In this document: positions 1 through 57,071 of the stretch, one piece after another
How positions within the stretch are numbered: the stretch's first letter is position 1
How the letters are laid out: every line of letters begins with the position of its first letter
DNA from: a virus
IMG/VR virus record: IMGVR_UViG_3300021959_007110
Location: 1-57,071 of that record
Strand: one strand, 5' to 3'
Length of the DNA: 57,071 nucleotides
The notes under the pieces: model-generated
Told to the model about the DNA's origin: nothing
Databases searched by the model: none
What the model saw: only the letters and a program-made list of their open reading frames with translations
Made by a program: the position numbers and the translations under genes

Positions 1-644
1 TCTTTACCAGCAAAATGAATAAACGAGTTAGGAATAGGATAATTATTGGTTCTATCCCAATACCCACAACCAAAAGGTTTATAGTTTAGAGTTTCTGAAA
101 TTTCTGTGATGAGATCATTATTGTAGTGCGCCCAAACATTGAATAAAAACTCATCAGGTTCTCCGCGATCAAAAGACTTAGAAAGCGAACTCAAATTATT
201 AATAGATTTATACTTCTTAGTCCAAGCTGCTTGATCCTTTAAGAAAAAATCATAGAAAAAATGCAAGAAATGAAAAATAAATTTACTATTTTCAACTATA
301 ATTACGCCACAATCATAATAAGTAGAAAAAGTTTTAGGGTATAAAGGCTTATAGTAAGAAACTAATCCTAGTCCTTTAGTATTTGGAATGATTGGATTGT
401 AAAAAGGTAAAATGTCAGAATCAAGATGGATTATTCTATCATAATCATGTCGTAGATTATAAAAAGACTGAAATTTTTGGAAGTTGTAGGGAAGGCGGGG
501 AAATCTTGCAGCCCACGAGGACAATGTGTCAACGCAAACATAGTCATAACCGTTTGACTCTGACCACTCTTTCACTTTAGAAGTGCAAAAATTGATTAGA
601 GGACGATCATCATCAATATTAACTTGAAGAATACACGTTTTCAT
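1..644 (-). CDS. Glycosyltransferase-like protein, GT-A type (partial, C-terminus off the window)
   Basis: The reading frame is open on the minus strand from an ATG at 644 to the left edge, giving 214 residues. A DSD motif inside IIHLDSDILPFYNP (near residue 75) is the metal/nucleotide-sugar binding DxD signature of GT-A glycosyltransferases. The early segment MKTCILQVNID also fits the first beta strand of that fold. The gene overlaps the preceding Zn-ribbon gene by about 26 bases, so translation is probably coupled. It would transfer a sugar from a nucleotide donor; the acceptor is unknown. The family cannot be fixed because the C-terminus is missing. Confidence 0.65.
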   Translation of the reverse strand, partial: MKTCILQVNIDDDRPLINFCTSKVKEWSESNGYDYVCVDTLSSWAARFPRLPYNFQKFQSFYNLRHDYDRIIHLDSDILPFYNPIIPNTKGLGLVSYYKPLYPKTFSTYYDCGVIIVENSKFIFHFLHFFYDFFLKDQAAWTKKYKSINNLSSLSKSFDRGEPDEFLFNVWAHYNNDLITEISETLNYKPFGCGYWDRTNNYPIPNSFIHFAGK

Positions 645-837
645 TTGACGAGTTAGAAGATATAGAGATATTGCTGTGTAGTTCTATTAATGTATAAATA
701 AAATCTGCGGGTTCATATAATTGTGAACATTTTCGACATTCTACAATATCAAGAGGCTCTATTTTACCATTCATGAACCATACTTCTTCGTCAGAAGAAC
801 AGACGGGACATAAACTTCTAGCTCTGTATGTACCCAT
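619..837 (-). CDS. Small zinc-ribbon protein
   Basis: This 72-residue protein has two Cys pairs, CPVC near residue 9 and CRKC near residue 33, separated by an acidic, aromatic stretch. That is the layout of a one-metal zinc ribbon. A Ser/Asn-rich tail follows. The ATG at 837 is preferred because a longer in-frame start would run deep into the upstream lipase; the overlap with the lipase 3' end is then about 20 bases. No good ribosome binding site precedes it, so coupling to lipase translation is likely. Function is unknown; similar tiny Zn-ribbons in phages are often nucleic-acid or protein adaptors. Confidence 0.55.
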   Translation of the reverse strand: MGTYRARSLCPVCSSDEEVWFMNGKIEPLDIVECRKCSQLYEPADFIYTLIELHSNISISSNSSNENVYSSS

Positions 838-1564
838 TATAAATTTTGCGGTGATATAAATCCATTGAATGATCGCGTGCTCCATCAAAGAATTCGCGTT
901 TTTTCCAAGCGGCCAGACGACCACGCCATTGATCTTTGATTCGTTGCCAAACAGTCATATTACGAATATTTCCGTAATGATTTATATAAACAAGCTCTCC
1001 GTGGTGACGGTACACAATAGGAGGAGGTACACGAGTCACAATATCATTGTTGTTAACAAAGCGATAATGCTTTATTTTATCTGTATTCATTTCTTTGACG
1101 AAGCGTCTATCACCTACGCGGGGGGAACCAAAAGTGTAAAGTTCGTTGGCGTCTAACCGACTTGCCATGATAGTAGCTAATGCAGCTCCGAGTGAATGAC
1201 CCGTACACGTGATTCGACAATCATCATCAAATTGTTGAGCATCTAAATACTCAACAATCTCACTATACACAAGATTTAGTGCATTAGCAAACCCAGAATG
1301 AACACGACCTTTTTCTTGGGCTCTTTTAGGCCATGCACGTAAATCAGCTAAAAGATCAGATAATTCAGTAGGCTCAGTACCCCTGAAGCAAATTATAACA
1401 GTATTAGATTCTTTATCCCAAGCAACAAAGCATTGAGTACCGCCTTTATCAAACCATTTAAACTTTTCATACCCAAAGGTATCGCATGAAGAACGCACCA
1501 TAGGCTCACCTGAGTATACTAGTTTACTCAGGTAAGCCGCGCGAACTGCTATGTGCATTTTCAT
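818..1564 (-). CDS. Class 3 lipase (alpha/beta hydrolase)
   Basis: A 248-residue protein with the nucleophile elbow GHSLGAA (Ser near residue 123), an upstream CFRGTEP oxyanion strand, then TFGSPRVGD and NNNDIVTRVPP (catalytic Asp), followed by YRHHGELVY (catalytic His). This is the Ser-Asp-His layout and motif order of the Lipase_3 family, which cleaves acylglycerol or phospholipid esters. No signal peptide is visible, so it would act inside the cell, in the virion, or after lysis. Its ATG overlaps the stop of the preceding 37-residue gene (TAATG). A phage lipase could help membrane breakdown or recycle host lipids; that role is inference. Confidence 0.85.
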   Translation of the reverse strand: MKMHIAVRAAYLSKLVYSGEPMVRSSCDTFGYEKFKWFDKGGTQCFVAWDKESNTVIICFRGTEPTELSDLLADLRAWPKRAQEKGRVHSGFANALNLVYSEIVEYLDAQQFDDDCRITCTGHSLGAALATIMASRLDANELYTFGSPRVGDRRFVKEMNTDKIKHYRFVNNNDIVTRVPPPIVYRHHGELVYINHYGNIRNMTVWQRIKDQWRGRLAAWKKREFFDGARDHSMDLYHRKIYNGYIQS

Positions 1565-1677
1565 TACTTACTTTTCATTTTCTTTAGGATTGCTGCTTGA
1601 AGTGCTGGCGGTAACTTCTTTTGTGCAGGTGTAAGACCATCTGTCTTGCGTTGCATTTTCATAGGTTCTTTTTTCAT
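1564..1677 (-). CDS. Small basic phage protein, 37 aa
   Basis: Thirty-seven residues, very rich in Lys, with the core LTPAQKKLPPALQAAILKK. An AGGAG ribosome binding site sits seven bases before the ATG at 1677, and the stop overlaps the lipase start as TAATG, so this is a real translated unit. Similar Lys-rich peptides with this core are, as far as I recall, frequent in marine phage genomes, but no function is known to me. The charge suggests nucleic-acid binding or packing inside the virion; that is only inference. Confidence 0.65.
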   Translation of the reverse strand: MKKEPMKMQRKTDGLTPAQKKLPPALQAAILKKMKSK

Positions 1678-1776
1678 TTTCGTAATTCTCCTTTATTTAC
1701 TTATAGCTTACTACAAGTTAATAGTATCTTAACATAGTAATACTAATTTAAGAAATCAAAATTTTTTAGAGTATGT

Positions 1777-2445
1777 TTATTGGGATACATATAAATTAAG
1801 CTTATCTTTTACATAAAAATCTATTTCATTATAGTTTGAGATGATAGATGGGTAATCTATAGAAATATTTATATCAGGAGTTTTTACGTTAAGAGGCATA
1901 TTATTTTTCTTTAAATATAAAGGAATACTATTATACTCTAAAGGTGTGAAATTGATATTATTATGTTTAAAAAACTTTTTAAAAGATAAAATTGTTTGTG
2001 TGTCTTTAATTAAAACATTTGATAAACTAATAAAATAGTCTTTAGGTATTGATATACCAGAAGTACAATTAATTGGGTTTATTCCTCGATTTGTATACTC
2101 TAATAAAATATATAAACTACATAATCTATTAGTGTGATTTTTTCTATAGGTGAGAAATATTTGATCAAATCCACTAAAGGGTATATTTTTAAAATAGGTA
2201 CATAAAGATTCTGAGGGAAAATATTTAAAATATCTGGAATACAGTTTACTTATACCCTTACTTTTATAAACAAGATAATTAATACCCTGTAAATACTGAT
2301 ATTCAGTTATTTCTTTTTGGGCTAAAGCTGATTGAAGTCTATTAAAAAGAATAGGACCTTCATATTTTATACCATACTTAGCACTGATAGAATTAATTAA
2401 TAACTCACTTCTTGAGCGAGGATTACAACAAACAAGAATTCGCAA
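1777..2445 (-). CDS. Sulfotransferase-like protein
   Basis: A 222-residue protein starting MRILVCCNPRSRSELL. The NPRSRSE segment after a hydrophobic strand looks like the 5'-phosphosulfate binding loop of PAPS-dependent sulfotransferases, and FLTYRKNHTNRLCSLY (near residue 98) resembles the second 3'-phosphate motif (R...S). The start codon is TTG, two bases after the stop of the upstream gene, implying coupled translation. It is very AT-rich (Asn, Ile, Lys, Tyr). A second, clearer sulfotransferase lies at 23535-24167. The substrate would be a sugar or protein; not determinable here. Confidence 0.5.
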   Translation of the reverse strand: MRILVCCNPRSRSELLINSISAKYGIKYEGPILFNRLQSALAQKEITEYQYLQGINYLVYKSKGISKLYSRYFKYFPSESLCTYFKNIPFSGFDQIFLTYRKNHTNRLCSLYILLEYTNRGINPINCTSGISIPKDYFISLSNVLIKDTQTILSFKKFFKHNNINFTPLEYNSIPLYLKKNNMPLNVKTPDINISIDYPSIISNYNEIDFYVKDKLNLYVSQ

Positions 2446-2447
2446 TT

Positions 2448-2621
2448 TTACGACTTGCCTCTACGTCCTAAATCTATCTTTTTACCTTTATGGGGTCCTG
2501 ATTTTCGTGGTAACATGCCACGAGCTACAAGTCTGGCTCGGTTTGTAGAACCGATTGAGCGTCCAGACTTATGTTTGCGTAGTAGCGCAGCATAGTTAAT
2601 CTTCGGTTTTTTGTTCGCCAT
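2448..2621 (-). CDS. Small basic phage protein, 57 aa
   Basis: A 57-residue, strongly basic protein (MANKKPKINYAALLRKHK, then repeated R/K with S and G, and a KKIDLGRRGKS tail). Composition resembles ribosomal or DNA-condensing proteins, but I recognise no family. Its ATG at 2621 lies inside the 3' end of the upstream gene (26-base overlap). Probably an internal virion or nucleic-acid-binding peptide; unproven. Confidence 0.6.
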   Translation of the reverse strand: MANKKPKINYAALLRKHKSGRSIGSTNRARLVARGMLPRKSGPHKGKKIDLGRRGKS

Positions 2622-2841
2622 CATTCATCATCTTTCGTAAATGAGCGTGTTTCTTCATATCATTGTAAATATCTATAACACCACGCGCAGCATGCGTTTT
2701 AAACACAAAAGGAAAAAATGCATGAATAGTACTAGTAATTAGTATTTTGACTAGTCTATAACTATTATAAAGACTGTGCGAAAAATGTGCCCAGTAGCTC
2801 ATACGGCTATTTTTTAAATGCTCTATAGAATTCTTAATCAT
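2596..2841 (-). CDS. DUF6356-like small membrane-associated protein
   Basis: Eighty-one residues with the pattern HFSHSLYNSYRLVKILITST, then HAFFPFVFKTHAARGVIDIY. This His/Pro-spaced hydrophobic core is typical of a small family (DUF6356, sometimes called capsule-biosynthesis-like) that is common in marine phages. One amphipathic membrane helix is likely. It follows the coiled-coil membrane protein by eight bases. The family name is from memory of the motif; function is unknown. Confidence 0.6.
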   Translation of the reverse strand: MIKNSIEHLKNSRMSYWAHFSHSLYNSYRLVKILITSTIHAFFPFVFKTHAARGVIDIYNDMKKHAHLRKMMNDGEQKTED

Positions 2842-2849
2842 AAAGTATG

Positions 2850-3395
2850 TTACCTATTTGCCAGAGGGTTGTCCAAAGATTTTTGTAACTTTCTATCCAA
2901 ATCTTCCTCTAAGGAGTTTAGTTCTCTTTTGACAAAACCTTCCATACCAGATACTTTATCATTGAAACGATTATTAGCATCTTCAATCATAGATCTTGCA
3001 TCTGATTTAGTTCTGTCCATAAGTGCCTGTGCTTCATCTTCTACCTTATCAATATCGTTCTCAACTTTGTCTAGTATTTTTTCCATACGAACTAAGTCTG
3101 CTCGCAAGTCATGCTTTGTATCACGCATAAAATCAACCTGTTCACCGATTGCATCACGAATAATGATAACCTCTTCTCTAGTTACTTGCATCTCTTCTTT
3201 GAGCACTGCAAGGTTCTTATCAAACTCTGATAGGTCAGGTGCTACATAGTTTTGGATCTGTTCTTTCATATCCATATAATCTTTGTAGAACTCAAAGCCT
3301 CCCCAAAGTCCTCCACCTAGTGTTCCAATGAGTGGTAATACTAATAGAAGTTTGCTTCCCCCTACTTTGATTCCGCCGTATTCTATTTCTGCCAT
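2850..3395 (-). CDS. Membrane-anchored coiled-coil protein
   Basis: A 181-residue protein with one N-terminal membrane segment (about residues 15-34, KLLLVLPLIGTLGGGLWGGF) followed by about 140 residues of charged heptad-rich helix running to the C-terminus. A GGAGAGAG ribosome binding site precedes the ATG. The layout (short cytoplasmic end, one membrane pass, long coiled coil) resembles i-spanins and tape-associated membrane proteins, but a separate spanin pair exists at 17.75-18.47 kb, so a structural or injection role is equally possible. Confidence 0.65.
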   Translation of the reverse strand: MAEIEYGGIKVGGSKLLLVLPLIGTLGGGLWGGFEFYKDYMDMKEQIQNYVAPDLSEFDKNLAVLKEEMQVTREEVIIIRDAIGEQVDFMRDTKHDLRADLVRMEKILDKVENDIDKVEDEAQALMDRTKSDARSMIEDANNRFNDKVSGMEGFVKRELNSLEEDLDRKLQKSLDNPLANR

Positions 3396-3404
3396 TTCTC
3401 TCTC

Positions 3405-5297
3405 CTATTTAAAGTTATATTGTAAATCTTCCATTGCTCCGAAGTTAGGGTCATTTAAAAACCATCTTGCATATGCGTGGTCTACTGTTGGTTTTGGTGG
3501 GTAAAAATTTGCTAAATCTATATTTTCTTCTTTTCCGTAGTCGTTAAAATCTGGTACAAAACTTATAAGTGCTAATAACCTACGTTGAATATCCATTTGT
3601 TGTTCTAAAGTCACAGCTGCTTCTAATTCTTTTACAGTCTCTATTGCTTTCATAGCTATTAGAAGTCTCATCTTCTCTCTTTTTGAATCCACAGGATTAA
3701 CTTTAGGCATTGCTTTACCAGGAATATTCTCCACATAGTCGGGTTTAGAATTCTCAAGTGCTGCTAGTTCTTTTTCAATATTATCTTCTTGATTGGCGCC
3801 GCCTTGCCTAGCATCAAGCGGTCCTCCTCCAGACGCTTCTTCAGATGAATTTTCTAAAGCGGCTATCTCAGAGTCAATGTCGTCTTCCATAGTAGCCTCA
3901 CCATCTAATGATTCAAGTTCTGCTATCTCAACTTCAATGCTATCATCTATGGTTTGAAATCCTGTTTTTTGTTGTACTTCTTCGGTAGGAGCTTCTACAA
4001 CATCATTAGAAAAAGTGGGGCTTGTAGCAGTGATCTCAGGCTGATAAAAATCAGGCTGACCAGTAGCTAAATCTGTATCAATAGAAAGAACATCTTCAAC
4101 TACAGGGTCTAAGACTGCAAAATTATTATCATTACCCGATAAATCGACGTAACCTGGGCACGTTTGACTGTACTGAGCATCTAAACTACATTGTTCATCA
4201 AAATATGCAATATCGTACCCAGTACATCCTCTGTCAAAAAGAGGATTCTCTTCACATTTTGCAACGTAGTAGTCGGGACAAGCAGGATCCGAAGTTGGAT
4301 TATTTGTACAAGTATTATTGAATAAAGCTAGTGAGTAACCATTACACTGAGAGTCGTAGAGAGGATTCAGACTGCATTGCTGATTTAAATATGCAGTAGC
4401 GTAACCTGGACATTGACTATCATATAGAGGATTTAGCTTACATTGCTGGTTATAGTAAGCAGCTGAATAACCTGGGCATGTTGGGTCAATTAAAGGGTTA
4501 GCCGCACACTGCATAGATAACCATGCCGCCTGATATCCGGGACATCCTGGATCATATAATGGGCTTGCTACACATTGCTGATTGTATAGAGCTTGTGCAT
4601 AGCCAGGACAGGCGGGATCATATGTTTGATTATTATAGCAAGGATCAGCTGAATAATTTACATATAGTCCAGATTCATCAGCTCTAAACTCAGGACCCCA
4701 ATAACCAGCCTGGTTTGCAATGTCTTGTGCAGTTACTTCTACAACAACATTACCAAAGTAAGTAGGGTCTAATCCTATAGCGCCAAAAAGCTCTGTACCT
4801 GTTTTGGTTGTCCAGTTATAAAACTGATTGCCATAATCATATTTGTAACTTTTATATAGGTTACTGTTAGAGTCATAGACATTAACAACAATCTCAAAAG
4901 GATCTACTGCGCCACCACCTGTCTGACCAGAAAAAGTATTCGCATTACCGTTTTTAAACACCCACTCATAGTCGAATCCATCAATTTGAATACCTACTGC
5001 TTGTAAAGCTGTATTTAGTGCAATAGTGTTAGTGAGAGTTTGTTGTGTGCCACTCCAATAATATGTAGTACCGTTGCCCGTATTCTGTGCTTCGTGAATA
5101 TCACCAGTATCAGTACTTCCAGCCCAACAGTCTACATAGTGTGTACATGGACTTATAGTGCCTGTCCATCCATTTCCTAATACAATGATATCACCGGTTT
5201 GACCCCTAGTTGTTGCTTGTTGTGCGTTAGAGTAAGAGGAGCAACAGACCAAGACTAATGCCGCCAGCAGCGATTGCACCATTCCTTTTTTGAACAT
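3405..5297 (-). CDS. Secreted Cys-repeat (CPGY) protein, 630 aa
   Basis: Residues 1-25 form a Sec signal peptide (hydrophobic core then SNA-QQ). Residues 30-215 form a beta-rich domain with WTGT, YYWSG and FEWVF-like strands. Residues 218-386 hold eight imperfect units of about 21 residues built on C..NPLYD..CPGY..AY..QQC, with two Cys per unit, suggesting disulphide-linked rigid rods. Residues 440-525 are acidic and hold three copies of a helix like DDIDSEIAALEN. The C-terminal 100 residues are helical. The start overlaps the upstream gene by 71 bases; an internal Met six codons in is an alternative. Likely exported or on the virion surface, perhaps a fibre or adhesin; no family assigned. 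Confidence 0.75.
   Translation of the reverse strand: MFKKGMVQSLLAALVLVCCSSYSNAQQATTRGQTGDIIVLGNGWTGTISPCTHYVDCWAGSTDTGDIHEAQNTGNGTTYYWSGTQQTLTNTIALNTALQAVGIQIDGFDYEWVFKNGNANTFSGQTGGGAVDPFEIVVNVYDSNSNLYKSYKYDYGNQFYNWTTKTGTELFGAIGLDPTYFGNVVVEVTAQDIANQAGYWGPEFRADESGLYVNYSADPCYNNQTYDPACPGYAQALYNQQCVASPLYDPGCPGYQAAWLSMQCAANPLIDPTCPGYSAAYYNQQCKLNPLYDSQCPGYATAYLNQQCSLNPLYDSQCNGYSLALFNNTCTNNPTSDPACPDYYVAKCEENPLFDRGCTGYDIAYFDEQCSLDAQYSQTCPGYVDLSGNDNNFAVLDPVVEDVLSIDTDLATGQPDFYQPEITATSPTFSNDVVEAPTEEVQQKTGFQTIDDSIEVEIAELESLDGEATMEDDIDSEIAALENSSEEASGGGPLDARQGGANQEDNIEKELAALENSKPDYVENIPGKAMPKVNPVDSKREKMRLLIAMKAIETVKELEAAVTLEQQMDIQRRLLALISFVPDFNDYGKEENIDLANFYPPKPTVDHAYARWFLNDPNFGAMEDLQYNFK
4140..4646 (-). 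repeat. Eight tandem CPGY protein-coding repeats
   Basis: Within the 630-residue secreted protein, eight consecutive units end in CPGY, CPGY, CPGY, CPGY, CNGY, CPDY, CTGY and CPGY. The first five are more alike than the last three, so the array seems to have grown by duplication and then decayed at its C-terminal end. Confidence 0.85.
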
Positions 5298-5793
5298 CTG
5301 ATTTTGTCTCCATTTCTTCTACAGTTGGAATTCTACCAGCATTTTCAGGAGCCTCCCATTTTGCAGTCGCCTTGTCCCCAATATCACCTAAGAATGGACA
5401 AGGTGTCCCCGCCATATTCATTGCATCCCATACTCTACGGTCTTGACATAAAACAGAGACAGCTGCAACTTTCATTCCCATATCATAAAGAGTTTTACTT
5501 ATCTTCAATCGTTCACAATTTGGGTCTCTTACAGTTTCTCCAGAAGATATACCAAGAATTTGAGTCTGCACAGCCCCTGCCACACCAACAGTACAAAGAT
5601 CTGAAGAAGATGAACTAACTGAAGGAGTTATAGCCGATGGAGGTGGAGAAATCACAAAAGTACGTGAGTCAGCATCAGTGCTTACTGTCGAATTTGATTT
5701 CGAATCAGTTACTACTGTGCTTGTTGTCTGCGCAAAAGCGGCCCCGCTTGTAATAAGCAGGGCCAAAGTTGTTAATAATCTTATTGTTTTCAA
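5227..5793 (-). CDS. Exported protein with C-terminal membrane anchor, 188 aa
   Basis: A TTG start at 5793 follows an AGGAAAC ribosome binding site. Residues 1-22 are a clear signal peptide (MKTIRLLTTLALLITSGAAFA-Q). A Ser/Thr-rich low-complexity stretch covers 24-65, a Cys-containing globular part (CTVGVAGAVQTQILG, CERLKISK, CQDRRVWDAMNMAG.PC) covers 66-135, and the last 17 residues (GAIAAGGISLGLLLLLL) form a membrane anchor. It overlaps the CPGY protein start by 71 bases; the two exported products are probably made together and may form one envelope complex. No family recognised. Confidence 0.7.
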   Translation of the reverse strand: MKTIRLLTTLALLITSGAAFAQTTSTVVTDSKSNSTVSTDADSRTFVISPPPSAITPSVSSSSSDLCTVGVAGAVQTQILGISSGETVRDPNCERLKISKTLYDMGMKVAAVSVLCQDRRVWDAMNMAGTPCPFLGDIGDKATAKWEAPENAGRIPTVEEMETKSDVQKRNGAIAAGGISLGLLLLLL

Positions 5794-5810
5794 GAGAGTT
5801 TCCTAACTTT

Positions 5811-5975
5811 CTAGTTGTCTTTTTTTATCATATTCCATAAGCCCCAGGCAAGACCTGCCCAAACAACAATGTCTAGTAAGGCCATGCCACCCCAGATAAC
5901 TGCGACTGCAGCAACTGCGACGATTACACCGTTGTGAGTGGAACGTTCTTTGATTCTATCTGTAATCCAGCTCAT
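5811..5975 (-). CDS. Small membrane protein, 54 aa
   Basis: Fifty-four residues starting MSWITDRIKERS, with a GGAGTGG ribosome binding site just before the ATG at 5975. Residues 15-46 are almost wholly hydrophobic (VIVAVAAVAVIWGG and LLDIVVWAGLAWGLW), giving one long or two short membrane helices, and the end is basic (MIKKDN). It could be a holin-like or superinfection protein, but size and topology alone do not decide this. Confidence 0.65.
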   Translation of the reverse strand: MSWITDRIKERSTHNGVIVAVAAVAVIWGGMALLDIVVWAGLAWGLWNMIKKDN

Positions 5976-5996
5976 CCACCACTCCTTTCTGTGTTG

Positions 5997-6137
5997 CTAT
6001 TTTTTGCTCTTATTTTTATTTCTTTTAGGCAAAGGAGATGCTAAAACTTTACGTAGCATCTTTGACTGTTTTGCGTGAGCTTTTGAAGCTCCAGCTAACA
6101 AGTCAGCAACTTTTTTAATAGTTTTATCGTTATGCAC
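5997..6137 (-). CDS. Small basic protein, 46 aa (GTG start)
   Basis: A GTG at 6137 preceded by AAGGAG gives 46 residues: HNDKTIKKVADLLAGASKAH, then AKQSKMLRKVLASP and a Lys-rich tail. A longer in-frame start exists but would read through the neighbouring gene in a poor frame, so GTG is chosen. It overlaps the stop of the upstream gene by eight bases. I recall peptides with ADLLAGASKAHAKQ as common in marine phage contigs; no function is known to me. Confidence 0.65.
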   Translation of the reverse strand: MHNDKTIKKVADLLAGASKAHAKQSKMLRKVLASPLPKRNKNKSKK

Positions 6138-6432
6138 TTTTTCTCCTTTTTGCAGTAATCTTTTTCTGAGCGTTAATAAATTTTCTATAAACACCCGCTG
6201 CCGAGACCTTTCCCATCTCTCTTGCTCGTTGTTCCATAGCAATAGCTGCTTGTGTCTTATGAGCGTGAGATTTTCCTGATCTTTTAATTTTATTTACAGA
6301 GGTTTGTGCAGATTTAACTGTGGCGAAACCTAGCCCTTTTATAGTACCTTTTGGATTCTCATCAGTGTACAAATCACTATGTTTAGTAGAGTTAGCACGT
6401 TGACCTTTTTTCCTAGGGATACGTGGTGCCAT
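6130..6432 (-). CDS. Conserved marine-phage basic protein, 100 aa
   Basis: One hundred residues, pI clearly basic. Recognisable core: SDLYTDENPKGTIKGLGFAT, then IKRSGKSHAHKTQAAIAMEQRAREMG and VYRKFINAQKK. I know this core as a conserved small family of phages and giant viruses without an assigned role. It sits in a string of five small Lys-rich genes (5997-6865) joined by overlaps, presumably one transcript, possibly DNA-condensing or internal virion proteins. Confidence 0.7.
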   Translation of the reverse strand: MAPRIPRKKGQRANSTKHSDLYTDENPKGTIKGLGFATVKSAQTSVNKIKRSGKSHAHKTQAAIAMEQRAREMGKVSAAGVYRKFINAQKKITAKRRKSA

Positions 6433-6710
6433 TACTTTTTATTTCTTTTCTTCATGGTGCTTACCATAGTAGGTTTACCACCTGGATTACCTGCTGCACG
6501 TTTGCGTTGTACTGCGCTGCGAATCTGTGCAGCAGTCATGCTATTAGCTTTTGAGCGAGGTACGCACTTCGGATATTTGCCACCATCACCAGCAGACTTT
6601 CTACCACAAGGTTGCCATTTACCATTCTTTTTAGGTGCACCAATGTTTACCCAATCACCTTTTTTACCTTTGCCAAACCATGCGGTAAGGCCGCCTCTAG
6701 GTTTAGCCAT
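6432..6710 (-). CDS. Conserved small basic protein with Cys pair (DUF5872-like)
   Basis: Ninety-two residues: GLTAWFGKGKKGDWVNIGAP, then WQPCGR and YPKCVPRSKANSMTAAQIRS, then a Lys/Arg-rich tail. The WF..GDWV and PCGR...YPKCVP elements match my memory of the DUF5872 family of viral small proteins. The two Cys, 15 residues apart, could bind metal or form a disulphide. Stop and next ATG overlap with both neighbours. Function unknown. Confidence 0.65.
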   Translation of the reverse strand: MAKPRGGLTAWFGKGKKGDWVNIGAPKKNGKWQPCGRKSAGDGGKYPKCVPRSKANSMTAAQIRSAVQRKRAAGNPGGKPTMVSTMKKRNKK

Positions 6711-6865
6711 TATCTGTACCCGCCGCCACGTTGTTTATAGGTTCTAACTAACCAACCATTAGCATAAGCTGATGGATAAACGTTAAATTTTCTTTTAGCC
6801 TCGGCCTTAACTCGTGCATATAGTTTTGGATTTGTGGGTTTTGCGCCCTTTTTCTTAACTGCCAT
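6710..6865 (-). CDS. Small conserved phage protein, 51 aa
   Basis: Fifty-one residues: MAVKKKGAKPTNPKLYARVK, then KRKFNVYPSAYANGWLVRTYKQRGG. The VYPSAYANG segment is a strong conserved motif that I recall from many marine phage and giant-virus small proteins. Its stop overlaps the next ATG (TAATG), so it belongs to the same translational chain as the genes at 5997-6710. Function unknown. Confidence 0.7.
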   Translation of the reverse strand: MAVKKKGAKPTNPKLYARVKAEAKRKFNVYPSAYANGWLVRTYKQRGGGYR

Positions 6866-7296
6866 TATATAATCCTTTCACTAATATTATATTTACCTGT
6901 ATATATTCGTTTCACTAATGTTATAGTTACCTTTTGGCTAACATCATCTACGTAGTATCTTTTAAAAAAATTTTTAAACTCAATTGGACGATCTTTGGAA
7001 TTATCAAAAAGAGGTATGTATTCAATTTTAGAATATTTCTTAGATGGGTATTTGTAGTCTCTTAAAACAAACCCTAAAACAAAATCCCAAGTATCTTTTC
7101 CGTCATATAAAACTGAATGCGCATTACTATTGATAACGTAAACCTTACTTCTGCTATACAAAAACATCTGTGCTGCTACTGCTGATACGATCTGACAATG
7201 AGAAAATAAATTATATTCTTGTTTCAGCTCTTTGTGGAGTAACTCACTAAGTTTAGTAACAATATGACTATCTACAGAGATAGATTTTAATCTCAC
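6865..7296 (-). CDS. Putative transglutaminase-like protein A (C/H/D), 143 aa
   Basis: The core INSNAHSVLYDGKDTWDFVLGF, then YKYPSKKYSKIEYI, is clearly paralogous to the gene at 8062-8472. Both share a Cys at the start of a helix (SHCQIVSAVAAQMF here), then a strand with His (NAHSV), then YDG.DTWD. That Cys, His, Asp order matches the core of transglutaminase/papain-like folds, so a cysteine peptidase, amidase or transglutaminase-like activity is an inference. No family is recognised with certainty. Low GC, no membrane segment. Confidence 0.55.
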   Translation of the reverse strand: MRLKSISVDSHIVTKLSELLHKELKQEYNLFSHCQIVSAVAAQMFLYSRSKVYVINSNAHSVLYDGKDTWDFVLGFVLRDYKYPSKKYSKIEYIPLFDNSKDRPIEFKNFFKRYYVDDVSQKVTITLVKRIYTGKYNISERII

Positions 7297-7315
7297 ATAT
7301 CTTTCCTTTAAGTTT

Positions 7316-8053
7316 TTAAACTTCTTTAACGTATTTAATCATAATTGATTGTTTTTTGATTGTAGGAAATTTTTTAAGCCAATTTTGCTCTTTTGCAATA
7401 GAAGTATCTTTTAGAGGATGCATTCTACGATTAATAGTATCATTTTTAAACCCAACTCCCATTAAAAGAATTGGATGTTTATTTGTACCTAAAATTTCTT
7501 TTAATTTATCATAATTCATTACACAAGAACAACAACCTGTTTCATAGCCTAAGAGAGTAGCAGTCATATTTACATATCCTGCAGCTACCCCCACTGCAAC
7601 ATGTCTATCAAGATTTATAATACGACTTGTTTCTTCTATATTGATTCCAGCATTTGATTCATTAGCCTCTTTGTGAGATCCATCCGCTACATCTTTCTCA
7701 ACAAATACTAAAAGTAGATTGCCTAAAACTTGCGGATTAGAAAGAGTTTCATATCCCGTATTATCTTTGTCATTTAGCATTAAATTAGTTGTAGTTTCAT
7801 AAATACTATCTATTACTTTCTTATTTTCAATCACGTAAAGATCATAAAAAGCTACATTTTGTTTACTAGGACACTGTGTAGCAGCAGTTATAATTGTTTT
7901 TAAATCATCCATAGGAATCTTTTTTGTTCTATCGAAGTTTCTTTGTGCATGCTGACTTCTATGAATAGCTTTAATTATATCAGTATTTTCCCATTTCGTT
8001 CTTGCCTCTTTGGGAAAAGGGGCAGAAGTCATAAAATTTTCTACGTGTATCAT
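7316..8053 (-). CDS. Nitroreductase-family FMN oxidoreductase
   Basis: A 245-residue protein with the family's layout: IHRSQHAQRNFDRTKKIP near residue 30 (FMN phosphate-binding R..R), AATQCPSKQNVAFYDLYVI (S-x-Q-N, typical of the fold), an internal VAAGYVNMTATLLGYETGCC helix, and a C-terminal LLMGVGF strand. The family reduces nitro groups, quinones or flavins with NAD(P)H. It sits between two copies of a C/H/D protein, which may use or protect its product. Phage nitroreductases are seen as auxiliary redox enzymes; its real substrate is unknown. Confidence 0.75.
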   Translation of the reverse strand: MIHVENFMTSAPFPKEARTKWENTDIIKAIHRSQHAQRNFDRTKKIPMDDLKTIITAATQCPSKQNVAFYDLYVIENKKVIDSIYETTTNLMLNDKDNTGYETLSNPQVLGNLLLVFVEKDVADGSHKEANESNAGINIEETSRIINLDRHVAVGVAAGYVNMTATLLGYETGCCSCVMNYDKLKEILGTNKHPILLMGVGFKNDTINRRMHPLKDTSIAKEQNWLKKFPTIKKQSIMIKYVKEV

Positions 8054-8061
8054 TTGATCTC

Positions 8062-8472
8062 CTATTTATAATATTTTAACCTTGATATATTAACATGATT
8101 AGAACGAGCCACTTCTAACACTTCTTTAGAATAAAACTCTTCAATAAATTTCTTAGGTCTTATAGCATCATGTAAATATTCAACTTTGTCTAAACTGAAG
8201 TCATCTCTTGGATAACGAAAGTTTCTTACAACAAACCCAGACTTCAAGTCCCAGGTATCAATACCGTCATAAGCTACTGCGTGACTATTGCTCTCTATTA
8301 GATAACAAAAGTTTTTAATTTTAGCAATCTCATAAGCAGTATATGAAGCCATCGCATAACATGGATATATATAAAACCATAACTTCTCATTTGTATCAGT
8401 GTTAGTAAAAAATCCTTTTTTAAAAGGAACGAGAGATGGATGATCAATAGGAATATGACCATCAAATTTCAT
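8062..8472 (-). CDS. Putative transglutaminase-like protein B (C/H/D), 136 aa
   Basis: Paralogue of the gene at 6865-7296: IESNSHAVAYDGIDTWDLKS then FRYPRDDFSLDKVEYL. The likely active-site Cys lies in YPCYAMASYTAYEI at the start of a helix. His in NSHAV and Asp in YDG or TWD follow at the same spacing as in the other copy. The N-terminus (MKFDGHIPIDHPSLVPFKKG) differs strongly, suggesting old duplication followed by specialisation. Its ATG overlaps the stop of the upstream gene. Confidence 0.55.
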   Translation of the reverse strand: MKFDGHIPIDHPSLVPFKKGFFTNTDTNEKLWFYIYPCYAMASYTAYEIAKIKNFCYLIESNSHAVAYDGIDTWDLKSGFVVRNFRYPRDDFSLDKVEYLHDAIRPKKFIEEFYSKEVLEVARSNHVNISRLKYYK

Positions 8473-8693
8473 TAATAACTCCTAATAACTCTACCTTTAA
8501 ATGCCGTTTTATCAGCGCACCAATCTTCTGGATGCATGTGCCTAGGTCGTTTTCCTGCAGGTTTACTTACCATACGTCCCATAGGAGTATAAAAAGCACA
8601 CCATTCTTGTTGTGGTCGACGTTTAACAGAGGAACTCATTGATTCCCAAGCTTTTGTACCATTAGATGATTTAGTTAATTTACGAACTGCCAT
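8472..8693 (-). CDS. Small conserved phage protein, 73 aa
   Basis: Seventy-three residues, basic, with Trp and Cys fixed points: KAWESM, QQEWCAFYTPMGRMVSKPAG, then HPEDWCADKTAFKGRVIRSY. Two WC pairs could hold a metal or a disulphide. First gene after a predicted promoter with a hairpin (8706-8760), and it leads the leftward unit containing the nitroreductase. Not recognised beyond similarity in style to other small marine-phage proteins. Confidence 0.6.
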   Translation of the reverse strand: MAVRKLTKSSNGTKAWESMSSSVKRRPQQEWCAFYTPMGRMVSKPAGKRPRHMHPEDWCADKTAFKGRVIRSY

Positions 8694-8705
8694 GATTACT
8701 CCAAT

Positions 8706-8729
8706 AAAAAAGGGTATATTTCTATACCC
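8706..8729 (-). terminator. Rho-independent terminator / leader hairpin
   Basis: On the minus strand GGGTATA, loop GAAA, TATACCC is followed by six T. It lies just past the UV-endonuclease gene and right before the next gene, so it can end the upstream transcript. It also sits directly after the predicted promoter of the downstream gene. Confidence 0.8.
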
Positions 8730-8731
8730 TC

Positions 8732-8760
8732 ATTGTTACACTTTGAGATTTGTATGTCAA
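8732..8760 (-). promoter_or_regulatory. Sigma70-type promoter, leftward
   Basis: Minus strand TTGACA, 17 bases, AACAAT (or 16 bases then TAACAA). The transcription start would fall at or within the terminator-like hairpin at 8712-8729. A perfect -35 box supports it; the -10 box is weak. Confidence 0.45.
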
Positions 8761-8767
8761 AAAGAAA

Positions 8768-9841
8768 TTATAATCTTTTAGTGATTACACTCTCTCCACT
8801 GAAATCTTCCTCTGATTTGATGAATTCGTAGAATCCTTGAACTGCAACTTCTTTATGCTTCGCTTCAATATCAAAATCTGCATATTCAAGCATTGGTACA
8901 TGATTTGCCATTAGATGCTCATCCCAGTAAGTTTCTGAATGAGCATTAGGTTTCATCCAGTAATCTCGATTATCGGGGTGGAAGGATTGTGATTTGTGGA
9001 ACAACGGGCGTACGCCTCTCCATGACTTGACAGCTTCCACGAAGTAGTCACTTGTGTGGGTGATGTGATCCACGTCTCTAATTTTCCGATTGACCGTTTT
9101 CTCTCCAATTTTAACTCTCTCAGCCTCAACCATTCGATGGCAGGCATAGTGGTGTGTGTCGAGGGTGCAGCGGATAGGGATCCGTTGGGCAAGTTCAAGT
9201 GTGTGGTGGATGTCATATCCATTGGGTTTATCTTCATTTTCGACGGATAAGCAGCCTTGGGCATAGTCTGAAAGGTAGGGGAAGTGTGCGGCAAAGCGTT
9301 TAATACCATCTTCGTGTTTTCCTCCATATAGTCCTTGTAAGTGAATGTTCATTGAAAAATCTTCGGCAGGTAATCCCATCAATGAACCGTATAGGGCATG
9401 ATACTCTAAATCTTCAATAGATTTAGTTACTACATCTGGTTTATTAGAAGCGAGAACTGTATACTGACCAGGATGCACAGAAAGACGAACAGAGTGTCGT
9501 TTTGCAGCCTCACCAGCTTGAGCCAGTATAGTTTCAATCTCCTCCCAAATTTCTTTATACCAGTCTTGAGTAAATTCAAGAGTGTAGCAAGGAAACATCT
9601 CAGAAGAGATCCGAAAGCTTCTAAGATTAAAAGGTTGAGTTGGGAAATAAGTAGTAAGAGCGTCGAGAAGTTTTTTACAGTTCCCAATAGCCTTTGTTTG
9701 AACTTTCTCTTTTCCGCCCTCTTTAAGAGCATAGGTCTTGGTAGTGGTTCCAAAGTTATACCTTTTAGCAAGCGTTTTATCATGCCATTGGCAGCATTGC
9801 GAAATGCGCCAATCAGTTTGTTTTTGATTGAAATATTCCAT
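8768..9841 (-). CDS. uvsE: UV damage endonuclease (UVDE family)
   Basis: A 357-residue TIM-barrel endonuclease. Family landmarks: NLRSFRISSEMFPCY, RLSVHPGQYTVLAS (metal-binding His), MNIHLQGLYGGKHE, LSVENEDKPNGYD (metal-binding Glu), PIRCTLDTHHYACH, and a final LEYADFDIEAKHKE. These supply the His/Glu/Asp ligands for a three-metal site that nicks DNA 5' to UV photoproducts. It has its own predicted promoter and a terminator behind it, so it is a single-gene unit. Useful for a virus in sunlit water. Length is normal to slightly long for the family. Confidence 0.92.
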   Translation of the reverse strand: MEYFNQKQTDWRISQCCQWHDKTLAKRYNFGTTTKTYALKEGGKEKVQTKAIGNCKKLLDALTTYFPTQPFNLRSFRISSEMFPCYTLEFTQDWYKEIWEEIETILAQAGEAAKRHSVRLSVHPGQYTVLASNKPDVVTKSIEDLEYHALYGSLMGLPAEDFSMNIHLQGLYGGKHEDGIKRFAAHFPYLSDYAQGCLSVENEDKPNGYDIHHTLELAQRIPIRCTLDTHHYACHRMVEAERVKIGEKTVNRKIRDVDHITHTSDYFVEAVKSWRGVRPLFHKSQSFHPDNRDYWMKPNAHSETYWDEHLMANHVPMLEYADFDIEAKHKEVAVQGFYEFIKSEEDFSGESVITKRL

Positions 9842-9863
9842 AGAATCTCCGTTGATTTTCTAT

Positions 9864-9893
9864 AGTATATATAAAGTTGTAAGGACTCTGCAA
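9864..9893 (-). promoter_or_regulatory. Promoter of the UV endonuclease gene
   Basis: Minus strand TTGCAG, 18 bases, TATACT, 23 bases before the ATG. The -35 box lies in the arm of an inverted repeat (GACTCT at 9884-9889, AGAGTC at 9903-9908), which could be an operator or the tail hairpin of the upstream transcript. Confidence 0.5.
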
Positions 9894-9945
9894 AGATTTA
9901 TTAGAGTCTTAATCTACCACAAGGTTTAATCACGCCATTAAAAAA

Positions 9946-10272
9946 TTACTTACTTTTACCAAGGTTTTGAGTACCAAAAAAAGCAGCAACAATAGCTGCA
10001 ACTGAAACAAAATACACAGAGGCCATGTCTCCAAGAATTTTACTTGCTTGATCTAACCCAATAAGAACTGCTAGTACAACAGCAAAAGGATATAATAACA
10101 TACCAAATAAGGCAAACCATGCCATTTTACGTTGTGCATCTCGCATCGCGTCTGCATCCTCTAGAGCTTTACGTTTAAATTCTAAATCCATCTCTAACTC
10201 TTCTTTAGATAAATGCCCATCACCGTTAATATCTTTAGCGGCTACTTCTGGATCAACCGTTTTCGTTTCCAT
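9946..10272 (-). CDS. EF-hand membrane protein, 108 aa
   Basis: Residues 14-25 read DINGDGHLSKEE, a canonical EF-hand calcium loop (D-x-N-x-D-x-H-x-x-x-E/E). A charged helix follows, then two membrane segments (about 52-73 and 82-101) and a short basic end. Two-pass topology with a charged N-terminal arm is compatible with a holin, and lysis genes are on the same arm, but calcium sensing would be unusual. Overlaps the upstream gene by 20 bases. Confidence 0.65.
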   Translation of the reverse strand: METKTVDPEVAAKDINGDGHLSKEELEMDLEFKRKALEDADAMRDAQRKMAWFALFGMLLYPFAVVLAVLIGLDQASKILGDMASVYFVSVAAIVAAFFGTQNLGKSK

Positions 10273-10549
10273 TAATCATCTCCCAAGGAATATAATTCAT
10301 AATATCCTCTTGATAAAAATATGCACCTAATACAGCAGCTACAAGCACTAGTATCCAAAGTGGTTTTTTAGAGGTTTGCGTTGAAATAGACTGAGCTACT
10401 TCATCTGCAAATTGAGAAGCTTCACGCTCTGTATGCATACGCTCCCAAAGAGCTTTTTGACCTTCTATTCTACGTAAAGAAGCACCTTTTACTTTAAGTA
10501 AAGTTTCAGCTTCTTCCCAAGTAAGAAGTGTTTTAATATCATCATCCAT
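10253..10549 (-). CDS. C-terminal tail-anchored membrane protein, 98 aa
   Basis: Start at 10549 (MDDDIKTLLTWEEAETLLKV) is chosen because AAGGA precedes it; a longer in-frame start at 10594 lacks a site. Residues 1-60 are a charged helix, residues 63-80 one membrane pass (LWILVLVAAVLGAYFY), then a short polar end. Not recognised. It lies in a string of small membrane proteins between 9.9 and 13.1 kb. Confidence 0.6.
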   Translation of the reverse strand: MDDDIKTLLTWEEAETLLKVKGASLRRIEGQKALWERMHTEREASQFADEVAQSISTQTSKKPLWILVLVAAVLGAYFYQEDIMNYIPWEMINGNENG

Positions 10550-10603
10550 TTTATCGTCCTTTAAAAGTCGATTTCTCGACCATCTTTTTCCCAAGTGTTA
10601 AAT

Positions 10604-10885
10604 CTAGTCCTGATAGTTGCCACTTGAGTTTCTGTTAGTTGTTGTTTGTTCGAGTATTCGGATACGAGCTTCGATACTGTCGAGTCGTTTGGCGAGTTCG
10701 GGGAATTTAGCCATTCGCTTTCGTTCATCTGTGAGCATTTTAATTCCGTACCTTTTTGAAGCCCAAGTGTAGAGCGAATCCAATTTAGCATATGTCCATA
10801 CTCCTAATTTTGTATCTCTAAACCACGATTCTGTAGCGGAACCTACAATAGAACCTGCTATAGATTTTAATAAGAAAAACCACAC
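10604..10885 (-). CDS. Small membrane-proximal protein with C-terminal coiled coil, 93 aa
   Basis: Residues 1-18 (MWFFLLKSIAGSIVGSAT) form a short membrane or amphipathic segment; then WFRDTKLGVWTYAKLDSLYTW and a helix LAKRLDSIEARIRILEQ with heptad spacing. ATG overlaps the stop of the structural protein gene. An overlapping frame (10561-10791) reads plausibly at its end but has no convincing start, so only this frame is called. Function unknown. Confidence 0.6.
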   Translation of the reverse strand: MWFFLLKSIAGSIVGSATESWFRDTKLGVWTYAKLDSLYTWASKRYGIKMLTDERKRMAKFPELAKRLDSIEARIRILEQTTTNRNSSGNYQD

Positions 10886-11643
10886 TATGAAACTCCTGTT
10901 CCTGGAACAATAGTATCTGCTCCATCAATAAGTACCATGTCAAAGATTGCACCTGCTTCAGTAGTAGCACCTGCTTTTACTTGTACTTGTATGTCAGTAT
11001 TAGCGCTAAATTTTAATGGATAATCGTAAGTATAATCTACAGGTACGCCAAAAGAACCAAAACGTCCTTTTTCGTTAAAAGCGGTTCCCGCATCATTATC
11101 TCTTGCTAATATTCTAAATATTACCTCTTTTTGTTTATCAATTGAACCTTGAAAATAATGTAGATAACCTGTTTTTCCTGCAGGAACTGTGTAGACTGCC
11201 ATCAGTGTTTGACCTGCCCCAGCTGTAATTAAAGCAGCTATCTCCCCACCCTGTCTGATTTCAATTGAATTTGAATTAGTAGTACTTGTGTTTGCTGAAA
11301 CAACAATAGCACGATTTATACGAGAGTATGAATTGGCTGATGCAGATCCGTCAACTGTAATTAAATCTGTAGCAGGAAGAAAATTTGCATCAAGTCCTGA
11401 TATTCTAACAGTTGATGCAGAGTCATCAGCATCTGTTGTAGAAACAGCGGTTGCTGTACCAGAACTTTGATAAGTGTACACATTTGAACCGTCCCACACT
11501 GTTTCAAAACTGCCTCCTACAGAAGAATTCCAACCAAATTTATTGATAGCAGAATGGTTAGAAACGTGTCCACGAGCTACTTGAAGATTAAATGATTCAG
11601 TTTTACGAGTAGCGGTAGCAGATGGATTTTGAAAATTACTCAT
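10885..11643 (-). CDS. Phage virion structural protein, 252 aa
   Basis: The N-terminus has TRKTESFNLQVARGHVSNHSAINKFG, a motif I associate with a structural protein family of marine phages. The rest is beta-rich with many Ser/Thr/Ala/Gly and long strands (AALITAGAGQTLMAVYTVPAGKTGYLHYFQGS, IFRILARDN), like a head-decoration or tail-fibre-type beta sandwich. No Cys. It is the only clear virion component in the window and marks the leftward arm as late genes. Exact location in the particle is unknown. Confidence 0.7.
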   Translation of the reverse strand: MSNFQNPSATATRKTESFNLQVARGHVSNHSAINKFGWNSSVGGSFETVWDGSNVYTYQSSGTATAVSTTDADDSASTVRISGLDANFLPATDLITVDGSASANSYSRINRAIVVSANTSTTNSNSIEIRQGGEIAALITAGAGQTLMAVYTVPAGKTGYLHYFQGSIDKQKEVIFRILARDNDAGTAFNEKGRFGSFGVPVDYTYDYPLKFSANTDIQVQVKAGATTEAGAIFDMVLIDGADTIVPGTGVS

Positions 11644-11815
11644 TACACATTTCCATATAGCAATTATGAGTAGGTTTTGCTAACATCTGTCTAGTCCAAT
11701 CTAATTCTTGAATCAATCGGTTATACCACGCCTGATCCATTGGATCATGTGCTTTTGCCATATCTTCTTTTAATTGCCCAATTCTTACGTTAATATATTT
11801 TTCTGCCTTACTCAT
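11636..11815 (-). CDS. Small helical protein, 59 aa
   Basis: Start at MSKAEKYINVRIGQLKEDMA (11815) overlaps the thermonuclease stop; a longer frame to 11845 is possible. The body is one long charged helix pair ending CYMEMCNE. Overlaps the structural-protein start by eight bases. Could be a scaffold or assembly helper because of its neighbour, but nothing identifies it. Confidence 0.55.
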   Translation of the reverse strand: MSKAEKYINVRIGQLKEDMAKAHDPMDQAWYNRLIQELDWTRQMLAKPTHNCYMEMCNE

Positions 11816-12269
11816 CGCACCATCCTTTTTTAGCTCCGCCATCATAAGAACGAGCTAAACCTTTATCAATTAAAATGTCAGAATAAAGAAGACCGTCTAG
11901 ATACACATTTGAAAGTATACGTCCTCCATATTTATCCCATTTGAGATCTTTAAACTCAATAGTTTTCGCAGCGCGAAATAACTTGTTAGCAGTTTGTCTA
12001 CCAATGAGAGCTAGTTCTTTTTCTTTTTCACACTTGCCTTTTATCTCAGGAGTATCAATACCAAGTACTCTAACACTCATTCTACTTAGTTTGCCAGGAA
12101 GTACGGGTGCAGAAACATAACAAGTGTCTCCATCATAACAAACATTGCCACGATACTCACGCATCTGTAAAAAATCAGAAGCAAACGCTAAGTTTGCAAA
12201 TAAAATTACAGCTATACCAAAAGAAAATCCAGCTAATAATTCCAATCCGAATTTATCAATTTTTTTCAT
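11808..12269 (-). CDS. Thermonuclease-family (SNase-like) nuclease, exported
   Basis: A 153-residue protein. Residues 10-30 form a signal anchor (LLAGFSFGIAVILFANLAFA). The SNase fold follows: VCYDGDTCYVSAP (metal Asp), VRVLGIDTPEI (R and D of the active site), ELALIGRQTANKLF (catalytic E shifted), WDKYGGRILSNVYLDG (second Arg), and LIDKGLARSYDGG. Ca-dependent cutting of DNA/RNA in the periplasm or after lysis is expected. Length equals a normal SNase domain. Disulphide-capable Cys fit an exported enzyme. Confidence 0.85.
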   Translation of the reverse strand: MKKIDKFGLELLAGFSFGIAVILFANLAFASDFLQMREYRGNVCYDGDTCYVSAPVLPGKLSRMSVRVLGIDTPEIKGKCEKEKELALIGRQTANKLFRAAKTIEFKDLKWDKYGGRILSNVYLDGLLYSDILIDKGLARSYDGGAKKGWCDE

Positions 12270-12277
12270 TTTTACTC

Positions 12278-12379
12278 CTAATCATCATGTATTCTATAAT
12301 ACCAGTCTATCATATAGCAAATAAAAAAGATTACAACTACAAGGAAAATACAGAATAAGATAGCAAGTGCGTTATTCAT
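12278..12379 (-). CDS. Tiny membrane protein, 33 aa
   Basis: Thirty-three residues: MNNALAILFCIFLVVVIFFI then CYMIDWYYRIHDD. One membrane helix with a short acidic/aromatic cytoplasmic or periplasmic tail. The ATG at 12379 overlaps the stop of the upstream gene. Its small size and overlaps on both sides suggest a real coupled gene; function unknown. Confidence 0.55.
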   Translation of the reverse strand: MNNALAILFCIFLVVVIFFICYMIDWYYRIHDD

Positions 12380-12554
12380 ATACACGAATCTTTGCAGGAT
12401 CAGCTAATGTTGGTTTACAAATAGCACTATAATTTCTCTGTTTGCCTAGCCTTTCAGCAAAGTATAAGCATCTATTTATATCATAAAAATACATTGAAGA
12501 TCCTCTTTGTTCTGTCCCATTTATCATTAATATTAACATAAAAACATGAATCAT
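12372..12554 (-). CDS. Small exported or membrane protein, 60 aa
   Basis: Residues 1-11 (MIHVFMLILMI) are hydrophobic, followed by SSMYFYDINRCLYFAERLGK and SAICKPTLADPAKIRVYE. Two Cys in the soluble part would suit a periplasmic location. Overlaps neighbours by four and eight bases. The YFYDINRCLYFAERL segment resembles small proteins I recall from marine phages; no function assigned. Confidence 0.55.
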   Translation of the reverse strand: MIHVFMLILMINGTEQRGSSMYFYDINRCLYFAERLGKQRNYSAICKPTLADPAKIRVYE

Positions 12555-13027
12555 AAAATTACCGCGAATAAAAAGATAAACAAAACAATCGCTGCTCCTA
12601 CTACTGCCGCAATAATACCAAATTGCTTTAAAGTCTCTTCAAATTCTTTTTCTTTTGCTCTTTTTTCGCGTTTAATTTGTGCGACTCGTTCTCTCTCTTC
12701 TTGTATTCTTTTAGCTCTCGTATCAACTATAGTTTGCCAAGTATCTGGACCAAAACGCAAATTAATCATGTTTTTCATTTCTTGCATTTTTTCTTGAGCT
12801 ATTTTTGCATCGATTACTTCTTGAGCTACAGTTTTGATTCCTAGTTGGTCGCCAATCCCAACACCTGCTTTTTTACTGCGTTTATGTTCAATCTCTTCCT
12901 GACCACGGAAGAGTCCGTCTACAGCGCCCGCAATCTCACCTATGTCTTTTGCTGTGTCTATGTTTGACTTTATAAATTCTACACTTGCTTTTACAAGTGC
13001 GATTCCTGCCATTGCTTCCGCTAACAT
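12551..13027 (-). CDS. Coiled-coil protein with C-terminal membrane anchor, 158 aa
   Basis: Start at 13027 (MLAEAMAGIALVKASVEFIK) is preferred: GGGAG precedes it and a hairpin leader ends just before. Residues 1-50 are amphipathic helical, 95-135 a strongly charged heptad helix (RIQEERERVAQIKREKRAKE), 138-157 a membrane anchor (FGIIAAVVGAAIVLFIFLFA). It heads a leftward unit of membrane proteins, nuclease and structural protein, with its own strong promoter. Possibly an internal virion or injection protein. Confidence 0.65.
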   Translation of the reverse strand: MLAEAMAGIALVKASVEFIKSNIDTAKDIGEIAGAVDGLFRGQEEIEHKRSKKAGVGIGDQLGIKTVAQEVIDAKIAQEKMQEMKNMINLRFGPDTWQTIVDTRAKRIQEERERVAQIKREKRAKEKEFEETLKQFGIIAAVVGAAIVLFIFLFAVIL

Positions 13028-13038
13028 GTCTTTCTCCC

Positions 13039-13054
13039 ACGGTTTATAAACCGT
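13039..13054 (-). promoter_or_regulatory. Leader palindrome next to ribosome binding site
   Basis: A perfect 16-base palindrome ACGGTTTATAAACCGT in the leader, ending seven bases before the GGGAG ribosome binding site. It can form a hairpin in the mRNA or act as a protein-binding operator. Confidence 0.5.
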
Positions 13055-13076
13055 AAAACGTAATTCCCTCAACTAA

Positions 13077-13105
13077 ATTATAGCTGAAACAGAAAAGTAG
13101 TCCAA
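13077..13105 (-). promoter_or_regulatory. Strong sigma70-type promoter, leftward
   Basis: Minus strand TTGGAC, 17 bases, TATAAT, immediately after the terminator of the phosphate-permease gene. Leader of about 45 bases with a palindrome before the coiled-coil membrane protein gene. Confidence 0.65.
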
Positions 13106-13107
13106 TT

Positions 13108-13140
13108 GAAAAACCACACCTCAAAATAGAAGTGTGGTTA
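13108..13140 (-). terminator. Rho-independent terminator after the phosphate permease gene
   Basis: Minus strand AACCACAC, 12-base loop, GTGTGGTT running into TTTTTC. Eight perfect pairs, 20 bases past the stop of the permease gene. Confidence 0.85.
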
Positions 13141-13159
13141 TAGGTAGATTTTAATATTT

Positions 13160-14119
13160 CTAAAGACCGTTTGGTACAATCACGTAATGGATAGCCAATA
13201 CTACCCCAACAGAAGCAGCAAGTCCGACCATCATTTTTAAAAAGTCTTTTCCTATTAGGGGGAATACAACTTTAAACTTTTCCTTGCCTGTCATAGTTGC
13301 CATAGCAAGTTCACGTCCACATAGTAATCCAACGAACACCCAAGTTGTTGACATAGGTATATCGTTAAGCTCTTTAAAGAAGAATAAGATAACCCAATAT
13401 ACGGCATCAATAATTGTAGCAGAACGAACATAACGAGTATTATGCTTCTCTAAAACAATATTTTGAATCTTACCTCCACCTTCTCTGAACATAAACCAAA
13501 GCCCGCCTACAAAGATAGCAGAAATTGCAAACATCATGTCAGCAGGAATTTGTCTTGGTAAAAACACCGCAATATTTGCGATATCATGAGATAACCAAGT
13601 CCACCATAAAAAGCCAGTAGTAACCCATTGTCCAATTCTCCACCAGCGTTTATGTTCTTCTTTAACTGGTCTAGATTCGTCTAAAATTTTAGTTACACAA
13701 ATCCAAATAACATAAGCAGCTACAGCAGCAACAGCATATCCCATCATAGATTTCATCAACATTTTTTCTAAAATAAAAGTAGAAGCAAAAGCTGAAAGTA
13801 CTAAAAATGATGTGCTTACAGGCACACCGATCCGCGTTAGTAAAAGTAGAAGTCCAGGGGCTAACGCGTGATACCACTGAATTTCTTGAAAGGGTATTTT
13901 ATTCAGTCTTCCATAGGAGATGTCTCCCCCATAAGTAAACCATCCGTACCATAATGCCCATAACAAAACAGACGAAGCAGCAAGCCACATCGTCCTCCAA
14001 TGAAATCGTTCGTTGTTAGAAGCAATCCAAGTACCGAGAGTTTGTACTGAATCATTTGCTATAACTGAATACGCAGCAAATAAAAAACCAACACCCATCC
14101 AAAGAGTTAAAAGTTCCAT
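13160..14119 (-). CDS. PiT (PHO4) family inorganic phosphate permease
   Basis: A 319-residue polytopic membrane protein with the duplicated signatures of the family: AAYSVIANDSVQTLGTW (ANDS..T.G) near residue 16, TRIGVPVSTSFLVLSAF (GVPVST) near 96, SHDIANIAVFLP (the second SHD.AN repeat) near 178, and IPMSTTWVFVGLLCGREL near 253. It would import phosphate with H+ or Na+, raising supply for viral DNA synthesis in P-poor water. It has its own promoter-like -10 box, leader hairpin and terminator, so it is a single-gene unit. Shorter than bacterial PitA (about 500) because the large central loop is absent. Substrate other than phosphate, such as sulfate, is possible. Confidence 0.78.
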   Translation of the reverse strand: MELLTLWMGVGFLFAAYSVIANDSVQTLGTWIASNNERFHWRTMWLAASSVLLWALWYGWFTYGGDISYGRLNKIPFQEIQWYHALAPGLLLLLTRIGVPVSTSFLVLSAFASTFILEKMLMKSMMGYAVAAVAAYVIWICVTKILDESRPVKEEHKRWWRIGQWVTTGFLWWTWLSHDIANIAVFLPRQIPADMMFAISAIFVGGLWFMFREGGGKIQNIVLEKHNTRYVRSATIIDAVYWVILFFFKELNDIPMSTTWVFVGLLCGRELAMATMTGKEKFKVVFPLIGKDFLKMMVGLAASVGVVLAIHYVIVPNGL

Positions 14120-14141
14120 TTTAATTTCTCCTTAGAAAAGT

Positions 14142-14176
14142 AATAAGAGGCCACTAGACCTCTTATTTTCATTATA
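14142..14176 (-). promoter_or_regulatory. -10 box and 5' hairpin before phosphate permease; tRNA terminator
   Basis: Minus strand TATAAT at 14171-14176 is followed within a few bases by AATAAGAGG, eight-base loop, CCTCTTATT (14142-14167), then AAGGAG and the permease ATG. No good -35 box is seen. The hairpin can both end the tRNA transcript and cap the permease mRNA. Confidence 0.5.
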
Positions 14177-14219
14177 TTACAAAATTGTTACAGTTTTGTG
14201 AAATTTGAAAAATTAAAAT

Positions 14220-14304
14220 TGGCTGTGGAGGATGGAGTCGAACCATCACGCCTTTCGGCACACGAGAAACAGTCGTGCGTGTCTACCAGTTTCACCACCC
14301 CACA
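14220..14304 (-). tRNA. tRNA with GUU anticodon (Asn) on a class II, Leu-like body
   Basis: An 85-nucleotide cloverleaf including encoded CCA. Acceptor UGUGGGG/CUCCACA (one G-U), discriminator G73. D-arm GUG...CAC with loop AAACUGGUAGA, as in bacterial tRNA-Leu. Anticodon stem CACGA/UCGUG with loop CUGUUUC gives anticodon GUU. Variable arm of 13 nt forms UGCC-GAAA-GGCG. T-arm GAUGG-UUCGACU-CCAUC is normal. U1-A72, G73 and GUU agree with bacterial Asn identity, but Asn tRNAs have a short variable loop and A37; here a long arm and U37 are present. It follows the synthetase-like gene by five bases on the same strand, so they form one operon. Confidence 0.85.
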
Positions 14305-14309
14305 ATAAA

Positions 14310-15140
14310 TTATGCTGCGAGTTGAAGCTGGGTATCTAGCGCCGCTATCATACGGGTCATACCGATACCCCCACCTACGCGAGGGAAAAAGTCAAACTTT
14401 AAAAATTCCTCAAGTTCAGCCTCTACACGTTCTTTGCCAAACAGTTCAAAGAGTAGATTTGCGTAGGCTCCCTCAGTGATAGTATGAAAAGTGTCACGCA
14501 TCATCTCAACGTCACAAGAACGTTCAGCTGAACCAATAGTTTCCATGCCGCCAAGAATTACATCAATTTTTTTAGAGTGAATTCCATCTTCATAACGGCT
14601 CATGTTCCAGAACGGAGAAGTAAACTCAGGGAAGTCAGTAATCATAGCAGTACTAAAATCATTAAACATTGCGGTTTCATGCACTGCTTCAAGTTCTCCA
14701 TCAACCTTATAGTGCTTTTGCCATGCCTCATAGGTCTTCTCAATCGGTCGATCAAAGCCAAGATAATCTACAAGTTCATATTCCATCTTTTTAAGGTCTA
14801 CAATGTCACCGGGCATTTCAAATTCAAACATTGGGAAGATAATATCATGCCTACCAGGAATAGCGTTAGGTTCTTGTCTGTATGAAGTTGAGACACAAAA
14901 AAAGCCCTTTTCATTGGGCTGAGAGAGTAATTCATGTTCTAACCACATCTGACCAGTTTGTGGAAGAGGCCAAACTTGACCAGCATAGTTATAAGTAGCA
15001 ACGTTAAACGGATCTTCGCAAGCTGCAAGGATAGAAAGACGATTCTGTGTGTGAACTTCTTTAAAACCTTTATCTAAAAAAAATGACCTTAAAAGGCCAA
15101 CAGTGTGAGTAAATTTTGTAGGAGAGATTAGTTGAGTCAT
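14310..15140 (-). CDS. Class II aminoacyl-tRNA synthetase-like protein (Asx/Lys type catalytic domain only)
   Basis: A 276-residue protein starting MTQLISPTKF (AAAGG before the ATG). Motif 1 region GFKEVHTQ (25-32), substrate loop WPLPQTGQMWLEHELL (57-72, compare LPQSPQ..KQ.L in AspRS/AsnRS), motif 2 SYRQEPNAIPGRHDIIF (86-102; ATP-binding Arg88), ILGGMETIGSAERSCD (195-210, like the G.E..GG..R strand), motif 3 GGGIGMTR (256-263; Arg263). This is a complete subclass IIb core, with no N-terminal OB-fold anticodon-binding domain. It should activate an amino acid with ATP; AsnA-type asparagine synthesis is the alternative. The adjacent tRNA with GUU anticodon and G73 strongly suggests that tRNA is the acceptor. 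Confidence 0.75.
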   Translation of the reverse strand: MTQLISPTKFTHTVGLLRSFFLDKGFKEVHTQNRLSILAACEDPFNVATYNYAGQVWPLPQTGQMWLEHELLSQPNEKGFFCVSTSYRQEPNAIPGRHDIIFPMFEFEMPGDIVDLKKMEYELVDYLGFDRPIEKTYEAWQKHYKVDGELEAVHETAMFNDFSTAMITDFPEFTSPFWNMSRYEDGIHSKKIDVILGGMETIGSAERSCDVEMMRDTFHTITEGAYANLLFELFGKERVEAELEEFLKFDFFPRVGGGIGMTRMIAALDTQLQLAA

Positions 15141-15160
15141 TATTATACCTTTCTTGTATA

Positions 15161-15190
15161 TAAAAAGACGCGCAGATTTAAAACCTGCGC
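15161..15190 (-). terminator. Terminator-like hairpin after endolysin, in the leader of the synthetase-like gene
   Basis: Minus strand GCGCAG, nine-base loop, CTGCGC, GTC, TTTTT. It ends the endolysin transcript, but it also lies between the promoter at 15203-15231 and the synthetase-like ATG at 15140, so it would act as an attenuator on that operon. Confidence 0.75.
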
Positions 15191-15202
15191 TCAAATTAAC
15201 CA

Positions 15203-15231
15203 ATTATATAAGAAGTATAACCAGTGAGCAA
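15203..15231 (-). promoter_or_regulatory. Promoter of the synthetase-like/tRNA operon
   Basis: Minus strand TTGCTC, 17 bases, perfect TATAAT. Predicted start near 15196, six bases before the terminator-like hairpin. Confidence 0.65.
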
Positions 15232-15249
15232 TATCAAATTATATTTTTA

Positions 15250-15693
15250 TTAAGATATTGCTCTCATTCTTGTTACGAGTCGATCAGCACGCTTAGTAAC
15301 TTGTCGGTACCAACGGGAATCTACCATTTCAGTAGCTGCAGCCATCCAGTCACGCGCATCTACCCCACGCTTCATTCCCTTAAATTTCGATAAGCGAGGG
15401 CGACCCATATTGAACATCATGTTAGCGATTATTCTTTTAGCTTCTTCTGGCAAATCGTCAAAGTCTGGGTATAGTTCGTAGCAGTCAGACACGACTGTTT
15501 TGATATCTTCGTTGAAGGCTTCAACACACCTATCATTACTGACGGCTGTGCCGACTTCCCATCCATGTTCTGGATCGGATTCTCTAACGAGATGACCAAT
15601 ACCAAAAGTAGGCAGACCGAGATGATCCAAATAGATTTCTTCCACATTTCCTTCATCATACTCAATCTCTTCTCTTAATTTTTCAATATTCAT
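15250..15693 (-). CDS. T4-type lysozyme endolysin (GH24)
   Basis: Start at MNIEKLREEIEYDEG (15693), preceded by AAAAAGGAAA; 147 residues. The catalytic triad of T4 lysozyme is visible as E (LREEIEYDEG), D (EEIYLDHLG) and T (LPTFGIGHLV), with the family spacing. Later landmarks: CVEAFNEDI, NMMFNMGRPRLSKFKGM, WYRQVTKRADRLVTRMR. It hydrolyses the MurNAc-GlcNAc bond of peptidoglycan. No signal peptide, so it needs a holin. Own promoter-like element upstream and terminator downstream: one-gene lysis unit. Confidence 0.92.
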   Translation of the reverse strand: MNIEKLREEIEYDEGNVEEIYLDHLGLPTFGIGHLVRESDPEHGWEVGTAVSNDRCVEAFNEDIKTVVSDCYELYPDFDDLPEEAKRIIANMMFNMGRPRLSKFKGMKRGVDARDWMAAATEMVDSRWYRQVTKRADRLVTRMRAIS

Positions 15694-15720
15694 AAAATTT
15701 TCCTTTTTAAATAAATTTCT

Positions 15721-15757
15721 GTACAAACCTAATTGATTATAGTATTTAAATTTGTAC
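15721..15757 (-). promoter_or_regulatory. -10 box framed by an inverted repeat, upstream of endolysin
   Basis: GTACAAA at 15721-15727 and TTTGTAC at 15751-15757 flank a minus-strand TATAAT (15736-15741). No clear -35 box. The symmetric seven-base arms around the -10 box look like an operator that could delay lysis. Confidence 0.4.
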
Positions 15758-15816
15758 GTTTTTTAAAAATAAACAAGATTAATATAGAACTCTACATCTT
15801 ACTTTTTTATTTTATG

Positions 15817-16527
15817 TTAATCATAACTCTTTTTTACATGAGCATGATTTTTATACCAATCTTCTCTATCTTTTTGCATTTCTTCGCGCTTCTTTTTTGT
15901 TTTACGAAGTTCTTGTTTATCTAACCATGTAACTTTTGAATCCCACGTATCACGTCGGACAGGGATAATTTGACATATAGGAGTTCCTGCAGGTATCATA
16001 ATTTCTGAACCCCCTGGCTCAAGCATTGAGTGAATAAAAGGTATATTTACTATATTATCAAAAGTATCAGTATCTACAAGTCCTGTAAGAGGGATAATAG
16101 GACTATCAAGTCTGTTTAAAGGCGGTAAAAATAACAATGAATAGTCTTTTGGTGTTTCTATACGCCAAGGATTCATCCATTTAAGAACTGTAAAAGATTC
16201 CATAGGAGAACCTGGCATCTGTCGCATAGGATGAGTCTGGATTGGGGGCCATTTAGAGATGAGCGCTTTGTGTTTTTCATCAATGAAGTCTAGTTTTAAG
16301 GACATATCAGAAAGTTGTCTAATGACAATATCAACATGGTTGAGAAGCATATAGCCAGCTGTTATAGCATCTAAAAACGGAACACATTTTTTAACTGTCT
16401 GATCACCTTCGTTCCACGCCGGAGTCTTCTTAAACCAGTCAGGGACTGTACGCTTGGAGGGAATTGGAGGAAGTACGATTTGATCAGGAAAATCCTGCAT
16501 TAGATGAAATTTAATTTGTTTTTTCAT
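15817..16527 (-). CDS. Conserved protein of unknown function (DUF6065-like)
   Basis: A 236-residue protein. Landmarks: PPIPSKRTVPDWFKKTPAW near residue 20, VKKCVPFLDAITAGYML near 45, then HPMRQMPG, LKWMNPWRIETPKDYSLLF, IPAGTPICQIIPVRRDTW near 180 and a Lys-rich C-terminal helix. The PDWFKK.PAW and KKC.PF.DA..AGY pattern matches my memory of DUF6065, seen in marine viruses. The IP.GTP..Q..P strand suggests a double-stranded beta-helix. ATG overlaps the stop of the Cys-rich gene. Confidence 0.55.
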   Translation of the reverse strand: MKKQIKFHLMQDFPDQIVLPPIPSKRTVPDWFKKTPAWNEGDQTVKKCVPFLDAITAGYMLLNHVDIVIRQLSDMSLKLDFIDEKHKALISKWPPIQTHPMRQMPGSPMESFTVLKWMNPWRIETPKDYSLLFLPPLNRLDSPIIPLTGLVDTDTFDNIVNIPFIHSMLEPGGSEIMIPAGTPICQIIPVRRDTWDSKVTWLDKQELRKTKKKREEMQKDREDWYKNHAHVKKSYD

Positions 16528-16685
16528 GCAGAGGCAACATTAGTTGGAGTAAAAAAAGTAGAAGGAACTTCTTCAGATATAGTACCACAATCGCAAATAT
16601 CACAACCACAAGCACCATTCTCGCAAGAATCCCACTTACAATGACAGCTGCATCCACATTTATTGCAATTCTTAGTTTCGGTCAT
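16524..16685 (-). CDS. Cys-rich metallothionein-like protein, 53 aa
   Basis: Fifty-three residues. Ten Cys fall within residues 7-33 in CxxC, CxC and CxCxC groups: CNKCGCSCHCKWDSC, then ACGCDICDCG. This density and spacing are typical of metallothioneins that hold Zn, Cd or Cu clusters. The remaining 20 residues are polar. Start and stop overlap both neighbours (ATGA), so it is translated with the oxygenase-like gene before it and the DUF6065-like gene after it. Metal buffering or delivery is inferred. A structural zinc cluster protein is the alternative. Confidence 0.65.
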   Translation of the reverse strand: MTETKNCNKCGCSCHCKWDSCENGACGCDICDCGTISEEVPSTFFTPTNVASA

Positions 16686-17770
16686 GCAGCTAAACTTTCG
16701 GGTAAATGGGCTAGTGGATTAGAAGGGTTGACACCTAAAAACTTACCCCACTCTGCATAGTAGTGGCGCATTCCAACTTCATCATGAATTGTAGAATTTT
16801 CATGGCGTCCGTGTAGGATGTTTCTCGATTCGGTACCTTCTCTCATGGTAGTACCTTGACCAGCAACACCAATTAAGTCTTCATGTAAATTGCGACCGAA
16901 TGGTCCCCAGATAGAATTGTGGTGTTTGATTCTTGTTTGTCTTTCTTCTGGAGTATCGCACCTAAGCCCATAACCACGAAACTCTATAAGAACTTTGTTG
17001 GGTCCGAGAGGTGTTACTGAGTCTGAACGATAGGCGGAACCCCGTAGGTTGAAATTAAACCCTGGGAAGAGGTCGACCATGTACCACTGGTTGGGCGGCA
17101 GATTGGGAAAAGATAACTCCCCTCTATCCTCAAAGCCGTCATACTCAGTATAGTTAACAGTAAAGCTAGACACGTTAACATGACCATTATCAAAAGGAAT
17201 ATTTTTTCTAGCAAAGTATTCATCGTTAAATCCTGACACACGATTAAAGTAGTGCATAAAGTCATGATAAAATTCTGAATTAGTATCATGCCATAGCTTG
17301 TAGTTTGTATCAATTACTGCCTTGTGGTAATGAAACACTTCCATTTCTTCAGTATCAATTGCATCAGCAATACAATCAAATGCTCCAGCAGTCCATTCAT
17401 CCACACTCTGTGTAGGGTTAGGATCAAGTGTGACCCAGACCATTCCACCATGTTTTACTTCGCAGTGTAGTTGTGGTTCAACGGTTACAATCGGTGCAGC
17501 TACTGTACCAGAAGGGTAATTGAACCCATGATTACGGTACGCCTTAATACCATCTTTAGTATTTACTGCAATTACGTTCTGCCCAGCAATTTGTGTTGTT
17601 CTATAGTTACCTTCATTATACATTTCTGAGATATGGCACATAGGAATCCAAACCTTTGAAAAGATTTGTTCTTGTTCTGCTTTATATACTTCATAACTAT
17701 TATAACAATCACTGTTAATATATTCGACTTTTGGTGAACTAATCCAGTTTTTATGGTTTCTTGGTGCCAT
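16682..17770 (-). CDS. Rieske-type oxygenase alpha-subunit homologue lacking the Rieske cluster
   Basis: A 362-residue protein. Its N-terminal half follows ring-hydroxylating oxygenases (IFSKVWIPMCHISEM, YRTTQIAGQNVIAVNTKDGI.AYRN). Where CxHRG...CPYHGW should be, it reads NHGFNYPSGTVAAP, then HCEVKHGGMVWVTLD, so the two Cys and His cluster ligands are gone. The C-terminal mononuclear-iron domain is kept: NYKLWHDTNSEFYHDFMHYF (H169, H173) and HEDLIGVAGQG (D298). It may work with another electron source or have a new role. It overlaps the o-spanin gene by 20 bases and the metallothionein-like gene by four. Confidence 0.72.
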   Translation of the reverse strand: MAPRNHKNWISSPKVEYINSDCYNSYEVYKAEQEQIFSKVWIPMCHISEMYNEGNYRTTQIAGQNVIAVNTKDGIKAYRNHGFNYPSGTVAAPIVTVEPQLHCEVKHGGMVWVTLDPNPTQSVDEWTAGAFDCIADAIDTEEMEVFHYHKAVIDTNYKLWHDTNSEFYHDFMHYFNRVSGFNDEYFARKNIPFDNGHVNVSSFTVNYTEYDGFEDRGELSFPNLPPNQWYMVDLFPGFNFNLRGSAYRSDSVTPLGPNKVLIEFRGYGLRCDTPEERQTRIKHHNSIWGPFGRNLHEDLIGVAGQGTTMREGTESRNILHGRHENSTIHDEVGMRHYYAEWGKFLGVNPSNPLAHLPESLAA

Positions 17771-18152
17771 CTTCGTCTCCTTCTTTCATTGCTGATTCAT
17801 AATAAATTATAATTTCATTTTGTTGATCGATAAAACGTTTAATGTCTGCTATATTAAGTGCTAAATTTTCATAATCTTTAATAGCTAAAGCGACATAAGC
17901 TAACTCACCATTTTCTTCTGTAAAATCTTTTACAAATTGTTCGTAGTTATCTTTATTAACCACATAAACTCTAGTATCAACTAGCTGGAGTGGTTTGGGT
18001 CTCGCTACTACTGGTACTGTTACTTTCTGAGTCTGAGTTACTATCTTGACTTCCTGTTCGGGGATCAGACTGCAACCAGTTAGGAAGAGGCTTATTATTG
18101 CTACTACCAGTGCTCTCCATAAAATCTCTCCAAAGTTTAGCTGTTGCTCCAT
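17751..18152 (-). CDS. o-spanin lipoprotein (Rz1-type)
   Basis: A 133-residue protein whose residues 13-26 are hydrophobic and end in the lipobox LTGC (Cys27), predicting lipidation and outer-membrane anchoring. A Pro/Val-rich linker (KVTVPVVARPKPLQLVD) and helical C-terminus follow. The first 176 bases overlap the i-spanin gene in another frame, the classic Rz/Rz1 arrangement. It would join the i-spanin across the periplasm and fuse membranes at lysis. Longer than lambda Rz1 (60). Confidence 0.8.
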   Translation of the reverse strand: MEQQLNFGEILWRALVVAIISLFLTGCSLIPEQEVKIVTQTQKVTVPVVARPKPLQLVDTRVYVVNKDNYEQFVKDFTEENGELAYVALAIKDYENLALNIADIKRFIDQQNEIIIYYESAMKEGDEDGTKKP

Positions 18153-18468
18153 TCATTCTACCTTCTAAATTTGCTGCATCCTTAAGTGCGTCTGCGAGTA
18201 AATCTAATTCTCTTAGTTTTTGACGAAGATTATCTCCGTATGCTTCAGCCTTTTGTAAGTCAGTCTGAAGCTGGATAGTAAGTTGTTGATTTTTCTCTGC
18301 TTGTTGCGTAAGTGTTTTAATGCTTTGTTCACTAATCATAGCAGCTGTCTCTAATTTAGCATTATTTTCAGTTAAAATACTAATACGAGTTTGAGTAGTA
18401 GTATAATACCAATAGCCCATGCCTAATATCGCTATTAAAATGCCAATTAGAACTTTACTGAGCATCAA
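17977..18468 (-). CDS. i-spanin (Rz-type)
   Basis: A 163-residue protein with one N-terminal membrane segment (residues 5-22, KVLIGILIAILGMGYWYY), then a periplasmic coiled coil (residues 26-105), then a Ser/Thr/Gln-rich low-complexity tail (DSNSDSESNSTSSSETQTT). Topology and overlap with the o-spanin frame identify it as the inner-membrane spanin. The low-complexity tail coincides with the overlapped region, which explains its odd composition. Confidence 0.8.
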   Translation of the reverse strand: MMLSKVLIGILIAILGMGYWYYTTTQTRISILTENNAKLETAAMISEQSIKTLTQQAEKNQQLTIQLQTDLQKAEAYGDNLRQKLRELDLLADALKDAANLEGRMNGATAKLWRDFMESTGSSNNKPLPNWLQSDPRTGSQDSNSDSESNSTSSSETQTTPAS

Positions 18469-18810
18469 TTAGCCTTTTCTATGTTTCTGACCTTTTGGAG
18501 GCGACTTTTTAGATCCTGAAGGTCCAGCCCAATAGACTTTATTAGCCCAGTAAGCTGCTGACATTTTTCCTTTGGCGATATTGCGGGCGTGGCGTGCTTT
18601 AAAAGATTTTCGTGCCTCTGGAGAGTAGTTATGCCCCATTGAAGAGTCTCCAAAATGTATGACTCGCACTTTATCTCCTTCTTTTGCCAAGACCATGCCT
18701 TTTTTCTCTGCTCTGTCTGATCTTCGTGGTTTGTTGAATCCATCAAATGTTTTCCCTCTATAATTAATTTTTCCGCTAGGAGTCCGTTTTAATCCTGGAA
18801 TCTTTGCCAT
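18469..18810 (-). CDS. Conserved basic phage protein, 113 aa
   Basis: A basic protein with the conserved core VRVIHFGDSSMGHNYSPEARK, then SFKARHARNIAKGKMSAAYW. I recall this GDS.MGHNYSPEARKSFKARHA block as a conserved small family in phages and giant viruses; no function known. Start begins MAKIPGLKRTPSGKINYRGK. Overlaps the neighbouring genes slightly. Possibly an RNA or DNA binder, given 30 percent K/R. Confidence 0.65.
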   Translation of the reverse strand: MAKIPGLKRTPSGKINYRGKTFDGFNKPRRSDRAEKKGMVLAKEGDKVRVIHFGDSSMGHNYSPEARKSFKARHARNIAKGKMSAAYWANKVYWAGPSGSKKSPPKGQKHRKG

Positions 18811-18976
18811 CTTTATATCTCTTTTCTATCTCACAAATAATTTGCCACTGACGATGTGTCAATTGGGGATACTTTGTCTGAGCATTTATACAACCTAATA
18901 TAAAGGATTTTTCAGCATCGGTCAATGACTGATTATCTAAAAAGTCCTTTAGTGGTTTCTTAATTCTTCTTATCAT
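18776..18976 (-). CDS. Small helical protein, 66 aa
   Basis: Start chosen at 18976 (MIRRIKKPLKDFLDNQSLTD), inside the end of the upstream 43-residue gene; earlier starts up to 19006 exist. The rest (AEKSFILGCINAQTKYPQLT, HRQWQIICEIEKRY) is helical and reads like a small DNA-associated adaptor; proteins with LT.rQW.ii..Ie.ry ends occur in phages. No function assigned. Confidence 0.55.
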   Translation of the reverse strand: MIRRIKKPLKDFLDNQSLTDAEKSFILGCINAQTKYPQLTHRQWQIICEIEKRYKDGKDSRIKTDS

Positions 18977-19091
18977 CTTTTGGGATATCATAAATAAAAG
19001 GGTCAAGCTTCATTATCTCTTTTTTCTTCTTTTCAAACTCACGATCAAACTTCCACATATGATACCTATCAAGCAACCATTTTAACAACAT
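18960..19091 (-). CDS. Small charged protein, 43 aa
   Basis: Forty-three residues: MLLKWLLDRYHMWKFDREFE, a KKKKEIMKLDPFIYD core, and a DDKKN end. Overlaps the 3' end of the oxygenase gene before it and the start of the next gene. The REFEKKKKEI.K.DPFIYD block is the type seen in many phage small proteins. Short and too small for most gene finders, but the frame is clean and coupled. Confidence 0.55.
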   Translation of the reverse strand: MLLKWLLDRYHMWKFDREFEKKKKEIMKLDPFIYDIPKDDKKN

Positions 19092-19581
19092 GATCATTTA
19101 CCTCCGGGGTTACGCAAAGAGTTAATCTTGGCTCTTCGTCTAGATTGAATATGCGATGCTCAACACCGCTCTTAATTATATAACTCATGCCTTCTTTATA
19201 AGTATATTTTTTATCATCTTTAAATTCAATAAAACTATTATCAGTTTTAATAGAAGTAATAAAAGAAGGGCTAAAAGTATCTGTATCAGACTTATCAACA
19301 TGCCAAGGTATTTGATTTTTACCACTTAGTATTGATAAGTACATAGTATTAATTTTTCCTATTTTATTTTGTCTTTTGATAGTCTCAAGCCATTTTTCTA
19401 TTGTAGGAAAGTGTTTTAACATAGGCGAAGCTACTGAATCATGAATTAAGTCAAAAGATTTCCAATGAGGCACAAAGTACCTTTCTGCAAAAAGATGATT
19501 TCCAAGTTTATAGAAATACATCACTCGCTGTACATCAACTCCTTCAAGTTTATGAATCTTGAGCTCTTTGCAGTTTATCAA
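19069..19581 (-). CDS. 2OG/Fe(II)-dependent hydroxylase, aspartyl/asparaginyl-hydroxylase-like
   Basis: A 170-residue protein. The double-stranded beta helix shows H-x-D in IPWHVDKSDTDTF (near 85) and the distal H in GVEHRIFNL (near 140) followed by Arg in EEPRLTLCV for 2-oxoglutarate. The short size and the R.T...P end resemble the Asp/Asn beta-hydroxylase-like group. Target could be a protein side chain or a small molecule. One of four candidate 2OG oxygenases in the window (also 21523, 41420 and 43568). Confidence 0.7.
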   Translation of the reverse strand: MINCKELKIHKLEGVDVQRVMYFYKLGNHLFAERYFVPHWKSFDLIHDSVASPMLKHFPTIEKWLETIKRQNKIGKINTMYLSILSGKNQIPWHVDKSDTDTFSPSFITSIKTDNSFIEFKDDKKYTYKEGMSYIIKSGVEHRIFNLDEEPRLTLCVTPEVNDHVVKMVA

Positions 19582-20224
19582 ACTCTGCTCTCCTATTCTT
19601 TAACAAGGGTAAAAAAGGTATAGCACTTTTTTCAAAAACAATCGGATCATCTCCATCAATAGTCATGATAATAGCCACATCTTGAATTCCAGTACCGTAC
19701 ATCTCATTATGTGCGACAGCGTACGCACAGCCTTGAATATAATAGTCAGTGATTTGTTTCTGGTTCTTTTTCTTTTTTGATGTTTTAAAATCAATAATTG
19801 TAGGTTTACCTTTCCAAATACCGACCATATCAGTTCTACCTGCGTACCTATATTTATTAGACCAAAGAACTTGTTCTTGTCCCCAAATCTCTTCAACTCC
19901 ACGCTCTGTGGCTCTAATTAAATCACGACTCATTTGTCTTACGTCTAGCCTCTGATGTGTTAATTCGTCCCATACGTCTTCCCCGTTGAAATGACGTTCT
20001 GCAAATTCGTGAACTAAAGTGCCTCGATCTGTCGCTTCTTTGGAAACCCGTGCGGCTTCTTCTTCTCCTACTCGTTCTTTCCATTTCTGTAACCAAGTTT
20101 GATCTGAGGTTTTACCTAGAATAGTAGTAATAGATGGATAAGATCCATCAGGTGTATGATAAGTTCTTCCACTAGGTAGAGTATCAGTATCTACCTCAGT
20201 TATGTATTTGAACTTCTCTTTCAT
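19550..20224 (-). CDS. PD-(D/E)XK exonuclease (RecB/Cas4-like phage nuclease)
   Basis: Start at MKEKFKYITEVDT (20224), inside the carbamoyltransferase 3' end; 224 residues. Landmarks: YPSITTILGKTSDQTWLQKW near residue 30, RGTLVHEFAERHF (helix with H and E), VLWSNKYRYAGRTDMVG (catalytic Asp) and KPTIIDFKTSKKKK (D-F-K-T, the E/D-x-K core), then YYIQGCAYAVAHNEMYG (Q-x3-Y of RecB-type nucleases). A single-domain 5'-3' exonuclease for recombination or host-DNA degradation. Confidence 0.85.
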   Translation of the reverse strand: MKEKFKYITEVDTDTLPSGRTYHTPDGSYPSITTILGKTSDQTWLQKWKERVGEEEAARVSKEATDRGTLVHEFAERHFNGEDVWDELTHQRLDVRQMSRDLIRATERGVEEIWGQEQVLWSNKYRYAGRTDMVGIWKGKPTIIDFKTSKKKKNQKQITDYYIQGCAYAVAHNEMYGTGIQDVAIIMTIDGDDPIVFEKSAIPFLPLLKNRRAEFDKLQRAQDS

Positions 20225-21563
20225 AATCTTCAACGGTATTGACAATCGGTTTTCCTTTCGCATTTAAGCTTGTATTAATTAGTATAGGATAACCATGTTG
20301 TCTTGTTATCTCTAATATTCTCCAAATATATGCATTCTTATTACGACTTATTATTTGAAGACGAGCTGATTTATCGTGAGTATTAAAGTTACCTCCAATA
20401 ATATCAGCAACAAACAACATATCATAACTAGGCTGATAAATTTTAAACCACGTATCAGCTTCTTCTTCTTGGCATATAGGCGCATAAGGTCTCCACGAAT
20501 CTGTATCACGCTTTTTAATTTGATTTAGCTTTTCTATGTTATCATCTGTGGGGATACATAGCAAGCTTCGATTTCCAAGCGCGCGAGGACCAAACTCTGC
20601 TCTGCCTTGAATAACTGGGACAATTTCCCCCTTAAGTAACCTAGCCGCTACTTCGTCAGTAGTAATTCCGTTATTAGCGCTTACCCCTAGATAAGCATTT
20701 TCCCAATTAGGTCTACAAATCAAAGCAGCAGCACCTAGAGCGCATCCAGCATCTCCTGCAGCAGGTTGTATCGCAATAGATTCAAATCCTGAATGTTTTT
20801 TAATATTAGTATTAGCTACACAATTGAGGGCGACACCTCCTGCATAAGCTAAATTTTTCATCCCAGTTTCTTCTTGTAGCCAAGTAGCTAAAGACAAAAG
20901 TACGTTTTCAGTTACACGTTGAACTGACGCTGCTACGTCCCAATCCAAAACGCCATAACCAACGCCGCGTTCAAAATTATGCAAGACAGTATAATCTCCA
21001 TCTGCGTTCCAGTCTATAATTTTTTGATTTATCCAAGGCAGCCACTTAGGTTCTCCATAAGCAGCTGCTGCCATCACTTGAGACTCGTCAGAAAGAGGTT
21101 TAAGTCCCAAGAAACGAGTAGCACTAGAGTAAAATAAACCAATAGAGTTTGGATAAAGAAATCTTTTAATCCATTCAATTTTGCCTCCACGATAAACTCC
21201 TAAAGATGTTGAATATTTATTTCCGACAGTATCTACTACCATTACCGCGCACTCATACCAATCAGTCATAAGAATAGAACTCATAGCGTGGGCTTCATGA
21301 TGATCTACTAGAATAGGTTGTGCTTTCGTTATTTTTTTAATCTCTGATTTAAAATCAGAATATGTAGATTCTTCATAAAAAGCAGCAAATTCAAAATCTT
21401 CCCACGCATTCTGTAACCACGATATAGTATTGATTGGAAATGAATTATCATATTTTTTACGAGTAAAGCGTTCTTCGTGAGAAGCTCCTAAAATATGAGT
21501 ATCTTTTAATGCTGCTGCGGCACTATCGTGGTGATAGCAGCTGACTCCTAGTATGTTCATCAA
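20196..21563 (-). CDS. Carbamoyltransferase (NodU/CmcH/TobZ family)
   Basis: A 455-residue protein. N-terminal ASKHA/kinase-like signature MMNILGVSCYHHDSAAAALK, SHEERFTRKKYDNSFP, VDHHEAHAMSSI (metal-binding H..H), VVDTVGNKYSTS, GLFYSSATRFLGLKPLSDE, AGGVALNCVAN; C-terminal GRAEFGPRALGNRSLLCIP and the ILINTSLNAKGKPIVNT loop. It transfers a carbamoyl group from carbamoyl phosphate via an adenylate to a hydroxyl, as in Nod factors and antibiotics. About 100 residues shorter than NodU. Here the acceptor is probably a sugar in the virus-made glycan, or a modified nucleoside. Confidence 0.92.
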   Translation of the reverse strand: MMNILGVSCYHHDSAAAALKDTHILGASHEERFTRKKYDNSFPINTISWLQNAWEDFEFAAFYEESTYSDFKSEIKKITKAQPILVDHHEAHAMSSILMTDWYECAVMVVDTVGNKYSTSLGVYRGGKIEWIKRFLYPNSIGLFYSSATRFLGLKPLSDESQVMAAAAYGEPKWLPWINQKIIDWNADGDYTVLHNFERGVGYGVLDWDVAASVQRVTENVLLSLATWLQEETGMKNLAYAGGVALNCVANTNIKKHSGFESIAIQPAAGDAGCALGAAALICRPNWENAYLGVSANNGITTDEVAARLLKGEIVPVIQGRAEFGPRALGNRSLLCIPTDDNIEKLNQIKKRDTDSWRPYAPICQEEEADTWFKIYQPSYDMLFVADIIGGNFNTHDKSARLQIISRNKNAYIWRILEITRQHGYPILINTSLNAKGKPIVNTVEDYEREVQIHN

Positions 21564-22098
21564 AGTACCTATTAAATATTGAGGTTAAATCTTTTTTAGT
21601 TTTACCTAAGTAGTTAGGAGAGCTTACAAAATCCACAAAAGCCCATCTGTAATTATCCACTACCGGCTGAATTCTATGAACCATAAAACAAGGAAAATAC
21701 ATGGTTTTGCCTGGTTTAGGGTATATTCTAGCTATTATCTTATCGGGTTCTGGTGCAGAAAAGTCTGTCTGTAAAACTCTCTCATTTTTCGGATTCCAAG
21801 TACCTATTTCAAAAGGCTTACCCTCAGTAAGATAAACAATATGCGTCCAAAAACGACTTGCTCTAGAAGAAGTAAGTCTCCCATGAGAATAATCTAGGTT
21901 ATCAAAATGCCACTCATAACCTTCTCCTGGTTTTAATAAAATTGCAACTTTATCGGCTACATCACATCTCCACTGATGCCCGTACCTAGTATAGTTTTTA
22001 GAGCAATAGTCTACTAACTTTGTAGAACTCTTAGCTATTGATTCTGAGAACCCGACAGTAACTGCGTCGGCCCATTCTGGGTCAATGTAATCTTCCAT
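21523..22098 (-). CDS. 2OG/Fe(II)-dependent oxygenase, 191 aa
   Basis: Landmarks: VAILLKPGEGYEWHFDNLDY (H-x-D metal site near residue 66), RFWTHIVYLTEG, then PGKTMYFPCFMVHRIQPVVD (distal His near 145) with RWAFVDF carrying the 2OG-binding Arg. This is a prolyl-hydroxylase-like fold of phage type. It overlaps the carbamoyltransferase by 41 bases and the SGNH gene by 64 bases in different frames. It may hydroxylate a sugar, protein or small substrate before carbamoylation; order of action is inference. Confidence 0.8.
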   Translation of the reverse strand: MEDYIDPEWADAVTVGFSESIAKSSTKLVDYCSKNYTRYGHQWRCDVADKVAILLKPGEGYEWHFDNLDYSHGRLTSSRASRFWTHIVYLTEGKPFEIGTWNPKNERVLQTDFSAPEPDKIIARIYPKPGKTMYFPCFMVHRIQPVVDNYRWAFVDFVSSPNYLGKTKKDLTSIFNRYFDEHTRSQLLSPR

Positions 22099-22670
22099 CT
22101 ATCATAAACCTCTTTAGCAAGTAAGGGTGCAAATGCAAAATGCCCTTTTTGATTCATATGACCTGCATATCCAGCATACTCACCCTCTTTCTTTGCAAAA
22201 TCTCTTAAATATTGATTCCATATGCAAGGATGCCCTTGTATCAACGGATCTTCTATAACACAGGGGCGATAAATAGGAACAATCATAAGATTGTCTGGAG
22301 TACAAGTGTTTAAAACGGATAATACAAATAATACATGAGTACGCCAGTACCATTTTAGTTTGGTAAACTTTTTAAACCAAAGTTTCCTAGTCAAGTCCCC
22401 CCAAGGGTCTTCTGAACCATACGGATAGGGTAATAAATATTTATGCTCACCTGTAGGGTCTGCTCTGTGGTGATGCCCCACTAACCAGATAACCTTAAAA
22501 TCCTTGACAAGTTCGTTTCGTATGATAAAATCAGCTTGAACATCTATACTGGCTCCAGTTTCTTCCCAGCGATTTTTTAAGCCTAGTATGTCAAATACCG
22601 TAAAGTTGGCCTCATCATTTTGCATAGACCAAGAATTACCCATAACAAAGATTTCATTATTAATGTACAT
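22035..22670 (-). CDS. SGNH-hydrolase-like protein, leftward copy
   Basis: A 211-residue protein. Block I FVMGNSWSMQND (GNSWS, the nucleophile in GDS-like context) near residue 8, block III-like WLVGHHHRADPTG near 61, and block V GHMNQKGHFAFAP (N..GH in place of D..H) near 185. These agree with SGNH/GDSL esterases that remove or add acyl groups on glycans. It faces a second SGNH gene on the other strand. The two start codons are the two ends of one palindrome, ATGTACAT (22663-22670). Confidence 0.55.
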   Translation of the reverse strand: MYINNEIFVMGNSWSMQNDEANFTVFDILGLKNRWEETGASIDVQADFIIRNELVKDFKVIWLVGHHHRADPTGEHKYLLPYPYGSEDPWGDLTRKLWFKKFTKLKWYWRTHVLFVLSVLNTCTPDNLMIVPIYRPCVIEDPLIQGHPCIWNQYLRDFAKKEGEYAGYAGHMNQKGHFAFAPLLAKEVYDRWKITLTQNGPTQLLSGSQNQ

Positions 22671-23325
22671 AGTAACCTGCGGAGATAGTTTTACAAAAGG
22701 CGAAGGCCTTGAGAATAGTTCTCAAGCATATCCTTACCAACTTCAAAAGTTATTAAAATCTGATAAATTAACTAATCTTTCTCAAAGTGGTGCATCTGAA
22801 TACCTTATTACAGCACAAGTTGAGGAAGCTGTCAAGTTAAAACCTGATTTGATTGTAGTCGGCCATACAAGCGAATATAGGTGGCAAGTATGGGACGTAA
22901 GAAACAACATAACTCAAGGATTCATAGTCGCGAACCATGTGATTAAAAATGAAAAGTACTATAGAAACTGGATACTCTCTGAACAAATTTTAGCTAATCG
23001 TAGGTCAGAAGATAAAAAGCACCAAGCCGCGTGGCACGCAGCTGGAATGTTATATTACTCGGATGAAGAGTTAGTAAGAAGGCTATGGAGTGGGGCAGTA
23101 GCGAAACAAATATTATTGTGTCAACGAGCCAATATACCAATGATACATCATTGTTGTTTTCCCCACCTACACCCGCTTCTAGAAGAACTAACCGATGACT
23201 ATGTAAAATTTCATCTAGACTTAGAAAAGCACGACGACTTTGCCCCCGATAACTCTCATGCAGGGGCAATTAGTCATATGAAATTAGCAACACTGCTTAT
23301 GAGCAAGCATCTACCCACTCTTTAA
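22663..23325 (+). CDS. SGNH-hydrolase-like protein, the only rightward gene in the left arm
   Basis: The ATG at 22663 gives MYIVTCGDSFTKGEGLENSS, so the block I GDSFT sits next to the start, as in SGNH hydrolases; LSQSGASEYLIT is block II (G), VVGHTSEYRW block III, and DNSHAGAISHMKLA block V (D..H). 220 residues. A longer in-frame start upstream would lie inside the opposite gene and is unlikely. No ribosome binding site is evident. It ends against the DsbA-like gene in a convergent 29-base overlap. Probably a glycan esterase or acyltransferase. Confidence 0.7.
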   Translation: MYIVTCGDSFTKGEGLENSSQAYPYQLQKLLKSDKLTNLSQSGASEYLITAQVEEAVKLKPDLIVVGHTSEYRWQVWDVRNNITQGFIVANHVIKNEKYYRNWILSEQILANRRSEDKKHQAAWHAAGMLYYSDEELVRRLWSGAVAKQILLCQRANIPMIHHCCFPHLHPLLEELTDDYVKFHLDLEKHDDFAPDNSHAGAISHMKLATLLMSKHLPTL

Positions 23326-23533
23326 TTTCATCCCATTTTTCCTCTTCTTCTTCAAGAGAATTTTTGCGAACAATAGTGGCTACTTTAGTGATAGTAGCGA
23401 CAGGTAAGCCATATTCAGTTTTAATGTCCTTTTTTAGCTCTGCAATAGATTCTCGAATAGATTCTGCTTGAATCATCAAGTCTACGATGCGTGAAATTTC
23501 TTTACGTACTTCTTGTTTTAGTGCTGGTTCCAT
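23297..23533 (-). CDS. T4 DsbA-like double-stranded DNA-binding protein
   Basis: Start MEPALKQEVRKEISRIVDLM at 23533 has GAGGAA before it; 78 residues. The pattern EISRIVDLMIQAESIRESIA, ELKKDIKTEYGLPVA, ITKVATIVRKNSLEEEEEKW matches the helical T4 DsbA family, which in T4 assists late promoter recognition. In this phage it may regulate the late (leftward) arm. Ends convergently against the SGNH gene. Family assignment is from pattern only. Confidence 0.6.
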   Translation of the reverse strand: MEPALKQEVRKEISRIVDLMIQAESIRESIAELKKDIKTEYGLPVATITKVATIVRKNSLEEEEEKWDEIKEWVDACS

Positions 23534-23534
23534 T

Positions 23535-24167
23535 TTATTCCTCAAAGTTAAAAAGGTTGAAGTCTGTCCAATAGCGATCTGCTATTAAACTTTTTTGACT
23601 ACGACTGAGAGATATTTCCATGTTAGAAACATTAGCTCTTTCTAATGTACAACCATGAGTTTTTAGCAAATGTGTTAGGCTAAATAAATCTTCGTCAAAG
23701 TCATATATTAATTTAGGTATTATAATAAAATTATCAGAACATAAGAAGCGATAAATGGGTTGAAAATGGTGATTACAGTCTTCTAAATCACGCTCATCGA
23801 GTAAATAATGTAAAAAATAATTTAGATTATGAACTCTCGATAAATTTATATTAGGATCTAATTCTAAACAGCGTTCAGTGTCCCGGAGAGCAAAATGTTT
23901 ATATAAGGCTAACAACCTGCGATAAGGAGAGCGAACAACTGAAATATTAAAGTTACCGTTAACTTCTGCATAACTCGGTGTTATGTAAGTTAAGTTTAAG
24001 TTGTGATGTATGTAGTAGTAATCAGTAGAAGACTCATCAAATATTTTTTGCTTTGCAAGTGCAGCTTTTACAGCCGTACAACCACATTTAGGAACTGCCC
24101 AATAGTTTAATTTGTAGTCTGTAAATTGAGTTATATTAAAGAATTTACTTTTATCATACTTTTTCAT
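23535..24167 (-). CDS. Sulfotransferase family 2-like protein
   Basis: A 210-residue protein. YWAVPKCGCTAVKAALAKQ near residue 27 is the 5'-phosphosulfate loop (PKCGCTS-like in carbohydrate sulfotransferases) and ISVVRSPYRRLLALYKHF near 75 is the 3'-phosphate motif (R.P..R..S/A.Y). It would move sulfate from PAPS to a carbohydrate. It sits directly before the glycosyltransferase-like gene with a 14-base overlap. An APS-kinase-like protein at 55841 could supply PAPS; the link is inference. Confidence 0.8.
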   Translation of the reverse strand: MKKYDKSKFFNITQFTDYKLNYWAVPKCGCTAVKAALAKQKIFDESSTDYYYIHHNLNLTYITPSYAEVNGNFNISVVRSPYRRLLALYKHFALRDTERCLELDPNINLSRVHNLNYFLHYLLDERDLEDCNHHFQPIYRFLCSDNFIIIPKLIYDFDEDLFSLTHLLKTHGCTLERANVSNMEISLSRSQKSLIADRYWTDFNLFNFEE

Positions 24168-25422
24168 CCAAAAACTCCCTCAAGTCTAAGACTCTATTTT
24201 CAAAGTTTTTTTGATTATGTAAAAATATAGGCTCACAGTCGTCTAACAAAGATTTCATTTCAGAACTACTTGATTCAATTACTTTTTTAGCCTCTATAAA
24301 AGCTCTCATAAAACGTTCATAGTCACTAGAAGTTTGATCATAAGTTTCATTAATCATTGGATGAAATGATTGATAACCTAGTTGATTGAACCATTTAAGT
24401 GTGTCTTTTTGTCCAATAACAACAAAGGGCTTTTTACAAGCTATATTTCGCCATATTTTTTCAGTTATTAAAGGCCAATCTATAACGTTATCCGAAAAAT
24501 ACGCTTCTATAACTAAGTTAAAATCTATCGCATCCATTGCTTTAGAAATAACTAAAAAATCGTCTGTAGTATAATGTTTGCCAGAAGTAAGTGGTTCAAT
24601 ATTTAAATCTTTTAGTCGTGAATCATTACAATCATTTTGTAGAGCTTTGTATGTCTCAGGAAGAAACTCTCCTTGAAAGTCAACACTTACTAAACCTTTT
24701 TTTAATAAGTCATTTTGCTCCAATAAAGTATTAATGAGTACAGCACCAATATGTTTATCTGTACGCTTATTAAGTAGTAAAAATCTTTTTTTAGGGTAAT
24801 CAGGATCAACATTTTCTGGAATACCAGGCCATTCGTAATCTAAAGGAATATTGAATCTCAAATGTTTATTCTTACCTTTAGTTTCTAAAGTAAAAGTATT
24901 ATGAGGGTCATACATATGCCTAGCACAGAAATGAAGTTCTAAAAAGCTAGGAAAACAGTGAATTCGATTATGATCTACAAATCGTTGATCACTAATATTT
25001 ATATGTAATCTGTCGTTAGGAACTTGAGTGCAGTCATCTAAAGATGCAATAAGCTGTTCAAAGTCATAACGATTAGGAGGCTCCATAGAGGCATCAATTA
25101 TTACCCGTCCTTTTCCCTGTTTTAAAGAATTAATTACACGCTCATCTATATAAGACCAAAAACCAAAGTCTTCGTGGTGGTTATTGATAAGAGTTCTGAC
25201 TTGAAGGTAAGGTTCTTGCATTAACACGGGATATATAAATGAATCAACTGTATCAATTTCGTCAGGTGAGATTATACGAATGTCAGGGAGAAAAAACTGA
25301 AACATCCACGGAATTTGTCTTTTATATTTAGGACAATAGTGAATATCGTTTTCAAGATACCCAGTAAGATTAGGGAACCAGATGTTTGGTTTCCATTCAT
25401 GTTCATATACAAGATTTATCAT
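24154..25422 (-). CDS. Glycosyltransferase-like protein (GT-B, exostosin/fucosyltransferase-like C-terminus)
   Basis: A 422-residue protein. The C-terminal part DWPLITEKIWRNIACKKPFV, VIGQKDTLKWFNQLGYQSF and HPMINETYDQ follows the conserved donor-binding block of exostosin- and fucosyltransferase-like GT-B enzymes (TEK..R.i..kPf...G). The N-terminal half has RFLLLNKRTDKHIGA, as in related marine-phage proteins. No membrane segments. It probably adds a sugar to a virus-specified glycan together with the neighbouring sulfotransferase and carbamoyltransferase. Confidence 0.6.
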   Translation of the reverse strand: MINLVYEHEWKPNIWFPNLTGYLENDIHYCPKYKRQIPWMFQFFLPDIRIISPDEIDTVDSFIYPVLMQEPYLQVRTLINNHHEDFGFWSYIDERVINSLKQGKGRVIIDASMEPPNRYDFEQLIASLDDCTQVPNDRLHINISDQRFVDHNRIHCFPSFLELHFCARHMYDPHNTFTLETKGKNKHLRFNIPLDYEWPGIPENVDPDYPKKRFLLLNKRTDKHIGAVLINTLLEQNDLLKKGLVSVDFQGEFLPETYKALQNDCNDSRLKDLNIEPLTSGKHYTTDDFLVISKAMDAIDFNLVIEAYFSDNVIDWPLITEKIWRNIACKKPFVVIGQKDTLKWFNQLGYQSFHPMINETYDQTSSDYERFMRAFIEAKKVIESSSSEMKSLLDDCEPIFLHNQKNFENRVLDLREFLDEKV

Positions 25423-25772
25423 TGTACAATTTTAAAAGTTTCTCTTACTTTTTCAGGGCGTTTACGGATAAGTTTTTGTTCCTGAAGACTGCTCATGACT
25501 TCTGAAAATAATTCTAAGCTTTGGTCGCCGGAAGGTACGTACTGGTTATTAACAGCACTTTTGATAATTAGTTTTTGATGAAGAATATTAAGGGCAGTGA
25601 CTAGATTAGCTGAACCAATGATGCGAGAACCTGTAAAGTCTCCTTCAGTGCGAGATCTTACAAGTTCCCAAGTATCGTTTTCCCAGATTTCTCCAGAATC
25701 ATCGTCAAACACTTCAATCGGCATGCCTTGGATAATTTTCCAGACTAATCCTGAAGCTTCAGATAGCTGCAT
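25419..25772 (-). CDS. Hypothetical protein, 117 aa
   Basis: Start at MQLSEASGLVWKIIQGMPIE (25772) is preferred over a longer frame because GGGAG sits seven bases upstream and the extra residues are encoded by a palindromic intergenic element. The protein has an acidic N-terminal half (EVFDDDSGEIWENDTWELVR) and a helical C-terminus (LFSEVMSSLQEQKLIRKRPE). Not recognised. Overlaps the next start by four bases. Being near the divergent promoter it may be expressed early. Confidence 0.55.
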   Translation of the reverse strand: MQLSEASGLVWKIIQGMPIEVFDDDSGEIWENDTWELVRSRTEGDFTGSRIIGSANLVTALNILHQKLIIKSAVNNQYVPSGDQSLELFSEVMSSLQEQKLIRKRPEKVRETFKIVQ

Positions 25773-25805
25773 AGGCTTGCTCCCTACGGTCGCAGATTCG
25801 AGACA

Positions 25806-25909
25806 CACGCTTTGCGTGGACTTATGAGGCGACCCAATCATCGCGATGTGGTTGTTGATAGAACCAAGCTAGTGCAACTCCTACACCACGGCAGACGCTC
25901 TGCGAGCGT
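25806..25909. repeat. Pair of GC-rich short palindromic elements
   Basis: CACGC-TTT-GCGTG (25806-25818) lies in the gap between two genes, and ACGCTC-TGC-GAGCGT (25895-25909) lies in the 3' end of the upstream coding region. Both are much richer in G+C than the surroundings and have three-base loops. They look like small mobile palindromic repeats of the kind scattered in bacterial chromosomes. Confidence 0.45.
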
Positions 25910-26193
25910 AGCGCTAAAACAAACTCACGTTTGAACTGTAGCCAAGGATTGCGACAGTCTTTAACCGGCTGGAGTTGAGCTATATCACGCTGGTTCCAAT
26001 GCTGACAACGCTGTGCATACGCTGCCTCAACGTTAAGTGAACGTGTAGACTCATCGAGTCTTTTTTCTAACAGAGTGAACAGCTCTTGAAAAGCTTCGCT
26101 TTTCTCGCTATCACTTAGCTGTGAGATGCTAATGCGACGTGCGTTTCTAACTAAATCACGATATGCGTTCTTCGACACAAGCTTAAAATACAT
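25822..26193 (-). CDS. Hypothetical helical protein, 123 aa
   Basis: Begins MYFKLVSKNAYRDLVRNARR and has two long helices (ISISQLSDSEKSEAFQELFTLLEKRLDESTRS) followed by an Arg/Trp/Gln-rich segment (CQHWNQRDIAQLQPVKDCRN). The C-terminal part (LRSQSVCRGVGVALAWFYQQ) is encoded partly by the GC-rich palindrome, so an insertion may have extended the frame. No family recognised. Confidence 0.5.
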   Translation of the reverse strand: MYFKLVSKNAYRDLVRNARRISISQLSDSEKSEAFQELFTLLEKRLDESTRSLNVEAAYAQRCQHWNQRDIAQLQPVKDCRNPWLQFKREFVLALRSQSVCRGVGVALAWFYQQPHRDDWVAS

Positions 26194-26256
26194 TTTTTAT
26201 ACCTTTATTAATAGCATGGTTTATGGGTAAGTGCAATTCAAAAAATATTATAATAA

Positions 26257-26571
26257 CTACTCATCATAAAGCGGTTCTAACATCTTAGGCGGTAGCGAAA
26301 ATTTTCCTTTGCTCCAGAACTCTTTCTGAGAATAATAGTAGTTTGAAGTAATTGATCGCCAGTAAGCATTAATACGATGCACTGCACGATTATATTGATC
26401 ATGAAATGGCGCGGTATAGATGTCTAACCGATTATGGGCTTGCTCCATCCATTCATGAGCCAGCCACGGATTCCAACGAGCTACATTTTCCGCTTCATGG
26501 ATAGTACGTCTCACTGACCAGTCTGCATAGCCTACATCAGTTCCAAAGGGTACGGGTTTAGCGCGTGCCAT
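26257..26571 (-). CDS. Hypothetical Trp/Tyr-rich protein, 104 aa
   Basis: Landmarks: MARAKPVPFGTDVGYADWSV, HEAENVARWNPWLAHEWMEQ, HRINAYWRSITSNYYYSQKE, LPPKMLEPLYDE. Unusually rich in Trp, Tyr and His for this genome, which usually marks a compact binding domain. Overlaps the 63-residue gene by 14 bases. Located in the first leftward unit after the divergent promoter. No family recognised. Confidence 0.55.
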   Translation of the reverse strand: MARAKPVPFGTDVGYADWSVRRTIHEAENVARWNPWLAHEWMEQAHNRLDIYTAPFHDQYNRAVHRINAYWRSITSNYYYSQKEFWSKGKFSLPPKMLEPLYDE

Positions 26572-26749
26572 ATTTAACAGTCTCCTGTACGTTATTTAAA
26601 TGGTTATAGTGGTCAACAATGTCTACAACAAATCGAGCTGCAAAGAACTCGCCATGAGTATTAAATAGATCTGTATACTCTTGCATAATGTCGGGGGCAT
26701 GTTGATTAAGAAAAGTTTTAGCTTCTGAGAGGGTTGGTCTTTTGTGCAT
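26558..26749 (-). CDS. Hypothetical helical protein, 63 aa
   Basis: First gene of the leftward arm, 27 bases after a TTGC-type promoter. Residues 1-20 MHKRPTLSEAKTFLNQHAPD, then helices carrying ARFVVDIVDHYNHLNNVQET. Simple two-helix layout. First position after the divergent promoter suggests an early host-takeover role. No family recognised. Confidence 0.55.
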   Translation of the reverse strand: MHKRPTLSEAKTFLNQHAPDIMQEYTDLFNTHGEFFAARFVVDIVDHYNHLNNVQETVKYGTR

Positions 26750-26776
26750 AGTAGTCCCTTTTTATTGTTATAATGT

Positions 26777-26805
26777 ATTTTATATAAAATTTTGCCAAAT
26801 AGCAA
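26777..26805 (-). promoter_or_regulatory. Main leftward promoter
   Basis: Minus strand TTGCTA, 17 bases, TAAAAT. An inverted repeat TTGCC...GGCAA (26792-26810) covers the -35 box and could be an operator. Confidence 0.55.
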
Positions 26806-26835
26806 GGCAAAGATTAGGTTAAAACGTGAAAGTTG

Positions 26836-26864
26836 TTGACTTGACATAAAATTATTGATACAGT
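26836..26864 (+). promoter_or_regulatory. Main rightward promoter, predicted leaderless start
   Basis: TTGACT, 17 bases, TACAGT, with a second overlapping TTGACA at 26841-26846. The expected transcription start, about seven bases after the -10 box, coincides with the ATG at 26871, and no ribosome binding site precedes that ATG. Confidence 0.5.
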
Positions 26865-26870
26865 ATTGCT

Positions 26871-27059
26871 ATGTATGTAACTGAAAAAACACTCAAGATG
26901 GAAATGAGAGAAATGCAATCTACTATTAACGAGGTTGCTAACGATCTTGGAGGAGATATTCGCTATCTTCACCAAGAAATTACTGACCTTCGCAATGAAC
27001 TATCTATGCTAAGAATTGATGTAGATGAATTAAAGGAAAAATTGAATGCCAACATATAA
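26871..27059 (+). CDS. Coiled-coil protein, 62 aa
   Basis: First rightward gene. Starts MYVTEKTLKMEMREMQSTIN and is a single heptad-repeat helix to the end (LHQEITDLRNELSMLRIDVD), so it should dimerise or trimerise. No ribosome binding site upstream; see the leaderless promoter. Overlaps the next gene by 14 bases. Possibly a small regulator of early expression; no evidence for the target. Confidence 0.65.
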   Translation: MYVTEKTLKMEMREMQSTINEVANDLGGDIRYLHQEITDLRNELSMLRIDVDELKEKLNANI

Positions 27060-27330
27060 AATAGTGTTATTTGCAGATGATTCTCAACCAACACAAGTAC
27101 AATACATGAAAAATCAGAAAAAAGCAATAGAAGATGCAATTCCTGACCTTGTAGTTGAGGAAGCTAATCAAAATGATGCTAGACTTAAGAGACACTCTAA
27201 ACAGGCCCGTGCAAATCGTCTACCTGCTATACTAGTGCTAAAAGATGATTTTAAAGTGCAGATAAAAAATTTCAAACTAGATAATTCTCAAGTTATCGCT
27301 TGGATCAAAGGAATTATGGGAATCTCCTAA
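27046..27330 (+). CDS. Hypothetical protein, 94 aa (possible thioredoxin-like fold)
   Basis: Begins MPTYKIVLFADDSQPTQVQY (beta strand, helix), has RLPAILVLKDDFKVQIKNFK (cis-Pro-like strand after ANRLPAILV) and ends in a helix. That beta-alpha-beta plus LPAI pattern resembles thioredoxin-like proteins, but the CxxC motif is absent, so redox activity is not expected. Stop abuts the aminotransferase ATG without spacing. Confidence 0.5.
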   Translation: MPTYKIVLFADDSQPTQVQYMKNQKKAIEDAIPDLVVEEANQNDARLKRHSKQARANRLPAILVLKDDFKVQIKNFKLDNSQVIAWIKGIMGIS

Positions 27331-28422
27331 ATGCCCAAGGCTGTTGCCTTCATACCTCATAAACGAAGAATAGAACGTCATCGAGTAGACTATCTTCGTG
27401 CTATCTCAGATAATATGGATGATCCTTATCAAACAGAAGATGGTAGAGAGATGCGAGGAGTACAGCTTGCTCTTGCAAATAAGTGTACTGAACTAAGCGA
27501 TGTTACTCACTGGCAATTTACAGACTGTTGTACAGATGCTCTTCAAATTTCAATTGCCGCTCTCACAAAACCTAATGACACAGTAATCGTTCCATCTTAT
27601 GGTTGGCGAGCATTTGCTAATGCAGTGGTATTTATGAATCGTCGTATTCGTTTCTGTGATATAGATGCCACAGGTAATATAGATTTAAACCAACTTGAAA
27701 CCTTAATTAAAACAACACAAGCTGCTGCAGTGGTCATAGTTCATAACTTTGGGACAGTTGCACGAGTAGATCAGATAGTTAAAGTTTGTGAAACCTACGG
27801 AACTCACATCATTGAAGACGCAGCTCCAGCATTTTATATGGGAGAGCCGTACTCATATGTTCCCGGCTCTATGAGTTCTACCGCGTGTTTTTCTTTTGAT
27901 TTTACAAAGTATCCAGGAACGCTCGGATCTGGTGGGGCTATCTGTACTAACTCTGATGAAATTGCTAATCGAATCTATGAAATATCAGCACACGGCAGAG
28001 GAAAAGATAAGGAAATACATTGTGTAGGTACAAAATCATACATGGACATGACATCATGCGCAGTTCTTCTAAAAGAAATAGAATTGTTTGAGCAAAACCA
28101 GTATAGAGAGCGTCGAAGACAGATTGCTACTTGGTATAAAGACAATCTTCCCTATGGAAATATACCTGGAGAAAATTATGTTTGGGAGAGATATACAATG
28201 AGTGTACCTTCCTTTGAAGTAGATGAGGTGATTCAAAAACTTAACTCTGTAAAGTGTCTTGCTAGAACATTTTTTAAAGAACCTCTTCATTTGCTACCGT
28301 GGCTTAATCCTGAAAAGGATGATTGTCCAAAAACAGTGGAGTTTTGCTCTTCTACTGTTCATCTACCTTCTCATCATTATTTAACTGATGAGGAACTTGA
28401 AAGAATAAAGTCTGTGCTATGA
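27331..28422 (+). CDS. DegT/DnrJ/EryC1-type sugar aminotransferase
   Basis: A 363-residue PLP enzyme: VIVPSYGWRAFANAVVFMNR, VIVHNFGTVARVDQIVKVCE, HIIEDAAPAFYMG (PLP-binding D/A), and FSFDFTKYPGTLGSGGAICT, where the Lys of FTKYPG is the Schiff-base residue. These enzymes aminate keto-sugar nucleotides (ArnB, DesI type). Followed by an epimerase with a four-base overlap, fitting an amino-sugar route. Length is normal for the family. A second, more divergent copy is at 33721. Confidence 0.88.
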   Translation: MPKAVAFIPHKRRIERHRVDYLRAISDNMDDPYQTEDGREMRGVQLALANKCTELSDVTHWQFTDCCTDALQISIAALTKPNDTVIVPSYGWRAFANAVVFMNRRIRFCDIDATGNIDLNQLETLIKTTQAAAVVIVHNFGTVARVDQIVKVCETYGTHIIEDAAPAFYMGEPYSYVPGSMSSTACFSFDFTKYPGTLGSGGAICTNSDEIANRIYEISAHGRGKDKEIHCVGTKSYMDMTSCAVLLKEIELFEQNQYRERRRQIATWYKDNLPYGNIPGENYVWERYTMSVPSFEVDEVIQKLNSVKCLARTFFKEPLHLLPWLNPEKDDCPKTVEFCSSTVHLPSHHYLTDEELERIKSVL

Positions 28423-29354
28423 AGATACTAATAACAGGAGGGATGGGTTTTATAGGAGCACATCTAGTAGCAGAATTAGGACGGACTCATGACGTAGATA
28501 TACTTGACGGATTTACCGATGAGTATGTAGGCTATAAATATATTCATCGAGGTACAAAAGGTTTACAAGAAACTAATGAGATTGAGAAACGTCATAGAAA
28601 ACTCAATCTAAAGTATAGAATTGATTTAGTAAAAGGTAAATTCAATCAATACTATAAAAAATGGAGTTTTGAAGATATTCCAAGAGCAAACTATGATTTA
28701 GTACTTAACTTTGGAGCTTTGTCAGAAGCTATCCTATCACAACATTTTCCAAAATTTACTTCAGATTCTATAGTACAAGGATTAAGTTTAATTAAATTGT
28801 ACCTTCCTAAAACACCTGTTCTACATATAAGTAGTAGCATGGTTTACGGCACTTGGGAAGGAGTAATTGACGAGCAGTACTCTTTAGGAGCTGTGGACCA
28901 TTACGGGGACAGTAAAATAAAGGCAGAAACTATCTGCGGAGAGAATGATGTAATTTTGCGACCCATACATGTTTATGGTATGGGAGATGGTAAATTTTCA
29001 ATCTGGATGAATATAGAAAGACAGATTGCAGCTGCAAAACCTGTTATGGTTGAGAGAGCTGGTTGTATCTACATAGACGATTTCGTTTTAGCAATCAAAA
29101 ATATTTTAGACAGCTGGTGTCCTGGCATTTATAATATTTCATACGCATTTACGAGAAACGCGGAAGCACTGGCTAATATATATCCAGAGCCCTTTGATGT
29201 TCAGTATAAATCAGGACCAACGGGTAAACCAAGAGGGCTGCTAGATAATAGCAAACTAATAAATACATTTGATGTAAACTTTAAATTTACAAATTATGAT
29301 GATACAGTGAGAGACTACTATAGAAAATATGAAAATTTTTGTAAGAAACAATGA
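28419..29354 (+). CDS. NAD-dependent sugar epimerase/dehydratase (extended SDR)
   Basis: A 311-residue protein. Rossmann motif MKILITGGMGFIGAHLVAEL (GxxGxxG), then FGALSEAILSQHF, ISSSMVYGTWEGVI (catalytic Ser/Tyr region) and DHYGDSKIKAETI (Y-G-x-x-K instead of YxxxK spacing: HYGDSK). Later RPIHVYGMGDGKFS. It alters a nucleotide-sugar (epimerisation or dehydration). Starts ATGA-overlapping with the aminotransferase stop and ends overlapping bS21. Product unknown. Confidence 0.85.
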   Translation: MKILITGGMGFIGAHLVAELGRTHDVDILDGFTDEYVGYKYIHRGTKGLQETNEIEKRHRKLNLKYRIDLVKGKFNQYYKKWSFEDIPRANYDLVLNFGALSEAILSQHFPKFTSDSIVQGLSLIKLYLPKTPVLHISSSMVYGTWEGVIDEQYSLGAVDHYGDSKIKAETICGENDVILRPIHVYGMGDGKFSIWMNIERQIAAAKPVMVERAGCIYIDDFVLAIKNILDSWCPGIYNISYAFTRNAEALANIYPEPFDVQYKSGPTGKPRGLLDNSKLINTFDVNFKFTNYDDTVRDYYRKYENFCKKQ

Positions 29355-29646
29355 TGTTGGAAAAGCGCTTCGCATCTTAAAGAAAAAACTACATAATGAA
29401 GGTGTTATGAAAGAAGTGCGTGATAGGCGACATTTCATTTCTAGAGGTGAAAAATCAAGGTTAGCGGCTAAAGCAGGAGCAAAACGTTGGCAGAAGAAGA
29501 GACAAGATCTAGAAAAACAGTTCATTCGCGAAGAGCGAAATATGCTGCGAAATAGCAGGAAAAATAAACGCAATGTTCAAAGACCTAACAAAGGTTCAAA
29601 TCAACAGCGAACGCAACGTTACTCTGGCAATCAGAATAAACGATAA
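29329..29646 (+). CDS. rpsU: Ribosomal protein bS21 homologue
   Basis: A 105-residue protein. Residues 1-60 follow bS21: MKIFVRNNDVGKALRILKKK, LHNEGVMKEVRDRRHFISRG, EKSRLAAKAGAKRWQKKR. bS21 sits on the 30S platform near the anti-Shine-Dalgarno sequence and helps initiation. The protein carries an extra 40-residue Arg/Asn/Gln-rich tail (RKNKRNVQRPNKGSNQQRTQ) not found in host forms, which may contact viral mRNA. Phage bS21 is known from aquatic phages and is thought to steer ribosomes to viral transcripts. Overlaps the epimerase before it and the gene after it. Confidence 0.88.
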   Translation: MKIFVRNNDVGKALRILKKKLHNEGVMKEVRDRRHFISRGEKSRLAAKAGAKRWQKKRQDLEKQFIREERNMLRNSRKNKRNVQRPNKGSNQQRTQRYSGNQNKR

Positions 29647-29878
29647 TCATGTTCATAATTTAGTTTTTACTATTCAAACTTTTACCCATTTAATGAGAAA
29701 AGATATAAATAGTTGGTATGGCCCCATACATTCAAGAAATTGGTATCTACAAAAGTTTTCAGATCGTGTTAAACTATTCTCAGAATCTTATGAGTACATC
29801 TATAGATTTACACTAGAAGAGTGGAATACAGTAGTACAACAATATATAGCAGCTTTGCGTAAAAACAATCTTGCATAG
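29573..29878 (+). CDS. Hypothetical protein, 101 aa
   Basis: Starts inside the bS21 tail (74-base overlap, other frame), with AGGAAAAAT about 12 bases before the ATG. Landmarks: KVQINSERNVTLAIRINDNH, VFTIQTFTHLMRKDINSWYG, EYIYRFTLEEWNTVVQQYIA. The overlap with bS21 suggests translational coupling. Not recognised. Confidence 0.55.
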   Translation: MFKDLTKVQINSERNVTLAIRINDNHVHNLVFTIQTFTHLMRKDINSWYGPIHSRNWYLQKFSDRVKLFSESYEYIYRFTLEEWNTVVQQYIAALRKNNLA

Positions 29879-29900
29879 TCCTAAGTAGTTTTATTATAAT
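29871..29900 (+). promoter_or_regulatory. Internal rightward promoter
   Basis: TTGCAT, 18 bases, TATAAT, then a short leader with AAGGAGG. It would drive the genes from 29924 through the tmRNA. Confidence 0.65.
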
Positions 29901-29923
29901 ACTTTATAAATAAGGAGGATTAT

Positions 29924-30172
29924 ATGAAAGCTTACAAAGGCACATTTAAAAAGAAAAATGGTGAGTCTCGTGATATGGTTTTTGCAAGACTATATGATTT
30001 ACCAGAGAAGTTCCTTGATGAAAAAGTACAAGGAGCAGGTTCTGAGCAAAAATATCCAGAAGGTATGGAACTCGTTTGGGATCTAGAAGCAGATAATTTT
30101 AGAATTTTTAATTGGAAATCTGTAGATAACGACCCGAAAGAATTTGATATTGACGAAACTCTTTTTAGATAA
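29924..30172 (+). CDS. Small conserved phage protein, 82 aa
   Basis: Strong ribosome binding site AAGGAGG. MKAYKGTFKKKNGESRDMVF, ARLYDLPEKFLDEKVQGAGS, YPEGMELVWDLEADNFRIFN. The YKGTFKKK.GE.R.M.F.RL.DLP block is one I recall from short phage proteins. Mixed alpha/beta, acidic end. First gene of a promoter-led unit before the tmRNA. Function unknown. Confidence 0.6.
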   Translation: MKAYKGTFKKKNGESRDMVFARLYDLPEKFLDEKVQGAGSEQKYPEGMELVWDLEADNFRIFNWKSVDNDPKEFDIDETLFR

Positions 30173-30242
30173 TGAACCTTTTATTCTTGTAGAAACAGAA
30201 ATTATAAATTTTGAAGAACTTAAAGCAGGTAATATTAATTTA

Positions 30243-30461
30243 ATGTACTACATTATTGAAATACATAATACAGAAAATGATGAAATAGGAGTAGTGACAG
30301 AAGAGATTGATGGTGAACAGACTATCAAAAAATTTGATACCTGGTCTAAAGCAAAGGCTATGTCTGGAACACTAAATAGAGATACCCCTGAAAATCTCTC
30401 TACTCACATAGTAACCATTAATGAAACTGCTACAAAAGATAAAGAAGTGGATAACGATTGA
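30243..30461 (+). CDS. Hypothetical protein, 72 aa
   Basis: ATG at 30243 gives MYYIIEIHNTENDEIGVVTE and a body rich in Glu, Ile and Thr (DGEQTIKKFDTWSKAKAMSG). A longer frame starts with TTG at 30144 inside the upstream gene; the ATG is favoured but AGG is far upstream. Not recognised. Overlaps the membrane protein gene by 41 bases. Confidence 0.5.
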   Translation: MYYIIEIHNTENDEIGVVTEEIDGEQTIKKFDTWSKAKAMSGTLNRDTPENLSTHIVTINETATKDKEVDND

Positions 30462-30807
30462 CCATTGTGTTGATCTTGTCGTTGATATATTATTAATTAT
30501 ATGGGAAGTTATCAGTAGTCCAATACTTATAGCTATGCGTCTTATAAGACACTTTGTAGGTGAGTGGTTTACTGAAAAAATTAAAGCATGTGTGCGTTGG
30601 ATAGTACATTGGTTTGCTCATAAACGTGCAGTTAGACTTGAAAAGGGACATGGAATATTCCGTACCTATTGGTACCTAATACTGCCGAGTCCTTTTATTA
30701 TTATCGCAATTTGGATGATTACAATGGTCAGCATTGGTATAGGGCAAGGTTATAATGAACTTAAAACAACTAAACCAGACAGCACATTGTTACAAATTTT
30801 TGAATAG
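30421..30807 (+). CDS. Membrane protein, 128 aa
   Basis: Begins MKLLQKIKKWITIDHCVDLV and has a hydrophobic stretch at residues 17-42, a Trp/Arg/His-rich amphipathic middle (CVRWIVHWFAHKRAVRLEKG), and a second membrane segment at 86-111 (YLILPSPFIIIAIWMITMVS). The stop TAG at 30805-30807 borders directly on the tmRNA acceptor piece. Possibly a receptor-blocking or holin-like protein; no family. Confidence 0.6.
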   Translation: MKLLQKIKKWITIDHCVDLVVDILLIIWEVISSPILIAMRLIRHFVGEWFTEKIKACVRWIVHWFAHKRAVRLEKGHGIFRTYWYLILPSPFIIIAIWMITMVSIGIGQGYNELKTTKPDSTLLQIFE

Positions 30808-31150
30808 AACTAGTGCTTCGTTTGAGGAGTAGTAAAATAGACGGGCTGGACTCGGGGGCAGTACCCGACGCCTCCACCATAAACACTTGGAGTAGAAAAT
30901 GGATGAAGTAGTAACTTATTTGCTATTGAGATTTGTACAATATGGATTAATAGCATTGTCAATTGGATCATTGCTTGAAGTGTTTATGATGGGGGCGAAC
31001 TAGGATCGACAGACGTAATAAAAACAATGCCGAGAAGCAGGTGCGCAAGCGACCTCAACCGCAAGAAAACAAACAATTGCAAATGATAATTTCGCAATCG
31101 AGGATTACCGCATAGCGGCATAATCTCACGGGGTATGGTTCCACCTAGCA
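30808..31150 (+). ncRNA. ssrA: Circularly permuted tmRNA (two-piece type)
   Basis: The 3' acceptor piece comes first (about 30808-30879): GACGGGCUGGACUCGGGGGC, T-stem UCGGG/CCCGA, CGCCUCC, A, CCA. The 5' piece starts at 30991: GGGGGCGAAC then GGAUCGAC, and GGGGGCG pairs with CGCCUCC (seven pairs, one G-U). Then AUGCCGAG and a PK1-like hairpin (AGGU...ACCU), and the tag ORF at 31079-31123: A-N-D-N-F-A-I-E-D-Y-R-I-A-A-stop. The 111-nt spacer is framed by TAAACACTT and AAGTGTTTA, which lengthen the acceptor stem in the precursor. Permuted genes of this kind are the norm in alphaproteobacteria. The outer ends of both pieces are estimates. Confidence 0.88.
30899..31003 (+). CDS. Small membrane protein encoded in the tmRNA spacer, 34 aa
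   Basis: ATG at 30899 with GGAG seven bases upstream. MDEVVTYLLLRFVQYGLIAL then SIGSLLEVFMMGAN: acidic start and one membrane helix. It lies in the 111-nt region removed when the tmRNA precursor is cut, and its last codons and stop (TAG 31001-31003) fall in the first 13 nt of the mature 5' piece. RNA processing would destroy this ORF, so it can only be made from unprocessed precursor. Could be a chance frame, but the ribosome binding site and composition argue for a gene. Confidence 0.45.
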   Translation: MDEVVTYLLLRFVQYGLIALSIGSLLEVFMMGAN

Positions 31151-31185
31151 ACAGAAAGGGCCTTTACAACTCTTATGAGGTTTTA

Positions 31186-32328
31186 ATGTTTAATTTTAAT
31201 ACAACTCCCCGTCTCGTAATCGGCGAAAACAGATTACAGTTCTTAGGCAGAATCCTGTCTGACCTCAATGTTAGAAATCCCTTAATCGTAACTGGACCAA
31301 ACTTAGTAAAAACAGATATTGTTATTGAAGCACAGAAATGGTCTTGGGCAGAACACGTATTTTACGATTTAGTACAAGACCCAACTACTCAAAATGTATT
31401 AGATTGTGTTGAGTATGGAGTAAGTAAAGAGGTAGATGGCGTTATAGGTATCGGAGGTGGATCATCTCTTGACGTAGCAAAAGTTGCTGCTGTTCTCTTA
31501 AAACAAGAAACCTCACTTGATAATATCTGGGGTGTTGACAACATCTATAGTTCAAGATTACCTTTAGTTCTTATACCTACTACAGCTGGTTCAGGATCAG
31601 AGGTAACACCTGTCTCAATTATTACTACAGGTGAGACAACAAAAATGGGAATTGTCTCTCATAAAATCATTCCTGATGCCGCAATTTTAGATCCTCTCCT
31701 TACAGTCTCGTGTGGTCCTCGGCTTACAGCGTATAGCGCAATTGATGCAATGGTTCATGCTATTGAGTCTTTTACTTCCACAAATCTTAATAATAATCCG
31801 TACTCAAAAATGTTAGCGCTCGAAGCATGTCGTTGGTTAGGTAAATCAACAAAAACTGCTATTTTAGAGCCAGAGAATATTGAGGCAAGAGCTAATGTAC
31901 AATATGGCGCAATGTTAGCTGGGCAGGCTTTTGGTAACTCACCAGTCGCAGCTGTACATGCTCTTGCGTACCCTCTTGGTGGACATTTTAAACTACCACA
32001 TGGTTTAACAAATACCTTGGTTCTTCCTGGTGTTTTATCATATAATCAAGAAGTTACAGATTATTCTTCTTTAGCTTTAGCCCTATTCCCTCATGATGCA
32101 GGAGAGATTAACTACTACAAAAGTGATGTTGTTGAAATTATGTGTAGAAATATCAAAGAACTAGCAGAATTAGCTGACATCAATACACAAATGAGTTACT
32201 ACGGAATTACTAGTAAGGATATCCCGGCTCTAGCAAAAGAAGCAATGAAACAAGCAAGGCTTTTGGTTAATAACCCAAGAGAAATTACACAAGAAATAGC
32301 TGAAGATATTTATCAGAAAGTTTTATGA
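31186..32328 (+). CDS. Iron-containing (group III) alcohol dehydrogenase
   Basis: Start MFNFNTTPRLVIGENRLQFL (31186) has TGAGG before it; 380 residues. VIGIGGGSSLDVAKVAAVLL is the NAD(P) loop, LVLIPTTAGSGSEVTPVSII follows, the metal ligands lie in YSAIDAMVHAIESF (D, H) and AAVHALAYPLGGHFKLPHGL (H, H). Group III enzymes reduce aldehydes or oxidise alcohols. In front of a hexapeptide acyltransferase and glycosyltransferase, it probably acts on a glycan precursor such as an aldehyde sugar or polyol. Directly follows the tmRNA. Confidence 0.9.
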   Translation: MFNFNTTPRLVIGENRLQFLGRILSDLNVRNPLIVTGPNLVKTDIVIEAQKWSWAEHVFYDLVQDPTTQNVLDCVEYGVSKEVDGVIGIGGGSSLDVAKVAAVLLKQETSLDNIWGVDNIYSSRLPLVLIPTTAGSGSEVTPVSIITTGETTKMGIVSHKIIPDAAILDPLLTVSCGPRLTAYSAIDAMVHAIESFTSTNLNNNPYSKMLALEACRWLGKSTKTAILEPENIEARANVQYGAMLAGQAFGNSPVAAVHALAYPLGGHFKLPHGLTNTLVLPGVLSYNQEVTDYSSLALALFPHDAGEINYYKSDVVEIMCRNIKELAELADINTQMSYYGITSKDIPALAKEAMKQARLLVNNPREITQEIAEDIYQKVL

Positions 32329-32957
32329 TGTATAAAACATATATACTAGGTAATGGTGGTTATGCCCAAGAATGCTTTGAGCAATTTGTACTAGGCAGAG
32401 TTATAGAAGATTTTGGAGGATTTATTATCTTAAAGGAAGGTAAAGCAGTCCTTATTAACGACGAAGGTATTAATAATTTTACTTATCCTAAAGAATCTGC
32501 ATTCGTTCTAGGGACTGGTCACCGTAAGTGGCGTAAAGTATTCTTAGAACATTTATTTGGTTATTATGATCAGAATATTAATCATTTTCCAAACATGGTA
32601 GCTAATGAAGCACACTTATCACAAACTTCTATCCTAGGTATAGGTAATGTGCTTAATTGCTTTGCTATGACAAATGCAAATGCTTCTCTAGGTGATTTTA
32701 ATCTTTTAAATTGCTATGCTTCAGTACATCATGACGTTAAAATGGGAAGTCATAATATTTTTACTACGTATGCTACTATCCTAGGATACTGTAACGTAGG
32801 AGATGATAATTGGTTAGGTAATGCAGTCACTGTTACTTCTAACACTAATATTGGTGACGATAACACTCTCAGTTCTGGAGAACATTTATTTGAAGATATG
32901 AGTACTCGTCAGTTCTTTAAACACGGTATCATCACGGAGAAACCAAAAAAACAATGA
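32325..32957 (+). CDS. Left-handed beta-helix acyltransferase (PglD-like)
   Basis: A 210-residue protein. The N-terminal Rossmann-like part MMYKTYILGNGGYAQECFEQ resembles PglD/NeuD sugar O- or N-acetyltransferases. Hexapeptide repeats start near residue 100: LGIGNVLNCFAMTNANASLG, then VKMGSHNIFTTYATILGYCN, VGDDNWLGNAVTV, IGDDNTLSSG. The usual catalytic His is plausible at VHHDV. Transfers acetyl (or other acyl) from CoA to an amino-sugar. Fits with the aminotransferases here. Confidence 0.82.
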   Translation: MMYKTYILGNGGYAQECFEQFVLGRVIEDFGGFIILKEGKAVLINDEGINNFTYPKESAFVLGTGHRKWRKVFLEHLFGYYDQNINHFPNMVANEAHLSQTSILGIGNVLNCFAMTNANASLGDFNLLNCYASVHHDVKMGSHNIFTTYATILGYCNVGDDNWLGNAVTVTSNTNIGDDNTLSSGEHLFEDMSTRQFFKHGIITEKPKKQ

Positions 32958-33724
32958 TTATTTTCTTTAGAAGTTGTGAAGCAAATTTAAAAGCAGGGTC
33001 TCTTGGTGATGAAGTTACCGGTGACGGTATTCGGTGGGACGGAAAACACAAGTTAGAAATTATTAGAAAGTGTTATATGTCTATTCAGCATAGTCTCGAT
33101 GAACGTGATTTAATTGTAGTAATTGATGATAGAACTACTCCAGAAACACTTGATTGGATGAGAAACAATACCAGCGCCCAGTTTAGGGTACATCCTATAA
33201 CACCGTTACCAGAACTAAGGGCCAAAGATCCTTATCCTAATTATCACCCTGTTATGGCTAACTCCTGTCCAGAACTAATGGAACATCTTGTTGCCGTTGC
33301 AGAATCAAATCCTGATGAAATTATTTATATATGTGAAGATGACTATCTACATCTTTCTCACGCTATACCTGCTCTAAAAGCTTTATTTGACACAGGTTAC
33401 AACGGCTTTTATGCCCCACAAGATTATCCAGATAGGTATACTCTAGATTCTAGCAGAATTTGCGAGGTTCATATGGGACCGTATGGGCATCTTAGATCTA
33501 TCCCTAGCGCGACTTTAACAGTCGCGGCTAAAGGTTCTACGTGGCTACAATATAAGTATGAGCTACTACGGGCGGGAGCTTTTGCAGATGATACTTGGAC
33601 ATGGAAAGCCTTTAAACAAGTTGGGTGCTTATGCCCAATCCCAGGACACTCTACCCATTTACAAGAAGGATGTCTTACTCCTGTTGTAAATTGGAAGTCA
33701 CTTTACGAGTCTGTTAACATATGA
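32954..33724 (+). CDS. Glycosyltransferase (GT-A-like), 256 aa
   Basis: Landmarks: MIIFFRSCEANLKAGSLGDE, VVIDDRTTPETLDWMRNN (nucleotide-binding region), IIYICEDDYLHLSHAIPALK with the DD (DxD-like) metal motif near residue 118, and VGCLCPIPGHSTHLQEGCLT at the C-terminus (H.TH motif common to this phage group). Donor and acceptor unknown. ATG overlaps the acyltransferase stop. Confidence 0.7.
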   Translation: MIIFFRSCEANLKAGSLGDEVTGDGIRWDGKHKLEIIRKCYMSIQHSLDERDLIVVIDDRTTPETLDWMRNNTSAQFRVHPITPLPELRAKDPYPNYHPVMANSCPELMEHLVAVAESNPDEIIYICEDDYLHLSHAIPALKALFDTGYNGFYAPQDYPDRYTLDSSRICEVHMGPYGHLRSIPSATLTVAAKGSTWLQYKYELLRAGAFADDTWTWKAFKQVGCLCPIPGHSTHLQEGCLTPVVNWKSLYESVNI

Positions 33725-34698
33725 CTTTTATTCTCAAAAAATATCTCGATATAGACTTATTCCAAAAATACTTAATTCCTGCACAAGAAAGTAATCAATT
33801 TTCTAATTATGGAAACGCTGTAAAAATGCTGGAAGAGAGAGCACGTGAAATGCTTAAGATTGATGATTCTAAGGCAGTTATTGCGACCTCTAGCGGCTCG
33901 TCAGCTATCTCTGGTATTATTTACGCTATTGACAGAAAAGCAGGAGAGGGATCAAAAGTAGCTACACAATCTTTTACTTTTCCTTCTAACGTGCAGGGAG
34001 GAGCCATAGGGTCATTACCTGTAGATTTTGATGTTTCTTTGAATATTGATGTAACTAATCCTCACTTAATTGAATATTCTGACTTAGTTATTGTAACTAA
34101 TTGTTTTGGTCATTTACAAGATATTGATCTTATCTTACAAACACTAAGCGACAAAAATGTAGTATTTGATAATGCTGCAAGTCCTTATTCATTTTGGAAG
34201 GGTACTAACAGTTGTAATTTAGGGATCGCTTCTTACATTTCTTTACACCATACAAAACCAATTGGGTTTGGAGAAGGTGGCTTAATTATTATAGATAAAA
34301 AATACGAAAAATATGCAAGGGCAAGTATTAATTTTGGTCTTATGGATGACGAACCTATTAATGACAGGGGAGGGAACTTTAAAATGAGTGAGGTTTCAGC
34401 AGCTGCAATTCTTCAATGGTGGGATCAGTTTAATATAGATGATCTACAACAAAAATACTTAGATAATTATTACAATAAAAGATATGAATTTGGGCAGGTA
34501 GAAGGAGATCTTTATCCTCACAGAGCAGATGAAGATGACATATTTTTTCCAAATTGTTTTCCCTTTATTCATCAGGAACCAATGACGGCGGCAAATGATG
34601 AGTTTGAGAGAAAATACTATAAACCAGTATCCTCTCAACCAGTTACAGATGCTTTGTATGATAGAATAGTATGCTATGGAATAAGTCCTAATGATTAA
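33721..34698 (+). CDS. DegT-family aminotransferase, second divergent copy
   Basis: A 325-residue protein. NQFSNYGNAVKMLEERAREM, VIATSSGSSAISGIIYAID, KVATQSFTFPSNVQGGAIGS, LVIVTNCFGHLQDIDLIL, VVFDNAASPYSFWKG and SLHHTKPIGFGEGGLIIIDK, with the PLP Lys in HHTKPIG. Shorter than the copy at 27331 and only distantly related to it, so it likely acts on a different keto-sugar. Overlaps the dehydratase by eight bases. Confidence 0.82.
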   Translation: MTFILKKYLDIDLFQKYLIPAQESNQFSNYGNAVKMLEERAREMLKIDDSKAVIATSSGSSAISGIIYAIDRKAGEGSKVATQSFTFPSNVQGGAIGSLPVDFDVSLNIDVTNPHLIEYSDLVIVTNCFGHLQDIDLILQTLSDKNVVFDNAASPYSFWKGTNSCNLGIASYISLHHTKPIGFGEGGLIIIDKKYEKYARASINFGLMDDEPINDRGGNFKMSEVSAAAILQWWDQFNIDDLQQKYLDNYYNKRYEFGQVEGDLYPHRADEDDIFFPNCFPFIHQEPMTAANDEFERKYYKPVSSQPVTDALYDRIVCYGISPND

Positions 34699-35662
34699 GA
34701 TTGCGGTAGTCACTGGTTGTGCAAGTTTTTTAGGTACTACTTTTACAGCAAAACTTCTAGAAGAAGGGTGGTACGTATACGGTATAGATAAGCTGACTTA
34801 TGTTGCAAATGATAATATTGTAGAAGAATTACAGAATAACTATTCAAAATTTAGATTAATTGTTGAAGATATATGTGAGATCAAGTGGTTACCGGAGTGT
34901 GATGTAATATTTAATTTTGCTGCGGAGTCTGATGTTGATAACGGGAATAAAAATTGTAAAAACTTTATACGCTCTAATATTGATGGAGTGAGAAATTTAT
35001 TAGAAATAGTCAATTCTAGGATTGTTACAAAAGCTAATAAACCTCTCTTCTTTCAAATTTCTACGGACGAAGTTTATGGTGATTTAATAAGTGGAGTATT
35101 TGATGAAAATTCTGCTCTTAATCCTTCAAATCCTTATGCGGCAACTAAAGCCGCCGCTGATTTACTGATTAAAACTTGGGCTAGAACACACGGATTAGAG
35201 TATATTATTGCTAGACCTTCTAATAACTTTGGGCCTAATCAATATCCTGAAAAGCTTATTCCTCTAGCGGTTAAACAATTATCAAGAGGCAATAAAATTA
35301 AACTACACAATCAAGGAAAACCTATTAGAACATGGACTCATTCAGAAGATACAGCCAATGCTTGTTTATTACTTTATGAAAACGCAGAGAGAAATAAGGT
35401 TTATAATATATCATCTGAGTATGAACAGTCCAACTTTGATACTGTTAAAAAAATTATTAATTCATACTTTTTAGGTACTATTAAAAGAGAAGTACCTGAT
35501 GTCGAAAAACACATAGATTTTTCACACAATAGGCCTGGACAAGATGTTAGGTACGCAATATCTTGTAACCCCTTAAGAAACTTACAATGGCGACCAGATA
35601 AAGTTTTTGATATTGAGATAATTAAACTAGTAGAAAATTATAAAAAAGGATTTATATGGTAA
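34691..35662 (+). CDS. dTDP-glucose 4,6-dehydratase-like SDR (RmlB family)
   Basis: A 323-residue protein. MIKIAVVTGCASFLGTTFTA is the NAD loop; FNFAAESDVDNGNKNCKNFI, FQISTDEVYGDLISGVFDE (the T-D-E catalytic motif of RmlB-type dehydratases), NPYAATKAAADLLIKTWAR (YxxxK) and ARPSNNFGPNQYPEKLIPLA are all typical. It would make a 4-keto-6-deoxy nucleotide sugar, the usual substrate of DegT aminotransferases, one of which lies directly before it. Confidence 0.88.
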   Translation: MIKIAVVTGCASFLGTTFTAKLLEEGWYVYGIDKLTYVANDNIVEELQNNYSKFRLIVEDICEIKWLPECDVIFNFAAESDVDNGNKNCKNFIRSNIDGVRNLLEIVNSRIVTKANKPLFFQISTDEVYGDLISGVFDENSALNPSNPYAATKAAADLLIKTWARTHGLEYIIARPSNNFGPNQYPEKLIPLAVKQLSRGNKIKLHNQGKPIRTWTHSEDTANACLLLYENAERNKVYNISSEYEQSNFDTVKKIINSYFLGTIKREVPDVEKHIDFSHNRPGQDVRYAISCNPLRNLQWRPDKVFDIEIIKLVENYKKGFIW

Positions 35663-36663
35663 TGAGAGTATATATTACAGGAATAGGCGGTTTATTAGGA
35701 AGCTGTTTAGCAAAATATTTAATAGGACAAGGTCACCACGTAGGTGGGATTGATAATATGATAGGGGGCGTAGAAGGTAACGTACCTGATGGAGTAGATT
35801 TTACACACGGTAATATCACCGACACAAAGCTAATGAAAGAATTAACCGAAGGATATGAAGTAATATTTCATGCAGCAGCTTTACCTTACGAAGGCTTAAG
35901 TGTTTTTGCTCCTGCTATAGTTACGGAATCTATAGTTTACGGAACAGTGTCAGTTGCTTCTGCGGCTATACATAATAATGTTAGATTACTAATAAATTGT
36001 TCATCTATGGCAAGATATGGAGATCAAATACCTCCTTTTACAGAAGATATGCCGGTAAATCCAGTAGATCCTTATGGATTAGCTAAAATTCAGGCAGAAC
36101 AACATCTTGAAATGTTAAAAAATATACATGAGTTAAACTATGTCACAGTAGTTCCTCATAATGTAATTGGAGTAGGGCAACGATATTTTGATCCTTTTAG
36201 AAACGTAGTCGGAATCATGATTAATCGTTGTTTACAAGGTAAGCCTATAGTGATATATGGCGACGGGGAACAACAAAGATCGTTTTCAAATGTAACAGAT
36301 TGTATTATGGCAGTATATAAAATTATACAATCAGATAGAGATATTTGTGGGCAGGTGTATAATATCGGTCCTGATGATAATGAGATATCTATCAAACAAT
36401 TAGCATATAAGGTAGGTCATCACTGTGAAAGATATCCGTCACTAGAACATTTTCCTGATAGACCGCAAGAAGTAAAAAATGCGTATTGTTCTTCTAATAA
36501 AATCAGAAGAGAATTTAATTACAATGCCTCCATAAAAATGGATCAAACTATCAAGGAGATGGTAGACTGGATTAAACCCCAAGTAAAAGACTTTGAATAT
36601 CATTTAGACTTAGAGTTTATTACAGATAAAACTCCAAAAACTTGGACAGATAGGTTAATTTAA
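35656..36663 (+). CDS. NAD-dependent epimerase (GalE/WcaG-like SDR)
   Basis: A 335-residue protein. MVMRVYITGIGGLLGSCLAK (GxGGLLG), FHAAALPYEGLSVFAPA, LLINCSSMARYGDQIPPFTE, PVDPYGLAKIQAEQHL (YGLAK = YxxxK), VTVVPHNVIGVGQRYFDPF and IYGDGEQQRSFSNVTDCI. This last block marks UDP-sugar epimerases. Changes a nucleotide-sugar's stereochemistry. Third SDR of the operon; first codons overlap the dehydratase stop. Confidence 0.86.
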   Translation: MVMRVYITGIGGLLGSCLAKYLIGQGHHVGGIDNMIGGVEGNVPDGVDFTHGNITDTKLMKELTEGYEVIFHAAALPYEGLSVFAPAIVTESIVYGTVSVASAAIHNNVRLLINCSSMARYGDQIPPFTEDMPVNPVDPYGLAKIQAEQHLEMLKNIHELNYVTVVPHNVIGVGQRYFDPFRNVVGIMINRCLQGKPIVIYGDGEQQRSFSNVTDCIMAVYKIIQSDRDICGQVYNIGPDDNEISIKQLAYKVGHHCERYPSLEHFPDRPQEVKNAYCSSNKIRREFNYNASIKMDQTIKEMVDWIKPQVKDFEYHLDLEFITDKTPKTWTDRLI

Positions 36664-36821
36664 TGTTGAGTAGTGCTGATTGGGCGATATTAGTAATATT
36701 TAGAAAAGAATTAGAGGCGTTGAAGGCGCTCTATATCTACCCAAGAGCAGACATACAAACAGTTATAATATATATGGAAAAAAGAATAAAAGATATAGAA
36801 ATGAAACAAAATGACAGTTAA
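36663..36821 (+). CDS. Small helical protein, 52 aa
   Basis: Begins MLSSADWAILVIFRKELEAL and continues KALYIYPRADIQTVIIYMEK then RIKDIEMKQNDS. ATG touches the upstream stop (TAATG) and the stop overlaps the next ATG by 11 bases. Mostly one amphipathic helix. Not recognised; the tight junctions support translation. Confidence 0.6.
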   Translation: MLSSADWAILVIFRKELEALKALYIYPRADIQTVIIYMEKRIKDIEMKQNDS

Positions 36822-37551
36822 AATTATTACTCCATACGTATTTGAAAACGAAATTAAAAATCATAAAAATATATTCTGGGAACTAGACGTACACTATGAT
36901 CGTGATGTCGCTGGTATAGGATGTGATCTAATGTTTCAAAAAATGTGGAATCAATTTCCTAACGATGACATATTTATTTTACACGCTGACATGGCACCTC
37001 ACCATGACGGGTGGTTTGAGGAGGTGCTAGATTATGTCGATAAATATCCAGAAGCAGGAATGTTTGGTTGTTTGTTATTGTACCCAGCAAAAAACGAGGA
37101 TAGCGAATATTTCGTACAGTGCGCAGGAGGAAAGTTCACAGACAATCGACCAGATCACTTCGGAAGTGGGCTCGTACTTGAAAACAGGACAGCCTTTAAG
37201 GAGCAGCTTGAAACTGATACAGGACAGTACGATTCCACGCGCTCCGTCGCCTGGACAACATTTGGAGGTTGTTACCTCAGAAGGGAATTTCTCAATTCCG
37301 TGGGCGACTTTGACCCCTCCTTTGAATGGACATACAACAGAGATGTCGATTACTGCTTGTCTGGAAGAAAAAATGGTTTCAGCATCTATCAGATTCCTGT
37401 ACGACTCTTCCATCATGAATCCAGAGATACTAAAAGATTGAAGGACGATAATAAAGCAGCTATGGAAATGAGAAACCTGGAGCGTCTACAGACGAAATGG
37501 GCAAACTCAAAATTTTACAAAACGCTGGACAAGGAGATAAAAAGTGAGTAA
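36811..37551 (+). CDS. Glycosyltransferase family 2-like protein
   Basis: A 246-residue protein. DDIFILHADMAPHHDGWFEE (DxD-like HAD near residue 55), GMFGCLLLYPAKNEDSEYFV, TTFGGCYLRREFLNSVGDFD, FEWTYNRDVDYCLSGRKNGF (the ED/RD..YC..G block of GT2) and RLFHHESRDTK. An inverting sugar transferase. The middle and end of the gene (about 37100-37520) are distinctly richer in G+C and use different codons from neighbours, suggesting recent acquisition. Confidence 0.85.
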   Translation: MTVKIITPYVFENEIKNHKNIFWELDVHYDRDVAGIGCDLMFQKMWNQFPNDDIFILHADMAPHHDGWFEEVLDYVDKYPEAGMFGCLLLYPAKNEDSEYFVQCAGGKFTDNRPDHFGSGLVLENRTAFKEQLETDTGQYDSTRSVAWTTFGGCYLRREFLNSVGDFDPSFEWTYNRDVDYCLSGRKNGFSIYQIPVRLFHHESRDTKRLKDDNKAAMEMRNLERLQTKWANSKFYKTLDKEIKSE

Positions 37552-37765
37552 AGTGTTTATAAGTAAAAAAGAATTAGAAGAAGCGGTATTACGAAAAAAA
37601 AATAAAATGACTCCTTTCTTATTCATTTTTGTATGGTTTTATGCAATATTATGTTTAGTAACCTTGCTACCTGTAGTGTTTATATGGTGCGCATTTACTT
37701 TAGCAGTTATTCTTGCATATTTACCGTTTTACTTCATTGATAAAATATTGTTTGAAAAGGAATAA
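37544..37765 (+). CDS. Small two-pass membrane protein, 73 aa
   Basis: Begins MSKVFISKKELEEAVLRKKN (basic cytoplasmic helix), then two membrane segments at about 24-46 and 48-68 (FLFIFVWFYAILCLVTLLPV and VFIWCAFTLAVILAYLPFYF), ending FIDKILFEKE. Could anchor the glycan enzymes or flip a lipid intermediate, but no signature identifies it. Confidence 0.6.
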   Translation: MSKVFISKKELEEAVLRKKNKMTPFLFIFVWFYAILCLVTLLPVVFIWCAFTLAVILAYLPFYFIDKILFEKE

Positions 37766-37767
37766 AT

Positions 37768-38514
37768 ATGAGTAAATTAAATCACGCATGGGTTAAGGCA
37801 GCCCTTGAGCAAGCTGATAATGAAAGATCTAAAATCTCTGAGCGGGAAAGAGAATTACACGGATTATCTTCTACACGCCTGAAATGTCTTATTAATAATC
37901 TCTGCGCAGCAGAAAAAACAAACTATTTAGAAATTGGGGTATACAAAGGATCTACCATTATATCTGCGGTTATGGGTAACGACGTCAAAGCGGTAGGTGT
38001 TGATAATTTTATGTACGACGAGAGAGAGCCTAGAAAGTGGGCCCCGGAAGGTGATATTTGGTACAATGTAAAATCTCAAATGGAAGCAAATATCAAACGA
38101 TATGATCTCCATCCAGAAACCAAAATTCCAGGAGCAATAACTCTCATTGAAAAATCTTTTGAGGAAGTAGAGTGGGCCAAACAACCTAAGTTTAATGTAT
38201 GTTTATTTGATGTCTCTCCTATAAATCAAAAAGTCTATGATGATTTTTTTGAAAAAGTTATAGTGTCCTTAGCACAAGAATGTGTCGTAGTATTTACTGG
38301 GCAATCAAATGCTCAACACGCGGAGGAGCTCAATAAAACTTTAATTCGCCACCAAGATAAATTAGATATTCAATATAGTGAATTAAGAATATCTGGAGGA
38401 TTAGCTGATGCTACTAGATACTATAGTGGAGCTAGGATTATTGGTATTAAGAAAAAGTCCGGTTCATTTATTAAGAAACCTTCAGCACCAAAGGCTAATA
38501 CAACTGTAAAATGA
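37768..38514 (+). CDS. Class I SAM-dependent methyltransferase (CmcI/Methyltransf_24-like)
   Basis: A 248-residue protein. NYLEIGVYKGSTIISAVMGN is motif I (E-x-G-x-x-x-G), VKAVGVDNFMYDEREPR is motif II with acidic D, KFNVCLFDVSPINQKVYDDF is the post-I strand with Asp, and VVVFTGQSNAQ follows. The family methylates small molecules or sugars. It lies in the glycan operon, so an O-methyl sugar is a reasonable product. The C-terminal tail is basic. Confidence 0.78.
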   Translation: MSKLNHAWVKAALEQADNERSKISERERELHGLSSTRLKCLINNLCAAEKTNYLEIGVYKGSTIISAVMGNDVKAVGVDNFMYDEREPRKWAPEGDIWYNVKSQMEANIKRYDLHPETKIPGAITLIEKSFEEVEWAKQPKFNVCLFDVSPINQKVYDDFFEKVIVSLAQECVVVFTGQSNAQHAEELNKTLIRHQDKLDIQYSELRISGGLADATRYYSGARIIGIKKKSGSFIKKPSAPKANTTVK

Positions 38515-38900
38515 TATATGCCGCATACGGTACTAATCTTTGTGTAAAAAGAATGAAAAGCATATGTCCAGATGCTTTATTCTTAGGGTCGAAGATCATT
38601 AATAACTGGAAACTTGTTTTTAATAAGCTTCCAAACCTTATACCAGAAGAAGGATGTAACTGTGGTATAGGTCTTTGGGAAATAAGCTTAGAGTGTGAAA
38701 AAAATTTAGATAAATGGGAAGAAGGATACTTCAAAGATTATATTACAGACGAAAAATTTTTAATATACAGAATGAAAAAACCAGGATTATCTCTCCCTGA
38801 TAAAAAAGTTTTAAATTACGTCAAAAAAGGTTTTGAAGATTTTAACCTACCTACAGAATTACTAACAGAAGCCTTAAAAGCTTCAATCAAAGAGGATTAA
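38511..38900 (+). CDS. Gamma-glutamylcyclotransferase-like (AIG2) protein
   Basis: A 129-residue protein. MIYAAYGTNLCVKRMKSICP is the first family motif (Y-G-S/T-N-L), then GCNCGIGLWEISLECEKNLD and KWEEGYFKDYITDEKFLIYR (compare LD.yEG...Y in the family). The family cleaves gamma-glutamyl amines with 5-oxoproline release. In phages it may act on glutamyl-modified metabolites or peptides. ATGA overlap with the methyltransferase. Confidence 0.7.
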   Translation: MIYAAYGTNLCVKRMKSICPDALFLGSKIINNWKLVFNKLPNLIPEEGCNCGIGLWEISLECEKNLDKWEEGYFKDYITDEKFLIYRMKKPGLSLPDKKVLNYVKKGFEDFNLPTELLTEALKASIKED

Positions 38901-38906
38901 CTAAAT

Positions 38907-39761
38907 ATGAAAAAGAAGTCAGCAATTAGCCTGATTAGCTATGACGCAAATCGTTTCTTAGCAGATAGTATTAAAAGATACTATGCTTATGTAGACGAAA
39001 TTGTTCTCGGTATAGATAAAGACAGAATTACTTGGAGTGGTAACAGCTTTACTATCGATGAAAATGAACTTTGGTCTCAATTACAGAAAATTGATACTGA
39101 AGGCAAAATATCTATTATTGAAGAGGATTTTCATAAATCTAAAATAGCAATTGAGAACGATAACTATGAAAGAAATTTTTTAAAAGCTCAGTGTAGCCAT
39201 GACTGGATTTTCTCATTTGATGCAGATGAGATGTTAGTTAATCCTAAAGAATTTTTCTATGAGTACTGTCCTATAGTAGAAAACTACTATAATAAAGTTG
39301 ATATTTTAATGACCTGGGCTACTCCTTATAAGACGGTAGAAGACGAGGCTGGAGAATCTTTTTGCTTATTCATTGCAAACGAAGATGATACACCATTTTT
39401 TGGGGAAAACCAAGGAGTTGTGACCTCAAAAGATAGTACTTACACATATGCTAGATGGACAGATAAATCAGCAGGAGGAACAGCTAATAGAGTACGTTCG
39501 CCTCTTGTAGCGATTCATTGGAGTCTGTGCAGGCCTGATAATGAATTACACGAAAAAATTAACAATATAGGACATTCTGACATTGTAGAAAAAGATCCTT
39601 TTTATCAAATTTGGTCTCAGGTAAATATCAATAATTATCACGAACTTCATAATTTTAAAACATCTGGGCTAGGAGAGGCTCAATGGCCTAAGTTGAGAGC
39701 CATTCCTATTGATGAAGTAGAAAATTATATTAAACAACATATTACAGGAGCTTATCAATGA
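38907..39761 (+). CDS. Glycosyltransferase family 2-like protein
   Basis: A 284-residue protein. KKKSAISLISYDANRFLADS, YYAYVDEIVLGIDKDRITWS, HDWIFSFDADEMLVNPKEFF with the FDADE (DxD) motif near residue 103, and GGTANRVRSPLVAIHWSLCR near 195. The N-terminal strand-loop plus DADE is typical of GT2-like enzymes acting on surface glycans. Overlaps the next glycosyltransferase by four bases. Confidence 0.75.
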   Translation: MKKKSAISLISYDANRFLADSIKRYYAYVDEIVLGIDKDRITWSGNSFTIDENELWSQLQKIDTEGKISIIEEDFHKSKIAIENDNYERNFLKAQCSHDWIFSFDADEMLVNPKEFFYEYCPIVENYYNKVDILMTWATPYKTVEDEAGESFCLFIANEDDTPFFGENQGVVTSKDSTYTYARWTDKSAGGTANRVRSPLVAIHWSLCRPDNELHEKINNIGHSDIVEKDPFYQIWSQVNINNYHELHNFKTSGLGEAQWPKLRAIPIDEVENYIKQHITGAYQ

Positions 39762-40921
39762 GAATAGAGATAGTAGGAAAGTTCTATGATAATCATTCAC
39801 TATCAATTATCAATAGAAAATTAGCCATTGGTCTAAATATGTCAGATAATATAGATGTTTACGTTACACCACTAGATTCATTTGATCCGGCGCACAAACT
39901 TTCAAAGAGTCATACAAAAATCATAAAGAATCTTGAAGCAAAAGAGCAATCAGAACCGCCAGAAATTCAAATCAGACACTGTTATCCGCCAGTATGGACT
40001 TGGCCCGTACATGAAATGACAAAAGTTATCTATATTCAACCTTGGGAATATGCAAAAGCTCCTTTTGAGTGGCAATACAAGTTTGAAACCTTTGCGGATG
40101 CGCTAATAGTACCTAGTAATTATGTCGCATCAGTATTTAAACAAGGTGGTTTAGATCCTGATAATATTTTTGTTGTGCCTAATGGCTTTGATGATACTAT
40201 CTTCAACAAAGAAGAGGCAGATGATCATCCGTTTATAAAAAAAGATAGGTTTAATTTTGTATATGTAGGAAATACTCAGTGGAGAAAGGGCTTAGATATT
40301 ATGCTCAACTCTTGGAGTAAAGTTTTCAAAAAATATGATAAAACTACTCTCATTGTTAAAGATAATCCTGCAATTTATGGAAAAAATAATGCCATCAGCG
40401 AAATCATTAAAATGCAATATAAAACAGGATGTGCTGAAATTATATATATCGACGATGCGTTATCCGACGAAGAAATGGCGCAGATCTTTAAATTAAGTAA
40501 AGCAGTCGTGCATCCATATAGGGCCGAAGGTTTTGGTATGCATATTCAAGAAGCTTTTGCTTGTGGTTGTATTCCTATCGTATCAGCGGATGGCCCAACC
40601 GAAGATTTTATTCCTTCTGATATAGGATTTAGAATTAATGTAGAGCAAAAACCTATTGATATTATGGCAGATAGTATATTTGCTGCTAAATCGGGCGACG
40701 CTATGACAATGATGAGCAGTCACTCGTTTGCTAATGAACCTTCTGGACAACACTTAGAAAAAATTCTACAATATGTATACCATCATCATGATAAAAAAGT
40801 TATGTTAGATGCCGTAAGTGATGCTAAGTTAGAAAATACGTGGGACAATGTTATTAACCACTACATAAAGGCGATTGAAAATGTCTATTCCAGAAACAAA
40901 GTTAACAGATTCAGAAATTGA
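39758..40921 (+). CDS. Glycosyltransferase family 4 (GT-B)
   Basis: A 387-residue protein. IVPSNYVASVFKQGGLDPDN and IFVVPNGFDDTIFN form the linker; NFVYVGNTQWRKGLDIMLNS starts the donor domain, and AVVHPYRAEGFGMHIQEAFA (E-x7-E: EGFGM..QEA) with CGCIPIVSADGPTEDF are hallmarks of GT4 retaining enzymes. Substrate unknown. It sits at the end of the sugar block and overlaps the Fe-S carrier gene in its last 41 bases. Confidence 0.9.
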   Translation: MRIEIVGKFYDNHSLSIINRKLAIGLNMSDNIDVYVTPLDSFDPAHKLSKSHTKIIKNLEAKEQSEPPEIQIRHCYPPVWTWPVHEMTKVIYIQPWEYAKAPFEWQYKFETFADALIVPSNYVASVFKQGGLDPDNIFVVPNGFDDTIFNKEEADDHPFIKKDRFNFVYVGNTQWRKGLDIMLNSWSKVFKKYDKTTLIVKDNPAIYGKNNAISEIIKMQYKTGCAEIIYIDDALSDEEMAQIFKLSKAVVHPYRAEGFGMHIQEAFACGCIPIVSADGPTEDFIPSDIGFRINVEQKPIDIMADSIFAAKSGDAMTMMSSHSFANEPSGQHLEKILQYVYHHHDKKVMLDAVSDAKLENTWDNVINHYIKAIENVYSRNKVNRFRN

Positions 40922-41423
40922 TCAGTTTTTTGCTGATCTAGAAGCTCAAGCAGATAAGGATGAGATATCTCGTCTTGCACAACAAGTGTTAAATAAACAC
41001 AAAATGCAAGAGCCTACTCTTGAAGAAAAAGTATTATCTGATTTTCACGGTCACGCACCTATAATAGAGTCAGAATACGAAGGGCAGCTTCCTAAACTCA
41101 CTGCAAAAGCTAAAATTTATATACTCTCTAATCTAGAGCCTGGACAGATGTTTAGGTTTGGGGTGTCTGGTGGTGGTTGTAGTGGTTTTAACTACCTGTT
41201 CGATGTAGCAGAAGAACTTGAAGATGATGATATTAAGTTTTGTGATGATCCCCCCTCTGTTGTTGATCCTGAAAGTATAAAGTTTTTGTATGGAAGCACC
41301 ATAGATTTAGTTACAAGTGGTATGAATAAACAATTATCAGTAGAAAACCCAGGAGCTAAAGCCTCTTGTGGGTGTGGAACTAGTTTTGCTTATGATGAAG
41401 AGCTTCTGGATATGTATACATGA
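40881..41423 (+). CDS. A-type iron-sulfur carrier (IscA/ErpA/HesB) with N-terminal extension
   Basis: Start MSIPETKLTDSEIDQFFADL at 40881; 180 residues, while bacterial IscA is about 107. Residues 75-180 are the A-type fold: KLTAKAKIYILSNLEPGQMF, RFGVSGGGCSGFNYLFDVAE (first Cys) and NPGAKASCGCGTSFAYDEEL (C-G-C). The first 75 residues are an added helical, acidic domain (ADLEAQADKDEISRLAQQVL). It passes Fe-S clusters to targets. In this phage these could include viral or host enzymes under stress; no viral Fe-S target is clear since the oxygenase lacks its cluster. Confidence 0.85.
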   Translation: MSIPETKLTDSEIDQFFADLEAQADKDEISRLAQQVLNKHKMQEPTLEEKVLSDFHGHAPIIESEYEGQLPKLTAKAKIYILSNLEPGQMFRFGVSGGGCSGFNYLFDVAEELEDDDIKFCDDPPSVVDPESIKFLYGSTIDLVTSGMNKQLSVENPGAKASCGCGTSFAYDEELLDMYT

Positions 41424-42052
41424 CAGAATATAATTGGATCACTAAAGAAAGTAAACTTCCTTGGTTGGTTTTAGATATTGATATTCCTTATAAAAAAATG
41501 CACGCAGAGGCAATCGCTCTTAAAAAAGAGTTTGTAGCTCACAGAGATCAAGACTATGGAGGTGGTTACAGACACCAAGGGTGGAGAAGTCTTTGTATTC
41601 ACGGCATAGATGCTTATAAAACTAATCATTATGATCAATACGGTTTTAAAAGTAATGACGAAGTTCCTTACTGTTGGACACATATAGCAGAACGTTGTCC
41701 GGTTACTGTAGATTTTTTTAAAAATAAGTTCCCGTATAAAAGATACCATAGATTGCGCTTTATGTTATTAGAGCCGGGGGGATTCATAACCCCTCACGAA
41801 GATACTGACAAAAATGTGTTATCTCCTGTTAACATTGCTCTCAATACTCCAAAAGATTGCATGTTTAAAATGAAGGGACATGAAGGATTCGTGCCCTTAA
41901 CTGACGGTAAGGCAGTGCTATTAGACGTGGGAAACACTCACGCCGTATATAATAAAAGTAATGAAGATAGATACCACATCATAGTTCATGGTGTTAAAAC
42001 TAAAGAGTACGAGGATTTGGTAGAACGCAGCTATGCGAAAAATGGGAATTAA
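41420..42052 (+). CDS. Aspartyl/asparaginyl beta-hydroxylase-like 2OG oxygenase
   Basis: A 210-residue protein. RLRFMLLEPGGFITPHEDTD has the H-x-D motif near 126, VNIALNTPKDCMFKMKGHEG, then AVLLDVGNTHAVYNKSNEDR (distal His) and YHIIVHG with 2OG Arg in EDRYHI. The LNTPK and NTHAVYN blocks are typical of Asp/Asn hydroxylases. It lies with an IscA and glycan genes. It may hydroxylate a side chain on a viral or host protein. ATGA overlap. Confidence 0.82.
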   Translation: MTEYNWITKESKLPWLVLDIDIPYKKMHAEAIALKKEFVAHRDQDYGGGYRHQGWRSLCIHGIDAYKTNHYDQYGFKSNDEVPYCWTHIAERCPVTVDFFKNKFPYKRYHRLRFMLLEPGGFITPHEDTDKNVLSPVNIALNTPKDCMFKMKGHEGFVPLTDGKAVLLDVGNTHAVYNKSNEDRYHIIVHGVKTKEYEDLVERSYAKNGN

Positions 42053-43409
42053 TAAAAACTACGTTGTAGGCATATATGATGACTCTAAGTTTAGTTTTCA
42101 CATGTCACGAGGACAAAAGTTCAAAGAAATAACTGAATTTTTTACTAGATTTAAATACTTCGGACCTATAGTCGTAGGTAAATCAGTTAATGAAGTTTTA
42201 GATAAAGCTTGTGAGCACGGTGTTGATTACTGTATAGTCCAATCTGTGGGACATATAATAAAAGATGCTTTCTTTTTTAGGCACATAGAGAAGTGGATCG
42301 ATAGACAAAACTTCTTTGTGACAGGTCACATCATGGATAAAAATTCAAAAAATATTAATAACCCAGAAGGTAAAGAGGGCTATTACGGACTCCATAAACA
42401 GTGTATTTTAGTTAACTTAGACTACTATAAAAAATTTGATCGTCCTGTTTTTGGGGATAAAAATTCTACGAAAGATGAGACAGTAGCAAAAGCTAAAAGA
42501 CATGCTAAGGATATTCATGACGATTATACTCCTTTATCTCTAGCCCCTACTCACGAGTCTACTATTTGTACTCCTCTTGTAGATGGATGGAATTTTATAA
42601 ATACTAGTCTTGAAAATGGATTAATAGTGTATAATTTTCATCCTAAAATAAGAGATCATAAACAGTACCTTTATCCTACCTCTAGTGCAGAAGAACTTTC
42701 TCAACAACTCTCTTGGATTATTAATATTGTAGAATACGCACCTACTTGCGTCTTTTTTTGGAATACAGAGAATTATAAAGATCTTAAATATGTTAAGATG
42801 GAAAAACCAATCAAAAAACTGTACTCTGTTGCAGCTAGTTTCAAACCTAACATGATTCTTAATACTTATGGATTTGAAGATGATTCAGAAGTAGTATTTT
42901 TTGATTATAGTAAACAAGCTCTTGCATTCAAAAAACTTCTTTTAACTCACTGGGACGGAGAAGATTATCCTGGATTTTTGAACTGGGCAGAACAAAAGTA
43001 TAGTATTAACGAAACTAAAGGAGCAGAAACAGAAACTAATACTCGTCAAGGTCTATGGGAACGAGAAATTAGTTGGTGGGAAAATGAAAAAGCTATCAAA
43101 GAACATTGGGATAGGTACAAAAAACTAAAACATGAGTTTATTCACGTTGATATTTGTGAAAATCCTGAGTTTGTAACTTCTCAAATTACACCTGATGATA
43201 ATTCAGTGATATGGTGGAGTAATGCATTTCATACAGTTAATGCCCAATACCTAAGAGGTTTACAAGGGGTCACAGATTGTTATAATAAATGGTTGGAACA
43301 AATAGCTAGTAAAAATGATAGTCTTTACATATTTGGCAAAGATTATTTAGACAAACCAGTAGAGGGTGGCACATTAAAGGAGTACTTAAATGGATATAGA
43401 AAGACTTAA
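42033..43409 (+). CDS. Large protein of unknown function, 458 aa
   Basis: Begins MRKMGINKNYVVGIYDDSKF. The first 200 residues have a strand/helix order with GVDYCIVQSVGHIIKDAFFF and YGLHKQCILVNLDYYKKFDR that resembles glycosyltransferase-like GT-A domains but without a clear DxD. The second half (SVAASFKPNMILNTYGFEDD, SEVVFFDYSKQALAFKKLL, NSVIWWSNAFHTVNAQYLRG) resembles a fold seen in large marine-phage proteins. No catalytic motif is sure. It lies between two 2OG oxygenases and may carry the glycan scaffold. Confidence 0.5.
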   Translation: MRKMGINKNYVVGIYDDSKFSFHMSRGQKFKEITEFFTRFKYFGPIVVGKSVNEVLDKACEHGVDYCIVQSVGHIIKDAFFFRHIEKWIDRQNFFVTGHIMDKNSKNINNPEGKEGYYGLHKQCILVNLDYYKKFDRPVFGDKNSTKDETVAKAKRHAKDIHDDYTPLSLAPTHESTICTPLVDGWNFINTSLENGLIVYNFHPKIRDHKQYLYPTSSAEELSQQLSWIINIVEYAPTCVFFWNTENYKDLKYVKMEKPIKKLYSVAASFKPNMILNTYGFEDDSEVVFFDYSKQALAFKKLLLTHWDGEDYPGFLNWAEQKYSINETKGAETETNTRQGLWEREISWWENEKAIKEHWDRYKKLKHEFIHVDICENPEFVTSQITPDDNSVIWWSNAFHTVNAQYLRGLQGVTDCYNKWLEQIASKNDSLYIFGKDYLDKPVEGGTLKEYLNGYRKT

Positions 43410-43590
43410 ATTATTCAAAAGTGAAGAAGATATCAAGTCGTTTGCTAAAGTAAACGGTTACGGAGATAAAGGTATCGAAAAGCTTATTAATGAGTGGAAA
43501 GCGGCTCTCGTAGCCCCCACAAAAGAAATAAAAAAAGGTAAGAAAAAGTTTGGATTCTTAAGTAGTAATGATTATTCGTCCAAAGACTAA
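43390..43590 (+). CDS. Small charged protein, 66 aa
   Basis: Begins MDIERLKLFKSEEDIKSFAK, then VNGYGDKGIEKLINEWKAAL and a Lys-rich end (KKGKKKFGFLSSNDYSSKD). Small helical, rich in Lys/Glu. Overlaps both neighbours by about 20 bases. Not recognised; perhaps a helper of the flanking enzymes. Confidence 0.5.
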   Translation: MDIERLKLFKSEEDIKSFAKVNGYGDKGIEKLINEWKAALVAPTKEIKKGKKKFGFLSSNDYSSKD

Positions 43591-44161
43591 ATTACAATTT
43601 GATAACAGTTGGTTAGATACATTAAAATTTGAAGAACATTCAGATTATGATCTAGCAGGTCATGTAAGCGCTATCGCTGTCAAAAGTGAATCTGGAAAGG
43701 TATTTGATTTTTATAGATCCGACCCCTTAGAAATACCTAAAGATTTTAAGTATACTGCTTTGTATAACAAGATTGATGCAGTCAAAAAACTAACAGACTT
43801 TTTTCAAATAGAAACCACTAGAGTTAGAATACATCGACAACTACCAGGTCAGACAATCCCTATGCACACGGATGATAATAACATCAAAGCTACTGACTCG
43901 GCTCATTACAGACTAAGAATGTTAACAGCACTTTCCGAAAGTGAAGATTTTATATACAGGTTTTCGATAGACAACGAAATAGAAGAATATTCTCTTAAAA
44001 AAGGAGAAAGTATTATATTTGATCCAGATAAAGTAGCTCACGGTATGGTTAATAAGTCAAAAACAGATATTAGATACTGTTTTGTTCAGATCTTTAAAGC
44101 GTACCCAATAGCAAACTGGACAAAAAATTTTATTAATGATGAAGCAACAATAGTGCTATGA
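43568..44161 (+). CDS. 2OG/Fe(II) oxygenase of the aspartyl-hydroxylase-like type
   Basis: A 197-residue protein. TTRVRIHRQLPGQTIPMHTD gives H-x-D (HTD) near residue 100, HYRLRMLTALSESEDFIYRF, then KKGESIIFDPDKVAHGMVNK (distal His near 160) and DIRYCFVQIF with the Arg. Same double-stranded beta-helix as the gene at 41420 but poorly similar, so it is either an old duplication or a separate gain. Target unknown. ATGA overlap with the PC4-like gene. Confidence 0.72.
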   Translation: MIIRPKTKLQFDNSWLDTLKFEEHSDYDLAGHVSAIAVKSESGKVFDFYRSDPLEIPKDFKYTALYNKIDAVKKLTDFFQIETTRVRIHRQLPGQTIPMHTDDNNIKATDSAHYRLRMLTALSESEDFIYRFSIDNEIEEYSLKKGESIIFDPDKVAHGMVNKSKTDIRYCFVQIFKAYPIANWTKNFINDEATIVL

Positions 44162-44436
44162 ATAAAGATTTTGGTACAGCCTTTCACAAACCTAATGGTA
44201 ACGCAGTAAAAGTTACAGTAAACGAATTTAGAGAAAAATTATATCTTCACATAAGAGAGTATACTATGGATGGAGATACTGGTCAGTGGTTCCCTACTAA
44301 ATCAGGTTTTTCAATACCTGCTGATGAAGTTAGTTCGCTAATACCCTTGCTAGAAGATGCGAGTGATTTAGTAGCTAAAAGGTTCATCTGGAATACACAA
44401 CTAGAATTAGAATTGGAGAATGATTATGAGTATTAA
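44158..44436 (+). CDS. PC4-like ssDNA-binding transcription cofactor
   Basis: A 92-residue protein. KVTVNEFREKLYLHIREYTM, DGDTGQWFPTKSGFSIPADE and VSSLIPLLEDASDLVAKRF follow the PC4/Sub1 beta-sheet (K-V..f..k.yl.iRey....g...PtkkGisl....w..L). PC4 proteins bind ssDNA and assist transcription; phage and bacterial homologues help at promoters or replication forks. It begins the replication block of the right arm. Confidence 0.75.
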   Translation: MNKDFGTAFHKPNGNAVKVTVNEFREKLYLHIREYTMDGDTGQWFPTKSGFSIPADEVSSLIPLLEDASDLVAKRFIWNTQLELELENDYEY

Positions 44437-44734
44437 AGCTTGGAGCGATGAGCAAGAAGTTGAACTAATACATATGTATACTGAAGAAAACGAAAAAGAC
44501 GTTCATAAATTAGCGGAACACTTCTCAAAAGGTTATAGAAGTGTTATAAGTAAATTGGTTCAATTAAAAATTTATGAAAAACCAGAAATTTCAGAAGATG
44601 ATAAGTCGCAAACAGTTAAAGTTATGCTACGAGAGTTAGAAGATATTCTAGGTATTCAAGTTGAAGGAACTAATTTAAATAAAAAAGAAAACTTAAGTCA
44701 ACTTTTAGAGGCAATCAAAAAGAGGATAGAATGA
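44426..44734 (+). CDS. Small HTH-like (GcrA/SANT-type) protein, 102 aa
   Basis: GGAG before the ATG at 44426. MSIKAWSDEQEVELIHMYTE and HKLAEHFSKGYRSVISKLVQLKIY form a W-S-x-E-Q...L...F..R....KL.....Y pattern of Myb/SANT- or GcrA-like DNA binding domains. The C-terminal half (LRELEDILGIQVEGTNLNKK, ENLSQLLEAIKKRIE) is a helical pair. Likely a DNA-binding regulator of early genes. Confidence 0.6.
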   Translation: MSIKAWSDEQEVELIHMYTEENEKDVHKLAEHFSKGYRSVISKLVQLKIYEKPEISEDDKSQTVKVMLRELEDILGIQVEGTNLNKKENLSQLLEAIKKRIE

Positions 44735-45291
44735 ACGAAAGACATGAAGAATATATGAAACGTCGTATGAGAGAAGAAAATCAGTTAGAAGATTTAGCTC
44801 ATGATAGTAAGTATATTTATGAGTCACCAGATAACGGAAAAACTATATATCAGAGAAATATTGGAGCTACTAAGAGAAATCGCATAGTAAGATCTTGTCC
44901 AGAAGAGCAAAAAATTTATGATCATCTTGATGTAAAAATTGCACCTCAACAGAGTTCCGACGGCTACAAAACATTTACTGTTGGAGTTAGTTACGATGAG
45001 TCATTATTTCAACCAGTAAAAATAGAGTATAAATATAATGAAGATGTCTTACTTAAAGAATTTAAACAATATATTGATTCTACTTACGGTGAGCACTACT
45101 CAAAAGACAAATTTCAAGCTACTGAATTTATCGTAGATGGAGGACACGGTACAGGATTCTGTATTGGGAATGTTCTTAAGTACGCACAAAGATATGGGAA
45201 AAAGGGAACACGTGAAGACGCTCGTAAAGATTTGATGAAGGTTCTCCACTACTCCTTAATGCAACTTTATGTTCACGATTTAGAAAAATAA
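44731..45291 (+). CDS. DUF3310-like protein (phage nucleotide-associated family)
   Basis: A 186-residue protein. The C-terminal block FQATEFIVDGGHGTGFCIGN, VLKYAQRYGKKG, DLMKVLHYSLMQLYVHD matches DUF3310 (SaV-like), in which a GN..KY..R.g.K......Dl.K...Y pattern is diagnostic. The N-terminal half is extra. DUF3310 is frequent next to phage replication genes; the function is unknown. Followed by a 50-base gap before ligA. Confidence 0.68.
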   Translation: MNERHEEYMKRRMREENQLEDLAHDSKYIYESPDNGKTIYQRNIGATKRNRIVRSCPEEQKIYDHLDVKIAPQQSSDGYKTFTVGVSYDESLFQPVKIEYKYNEDVLLKEFKQYIDSTYGEHYSKDKFQATEFIVDGGHGTGFCIGNVLKYAQRYGKKGTREDARKDLMKVLHYSLMQLYVHDLEK

Positions 45292-45340
45292 AATATACTT
45301 TAAACTTTCTTAATGCTTATTTTTTCGATATTATCTTTAT

Positions 45341-47083
45341 ATGAATTATAAAGAACTCAAACAACTTATCCAAAAACATAACCTTGCTTATTATGACAAC
45401 TCAGCATCGATGATTACAGACGCTGAGTATGATCAGTTATATGATAAACTTGAAGCAATCGAAAAGGCACAAGGTTGGCGAGACCACGATTCTCCTACTA
45501 AGCATGTAGGCGGTTCTGGGGGTAAAATCACTCACCCACATAAACTCTACTCACTCCGTAAAGTATATGCTATTGAAGAAGTAGATGATTTTATGTCAGT
45601 TAAACTTCCTAAAATTGATGGAGCTAATCTAACTCTTATTTATCGTAGAGGAAAACTGCGTATGGGATTGACTCGTGGTAATGGTGAGCAAGGTACAGAC
45701 GTAACACATCTTATTGGGATGTTGATTGGCGCTCCTGTCAAGATCGACACAGAAGAACATGAAGTAGTGCTTAATGGTGAGTGTGTTACTGAGAATAATG
45801 TAGAAAACTATCGTAACTATGTAAGCGGCGCACTTGGGCTTGATAGTCCTAGCGAGTTTGCGGAACGTAATATAAAATTTATTGTTCATGATTGGTTAGG
45901 CGTCAATATGAACTTTACAACACGTATGAAAATTGTTAAGAACATGGGATTCTATACAGTTCTTGATGATGAATCTTGGAATTACCCACAAGACGGTGTG
46001 GTGTACCGTACAGATTCTTGGGAACAAGAACGTAGTTTAGGTCACACTTCAAAGTACCCTAAGTTTGCAGTAGCTCTTAAAGAGCGTGAAACTCAAACAG
46101 CAATAACTATGTTAAAAGCAGTACAATGGACTATTGGACGCACAGGGCAAGTTAGTCCAACAGGCATCATTGACCCTGTAACTCTTGACGATGCAGAGAT
46201 TAGGCGTGTAACTCTTCATAATATTGGAATTATTCAAGAGCACAATCTTGGTCTAGGTGATATGATTGAGATTGAACGTGCAGGCGGGGTGATTCCAAAG
46301 TTTCTAAGAGTTATAGAACACTCACTACACAATGAAAAGATTACAAAACTATCTGCTGAAAAGGCCATAGGAGCAACTACAAAGCGAGATGGTCCTAGAC
46401 TAGTGGTCGCAGATAAGAATAATATAAACACATCAAAAGTTTTAGAACATTTTATCAAAACTATTGATATTAAAGGATTAGGCCCAGCTTCTGTAAAGAA
46501 GTTAGGTTTAACACACCCAGTCGATCTGTTTGACGGATTTTGTGATTGGGACAAGCTTGGTGCTAATGGCATCAAAGTGGAAGCTGAGATAGAAAGAACA
46601 AAGACTAAACCTTATGAAATTGTTCTTGCATCCCTTGGCATACCTGGATTAGGGAGATCTGCTAGTAAACTTGTTGTTAGTAAGATTCCTGCGTTCAGAA
46701 ATCTAAGAGATATTGAAACCACTTATATAAAAGGTATTGGTCCATCGACGATAGAATCAGTACTGTCTTGGCTTGAAGAAAATGAAGACTGGGTGTTAAC
46801 CTTACCTCTCCAACTTGAACAGAATGTGACGGTTGAAGAAGTAGTCGGAACCCCCGCTCGTAAAGTATGTATTACAGGTAAGATGGATATGACACGAAGT
46901 CAACTGTCAGATATACTGCAAGAAAAAGGATTTAAAGTATCTTCAACAGTCACTAAAGATTGTTACGCTTTAATAACCGGTGGAGATACTACATCTTCTA
47001 AATATAAAAAAGCAGTAACTCTAGGAGTAACCATTGTGGACTATTGGTCAAGCAAAAAGGATGTGATATCTGGTGATTTTTAA
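45341..47083 (+). CDS. ligA: NAD-dependent DNA ligase LigA without zinc finger
   Basis: A 580-residue protein. Domain Ia: HNLAYYDNSASMITDAEYDQ. Adenylation Lys in KLPKIDGANL (K-x-D-G) and GLTRGNGEQGTDVTH; OB fold and VQWTIGRTGQVSPTGIIDPV; HhH motifs IKGLGPASVKKLGL and LGIPGLGRSASKLV; C-terminal BRCT with VCITGKMDMTRSQLSDILQE. The four-Cys zinc finger that should lie between OB fold and HhH is absent: only four single Cys remain, scattered. It seals nicks using NAD. The host enzyme is about 90 residues longer. Placed between early regulators and a DNA-binding protein. Confidence 0.92.
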   Translation: MNYKELKQLIQKHNLAYYDNSASMITDAEYDQLYDKLEAIEKAQGWRDHDSPTKHVGGSGGKITHPHKLYSLRKVYAIEEVDDFMSVKLPKIDGANLTLIYRRGKLRMGLTRGNGEQGTDVTHLIGMLIGAPVKIDTEEHEVVLNGECVTENNVENYRNYVSGALGLDSPSEFAERNIKFIVHDWLGVNMNFTTRMKIVKNMGFYTVLDDESWNYPQDGVVYRTDSWEQERSLGHTSKYPKFAVALKERETQTAITMLKAVQWTIGRTGQVSPTGIIDPVTLDDAEIRRVTLHNIGIIQEHNLGLGDMIEIERAGGVIPKFLRVIEHSLHNEKITKLSAEKAIGATTKRDGPRLVVADKNNINTSKVLEHFIKTIDIKGLGPASVKKLGLTHPVDLFDGFCDWDKLGANGIKVEAEIERTKTKPYEIVLASLGIPGLGRSASKLVVSKIPAFRNLRDIETTYIKGIGPSTIESVLSWLEENEDWVLTLPLQLEQNVTVEEVVGTPARKVCITGKMDMTRSQLSDILQEKGFKVSSTVTKDCYALITGGDTTSSKYKKAVTLGVTIVDYWSSKKDVISGDF

Positions 47084-47127
47084 TATATTTAATAATGACC
47101 ACGAAAGCAGATACCGTCACATTTCAG

Positions 47128-47191
47128 TTGCTTCTCATAAAGTTTTTCTGTAATATCTATATATAAAGTCAAGAGAGACAATAATCTCTTG
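47128..47191 (+). promoter_or_regulatory. Promoter and leader hairpin of the HTH-repeat gene
   Basis: TTGCTT (47128-47133), 17 bases, TAATAT (47151-47156), then a hairpin CAAGAGA-N8-TCTCTTG (47170-47191) starting near +7. A 43-base stretch follows to the ATG at 47235. Confidence 0.55.
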
Positions 47192-47234
47192 GAAACATTC
47201 AACAACTAACTAAATGATCGAGGGGATCAACAAT

Positions 47235-47918
47235 ATGTCAAAATTTGAATATACTGAAGATATGGTAGCCCGTATGCACGATGTAGCTGCATCAGGTGTT
47301 ACTGAAGAGTCAATCGAAGGTCTTATGACTGAATTCGATTTTCCACGTCGTTCTGTAACTGCAAAGCTTCGTAAGCTTGGTTACGACGTACCTAAGAAGC
47401 CGGGCGCAGCTCCTGTTTTCTCAGCTGATGAGACAGACGCACTTGCTTCATTCTTGAATACTAATTCAGGAAATATGACTGCTGAAGAAATTGCTGAAGG
47501 ATTTATGAGCGGCAAATTCACTGCACGTCAAATCAACGGTAAAGCACTTTCATTGGAAATGACTTCACACGTGAAGCCAGCTGAAAAGAAAGTAACTCCA
47601 CGTACTTACTCAGATGATGAAGAAGCTAAGATCAGTGATATGGTCGATGGCGGTTCTTATCTTGAAGAGATTGCAGACGCAATGGGTCGTTCAGTCAACT
47701 CAATTCGTGGTAAACTGTTGTCAATGGGTCTTAAAGCTCCACAGCGTGATAAGAAGGCTGTTAAGTCAGATCCATATGAGGGTATCGAAGATATGCTCGA
47801 CCAAACTGTTGAAGAGATTGCAGAATCATTCGACAAAACAGTACGTGGCGTAAAGACTGTTCTTACACGCCGTGGACTAAGCTGCGCAGACTACACTCCG
47901 AAAGCTGCTGGCGAGTAA
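47235..47918 (+). CDS. DNA-binding protein with three HTH-like modules, 227 aa
   Basis: Start MSKFEYTEDMVARMHDVAAS (47235) has GAGGGG upstream; an earlier ATG at 47214 lacks it. Three similar modules: ESIEGLMTEFDFPRRSVTAKLRKLGYDVP, EEIAEGFMSGKFTARQINGKALSLEM and LEEIADAMGRSVNSIRGKLLSMGLKAP, plus a fourth partial VEEIAESFDKTVRGVKTVLTRRGL. Each has the helix-turn-helix pattern with A.KL..LG ends. Codons are biased to a few (GGT, CGT, GAA, CTT) unlike its neighbours, as in highly expressed genes. It has its own promoter, leader hairpin and terminator. Probably an abundant DNA-coating protein. Confidence 0.72.
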   Translation: MSKFEYTEDMVARMHDVAASGVTEESIEGLMTEFDFPRRSVTAKLRKLGYDVPKKPGAAPVFSADETDALASFLNTNSGNMTAEEIAEGFMSGKFTARQINGKALSLEMTSHVKPAEKKVTPRTYSDDEEAKISDMVDGGSYLEEIADAMGRSVNSIRGKLLSMGLKAPQRDKKAVKSDPYEGIEDMLDQTVEEIAESFDKTVRGVKTVLTRRGLSCADYTPKAAGE

Positions 47919-47945
47919 TTAATACTCACAATTGTGAATATTAAT
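47918..47945. repeat. 28-base imperfect palindrome
   Basis: ATTAATA-C-TCACAATTGTGA-A-TATTAAT, with a perfect 12-base core and one mismatch pair. Directly after the stop of the HTH-repeat gene and before its terminator; may be an operator for that protein or an mRNA 3' hairpin. Confidence 0.6.
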
Positions 47946-47979
47946 AAGGGGATGGCGGCAACGTCATCCCTTATCTTTT
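47946..47979 (+). terminator. Rho-independent terminator
   Basis: AAGGGGATG-GCGGCAAC-GTCATCCCTT stem (one bulge) followed by ATCTTTT, ending at the next ATG (47980). Confidence 0.7.
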
Positions 47980-48291
47980 ATGACAGAGAAAACTTTTATA
48001 CTCGAAACCTTACCTGATGAAGCCTTAGATGCTATACTGTCTCTACATCCAGAGGCCAAGGACAAGTACTTTTCAAAATTAGCATCTAACCAATACCCAA
48101 AAATAAATAAAGATTCAGAGCAATTCAAAGACCTTGTAGAAACCTTTATTAGTTCATTTTATATTGAAAAACTGTATAGAACTAATCGATTCTTTAATGA
48201 GAAGTTTACCCCGGTTTACACACAGAGTGGACTTATCAGAAACATTATCGCTGATATTTATTTTACCGATGACGACTTAATCACCCACTAA
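47980..48291 (+). CDS. Hypothetical protein, 103 aa
   Basis: Begins MTEKTFILETLPDEALDAIL at the first base after the terminator, so the start lacks a normal leader. Helical, with LSLHPEAKDKYFSKLASNQY, FKDLVETFISSFYIEKLYRT and IRNIIADIYFTDDDLITH. Not recognised. A start in the tail of a terminator suggests read-through expression only. Confidence 0.5.
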   Translation: MTEKTFILETLPDEALDAILSLHPEAKDKYFSKLASNQYPKINKDSEQFKDLVETFISSFYIEKLYRTNRFFNEKFTPVYTQSGLIRNIIADIYFTDDDLITH

Positions 48292-48306
48292 TAAACAACA
48301 ATCAAT

Positions 48307-48335
48307 TTGCACTCTTCTCTGTTTTTTGTTATTAT
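48307..48335 (+). promoter_or_regulatory. Promoter of the replication operon
   Basis: TTGCAC, 17 bases, TATTAT; an inverted repeat GTTATT...AATAAC overlaps the -10 box; AGGAG lies before the ATG at 48359. Confidence 0.6.
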
Positions 48336-48358
48336 ATACAAAATAACAGGAGATATGT

Positions 48359-49123
48359 ATGGCCGAAATCACAGAAGCAAAAATTCGCCAAGCAGTCTGG
48401 ATGATCAAAGCAAAAAAGACTAAAAAGTCTATTTGTGAGCATCTAGGTATTGCTTATAATACAAAACGTTTAGATCAAATCATTACTGACTTTTTTGCTA
48501 AAGAGGAGCGCGAAAAAGATTTACGTAAAAAAGCATCTAAAAAGATTTTTACAAAAGTTGAGAAACAAGCTATCGCTGATCATTATCTAGAAGGCGAAAC
48601 TCAATCTGCAATTGCAAAACAATACTATATTACGCCCGCACGTGTTAAAAAGTTCTTAATGGAAATGAACGTGCCTATTCGTGCGCGTGGAAAAAATAAA
48701 GAAGCAAAAGTAGATCATATTGTTCAAGATCTTGAAGTACGTTTTAACAAAGGTGAACGTGTATTTCTTGCCGAAAAGAATTGCTTTGCAGAGATTCGTG
48801 AAGTATACGACGAAGACTGGTTAGACGCACATGAAAATGGGTTTCAAAAATATATAGAAACATACCCTTTTAAACCAGGACGTACAGGTAAGGCGGGTAG
48901 ATATGCAGAACCAGCACAAGGTATTCACTATGAAATATACTGGATGCTGGAAGGTGAAATTTTACCTACTCGTAAACTAGATGCCTTCTTGCGTCAGCGT
49001 GAAAAAGTAAGTAAAATAATTGAAGAAACGGGTAGAGAATCCTATTTAGTATATCGTAAAGATGACTATGGAGGATATATGAGCGTTACTCGTGATAAAC
49101 TATTTCCAGTCAAGGCTACTTAA
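48359..49123 (+). CDS. Two-HTH DNA-binding protein, 254 aa
   Basis: MAEITEAKIRQAVWMIKAKK, TKKSICEHLGIAYNTKRLDQ (first HTH) and IADHYLEGETQSAIAKQYYI with TPARVKKFLMEMNVP (second HTH, recognition helix). The C-terminal half (VFLAEKNCFAEIREVYDEDW, HYEIYWMLEGEILPTRKLDA) is beta-rich and unknown. Comes just before the helicase with a one-base overlap, so it could be an origin-binding or helicase-loading protein. Inference. Confidence 0.65.
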   Translation: MAEITEAKIRQAVWMIKAKKTKKSICEHLGIAYNTKRLDQIITDFFAKEEREKDLRKKASKKIFTKVEKQAIADHYLEGETQSAIAKQYYITPARVKKFLMEMNVPIRARGKNKEAKVDHIVQDLEVRFNKGERVFLAEKNCFAEIREVYDEDWLDAHENGFQKYIETYPFKPGRTGKAGRYAEPAQGIHYEIYWMLEGEILPTRKLDAFLRQREKVSKIIEETGRESYLVYRKDDYGGYMSVTRDKLFPVKAT

Positions 49124-50511
49124 TGGCAATTGATTTACAAAAATTGACTCTGCGTAGATTATTAGATACGCAGAGTAACGATCTATACTCTAAATTACTG
49201 AATCAGTATTTCACAGGTATTAATTCGGTTCTATATGATAAAATCAAATCATTTTATAAAGCTAATACTCGTCTGCCTTCTACAGACGAGATTTTGACGT
49301 TGCGTAAAGATGCAGGTCTTCAAGAATATATTGAAAATCAAATATGCGCAGAAGATAATCACAACGAGCAAATTGCGGATGAATTTCTAGTAGCGCAACT
49401 TCAAGATTATTATATACGTGATGAAACTATTCATTTTATGGATAAGTTTATAGATCAGATGGATAATATGGAAAAAGTTGAAGTAGTAGATAAATTTCAA
49501 AATCATTTGTTACACCTAAATCAAGCTATTCCTCATGATGATGAGCTTTATGATGTCGCGGAACTTGAATTTTTTCCTAGCGAAGACGACTTTAAAATTT
49601 ATCCTTCAGGATTATCTAATGAATTCGACTCAGTTAATGGAGGATTCGCGACACAAGAATTAGTAATGCTAGGCGGGCGACGTGGCTCAGGTAAGTCTAT
49701 TATCTCTTTAAATCTTGCTTTAAATAGGTTCTTACAAGGAAATACAGTAGCCTTTTTTACCATTGAGATGCGCTATAAAGAAGTTTATGATAGGGTACTG
49801 TCTATTATATCTGGTGTACCCTTTCTTGATATTTTTAGAAATCAACTGACAGACGGTCAGAAGATTCAAATGGCTAAATCTAAATTTGAAAATTTCTACA
49901 AACCATCAGATAAAATAACTGAAATGATTAATGAGCTAGGATATACGAAAGATTTTAAAAACTTTGAGAAAAGAGTTAAAATTGAAAGACCAGAGCTTAA
50001 AGATAATAGATTATTTATGATTGACGATGAGTCTCTTACTCTTAACCGTATTGATCACTATTGTAATATGTTTTCATCTAAGTACCCGAACTATAATATG
50101 GCAGTGGTCGATTATGTAAATATTATTAAACATGATGATCAAAAAGATTGGAAAACACAAATTACTATTGCAGATAATCTGAAATCTTTATCAAGAAAAT
50201 ATGATCTCACTATGATATCTCCTTACCAGATAGACGCTTCTGGAGAAGCTCGGTTTGCAAAAGGTATTCTTGATGCAGCAGATCGCAGTTTTAACTTCTT
50301 TCCTCCTCCAGAAGATGCAGACAGGGAATTAGAAAGTAAAATATCAATTCATACTACTAAGATGAGAAATGGTAAGCATATGAGTTTTGATGTTCTCATG
50401 GATTGGAGTTGTGTTAAGATTAATCCAAATTCTTCTGAATTAATTAGTGAAAAACCACACAATGCTGTAAAGTTCGGAACTGATAAACAAGAAGGTGCTA
50501 AAGATTTATGA
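49123..50511 (+). CDS. DnaB-like replicative helicase
   Basis: A 462-residue protein. The RecA-like core begins LVMLGGRRGSGKSIISLNLA (Walker A GSGKS near 190), TVAFFTIEMRYKEVYDRVLS (motif with EM as in DnaB), NMAVVDYVNIIKHDDQKDWK (Walker B DY), LSRKYDLTMISPYQID (Q/D sensor) and a C-terminal Arg-finger region. The N-terminal 180 residues are a degenerate DnaB-N-like helical domain. Unwinds the viral fork in the 5'-3' direction. Located upstream of primase and polymerase. Confidence 0.9.
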   Translation: MAIDLQKLTLRRLLDTQSNDLYSKLLNQYFTGINSVLYDKIKSFYKANTRLPSTDEILTLRKDAGLQEYIENQICAEDNHNEQIADEFLVAQLQDYYIRDETIHFMDKFIDQMDNMEKVEVVDKFQNHLLHLNQAIPHDDELYDVAELEFFPSEDDFKIYPSGLSNEFDSVNGGFATQELVMLGGRRGSGKSIISLNLALNRFLQGNTVAFFTIEMRYKEVYDRVLSIISGVPFLDIFRNQLTDGQKIQMAKSKFENFYKPSDKITEMINELGYTKDFKNFEKRVKIERPELKDNRLFMIDDESLTLNRIDHYCNMFSSKYPNYNMAVVDYVNIIKHDDQKDWKTQITIADNLKSLSRKYDLTMISPYQIDASGEARFAKGILDAADRSFNFFPPPEDADRELESKISIHTTKMRNGKHMSFDVLMDWSCVKINPNSSELISEKPHNAVKFGTDKQEGAKDL

Positions 50512-50951
50512 ACGTAGTTTTGGTAACCGGAGGATTTGATCCCTTACATTCTGGGCATATTGCTTATTTTAAGGCAGCGCAAGAACTAGGTGATGAATTA
50601 TGGGTGGGTATAAATAGTAATGAGTGGCTTATTCGTAAAAAAGGTAAGTATTTTATGCATTTACGTGAGCGAGCTATTATTATAAAAAATCTACGTATGG
50701 TTGATCGCGTTATTACAAACTTCGATGATAGTAATGATAGTGCGAGTGGTGCAATACACAAAGCCTATTCTTTAGGAGCAGAGCACATTATATTTGCTAA
50801 TGGCGGTGATAGAGGTAGTACTAACACACCAGAACAGTATGATTTTAGGCACACGCCTAACATAGAATTTGTATTCGGAGTAGGTGGAGAAGATAAGAAA
50901 AATTCATCAAGTAAAATATTAAGGGAGTGGGAAAATGACAGCAGCAGCTGA
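50508..50951 (+). CDS. Cytidylyltransferase-family nucleotidyltransferase (RfaE/TagD-like)
   Basis: A 147-residue protein. MNVVLVTGGFDPLHSGHIAY contains the H-S-G-H motif (HxGH), WVGINSNEWLIRKKG follows and HLRERAIIIKNLRMVDRVI covers the second motif; KNSSSKILREWE is the C-terminal SSS.. signature. Family members activate sugars, glycerol-phosphate or bases with NTP. It overlaps helicase and next gene by four and 17 bases. Role could be glycan synthesis or base modification; a second relative lies at 54369. Confidence 0.85.
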   Translation: MNVVLVTGGFDPLHSGHIAYFKAAQELGDELWVGINSNEWLIRKKGKYFMHLRERAIIIKNLRMVDRVITNFDDSNDSASGAIHKAYSLGAEHIIFANGGDRGSTNTPEQYDFRHTPNIEFVFGVGGEDKKNSSSKILREWENDSSS

Positions 50952-51162
50952 AATACGAAAGAACATACTAACCGATAGAATGGATCAACTACAAGCTTTT
51001 ATGGAAGCAAATCATCACATGAAAAATGAAGCAGGTAATCAAGAAGTTTGGGATCTAATACTTAAGTTACAAAGATTTTGGGGAGCAATGGGTGACGAGG
51101 ATAAGGATTACGTAGAAGTCGCTAAAGTTGCAGTTTTGGAGAGACGTTCTTGGAACTTATAG
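50935..51162 (+). CDS. Hypothetical helical protein, 75 aa
   Basis: Begins MTAAAEIRKNILTDRMDQLQ, with AFMEANHHMKNEAGNQEVWD and LILKLQRFWGAMGDEDKDYV. All-helical, acidic end. Overlaps both flanking genes, between nucleotidyltransferase and primase, which suggests a replication accessory. Not recognised. Confidence 0.5.
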   Translation: MTAAAEIRKNILTDRMDQLQAFMEANHHMKNEAGNQEVWDLILKLQRFWGAMGDEDKDYVEVAKVAVLERRSWNL

Positions 51163-52007
51163 AATTATTAAATCATAGAGGGATAGAGTATAGAAAAACA
51201 AATAATCCTTCAGAGATTCTAATATCGTGTACTAGTGGCGAACATATAGATAAATCTCCTAGTTTATCGTATAATTTAGATAAGAATATGTTTCACTGTT
51301 GGAGTTGTGATTTTAGCGGAGGTATAACTAAATTTATGGCTTCTATTGGAGAAACCATAGTACTGGACGTAGATAGTAAGCAACCGTATAAAATTAAAAA
51401 ACTTAAAGATAAGTTAAGAAAGATTATTGAAATTGATGACATACACTTACCAACTGAGCGCAAGATCTTTGTTGGCGAATTTAAACAAATTGATGGCAAA
51501 ACCTTAAAAGAATTTCAAGCGTTTACAACAGATCAGATGGGAATGACAGATTACATTTGCTTTCCGGTCTATCAATTTGGTAAACTTAAGTTCATAGAAG
51601 GAAGATTAGCAAAGAATATCAGCGGTAAACCTAAATATTATCGTCGCCCACAAGCTGCTGCTGTTGCAGATTGTTTATTTCCTTTAGACAAAGTTAAAAA
51701 TACTAACTACGTAATTCTAGTAGAAGGTATATTTGATATGCTTAATATGTGGCAACTCGGTTATCATAACACTCTTTGTATATTTGGTGCTACTAATTTT
51801 GGTCGTAAGAAATTAGAGATATTAGATAGAATCGGTGTTACAAGAGTAGATATATTGATGGACCCCGATGCTCCAGGGCAAATGGCGGCAGGTAAGATAG
51901 CTGACGCACTTGACTCTAAGAACATTTTCTCTAGGAATATTAAGCTACCAGTAGGTACAGACCCCGGCGATTTAAACAAAAGACAAGCGGAGAAATATTT
52001 AATATGA
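51150..52007 (+). CDS. DNA primase (zinc finger and TOPRIM)
   Basis: TTG start at 51150, with GGAGAGACG before it. MELIELLNHRGIEYRKTNNP. Zinc-binding region ISCTSGEHIDKSPSLS and FHCWSCDFSGG (C, H, C, C). TOPRIM begins NYVILVEGIFDMLNMWQLGY (acidic E), LCIFGATNFGRKKLEIL and VDILMDPDAPGQMAAGK (D-x-D). 285 residues, so it lacks the DnaG C-terminal helicase-binding domain. Makes RNA primers for the viral fork. Overlaps the polymerase by four bases. Confidence 0.87.
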   Translation: MELIELLNHRGIEYRKTNNPSEILISCTSGEHIDKSPSLSYNLDKNMFHCWSCDFSGGITKFMASIGETIVLDVDSKQPYKIKKLKDKLRKIIEIDDIHLPTERKIFVGEFKQIDGKTLKEFQAFTTDQMGMTDYICFPVYQFGKLKFIEGRLAKNISGKPKYYRRPQAAAVADCLFPLDKVKNTNYVILVEGIFDMLNMWQLGYHNTLCIFGATNFGRKKLEILDRIGVTRVDILMDPDAPGQMAAGKIADALDSKNIFSRNIKLPVGTDPGDLNKRQAEKYLI

Positions 52008-54259
52008 ATGATGTATGTTTTGTGTTCGCAAGCGCGACAGAAAAAGACCCAGAAAAACTAATTAATAAATATCTTAAAGGTGTAGATTATGATGTAAAGT
52101 TTCTACATTCAGGCAAGAAAGAAAAAATTCTAAAAAAAGATATTGATCTTGATTTAGAAGAATTAAAAAATTATAAAATACTTTCCCTAGTAGGTGCAGA
52201 CCCTCTTAAGTATGTTGCGGGTATGACGGGCATCCAAAAATATAATGGAGTATTTATTGAAAAGAAATACTTACCAATTATGAATCCAAATATGGTTATT
52301 TTTAAACCACAACTTGAGGATGATATTGTAAGAGCATTTAATCAAATCCCTAAACTCTTAAGCGGTGAAGGTGTCGGGGAGCAGGCCGAGAAAGATTATT
52401 GTTTTATAGAAACAGAAGAACAGTTTTTACAATATAAAGATCAGTTATCTGATGCTAATACACTTGTTGTTGATATTGAAACTACTTCTGTATCTCCACA
52501 CACAGGAACAATTCTTGGTATCGCTATTTCAACACGACCTCACCAAGGTTTATATGTATCAATTGATATTGTAGAAAAACATAAACAGTGGTTTCACGAT
52601 TTATTTAAGACTCGTAAATGTATTTTTCACAATTCAAAGTTCGATACTAACTACATGGAAACTGAACTTAATTTTGAATTTCCTGATTATGAAGATACTA
52701 TGTTACTTCATTATTGTTTAGAAGAAGCTGTCGGAACTCACGGTCTCAAGCCTTTAGCTCTACGTTTTACTGATTTAGGTGATTATGAGCGCGAACTCGA
52801 TGATTATAAAAAGTCATGGGCAAGAAAGAACAAAGTCAAGTTAGAAAACTTTAACTATGGTATGTTACCGAGCGATATTCTTGCACCCTATGCGTGTAAA
52901 GATGCTGATGCTACTTTTCAACTTTATGGTAAGTTCAAACCTTTAGTAGAAAACAGTGGAGAATTTACGAGATTATACGAAAACATTCTAAAACCTGCGA
53001 CACACGCTATGAAGCGCCTCGAAAAGAATGGAGGCCCTATTAACATTGAACAAGTTACTTGGTTAGCCGAACAATACCAAATTGATGTTGAAGAGTGTCT
53101 AGCAGAAATATCCCAACATGAAGCAGTGCAACGATTTGAGCGTGTGTATGAAAAAACATTTAACCCTAATTCGACTATGCAACTTCGTGATTTATTCTTT
53201 AATATCCTAAAACTCAAACCATCTAAGAAAACAGATACAGGGGCGTACTCTGTAGATAAAGAAGTCTTATCTAATCTAGGACATCCTCTGTCTGAAGCAA
53301 TTCTTGAACTTAGAGAAAAATCTAAAATGGCGGGGACTTATATTAATAACATTAGAAAAGGAGTAGATAAAGATGGTAGGCTTCGTTCTGGCTTTAATAT
53401 TCATGGTACTACTTCTGGGCGTCTTTCTAGCAGTGGAAACCTTAACTATCAGAATATTCCACGAGATAACAAAGACATCAAAAAATTGTTCAAAGCACGA
53501 CCAGGATACAAGATAATTCAATGTGATCTAGGAACTGCCGAGGTATATTACGCAGCTATGCTCAGTGGCGATCAATTTTTACAGAAAGCTTTTATTGATA
53601 AACTTGACTTTCACTCGTATGTAGCTAAACAAATGTTTAATCTTCCGGTAGAGGTTAATGAAGTAAAAAAACAATATGCAGCACAGAGACAGTATGCAAA
53701 AGCCATTACGTTTGGTATTATGTACCAAGCAGGTCCGGCAAAAATTGCTGAAACTGTGAACAAAGATGCAAAAGCAGGTGAAGAGATTACTTCTAACCAG
53801 TCTAAACAGTTTATTCAGAAGTATTTTAATGAAGCAAAAGCTCTTAAACGTTTTATTGATTCTTCTAATAAACAGATTGAAACTTCTGCTTATATCTATT
53901 CTTTCTTTGGCCGCAAGCGTAGACTTCCAGAAGCAAAATCTCCGAACCGTGGGGTAGCCCAGCACGCAATTCGTTCAGGAGTTAATTTTCTTGTTCAGTC
54001 TGTAGCTTCTGATATTAACATTATGGGTGTGATTGACTTGGTGAAGTGGATTGAAGATAATGACTATCTAGAGGTTATCAAACCATTTACTGTAGTTCAC
54101 GATTCAATTGTGTCAGAAGTCAGAGAAGATCTTGTTGATGACTATATCAAAAATGCTAAAGAGTGTATTCAACGAGATAGAGGACTTTCTATTCCAAATT
54201 GTCCTATTAAGGTAGATTTTGAAGTTGGTCCGAGTTGGGGTGAGTTGACAGAGCTATGA
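52004..54259 (+). CDS. polA: Family A DNA polymerase with 3'-5' exonuclease (and N-terminal UDG-like domain)
   Basis: A 751-residue protein. N-terminal 125 residues contain LSLVGADPLKYVAGM, KYNGVFIEKKYLPIMNP, like a degenerate uracil-DNA glycosylase-fold domain. Exonuclease: LVVDIETTSVSPHTGTILG (D-x-E), IFHNSKFDTNYMETEL (N-x3-D) and YACKDADATFQLYGKF (Y-x3-D-ish). Polymerase: QCDLGTAEVYYAAMLSGD (motif A Asp), RQYAKAITFGIMYQA (motif B, with Phe at the 762-type site), VVHDSIVSEV (motif C with Asp then Ser in place of the usual HDE). It copies the phage genome. ATGA overlap with a 38-residue gene. Confidence 0.93.
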   Translation: MNDVCFVFASATEKDPEKLINKYLKGVDYDVKFLHSGKKEKILKKDIDLDLEELKNYKILSLVGADPLKYVAGMTGIQKYNGVFIEKKYLPIMNPNMVIFKPQLEDDIVRAFNQIPKLLSGEGVGEQAEKDYCFIETEEQFLQYKDQLSDANTLVVDIETTSVSPHTGTILGIAISTRPHQGLYVSIDIVEKHKQWFHDLFKTRKCIFHNSKFDTNYMETELNFEFPDYEDTMLLHYCLEEAVGTHGLKPLALRFTDLGDYERELDDYKKSWARKNKVKLENFNYGMLPSDILAPYACKDADATFQLYGKFKPLVENSGEFTRLYENILKPATHAMKRLEKNGGPINIEQVTWLAEQYQIDVEECLAEISQHEAVQRFERVYEKTFNPNSTMQLRDLFFNILKLKPSKKTDTGAYSVDKEVLSNLGHPLSEAILELREKSKMAGTYINNIRKGVDKDGRLRSGFNIHGTTSGRLSSSGNLNYQNIPRDNKDIKKLFKARPGYKIIQCDLGTAEVYYAAMLSGDQFLQKAFIDKLDFHSYVAKQMFNLPVEVNEVKKQYAAQRQYAKAITFGIMYQAGPAKIAETVNKDAKAGEEITSNQSKQFIQKYFNEAKALKRFIDSSNKQIETSAYIYSFFGRKRRLPEAKSPNRGVAQHAIRSGVNFLVQSVASDINIMGVIDLVKWIEDNDYLEVIKPFTVVHDSIVSEVREDLVDDYIKNAKECIQRDRGLSIPNCPIKVDFEVGPSWGELTEL

Positions 54260-54372
54260 GACACTACATCGCTTGGTTTAAAAAACTACATAAACAGTAT
54301 GGATTCTGGCAAGCTGTAATGTGTGCTCATTATAATGCTAAATATTATGATATAGAGGGAAATTATAAATGA
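54256..54372 (+). CDS. Small protein, 38 aa
   Basis: ATG at 54256 overlapping the polymerase stop. MRHYIAWFKKLHKQYGFWQA then VMCAHYNAKYYDIEGNYK: helical, aromatic and basic. Its TGA overlaps the ATG of the next gene (ATGA). Not recognised, but the four-base overlaps on both ends support it. Confidence 0.6.
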   Translation: MRHYIAWFKKLHKQYGFWQAVMCAHYNAKYYDIEGNYK

Positions 54373-54788
54373 TAGTCGGATTTACTTGTTCTACTTTTGA
54401 TTTACTTCATGCTGGACACGTACAAATGCTCCGTGAAGCAAAAGAACACTGTGATTATCTAATTTGCGGGCTACAAATAGATCCATCTATAGACAGGTCA
54501 GAAAAGAATTCACCTATACAAACAGTCGTTGAACGATATACCCAGTTAAAAGCAGTTAGTTATGTAGATGAGATAATTCCATACGCTACAGAAGAAGATT
54601 TACAAGATATTCTCCAAATGTATCACATTAATGTAAGAATTCTTGGAGACGAATATAGAGAAAAAGACTTCACAGGAAAAGAGATCTGCAAAAGGCGAGA
54701 TATATCACTTTACTTTAACAAACGTGACCATAGATTTAGTTCGAGTGATTTAAGAAAAAGAGTTACAAAGCAATGTTCGAGCACATAA
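54369..54788 (+). CDS. Glycerol-3-phosphate cytidylyltransferase-like (TagD family)
   Basis: A 139-residue protein. MIVGFTCSTFDLLHAGHVQM has the HxGH site, LICGLQIDPSIDRSEKNSPI follows, VERYTQLKAVSYVDEIIPYA is the second family block, and SSSDLRKRV is close to the R-T-x-G-I-S-T end. Forms a CDP-linked alcohol or sugar from CTP. May supply an activated unit for the phage glycan or teichoic-like polymer. Confidence 0.85.
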   Translation: MIVGFTCSTFDLLHAGHVQMLREAKEHCDYLICGLQIDPSIDRSEKNSPIQTVVERYTQLKAVSYVDEIIPYATEEDLQDILQMYHINVRILGDEYREKDFTGKEICKRRDISLYFNKRDHRFSSSDLRKRVTKQCSST

Positions 54789-55261
54789 AGTTTCCTTTTT
54801 TTGGGTTAAAGAAAAAACCTTATTCAGTAGAATTTACGCTGGATAAGATTTTTGTTATCAGAACTGAAGGAAGTCATAAAGAAACTGTTGATGATAAAAA
54901 TTTAGAAGGAGATTACTTTGCAAGACTTTCGCAAATGGATCTTAGGCTAGATTTTGATTGTACTTGTAAAAATATTCAACAACTAGTATATGAAAGACCT
55001 AAATGGGGTATGGATGCATGGGCTAAATCCCATGACATGTCAGACTCTTTATTTTGCAAGGCGATCAAAAGAAAAATCGTCAAGACACATGACAATCTTA
55101 TTTGGTTTAAATCTATATCTTACCCATTTAGTATACCAACAGATCAAAAATTAGATCTTGACGAAGAAATGCACGGTATTCTCATCAGTATCAATAACGA
55201 GTGGTTCATAAAAGAATTCACTCTTGATGAGGAACAAATTGATAGAAAAATAAGGATATAA
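54773..55261 (+). CDS. Hypothetical protein, 162 aa
   Basis: Begins MFEHIKFPFFGLKKKPYSVE, then a mixed alpha/beta body with LDFDCTCKNIQQLVYERPKW and KTHDNLIWFKSISYPFSIPT. Two Cys close together (DFDCTCK). Not recognised. Overlaps TagD by 16 bases and ends three bases before the glycine-zipper gene, so it is part of the same transcript. Confidence 0.5.
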   Translation: MFEHIKFPFFGLKKKPYSVEFTLDKIFVIRTEGSHKETVDDKNLEGDYFARLSQMDLRLDFDCTCKNIQQLVYERPKWGMDAWAKSHDMSDSLFCKAIKRKIVKTHDNLIWFKSISYPFSIPTDQKLDLDEEMHGILISINNEWFIKEFTLDEEQIDRKIRI

Positions 55262-55263
55262 AA

Positions 55264-55701
55264 ATGAAATATTTAGAGAAGATTACACACACAGTTATTT
55301 TAAGCGCATCTATTGGATTTTGCTCATCATTGGCTTTTGCAGACCCTATTAATGGTGATGTAGTAGATCACTATAAAACAGTTATCAATAAAACTCCATA
55401 TACTGTTGAAGTATGTGAAAATGTAGCAGTATCAGGAGATAAAACTGGTGATACTCTTATGGGAGCAATCATTGGCGGTGCTATTGGCAACAATGTTACA
55501 AAAAATGTTGATAATGGAGGGGCTGTCGGTGCTTTGTTAGGAGGAATGTTAGCACACAATAATAGTGATGCTACTGGAGGAACAAAACGAGTGTGTAAGA
55601 TGGAGACTAGATATAACGAGTCTTCTGCACAAATCTATTCCCATTCAGTTATTACGTTTTTCTCAAACGGTAAACAGTATAGTTTAAGATTTAATAAGTG
55701 A
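55264..55701 (+). CDS. Glycine-zipper 17-kDa surface-antigen-like envelope protein
   Basis: A 145-residue protein. Residues 1-26 are a signal peptide (MKYLEKITHTVILSASIGFC then SSLAFA-D). Residues 64-97 are a glycine zipper (TLMGAIIGGAIGNNVTKNVD, GGAVGALLGGMLA), the hallmark of the Rickettsia 17-kDa/Gly-zipper family that inserts in the outer membrane. A Cys pair flanks it. A phage product in the host envelope could alter permeability or block superinfection. Confidence 0.78.
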   Translation: MKYLEKITHTVILSASIGFCSSLAFADPINGDVVDHYKTVINKTPYTVEVCENVAVSGDKTGDTLMGAIIGGAIGNNVTKNVDNGGAVGALLGGMLAHNNSDATGGTKRVCKMETRYNESSAQIYSHSVITFFSNGKQYSLRFNK

Positions 55702-55844
55702 AAACTTGTACTAAGTGTGAGAGAGAAATAATTTTCGAACTACCCGATATTGTATGGATAGCTGTTTGTTCTGGTTGTCATAAAAGCATTTATATAATAC
55801 CAGATAATGACTGTAAACAATATAAATATGAGAGACAAGAATGA
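55698..55844 (+). CDS. Small zinc-ribbon protein, 48 aa (GTG start)
   Basis: GTG at 55698 overlapping the upstream stop; 48 residues: MKTCTKCEREIIFELPDIVW then IAVCSGCHKSIYIIPDNDCK. CxxC...CxxCH spacing is a zinc ribbon of the type used by transcription or RNA-binding adaptors. ATGA overlap with the following kinase-like gene. Too short for most automatic calls, but frame and motifs are clear. Confidence 0.65.
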   Translation: MKTCTKCEREIIFELPDIVWIAVCSGCHKSIYIIPDNDCKQYKYERQE

Positions 55845-56281
55845 AAATACTAATATTTGGATTACCGGGGTCAGGAAAAACTACTCTAGCTAAACCTTTT
55901 GCTGAATTACTTAGTGGGATTCATTTAAACGGAGATGTTATCAGAGAAAAATATAATGATTGGGATTTTAGCAATAAAGGTAGACTTAGGCAAAGCCTAC
56001 GTATGAAACATTTAGCCGATGGAATAGTTATGGCAAATAAAATTGCTATAGTAGACTTTGTTTGTCCCACTCAGGTGACAAGAGACTGGTTTGAGGCTGA
56101 TTATACAGTATGGATGGATACGATTGAAAAAGGGCGCTACGATGACACAAATGCATTATTTGAAAAACCAGACACAGTTAACTATCATGTTGCTGAATGG
56201 TTTGAGGATACGCATGCTCAACTAGCAGATGTTGTCAGTAATTACATGCGCAAACAAGAAAAAAGCAAGGAGAAACTATGA
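55841..56281 (+). CDS. Adenylylsulfate (APS) kinase-like P-loop protein
   Basis: A 146-residue protein. MKILIFGLPGSGKTTLAKPF is a P-loop, IHLNGDVIREKYNDWDFSNK (compare LDGDnVR..l...gFs..DR of APS kinase) follows, then GRLRQSLRMKHLADGIVMAN and VDFVCPTQVTRDWFEADYTV. APS kinases make PAPS, which the sulfotransferase at 23535 needs. The family also includes other small kinases and nucleotidyl enzymes, so substrate is not certain. Sits directly before the ABC-transporter binding protein with an ATGA overlap. Confidence 0.72.
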   Translation: MKILIFGLPGSGKTTLAKPFAELLSGIHLNGDVIREKYNDWDFSNKGRLRQSLRMKHLADGIVMANKIAIVDFVCPTQVTRDWFEADYTVWMDTIEKGRYDDTNALFEKPDTVNYHVAEWFEDTHAQLADVVSNYMRKQEKSKEKL

Positions 56282-57071
56282 TTAAAAGACTAATAGCTGC
56301 GAGTGCTTTAGCACTATCTGTAGCAACAACAGCCTACGCAGAACCAGTAAAAGTGGGTTTTGTATATGTCGGACCAATTGGGGACCATGGTTGGACGTAT
56401 AGACATGATATCGGTCGTCAACAAGTAGAAGAAGCATACGGAGACAAAGTAAAAACAACTTATGTTGAAAGTGTGCCAGAAGGTCCTGACGCAGAAAGAG
56501 TTATGCGTTCAATGGTCAAAGACGGAGCAGACATCATTTTTGCAACAAGTTTTGGCTACATGCAATCGATGGCAAAAGTTGCTAAAGAGTTTCCAAACGT
56601 AAAGTTTGAACACGCAACTGGCTACAAGCAAAGTGGTAACATGGCATCATACGGACTGCGTTTGTACCAAGCAAGACATGTACAAGGTATTATTGCAGGT
56701 ATGATGACAAAGACAAACAAAATTTGTTATGTTGCTGCTTTTCCAATCCCAGAAGTCATTCGTGAGATTAACACCTACTATATGGGCGCAAAGAAAATGA
56801 ACCCAGATGTAGAAATCATGATTACTTGGGCAAACACTTGGTATGATCCAGGCAAAGAGTCACAGGCTGCTAAAGTTATGATGGCCGAAGGTTGTGACAT
56901 GGTTGCACAACACACTGATAGTCCTGCTCCATTGCAGGCTGCACAAGCAGAAGGCAAGTTGGGCTTTGGTCAAGCAAGTGACCAGATCAAGTTTGCACCT
57001 AAAGCACAATTGACAGCAACTATTGACAACTGGGGTCCTTACTATGTAAGCAAAGTTGGGCAAGTGATTGA
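56278..57071 (+). CDS. BMP-family ABC-transporter substrate-binding protein (partial)
   Basis: Open to the right edge; 264 residues seen. Signal peptide MIKRLIAASALALSVATTAYA-EP. VGFVYVGPIGDHGWTYRHDI, VESVPEGPDAERVMRSMVKD, GADIIFATSFGYMQSMAKVA, ATGYKQSGNMASYGLRLYQA, MVAQHTDSPAPLQAAQ: all typical of the Bmp/PnrA family that binds nucleosides or related solutes in the periplasm. G+C and codons are higher than in the phage neighbours, as in a recent host gain. The ATG overlaps the kinase stop, so it is in the phage operon. Likely boosts uptake of purines or similar for DNA synthesis. Confidence 0.85.
   Translation, partial: MIKRLIAASALALSVATTAYAEPVKVGFVYVGPIGDHGWTYRHDIGRQQVEEAYGDKVKTTYVESVPEGPDAERVMRSMVKDGADIIFATSFGYMQSMAKVAKEFPNVKFEHATGYKQSGNMASYGLRLYQARHVQGIIAGMMTKTNKICYVAAFPIPEVIREINTYYMGAKKMNPDVEIMITWANTWYDPGKESQAAKVMMAEGCDMVAQHTDSPAPLQAAQAEGKLGFGQASDQIKFAPKAQLTATIDNWGPYYVSKVGQVI

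Follow-up and report, generated by a model that had tools for sequence, protein, structure and literature searches.

A marine phage encodes, side by side, an enzyme built on the catalytic core of asparaginyl-tRNA synthetase (AsnRS) and an unusual tRNA with a GUU anticodon. The best overall explanation, which we favour with modest confidence, is that the enzyme is a former AsnRS core that would form dihydroorotate, and that in phages it is accompanied by a tRNA charged by the host and acting as a carrier of asparagine. The window, that is, the whole stretch of 57,071 nucleotides that was analysed, is a 57-kb IMG/VR record (IMGVR_UViG_3300021959_007110) and may be a fragment of a larger genome.

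The gene pair and its spread among viruses

The enzyme gene (positions 14,310 to 15,140, minus strand) encodes a class II AsnRS-like catalytic core of 276 amino acids, identified with PF00152, PHROG 29758 and an AlphaFold model. It is followed on the same strand by an 85-nt tRNA with an encoded CCA end and a Leu-type body (14,220 to 14,304), identified by ARAGORN, fold prediction and covariation. ORF and ARAGORN coordinates leave five bases between the stop codon and the tRNA, as an earlier note, made from the sequence alone, had reported. Directly after the tRNA lies a gene for a phosphate permease, PitA-like by eye (13,160 to 14,119, minus strand), whose family occurs in about 10 viral loci (for example L084); a similar permease is found in locus L116. 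On the other side of the pair, a protein resembling Rieske-type oxygenases by eye (16,682 to 17,770, minus strand), with no PHROG match, is present in 14 viral loci of the set. The window also carries a permuted tmRNA of alphaproteobacterial type (30,757 to 31,165, plus strand; Rfam RF01849, 121 bits), and tmRNAs are found in the related phage loci L035, directly past the partner tRNA, L046 and L078.

The pair is widespread and not the oddity of one phage. The enzyme is adjoined by a partner tRNA in about 110 of 164 viral loci, the pair is present in more than 100 IMG/VR loci, and in most of the 108 viral loci counted the tRNA starts no more than about 10 nt past the enzyme stop codon; the linkage is thus real, and the genes were not found scattered in related phages, the outcome that the earlier note had named as contrary to its reading. 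Around one third of the sampled viral loci have no adjacent tRNA, some of these being contig ends. The pair also occurs in the Prochlorococcus phages P-SSM2, P-SSM5 and P-SSM7, whose enzymes are 64-66% identical to that of the window and are annotated as 'tRNA ligase' with a tRNA-Asn; they belong to the same family (PHROG 29758) and have the same tRNA, known by annotation only. In P-SSM7 the pair sits within a tRNA cluster. The P-SSM2 record (NC_006883.2, locus L002) places its annotated tRNA-Asn (PSSM2_199, 164,094 to 164,179) within another gene, whereas ARAGORN finds a tRNA directly after the enzyme (locus positions 4,813 to 4,900), so the record coordinates look shifted by about 2 kb. Just ahead of the enzyme gene of a huge (735-kb) phage lies a structured element (L004, 4,829 to 4,917) that contains the stretch UUGUUAG and a 7-bp outer stem, but it does not adopt a tRNA fold. 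The open-licence literature searched contained no account of the pair, of an aminoacyl-tRNA synthetase paralog in pyrimidine synthesis, or of such a paralog with its own dedicated tRNA in metabolism, in agreement with the earlier note, which knew of no described phage system of this kind.

An AsnRS-like catalytic core

The sole Pfam match of the protein is PF00152, the class II D/K/N synthetase core (E 5.8e-15), and PHROG 29758, a family of unknown function, matches residues 1-269 with 427.8 bits (E 2.8e-128). The AlphaFold (AF2) model has a pLDDT of 94.9 and its best PDB matches are the catalytic domains of AsnRS and AspRS (TM about 0.7, identity 18-19%). Both the model and the alignment indicate that the chain begins at the class II core and that the N-terminal OB anticodon-binding domain is absent. 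An AsnRS-like core stripped of its anticodon domain, as initially proposed, is therefore upheld by the Pfam match, the model and the alignment together. The enzyme does not reach the AsnRS model TIGR00457 (18.3 bits against a cut-off of 342.6).

Alignment to AsnRS, AspRS and LysRS reveals an AsnRS-type pocket with ACE, SGQxxE and GSxR signatures. The segment RLSILAACEDP (residues 34-44; 15,009 to 15,041, minus strand, as are all the motifs given here) contains an ACE that aligns with the ACEG of AsnRS, the Glu of which we take to be the binder of the alpha-amino group; I37, A40, C41 and P44 are near-invariant across 151 proteins of the family. The remaining motifs contain residues that are invariant in the same 151 proteins. 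TGQMWLE (residues 62-68; 14,937 to 14,957; T62, Q64 and E68) is of the AsnRS type, SGQLxxE, and has no AspRS lysine. It is followed by the class II motif 2 region, placed by alignment (residues 86-108; 14,817 to 14,885; S86, R88, E90 and H98), by ETIGSAER (residues 200-207; 14,520 to 14,543; E200, T201, G203 and R207), the counterpart of AsnRS EIIGGSxR, and by class II motif 3, also placed by alignment, GGGIGMTR (residues 256-263; 14,352 to 14,375; G260 and R263), in which Thr takes the place of the acidic residue preceding the Arg. Thus, the enzyme resembles AsnRS (class IIb) in fold and in its Asn- and ATP-site signatures, but AsnRS has the anticodon domain and the motif-3 acid, and the phage-type family is linked to pyr genes. 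The enzyme probably descends from the catalytic core of an AsnRS and acts outside protein synthesis.

Metabolic recruits of this kind are already known, namely AsnA and HisZ (PMC9437257). AsnA and the archaeal AS-AR are likewise class II cores lacking a tRNA-binding domain (PMC9437257), and it could be supposed that the phage protein is an asparagine synthetase making Asn from Asp, ammonia and ATP. We consider this highly improbable. There is no match to the AsnA Pfam family, asparagine synthetase A models score 15-22 bits against cut-offs of 309-389 (PRK06462, 21.4 against 389), the pocket is of the Asn type without the AspRS lysine, and the loss of PyrB described below would be left unexplained. 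By score the two are separate families, and the pyrimidine context and the phage partner tRNA are found on the side of the present enzyme; the grouping with AsnA that the earlier note had named as contrary to its reading does not hold.

The partner tRNA

Fold prediction gives the window tRNA a complete cloverleaf, with the anticodon G34-U35-U36 at 14,268 to 14,270, U37 at 14,267 and a 13-nt variable arm, GCC-GAAA-GGC, at 14,248 to 14,260 (all minus strand). Together with U1-A72, G73 and the Leu-type D arm, every element of the earlier description of this molecule was confirmed. Among 28 diverse phage copies, all 556 of 556 helix cells are paired, with 141 compensatory changes, a level of covariation matched by none of 500 shuffles, so chance is excluded.

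The molecule matches neither of the classes that it resembles in every feature. It has the GUU, G73 and U1-A72 of an elongator tRNA-Asn but U37 in place of a purine and a 13-nt arm in place of a short variable loop, and its GUU and G73 differ from the Leu anticodon and A73 of tRNA-Leu. With Rfam covariance models it stays below the gathering score of every tRNA family. ARAGORN gives wrong names to those partner tRNAs whose arms are about 28 nt long, and the covariance model R1, applied in the search for such tRNAs in cellular carriers, matches mostly ordinary tRNA-Leu.

Comparison of 75 distinct partner tRNAs (76 parsed rows, less the parser false positive L134) shows which positions are constrained. 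G34, U35 and G73 are constant in all 75, and U36 in 74, the exception being L118, with anticodon GUC. U1-A72 is found in about 72, with A1-U72 in three. A pyrimidine at position 37 occurs in about 63 of the 75 as against one of 87 other tRNAs from the same loci, and about four have a base other than U at position 33. The length of the variable region is not conserved, ranging from 5 to 40 nt among related partner tRNAs with a few nearly devoid of an arm, which speaks against recognition through the long arm, as had been suggested. In L118 the GUC (Asp) tRNA has a 39-nt variable region and lies a few nucleotides past the enzyme; charging by AspRS would still fit it.

G34-U35-U36, G73 and U1-A72 are identity bases for the charging of Asn and Asp tRNAs. 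U1-A72 is in addition the pair recognised by GatCAB (PMC4206432). The retention of these bases along with a pyrimidine at 37 suggests a tRNA that is charged but not selected for decoding, and since the anticodon is conserved while the phage enzyme has no anticodon domain, a host enzyme would be the charger.

These features bear on the idea that the two genes form an orthogonal translation pair, in which the tRNA would receive Asn from the phage enzyme, which would read its acceptor stem and G73, and would then translate the AAY codons of phage genes, insulating Asn decoding from loss of host tRNA. The tight gene linkage, the AsnRS-like pocket, the GUU anticodon in 74 of 75 tRNAs and the tRNA cluster of P-SSM7 agree with it. 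We nevertheless regard it as unlikely, because a pyrimidine at 37 is usual (86 of the 87 control tRNAs have a purine), a few copies have no U33, the conserved anticodon is matched by no domain of the enzyme that could read it, and cellular members of the enzyme family with the same invariant residues probably replace PyrB. Recoding of AAY codons, also proposed earlier, is rejected by the genes themselves, as all 108 tRNA-linked loci checked use AAT or AAC to encode Asn179, an invariant residue of the enzyme.

Cellular homologs and pyrimidine genes

A genome scan revealed homologs encoded in 129 stretches, from Patescibacteria, DPANN archaea, Dependentiae, Chlamydiae, Bacteroidota, Pasteurella atlantica and others. 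Among 118 ORFs adjoining the cellular homologs are 13 for OMP decarboxylase, 11 for phosphoribosyltransferases (PRTases) and six for DHODH, a genomic linkage to pyrD, pyrE and pyrF. PyrB (aspartate transcarbamoylase) exceeds its cut-off in two of 50 carrier genomes as against 14 of 14 controls. In about 25 of these 50 carriers PyrD is strong and full-length. Many carrier genomes are reduced or incomplete, which confounds gene absence everywhere except in the order-level test. That test comprised 120 genomes of the order of Aureispira, seven of which have the enzyme gene: PyrB is missing in all seven carriers and in 11 of 113 non-carriers, the other 102 having it (p=5e-7). The 11 genomes with neither PyrB nor the enzyme (for example G076, G162 and G180) may use another route or salvage, or may be incomplete. 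The complete genome of Pasteurella atlantica has the gene order pyrD, enzyme, pyrF, PRTase, with CarB, PyrB and PyrC all below cut-off.

The enzyme therefore lies among pyr genes in genomes deprived of the usual first pyrimidine enzymes, and the pair probably serves a hitherto unrecognised route to pyrimidines and not protein synthesis. Judging from comparative genomics, a function of the enzyme in pyrimidine biosynthesis is very probable in cells and, with somewhat less assurance, probable in the window phage.

Several viral loci bring the elements together. Partner tRNA and pyrF are combined in L092-L095, L099 and L141, and PyrF and a small PRTase are close to the enzyme and tRNA in L092 and L141. 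In L028 and L036 a pyrD-like gene lies upstream of the series formed by enzyme, tRNA and small PRTase. L116, a viral locus without the tRNA, has a purB-like gene, the enzyme and pyrF with overlapping ends, and P-SSM7 carries a pyrE that scores above the curated cut-off. The small PRTase of L028 and L183 has no family match or only sub-cut-off ones, so 'orotate PRTase' would be an assignment by context. Inspection by eye suggests that the first 'PyrE' matches, in L015-L018, L067, L085 and L100, are adenine-type PRTases, and they were left out of the pyrimidine genes. The profiles used detected no pyr gene in the window itself, and once viral loci are dereplicated the association of pyr genes with the tRNA is weak (p ~0.08, a count still containing some adenine-type PRTase matches).

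In the phylogenetic tree, tRNA-linked enzymes occur in at least three lineages (L102/L112/L147, L118 and the marine clade), and the pyr-operon enzyme of Pasteurella, which has no tRNA, is nested with moderate support in the main marine tRNA-linked clade. All invariant residues are common to the tRNA-linked and pyr-linked proteins, the sole conserved column that separates them being V/I at residue 47; by sequence, the enzymes of phages and cells seem to be one and the same catalyst.

The special tRNA was searched for elsewhere in cellular carriers, and its pattern is absent save in two bins, which have it next to the enzyme gene and are probably phage contigs. Catalysis thus has no strict need of the tRNA. 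This, with the absence of the tRNA from many viral loci, agrees with a pyrimidine enzyme that takes free Asn (or Asp), the tRNA being regulatory or having a separate role, such as ordinary Asn supply for translation, the processing of mRNA 3' ends or drawing off anticodon nucleases as a decoy. We regard this reading as a minority possibility, as tRNAs of this unusual kind accompany distantly related enzyme lineages, a recurrence that would be difficult to account for unless the two act together.

Proposed reaction and role of the tRNA

For the enzyme, the reaction Asn + bicarbonate + ATP to dihydroorotate is plausible, at somewhat short of even confidence. The enzyme would adenylate L-asparagine; the adenylate would capture CO2 or bicarbonate, in the form of either an N-carboxyanhydride or a carbamoyl-adenylate; and the amide of the side chain would attack the carbamate carbon to close a six-membered ring with a free alpha-carboxylate, giving L-dihydroorotate, AMP and PPi. 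Threonylcarbamoyl-AMP synthase (TsaC/YrdC) makes a carbamoyl-adenylate, the precursor of t6A, from an amino acid, bicarbonate and ATP; its chemistry is like the one proposed, although its fold is unrelated to that of the enzyme. As asparagine plus CO2 minus water equals dihydroorotate, an Asn-adenylating enzyme that admits CO2 could close the ring, and aminoacyl adenylates are rapidly converted by CO2 into N-carboxyanhydrides (PMC9634692). The enzyme would thereby replace CarAB, PyrB and PyrC, with PyrD, PyrE and PyrF acting next. It is unrelated to the CarAB-PyrB-PyrC proteins, which are missing from nearly all genomes carrying it, and would hand PyrD the same dihydroorotate.

A less extensive replacement is conceivable, in which the product is N-carbamoyl-aspartate, only CarAB and PyrB are replaced and a PyrC-like hydrolase closes the ring. 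It could apply in the order of Aureispira, where six of the seven carriers retain a PyrC-like amidohydrolase, below cut-off. Among 12 diverse carriers, CarB and PyrC each exceed the cut-off in one, and PyrC has no match whatever in nine, which makes this product rather improbable.

In the preferred explanation, the formation of dihydroorotate in phages is joined to the tRNA. The host would load the phage tRNA by a non-discriminating AspRS with GatCAB, or by AsnRS, through recognition of G34-U35-U36, G73 and U1-A72. The tRNA-borne Asn would then be diverted by the phage enzyme from translation to pyrimidine synthesis. The tRNA may be the source of Asn where hosts make it solely on tRNA, or may keep the Asn of the phage apart from translation. 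Synthesis of Asn by ND-AspRS and GatCAB (PMC4206432) relies on identity bases, including U1-A72, that are present on the partner tRNA; in the phage, the charged tRNA would feed metabolism. Host charging and a carrier role are offered tentatively, and more tentatively still the complete tRNA-dependent pyrimidine route, in which a host-charged, non-decoding phage tRNA delivers Asn for one-step dihydroorotate formation, bypassing carbamoyl phosphate, PyrB and PyrC. Among the roles suggested in the earlier note, the supply of aminoacyl-tRNA for a non-ribosomal reaction is the best fit given the pyrimidine context, to which that note had no access, with the tRNA as its putative carrier.

Significance

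The textbook start of de novo pyrimidine synthesis is carbamoyl phosphate and aspartate. If the proposed reaction is true, pyrimidine synthesis would have a one-enzyme entry from asparagine, and the missing first steps would be filled in Patescibacteria, Dependentiae, Aureispira, Pasteurella atlantica and others that have the later pyr genes and no pyrB. Aminoacyl-tRNA synthetase paralogs would gain a central metabolic reaction, and a metabolic, non-decoding tRNA would join the few known non-ribosomal uses of tRNA. For marine phages, the pair would mean an independent supply of nucleotides.

Follow-up and report, generated by a model that had tools for sequence, protein, structure and literature searches.

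Two-piece tmRNAs from circularly permuted genes are already a known kind of RNA in marine phages, since phage Melnitz of OM43 bacteria carries one (PMC9004378). In the same study, 53 of 133 distinct phage tmRNA structures, mostly marine or aquatic, were predicted to be two-piece. The 2025 tmRNA database described the permuted form with its intervening sequence and held 79 phage tmRNAs; in the portions of that paper covered here, single intervening sequences were reported with a tRNA or a repeat, and none with protein genes (PMC11915505). A literature search for ORFs in tmRNA intervening segments, with many older tmRNA papers outside its reach, found none, and no earlier report of protein genes in the intervening segment (IVS) was found. 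The locus described here lies in a window of 57,071 nt, which is the whole stretch of viral DNA that was analysed. It carried the same kind of permuted tmRNA and, nested in its IVS, a small ORF with signs of protein-level selection.

The permuted tmRNA and its surroundings

Searches with cmscan against Rfam revealed that the locus matched tmRNA_permuted (RF04321) at 30815-31123 with 105.6 bits (E 1.3e-19; cut-off 47) and alpha_tmRNA (RF01849) at 30757-31165 with 121.4 bits (E 1.3e-32; cut-off 50). Both matches were on the plus strand and far above the curated gathering scores. They confirmed the first-pass annotation, which had proposed a two-piece tmRNA encoded by the phage, circularly permuted and alphaproteobacterial in type, and had named the alpha_tmRNA model of Infernal as the check. 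The order that it had read, with the CCA-bearing acceptor piece ahead of the 5' piece, was the order in the Rfam alignment and in the fold, where the acceptor stem joined the two pieces by pairing of CGCCTCC (30869-30875) with GGGGGCG (30991-30997), the same pair as annotated. The T-stem and the tag ORF that it had recognised were also present (Table 1), and the tag frame had both a resume codon and a stop in the sequence and the Rfam alignment. The region 30846-31003 folded much better than shuffled sequence (z -5.4, 0/200). From this layout, cutting of the precursor into two pieces would be expected. ARAGORN in linear mode missed the tmRNA gene, and the sole tRNA that it reported in the window was an 85-nt tRNA-Asn (anticodon gtt) at 14220-14304 on the minus strand.

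A permuted tmRNA was found above the cut-off in 263 of 289 alphaproteobacterial genomes. The 150 spans among the matches listed had a median of 218 nt, and two of them reached at least 280 nt, whereas the span in the window was 309 nt. Two Pelagibacteraceae had IVSs of 12 nt. Among the longest-span bacterial tmRNA genes that could be parsed by the motif finder, no ORF of the kind described below, preceded by a Shine-Dalgarno site, was found. None of the bacterial genomes searched contained a 27-base core of the coding piece as an exact match, and most of what a pattern built on the IVS flank retrieved from bacterial genomes was unrelated sequence. The earlier suggestions that the split alphaproteobacterial format points to the host range and to tight control of stalled ribosomes were not supported; Melnitz has an alpha-type tmRNA and a non-alphaproteobacterial host. 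In its DNA polymerase, the window phage shared about 40% identity with T5-like Proteus phages.

Sugar-nucleotide and aminotransferase genes flanked the tmRNA locus. The glycan- and translation-related context next to bS21 that had been annotated held for the sugar genes and for bS21 itself, but "next to" was loose, as four ORFs and about 1.2 kb separate bS21, on the upstream side, from the tmRNA. No SmpB gene was found in the window, which is a contig fragment, or in eight related virus records, so the phage tmRNA would rely on SmpB of the host.

Table 1. Features at the tmRNA locus, in window positions
Feature	Position	Strand	Basis
Ribosomal protein bS21	29329..29646	+	phrog_21469, E 3.3e-9
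Upstream 128-aa ORF, probe for syntenic relatives	30421..30807	+	22 viral relatives; no PHROG match
tmRNA acceptor piece (3' piece of mature RNA, first in gene)	30815..30879, 5' end predicted	+	RF04321, RF01849
T arm, 5-bp stem and 7-nt loop	30852..30868	+	Rfam structure line, motif finder
Acceptor stem 3' strand, CGCCTCC	30869..30875	+	Rfam alignment, fold
Encoded ACCA after acceptor 3' strand	30876-30879	+	sequence
IVS, 111 nt, expected to be removed from precursor	30880..30990	+	between encoded CCA and coding-piece 5' G
IVS terminal stem 5' arm, TAAACACTT	30880..30888	+	pairs with 30978-30986 in fold
Shine-Dalgarno-like TTGGAG, 6 nt ahead of ATG	30887..30892	+	sequence; kept in most relatives
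Nested ORF, 34 aa, MDEVVTYLLLRFVQYGLIALSIGSLLEVFMMGAN and stop, one predicted membrane helix (hydropathy)	30899..31003	+	13 homologous loci, dN/dS
IVS terminal stem 3' arm, AAGTGTTTA	30978..30986	+	fold, covariation
tmRNA coding piece (5' piece of mature RNA)	30991..31165, 3' end approximate	+	RF01849 match ends 31165
UAG stop of nested ORF, inside tmRNA coding piece (GGGGGCGAACUAGGAUCGAC)	31001..31003	+	sequence
Tag reading frame GCA...TAA, ANDNFAIEDYRIAA and stop	31079..31123	+	sequence, aligned tag region

The nested reading frame and the IVS stem

The first-pass annotation described the locus without a protein gene in the IVS and overlooked the 34-aa ORF. This ORF ran through the 3' arm of the IVS terminal stem and stopped 10 nt past the start of the coding piece. 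The stem prolonged the acceptor stem beyond the CCA end, and 30846-31003 folded with it. Across 116 distinct viral IVS ends the stem covaried, with standard pairs at ten position pairs in 76-111 of the 116 sequences versus 51-95 with permuted partners, counts that are uncorrected for relatedness. Pairing in the stem may hide part of the nested ORF's ribosome-binding region, a point against its translation.

Homologues of the ORF were found at 13 viral loci in the viral contigs searched, every one of them within a permuted tmRNA. In one of these (L533), the Shine-Dalgarno-like site was TTGGGA. The substitution analysis was taken over 11 of the 13 members, two further members having been found besides, and gave pS of 0.54, pN of 0.18 and dN/dS of 0.22. 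The reading frame was free of stops in all members with 18 residues varying, while the other frames contained stops, and none of 500 column shuffles equalled it. Since the third-position excess by itself was weak (P 0.06), the support for this family came from dN/dS and the integrity of the frame. Shuffling of the window IVS yielded such an ORF in 0 of 2000 trials. On the other side, a tblastn search, for which a hydrophobic 34-aa query is hard, found homologues of this family neither outside tmRNA genes nor in the annotated phage collection. On the substitution and shuffle comparisons, the nested ORF is well supported as a protein-coding gene that would be expressed from the precursor.

Intervening segments of related phages

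IVSs were compared across 155 distinct viral permuted tmRNAs, a non-random set picked out by sequence patterns. Their lengths ranged from 12 to 318 nt, and since the set was collected in this way, the comparison with bacterial lengths is indicative only. At least 20 unrelated ORF families began within the IVS. An ORF of at least 25 aa with a Shine-Dalgarno site and ATG was present in 9 of 31 clusters with IVSs of at least 90 nt, versus 1.4 +/- 1.1 in shuffles (maximum 5). In 10 of the 11 families with several members that were tested, dN/dS was 0.02-0.37; the eleventh had too few differences. Roughly half of the families stopped inside the IVS and the others in the coding piece, like that of the window. 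About half of the nested products were predicted membrane peptides, and no convincing PHROG match emerged for the ten IVS ORFs scanned.

These data bear on whether the ORF is an accident in a long, meaningless spacer of an otherwise ordinary permuted phage tmRNA. IVS length varies freely in phages, and four IVSs (L145, L149, L171, L184), 71-97 nt in length and closed by long terminal stems, held no ORF; the window's ORF has only 34 codons and no family match. An accidental origin is nevertheless quite unlikely, given purifying selection in the 13 loci of the window's family and in nine other families and the failure of shuffles to give such an ORF. It also fits poorly with family F5, which lay within the IVS in 8 loci and was elsewhere a conventional gene that had a start of its own; many of these copies lay downstream of a tmRNA with a short IVS, at a distance of several hundred bases. 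A structured-RNA cargo was considered for the four long IVSs without an ORF and rejected, as their cores folded no better than shuffles.

Relatives of the window phage showed replacement of the ORF at the syntenic locus. One relative (L123), 94-95% identical to the window upstream and 89% downstream, had an IVS of 25 nt. Another (L130), with flanks 91% (upstream) and 84% (downstream) identical, held an unrelated 71-aa ORF in its IVS. In more distant syntenic relatives, other ORFs occupied the same site (for example L147, L154, L160, L176 and L182), and the window's ORF was also found in phages that otherwise shared little with the window (L241, L247, L306). The identical 25-nt IVS occurred with a changed acceptor pair (CATCTCC/GGGGATG) in L123, L129, L150, L155 and L175, as if IVS and acceptor stem had been exchanged together as a unit. 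Five relatives of the 128-aa gene (L124, L125, L126, L127, L132) had a permuted tmRNA upstream of that gene on the opposite strand, and three of the five had a different acceptor and T-arm sequence.

Most of the relatives are metagenomic contigs, which raises the question of assembly chimaeras or misjoined contigs. However, the same ORF families recurred in independent contigs with sequence divergence. Family F14 (54 aa, beginning MFKWLSKTRLVVITRDYF) lay within the annotated SsrA of cultured, independently sequenced Melnitz isolates, where no CDS was annotated; the site is L002 5942-6394 (MZ577097.1 45984-46436), and seven other viral loci shared the ORF. The isolate genomes refuted a chimaeric origin for F14, and for the nested ORFs as a whole this explanation is scarcely credible. 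A phage-type permuted tmRNA was also present in L441 (PBDU01000009.1), assigned to the MAG "Euryarchaeota archaeon SP339", and the ORF nested in it was nearly identical to the one at viral locus L084. This sequence is probably a misbinned phage contig, and misbinning of this type may account for some reported archaeal tmRNAs.

Proposed reading and comparison with known systems

The reading that we prefer, with a probability of about 0.75, is a phage-borne, permuted two-piece tmRNA of the alpha type, the IVS of which doubles as an exchangeable site for small protein-coding genes expressed from the tmRNA precursor. It draws on four features of the sequences: the permutation of the tmRNA, protein-level selection on the nested ORF, covariation in the IVS stem and replacement of the ORF at the syntenic locus. 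In the transcribed precursor, the 9-bp IVS stem would extend the acceptor stem beyond the CCA end, and the ORF would occupy the loop and the 3' arm. RNase P and the 3' processing enzymes of the host would release both tmRNA pieces to act together with the host's SmpB. Either ahead of processing or regardless of it, ribosomes would initiate at TTGGAG/ATG in the IVS and produce a 34-aa membrane peptide, terminating at the UAG inside the coding piece. The IVS would thereby be a nest: the stem and the tmRNA sequence on either side would fix its ends, and unrelated small genes would take the place of the ORF between them, for which homologous recombination in the conserved flanks of the tmRNA is the simplest route. 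The stem would keep processing independent of the cargo. The nested peptide probably has an accessory function in the interaction with the host.

The window's stop lies 10 nt beyond the expected RNase P site, and cleavage would therefore remove it. This suggests a different role, in which the ORF controls the tmRNA: translation through the acceptor strand would delay RNase P, or cleavage would make a nonstop message that is tagged by the tmRNA itself. A precedent exists in arfA, the nonstop message of which is held down by trans-translation (PMC10107115). We regard this role as unlikely. The stop position was not conserved across the ORF families, roughly half of which ended within the IVS, and close relatives had no ORF at all, so control would not be a general role. 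The varying stop positions ruled out that every nested ORF is built as a nonstop message, and the nonstop trait could thus belong at most to some families. A broader form of the preferred reading, in which the exchangeable IVS is a dedicated cassette site across a large group of marine phages, is put forward tentatively, with the odds rather against it. One transcript might then yield both a rescue RNA and an accessory protein, and in a subset the cut might remove the stop so that the tmRNA tags a peptide made from its own precursor.

Should the nested genes be expressed, annotation pipelines are missing a coding site in the discarded part of the tmRNA precursor, because the region called as tmRNA is left free of genes, as in Melnitz. 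The nested genes would add a class of very small phage proteins, co-expressed with ribosome rescue by their position, and would tie tmRNA maturation to translation in a way that can be tested. Expression would also suggest why two-piece tmRNAs persist in marine phages, since the permuted layout offers a free loop that is absent from one-piece genes.

The tmRNA of the window resembled those of RF01849 and RF04321 in the order of the pieces, the acceptor and T stems and the tag frame, whereas the alpha_tmRNA of hosts differed in having short IVSs. The Melnitz tmRNA was likewise phage-borne, permuted and of the alpha type, and its 142-nt IVS carried the conserved 54-aa ORF F14, but its flanking genes and its nested ORF were different. 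In the portions covered here, the Melnitz paper described a glutamine riboswitch and no IVS ORF (PMC9004378). Group I introns in tmRNA with homing endonuclease genes also place a protein gene in a removed part of the precursor (PMC11915505). There, the gene is carried by a self-splicing intron in the T loop, while in the window it lies in the IVS of a permuted gene, which is expected to be cleaved and not rejoined, and many unrelated small ORFs occur at such sites. The arfA message is similar in that its stop codon is lost by RNA cleavage, which makes ribosome rescue necessary (PMC10107115). There, the cut is made by RNase III and the product is a rescue factor, whereas the link to rescue in the window is positional only and the likeness extends to some of the ORF families.
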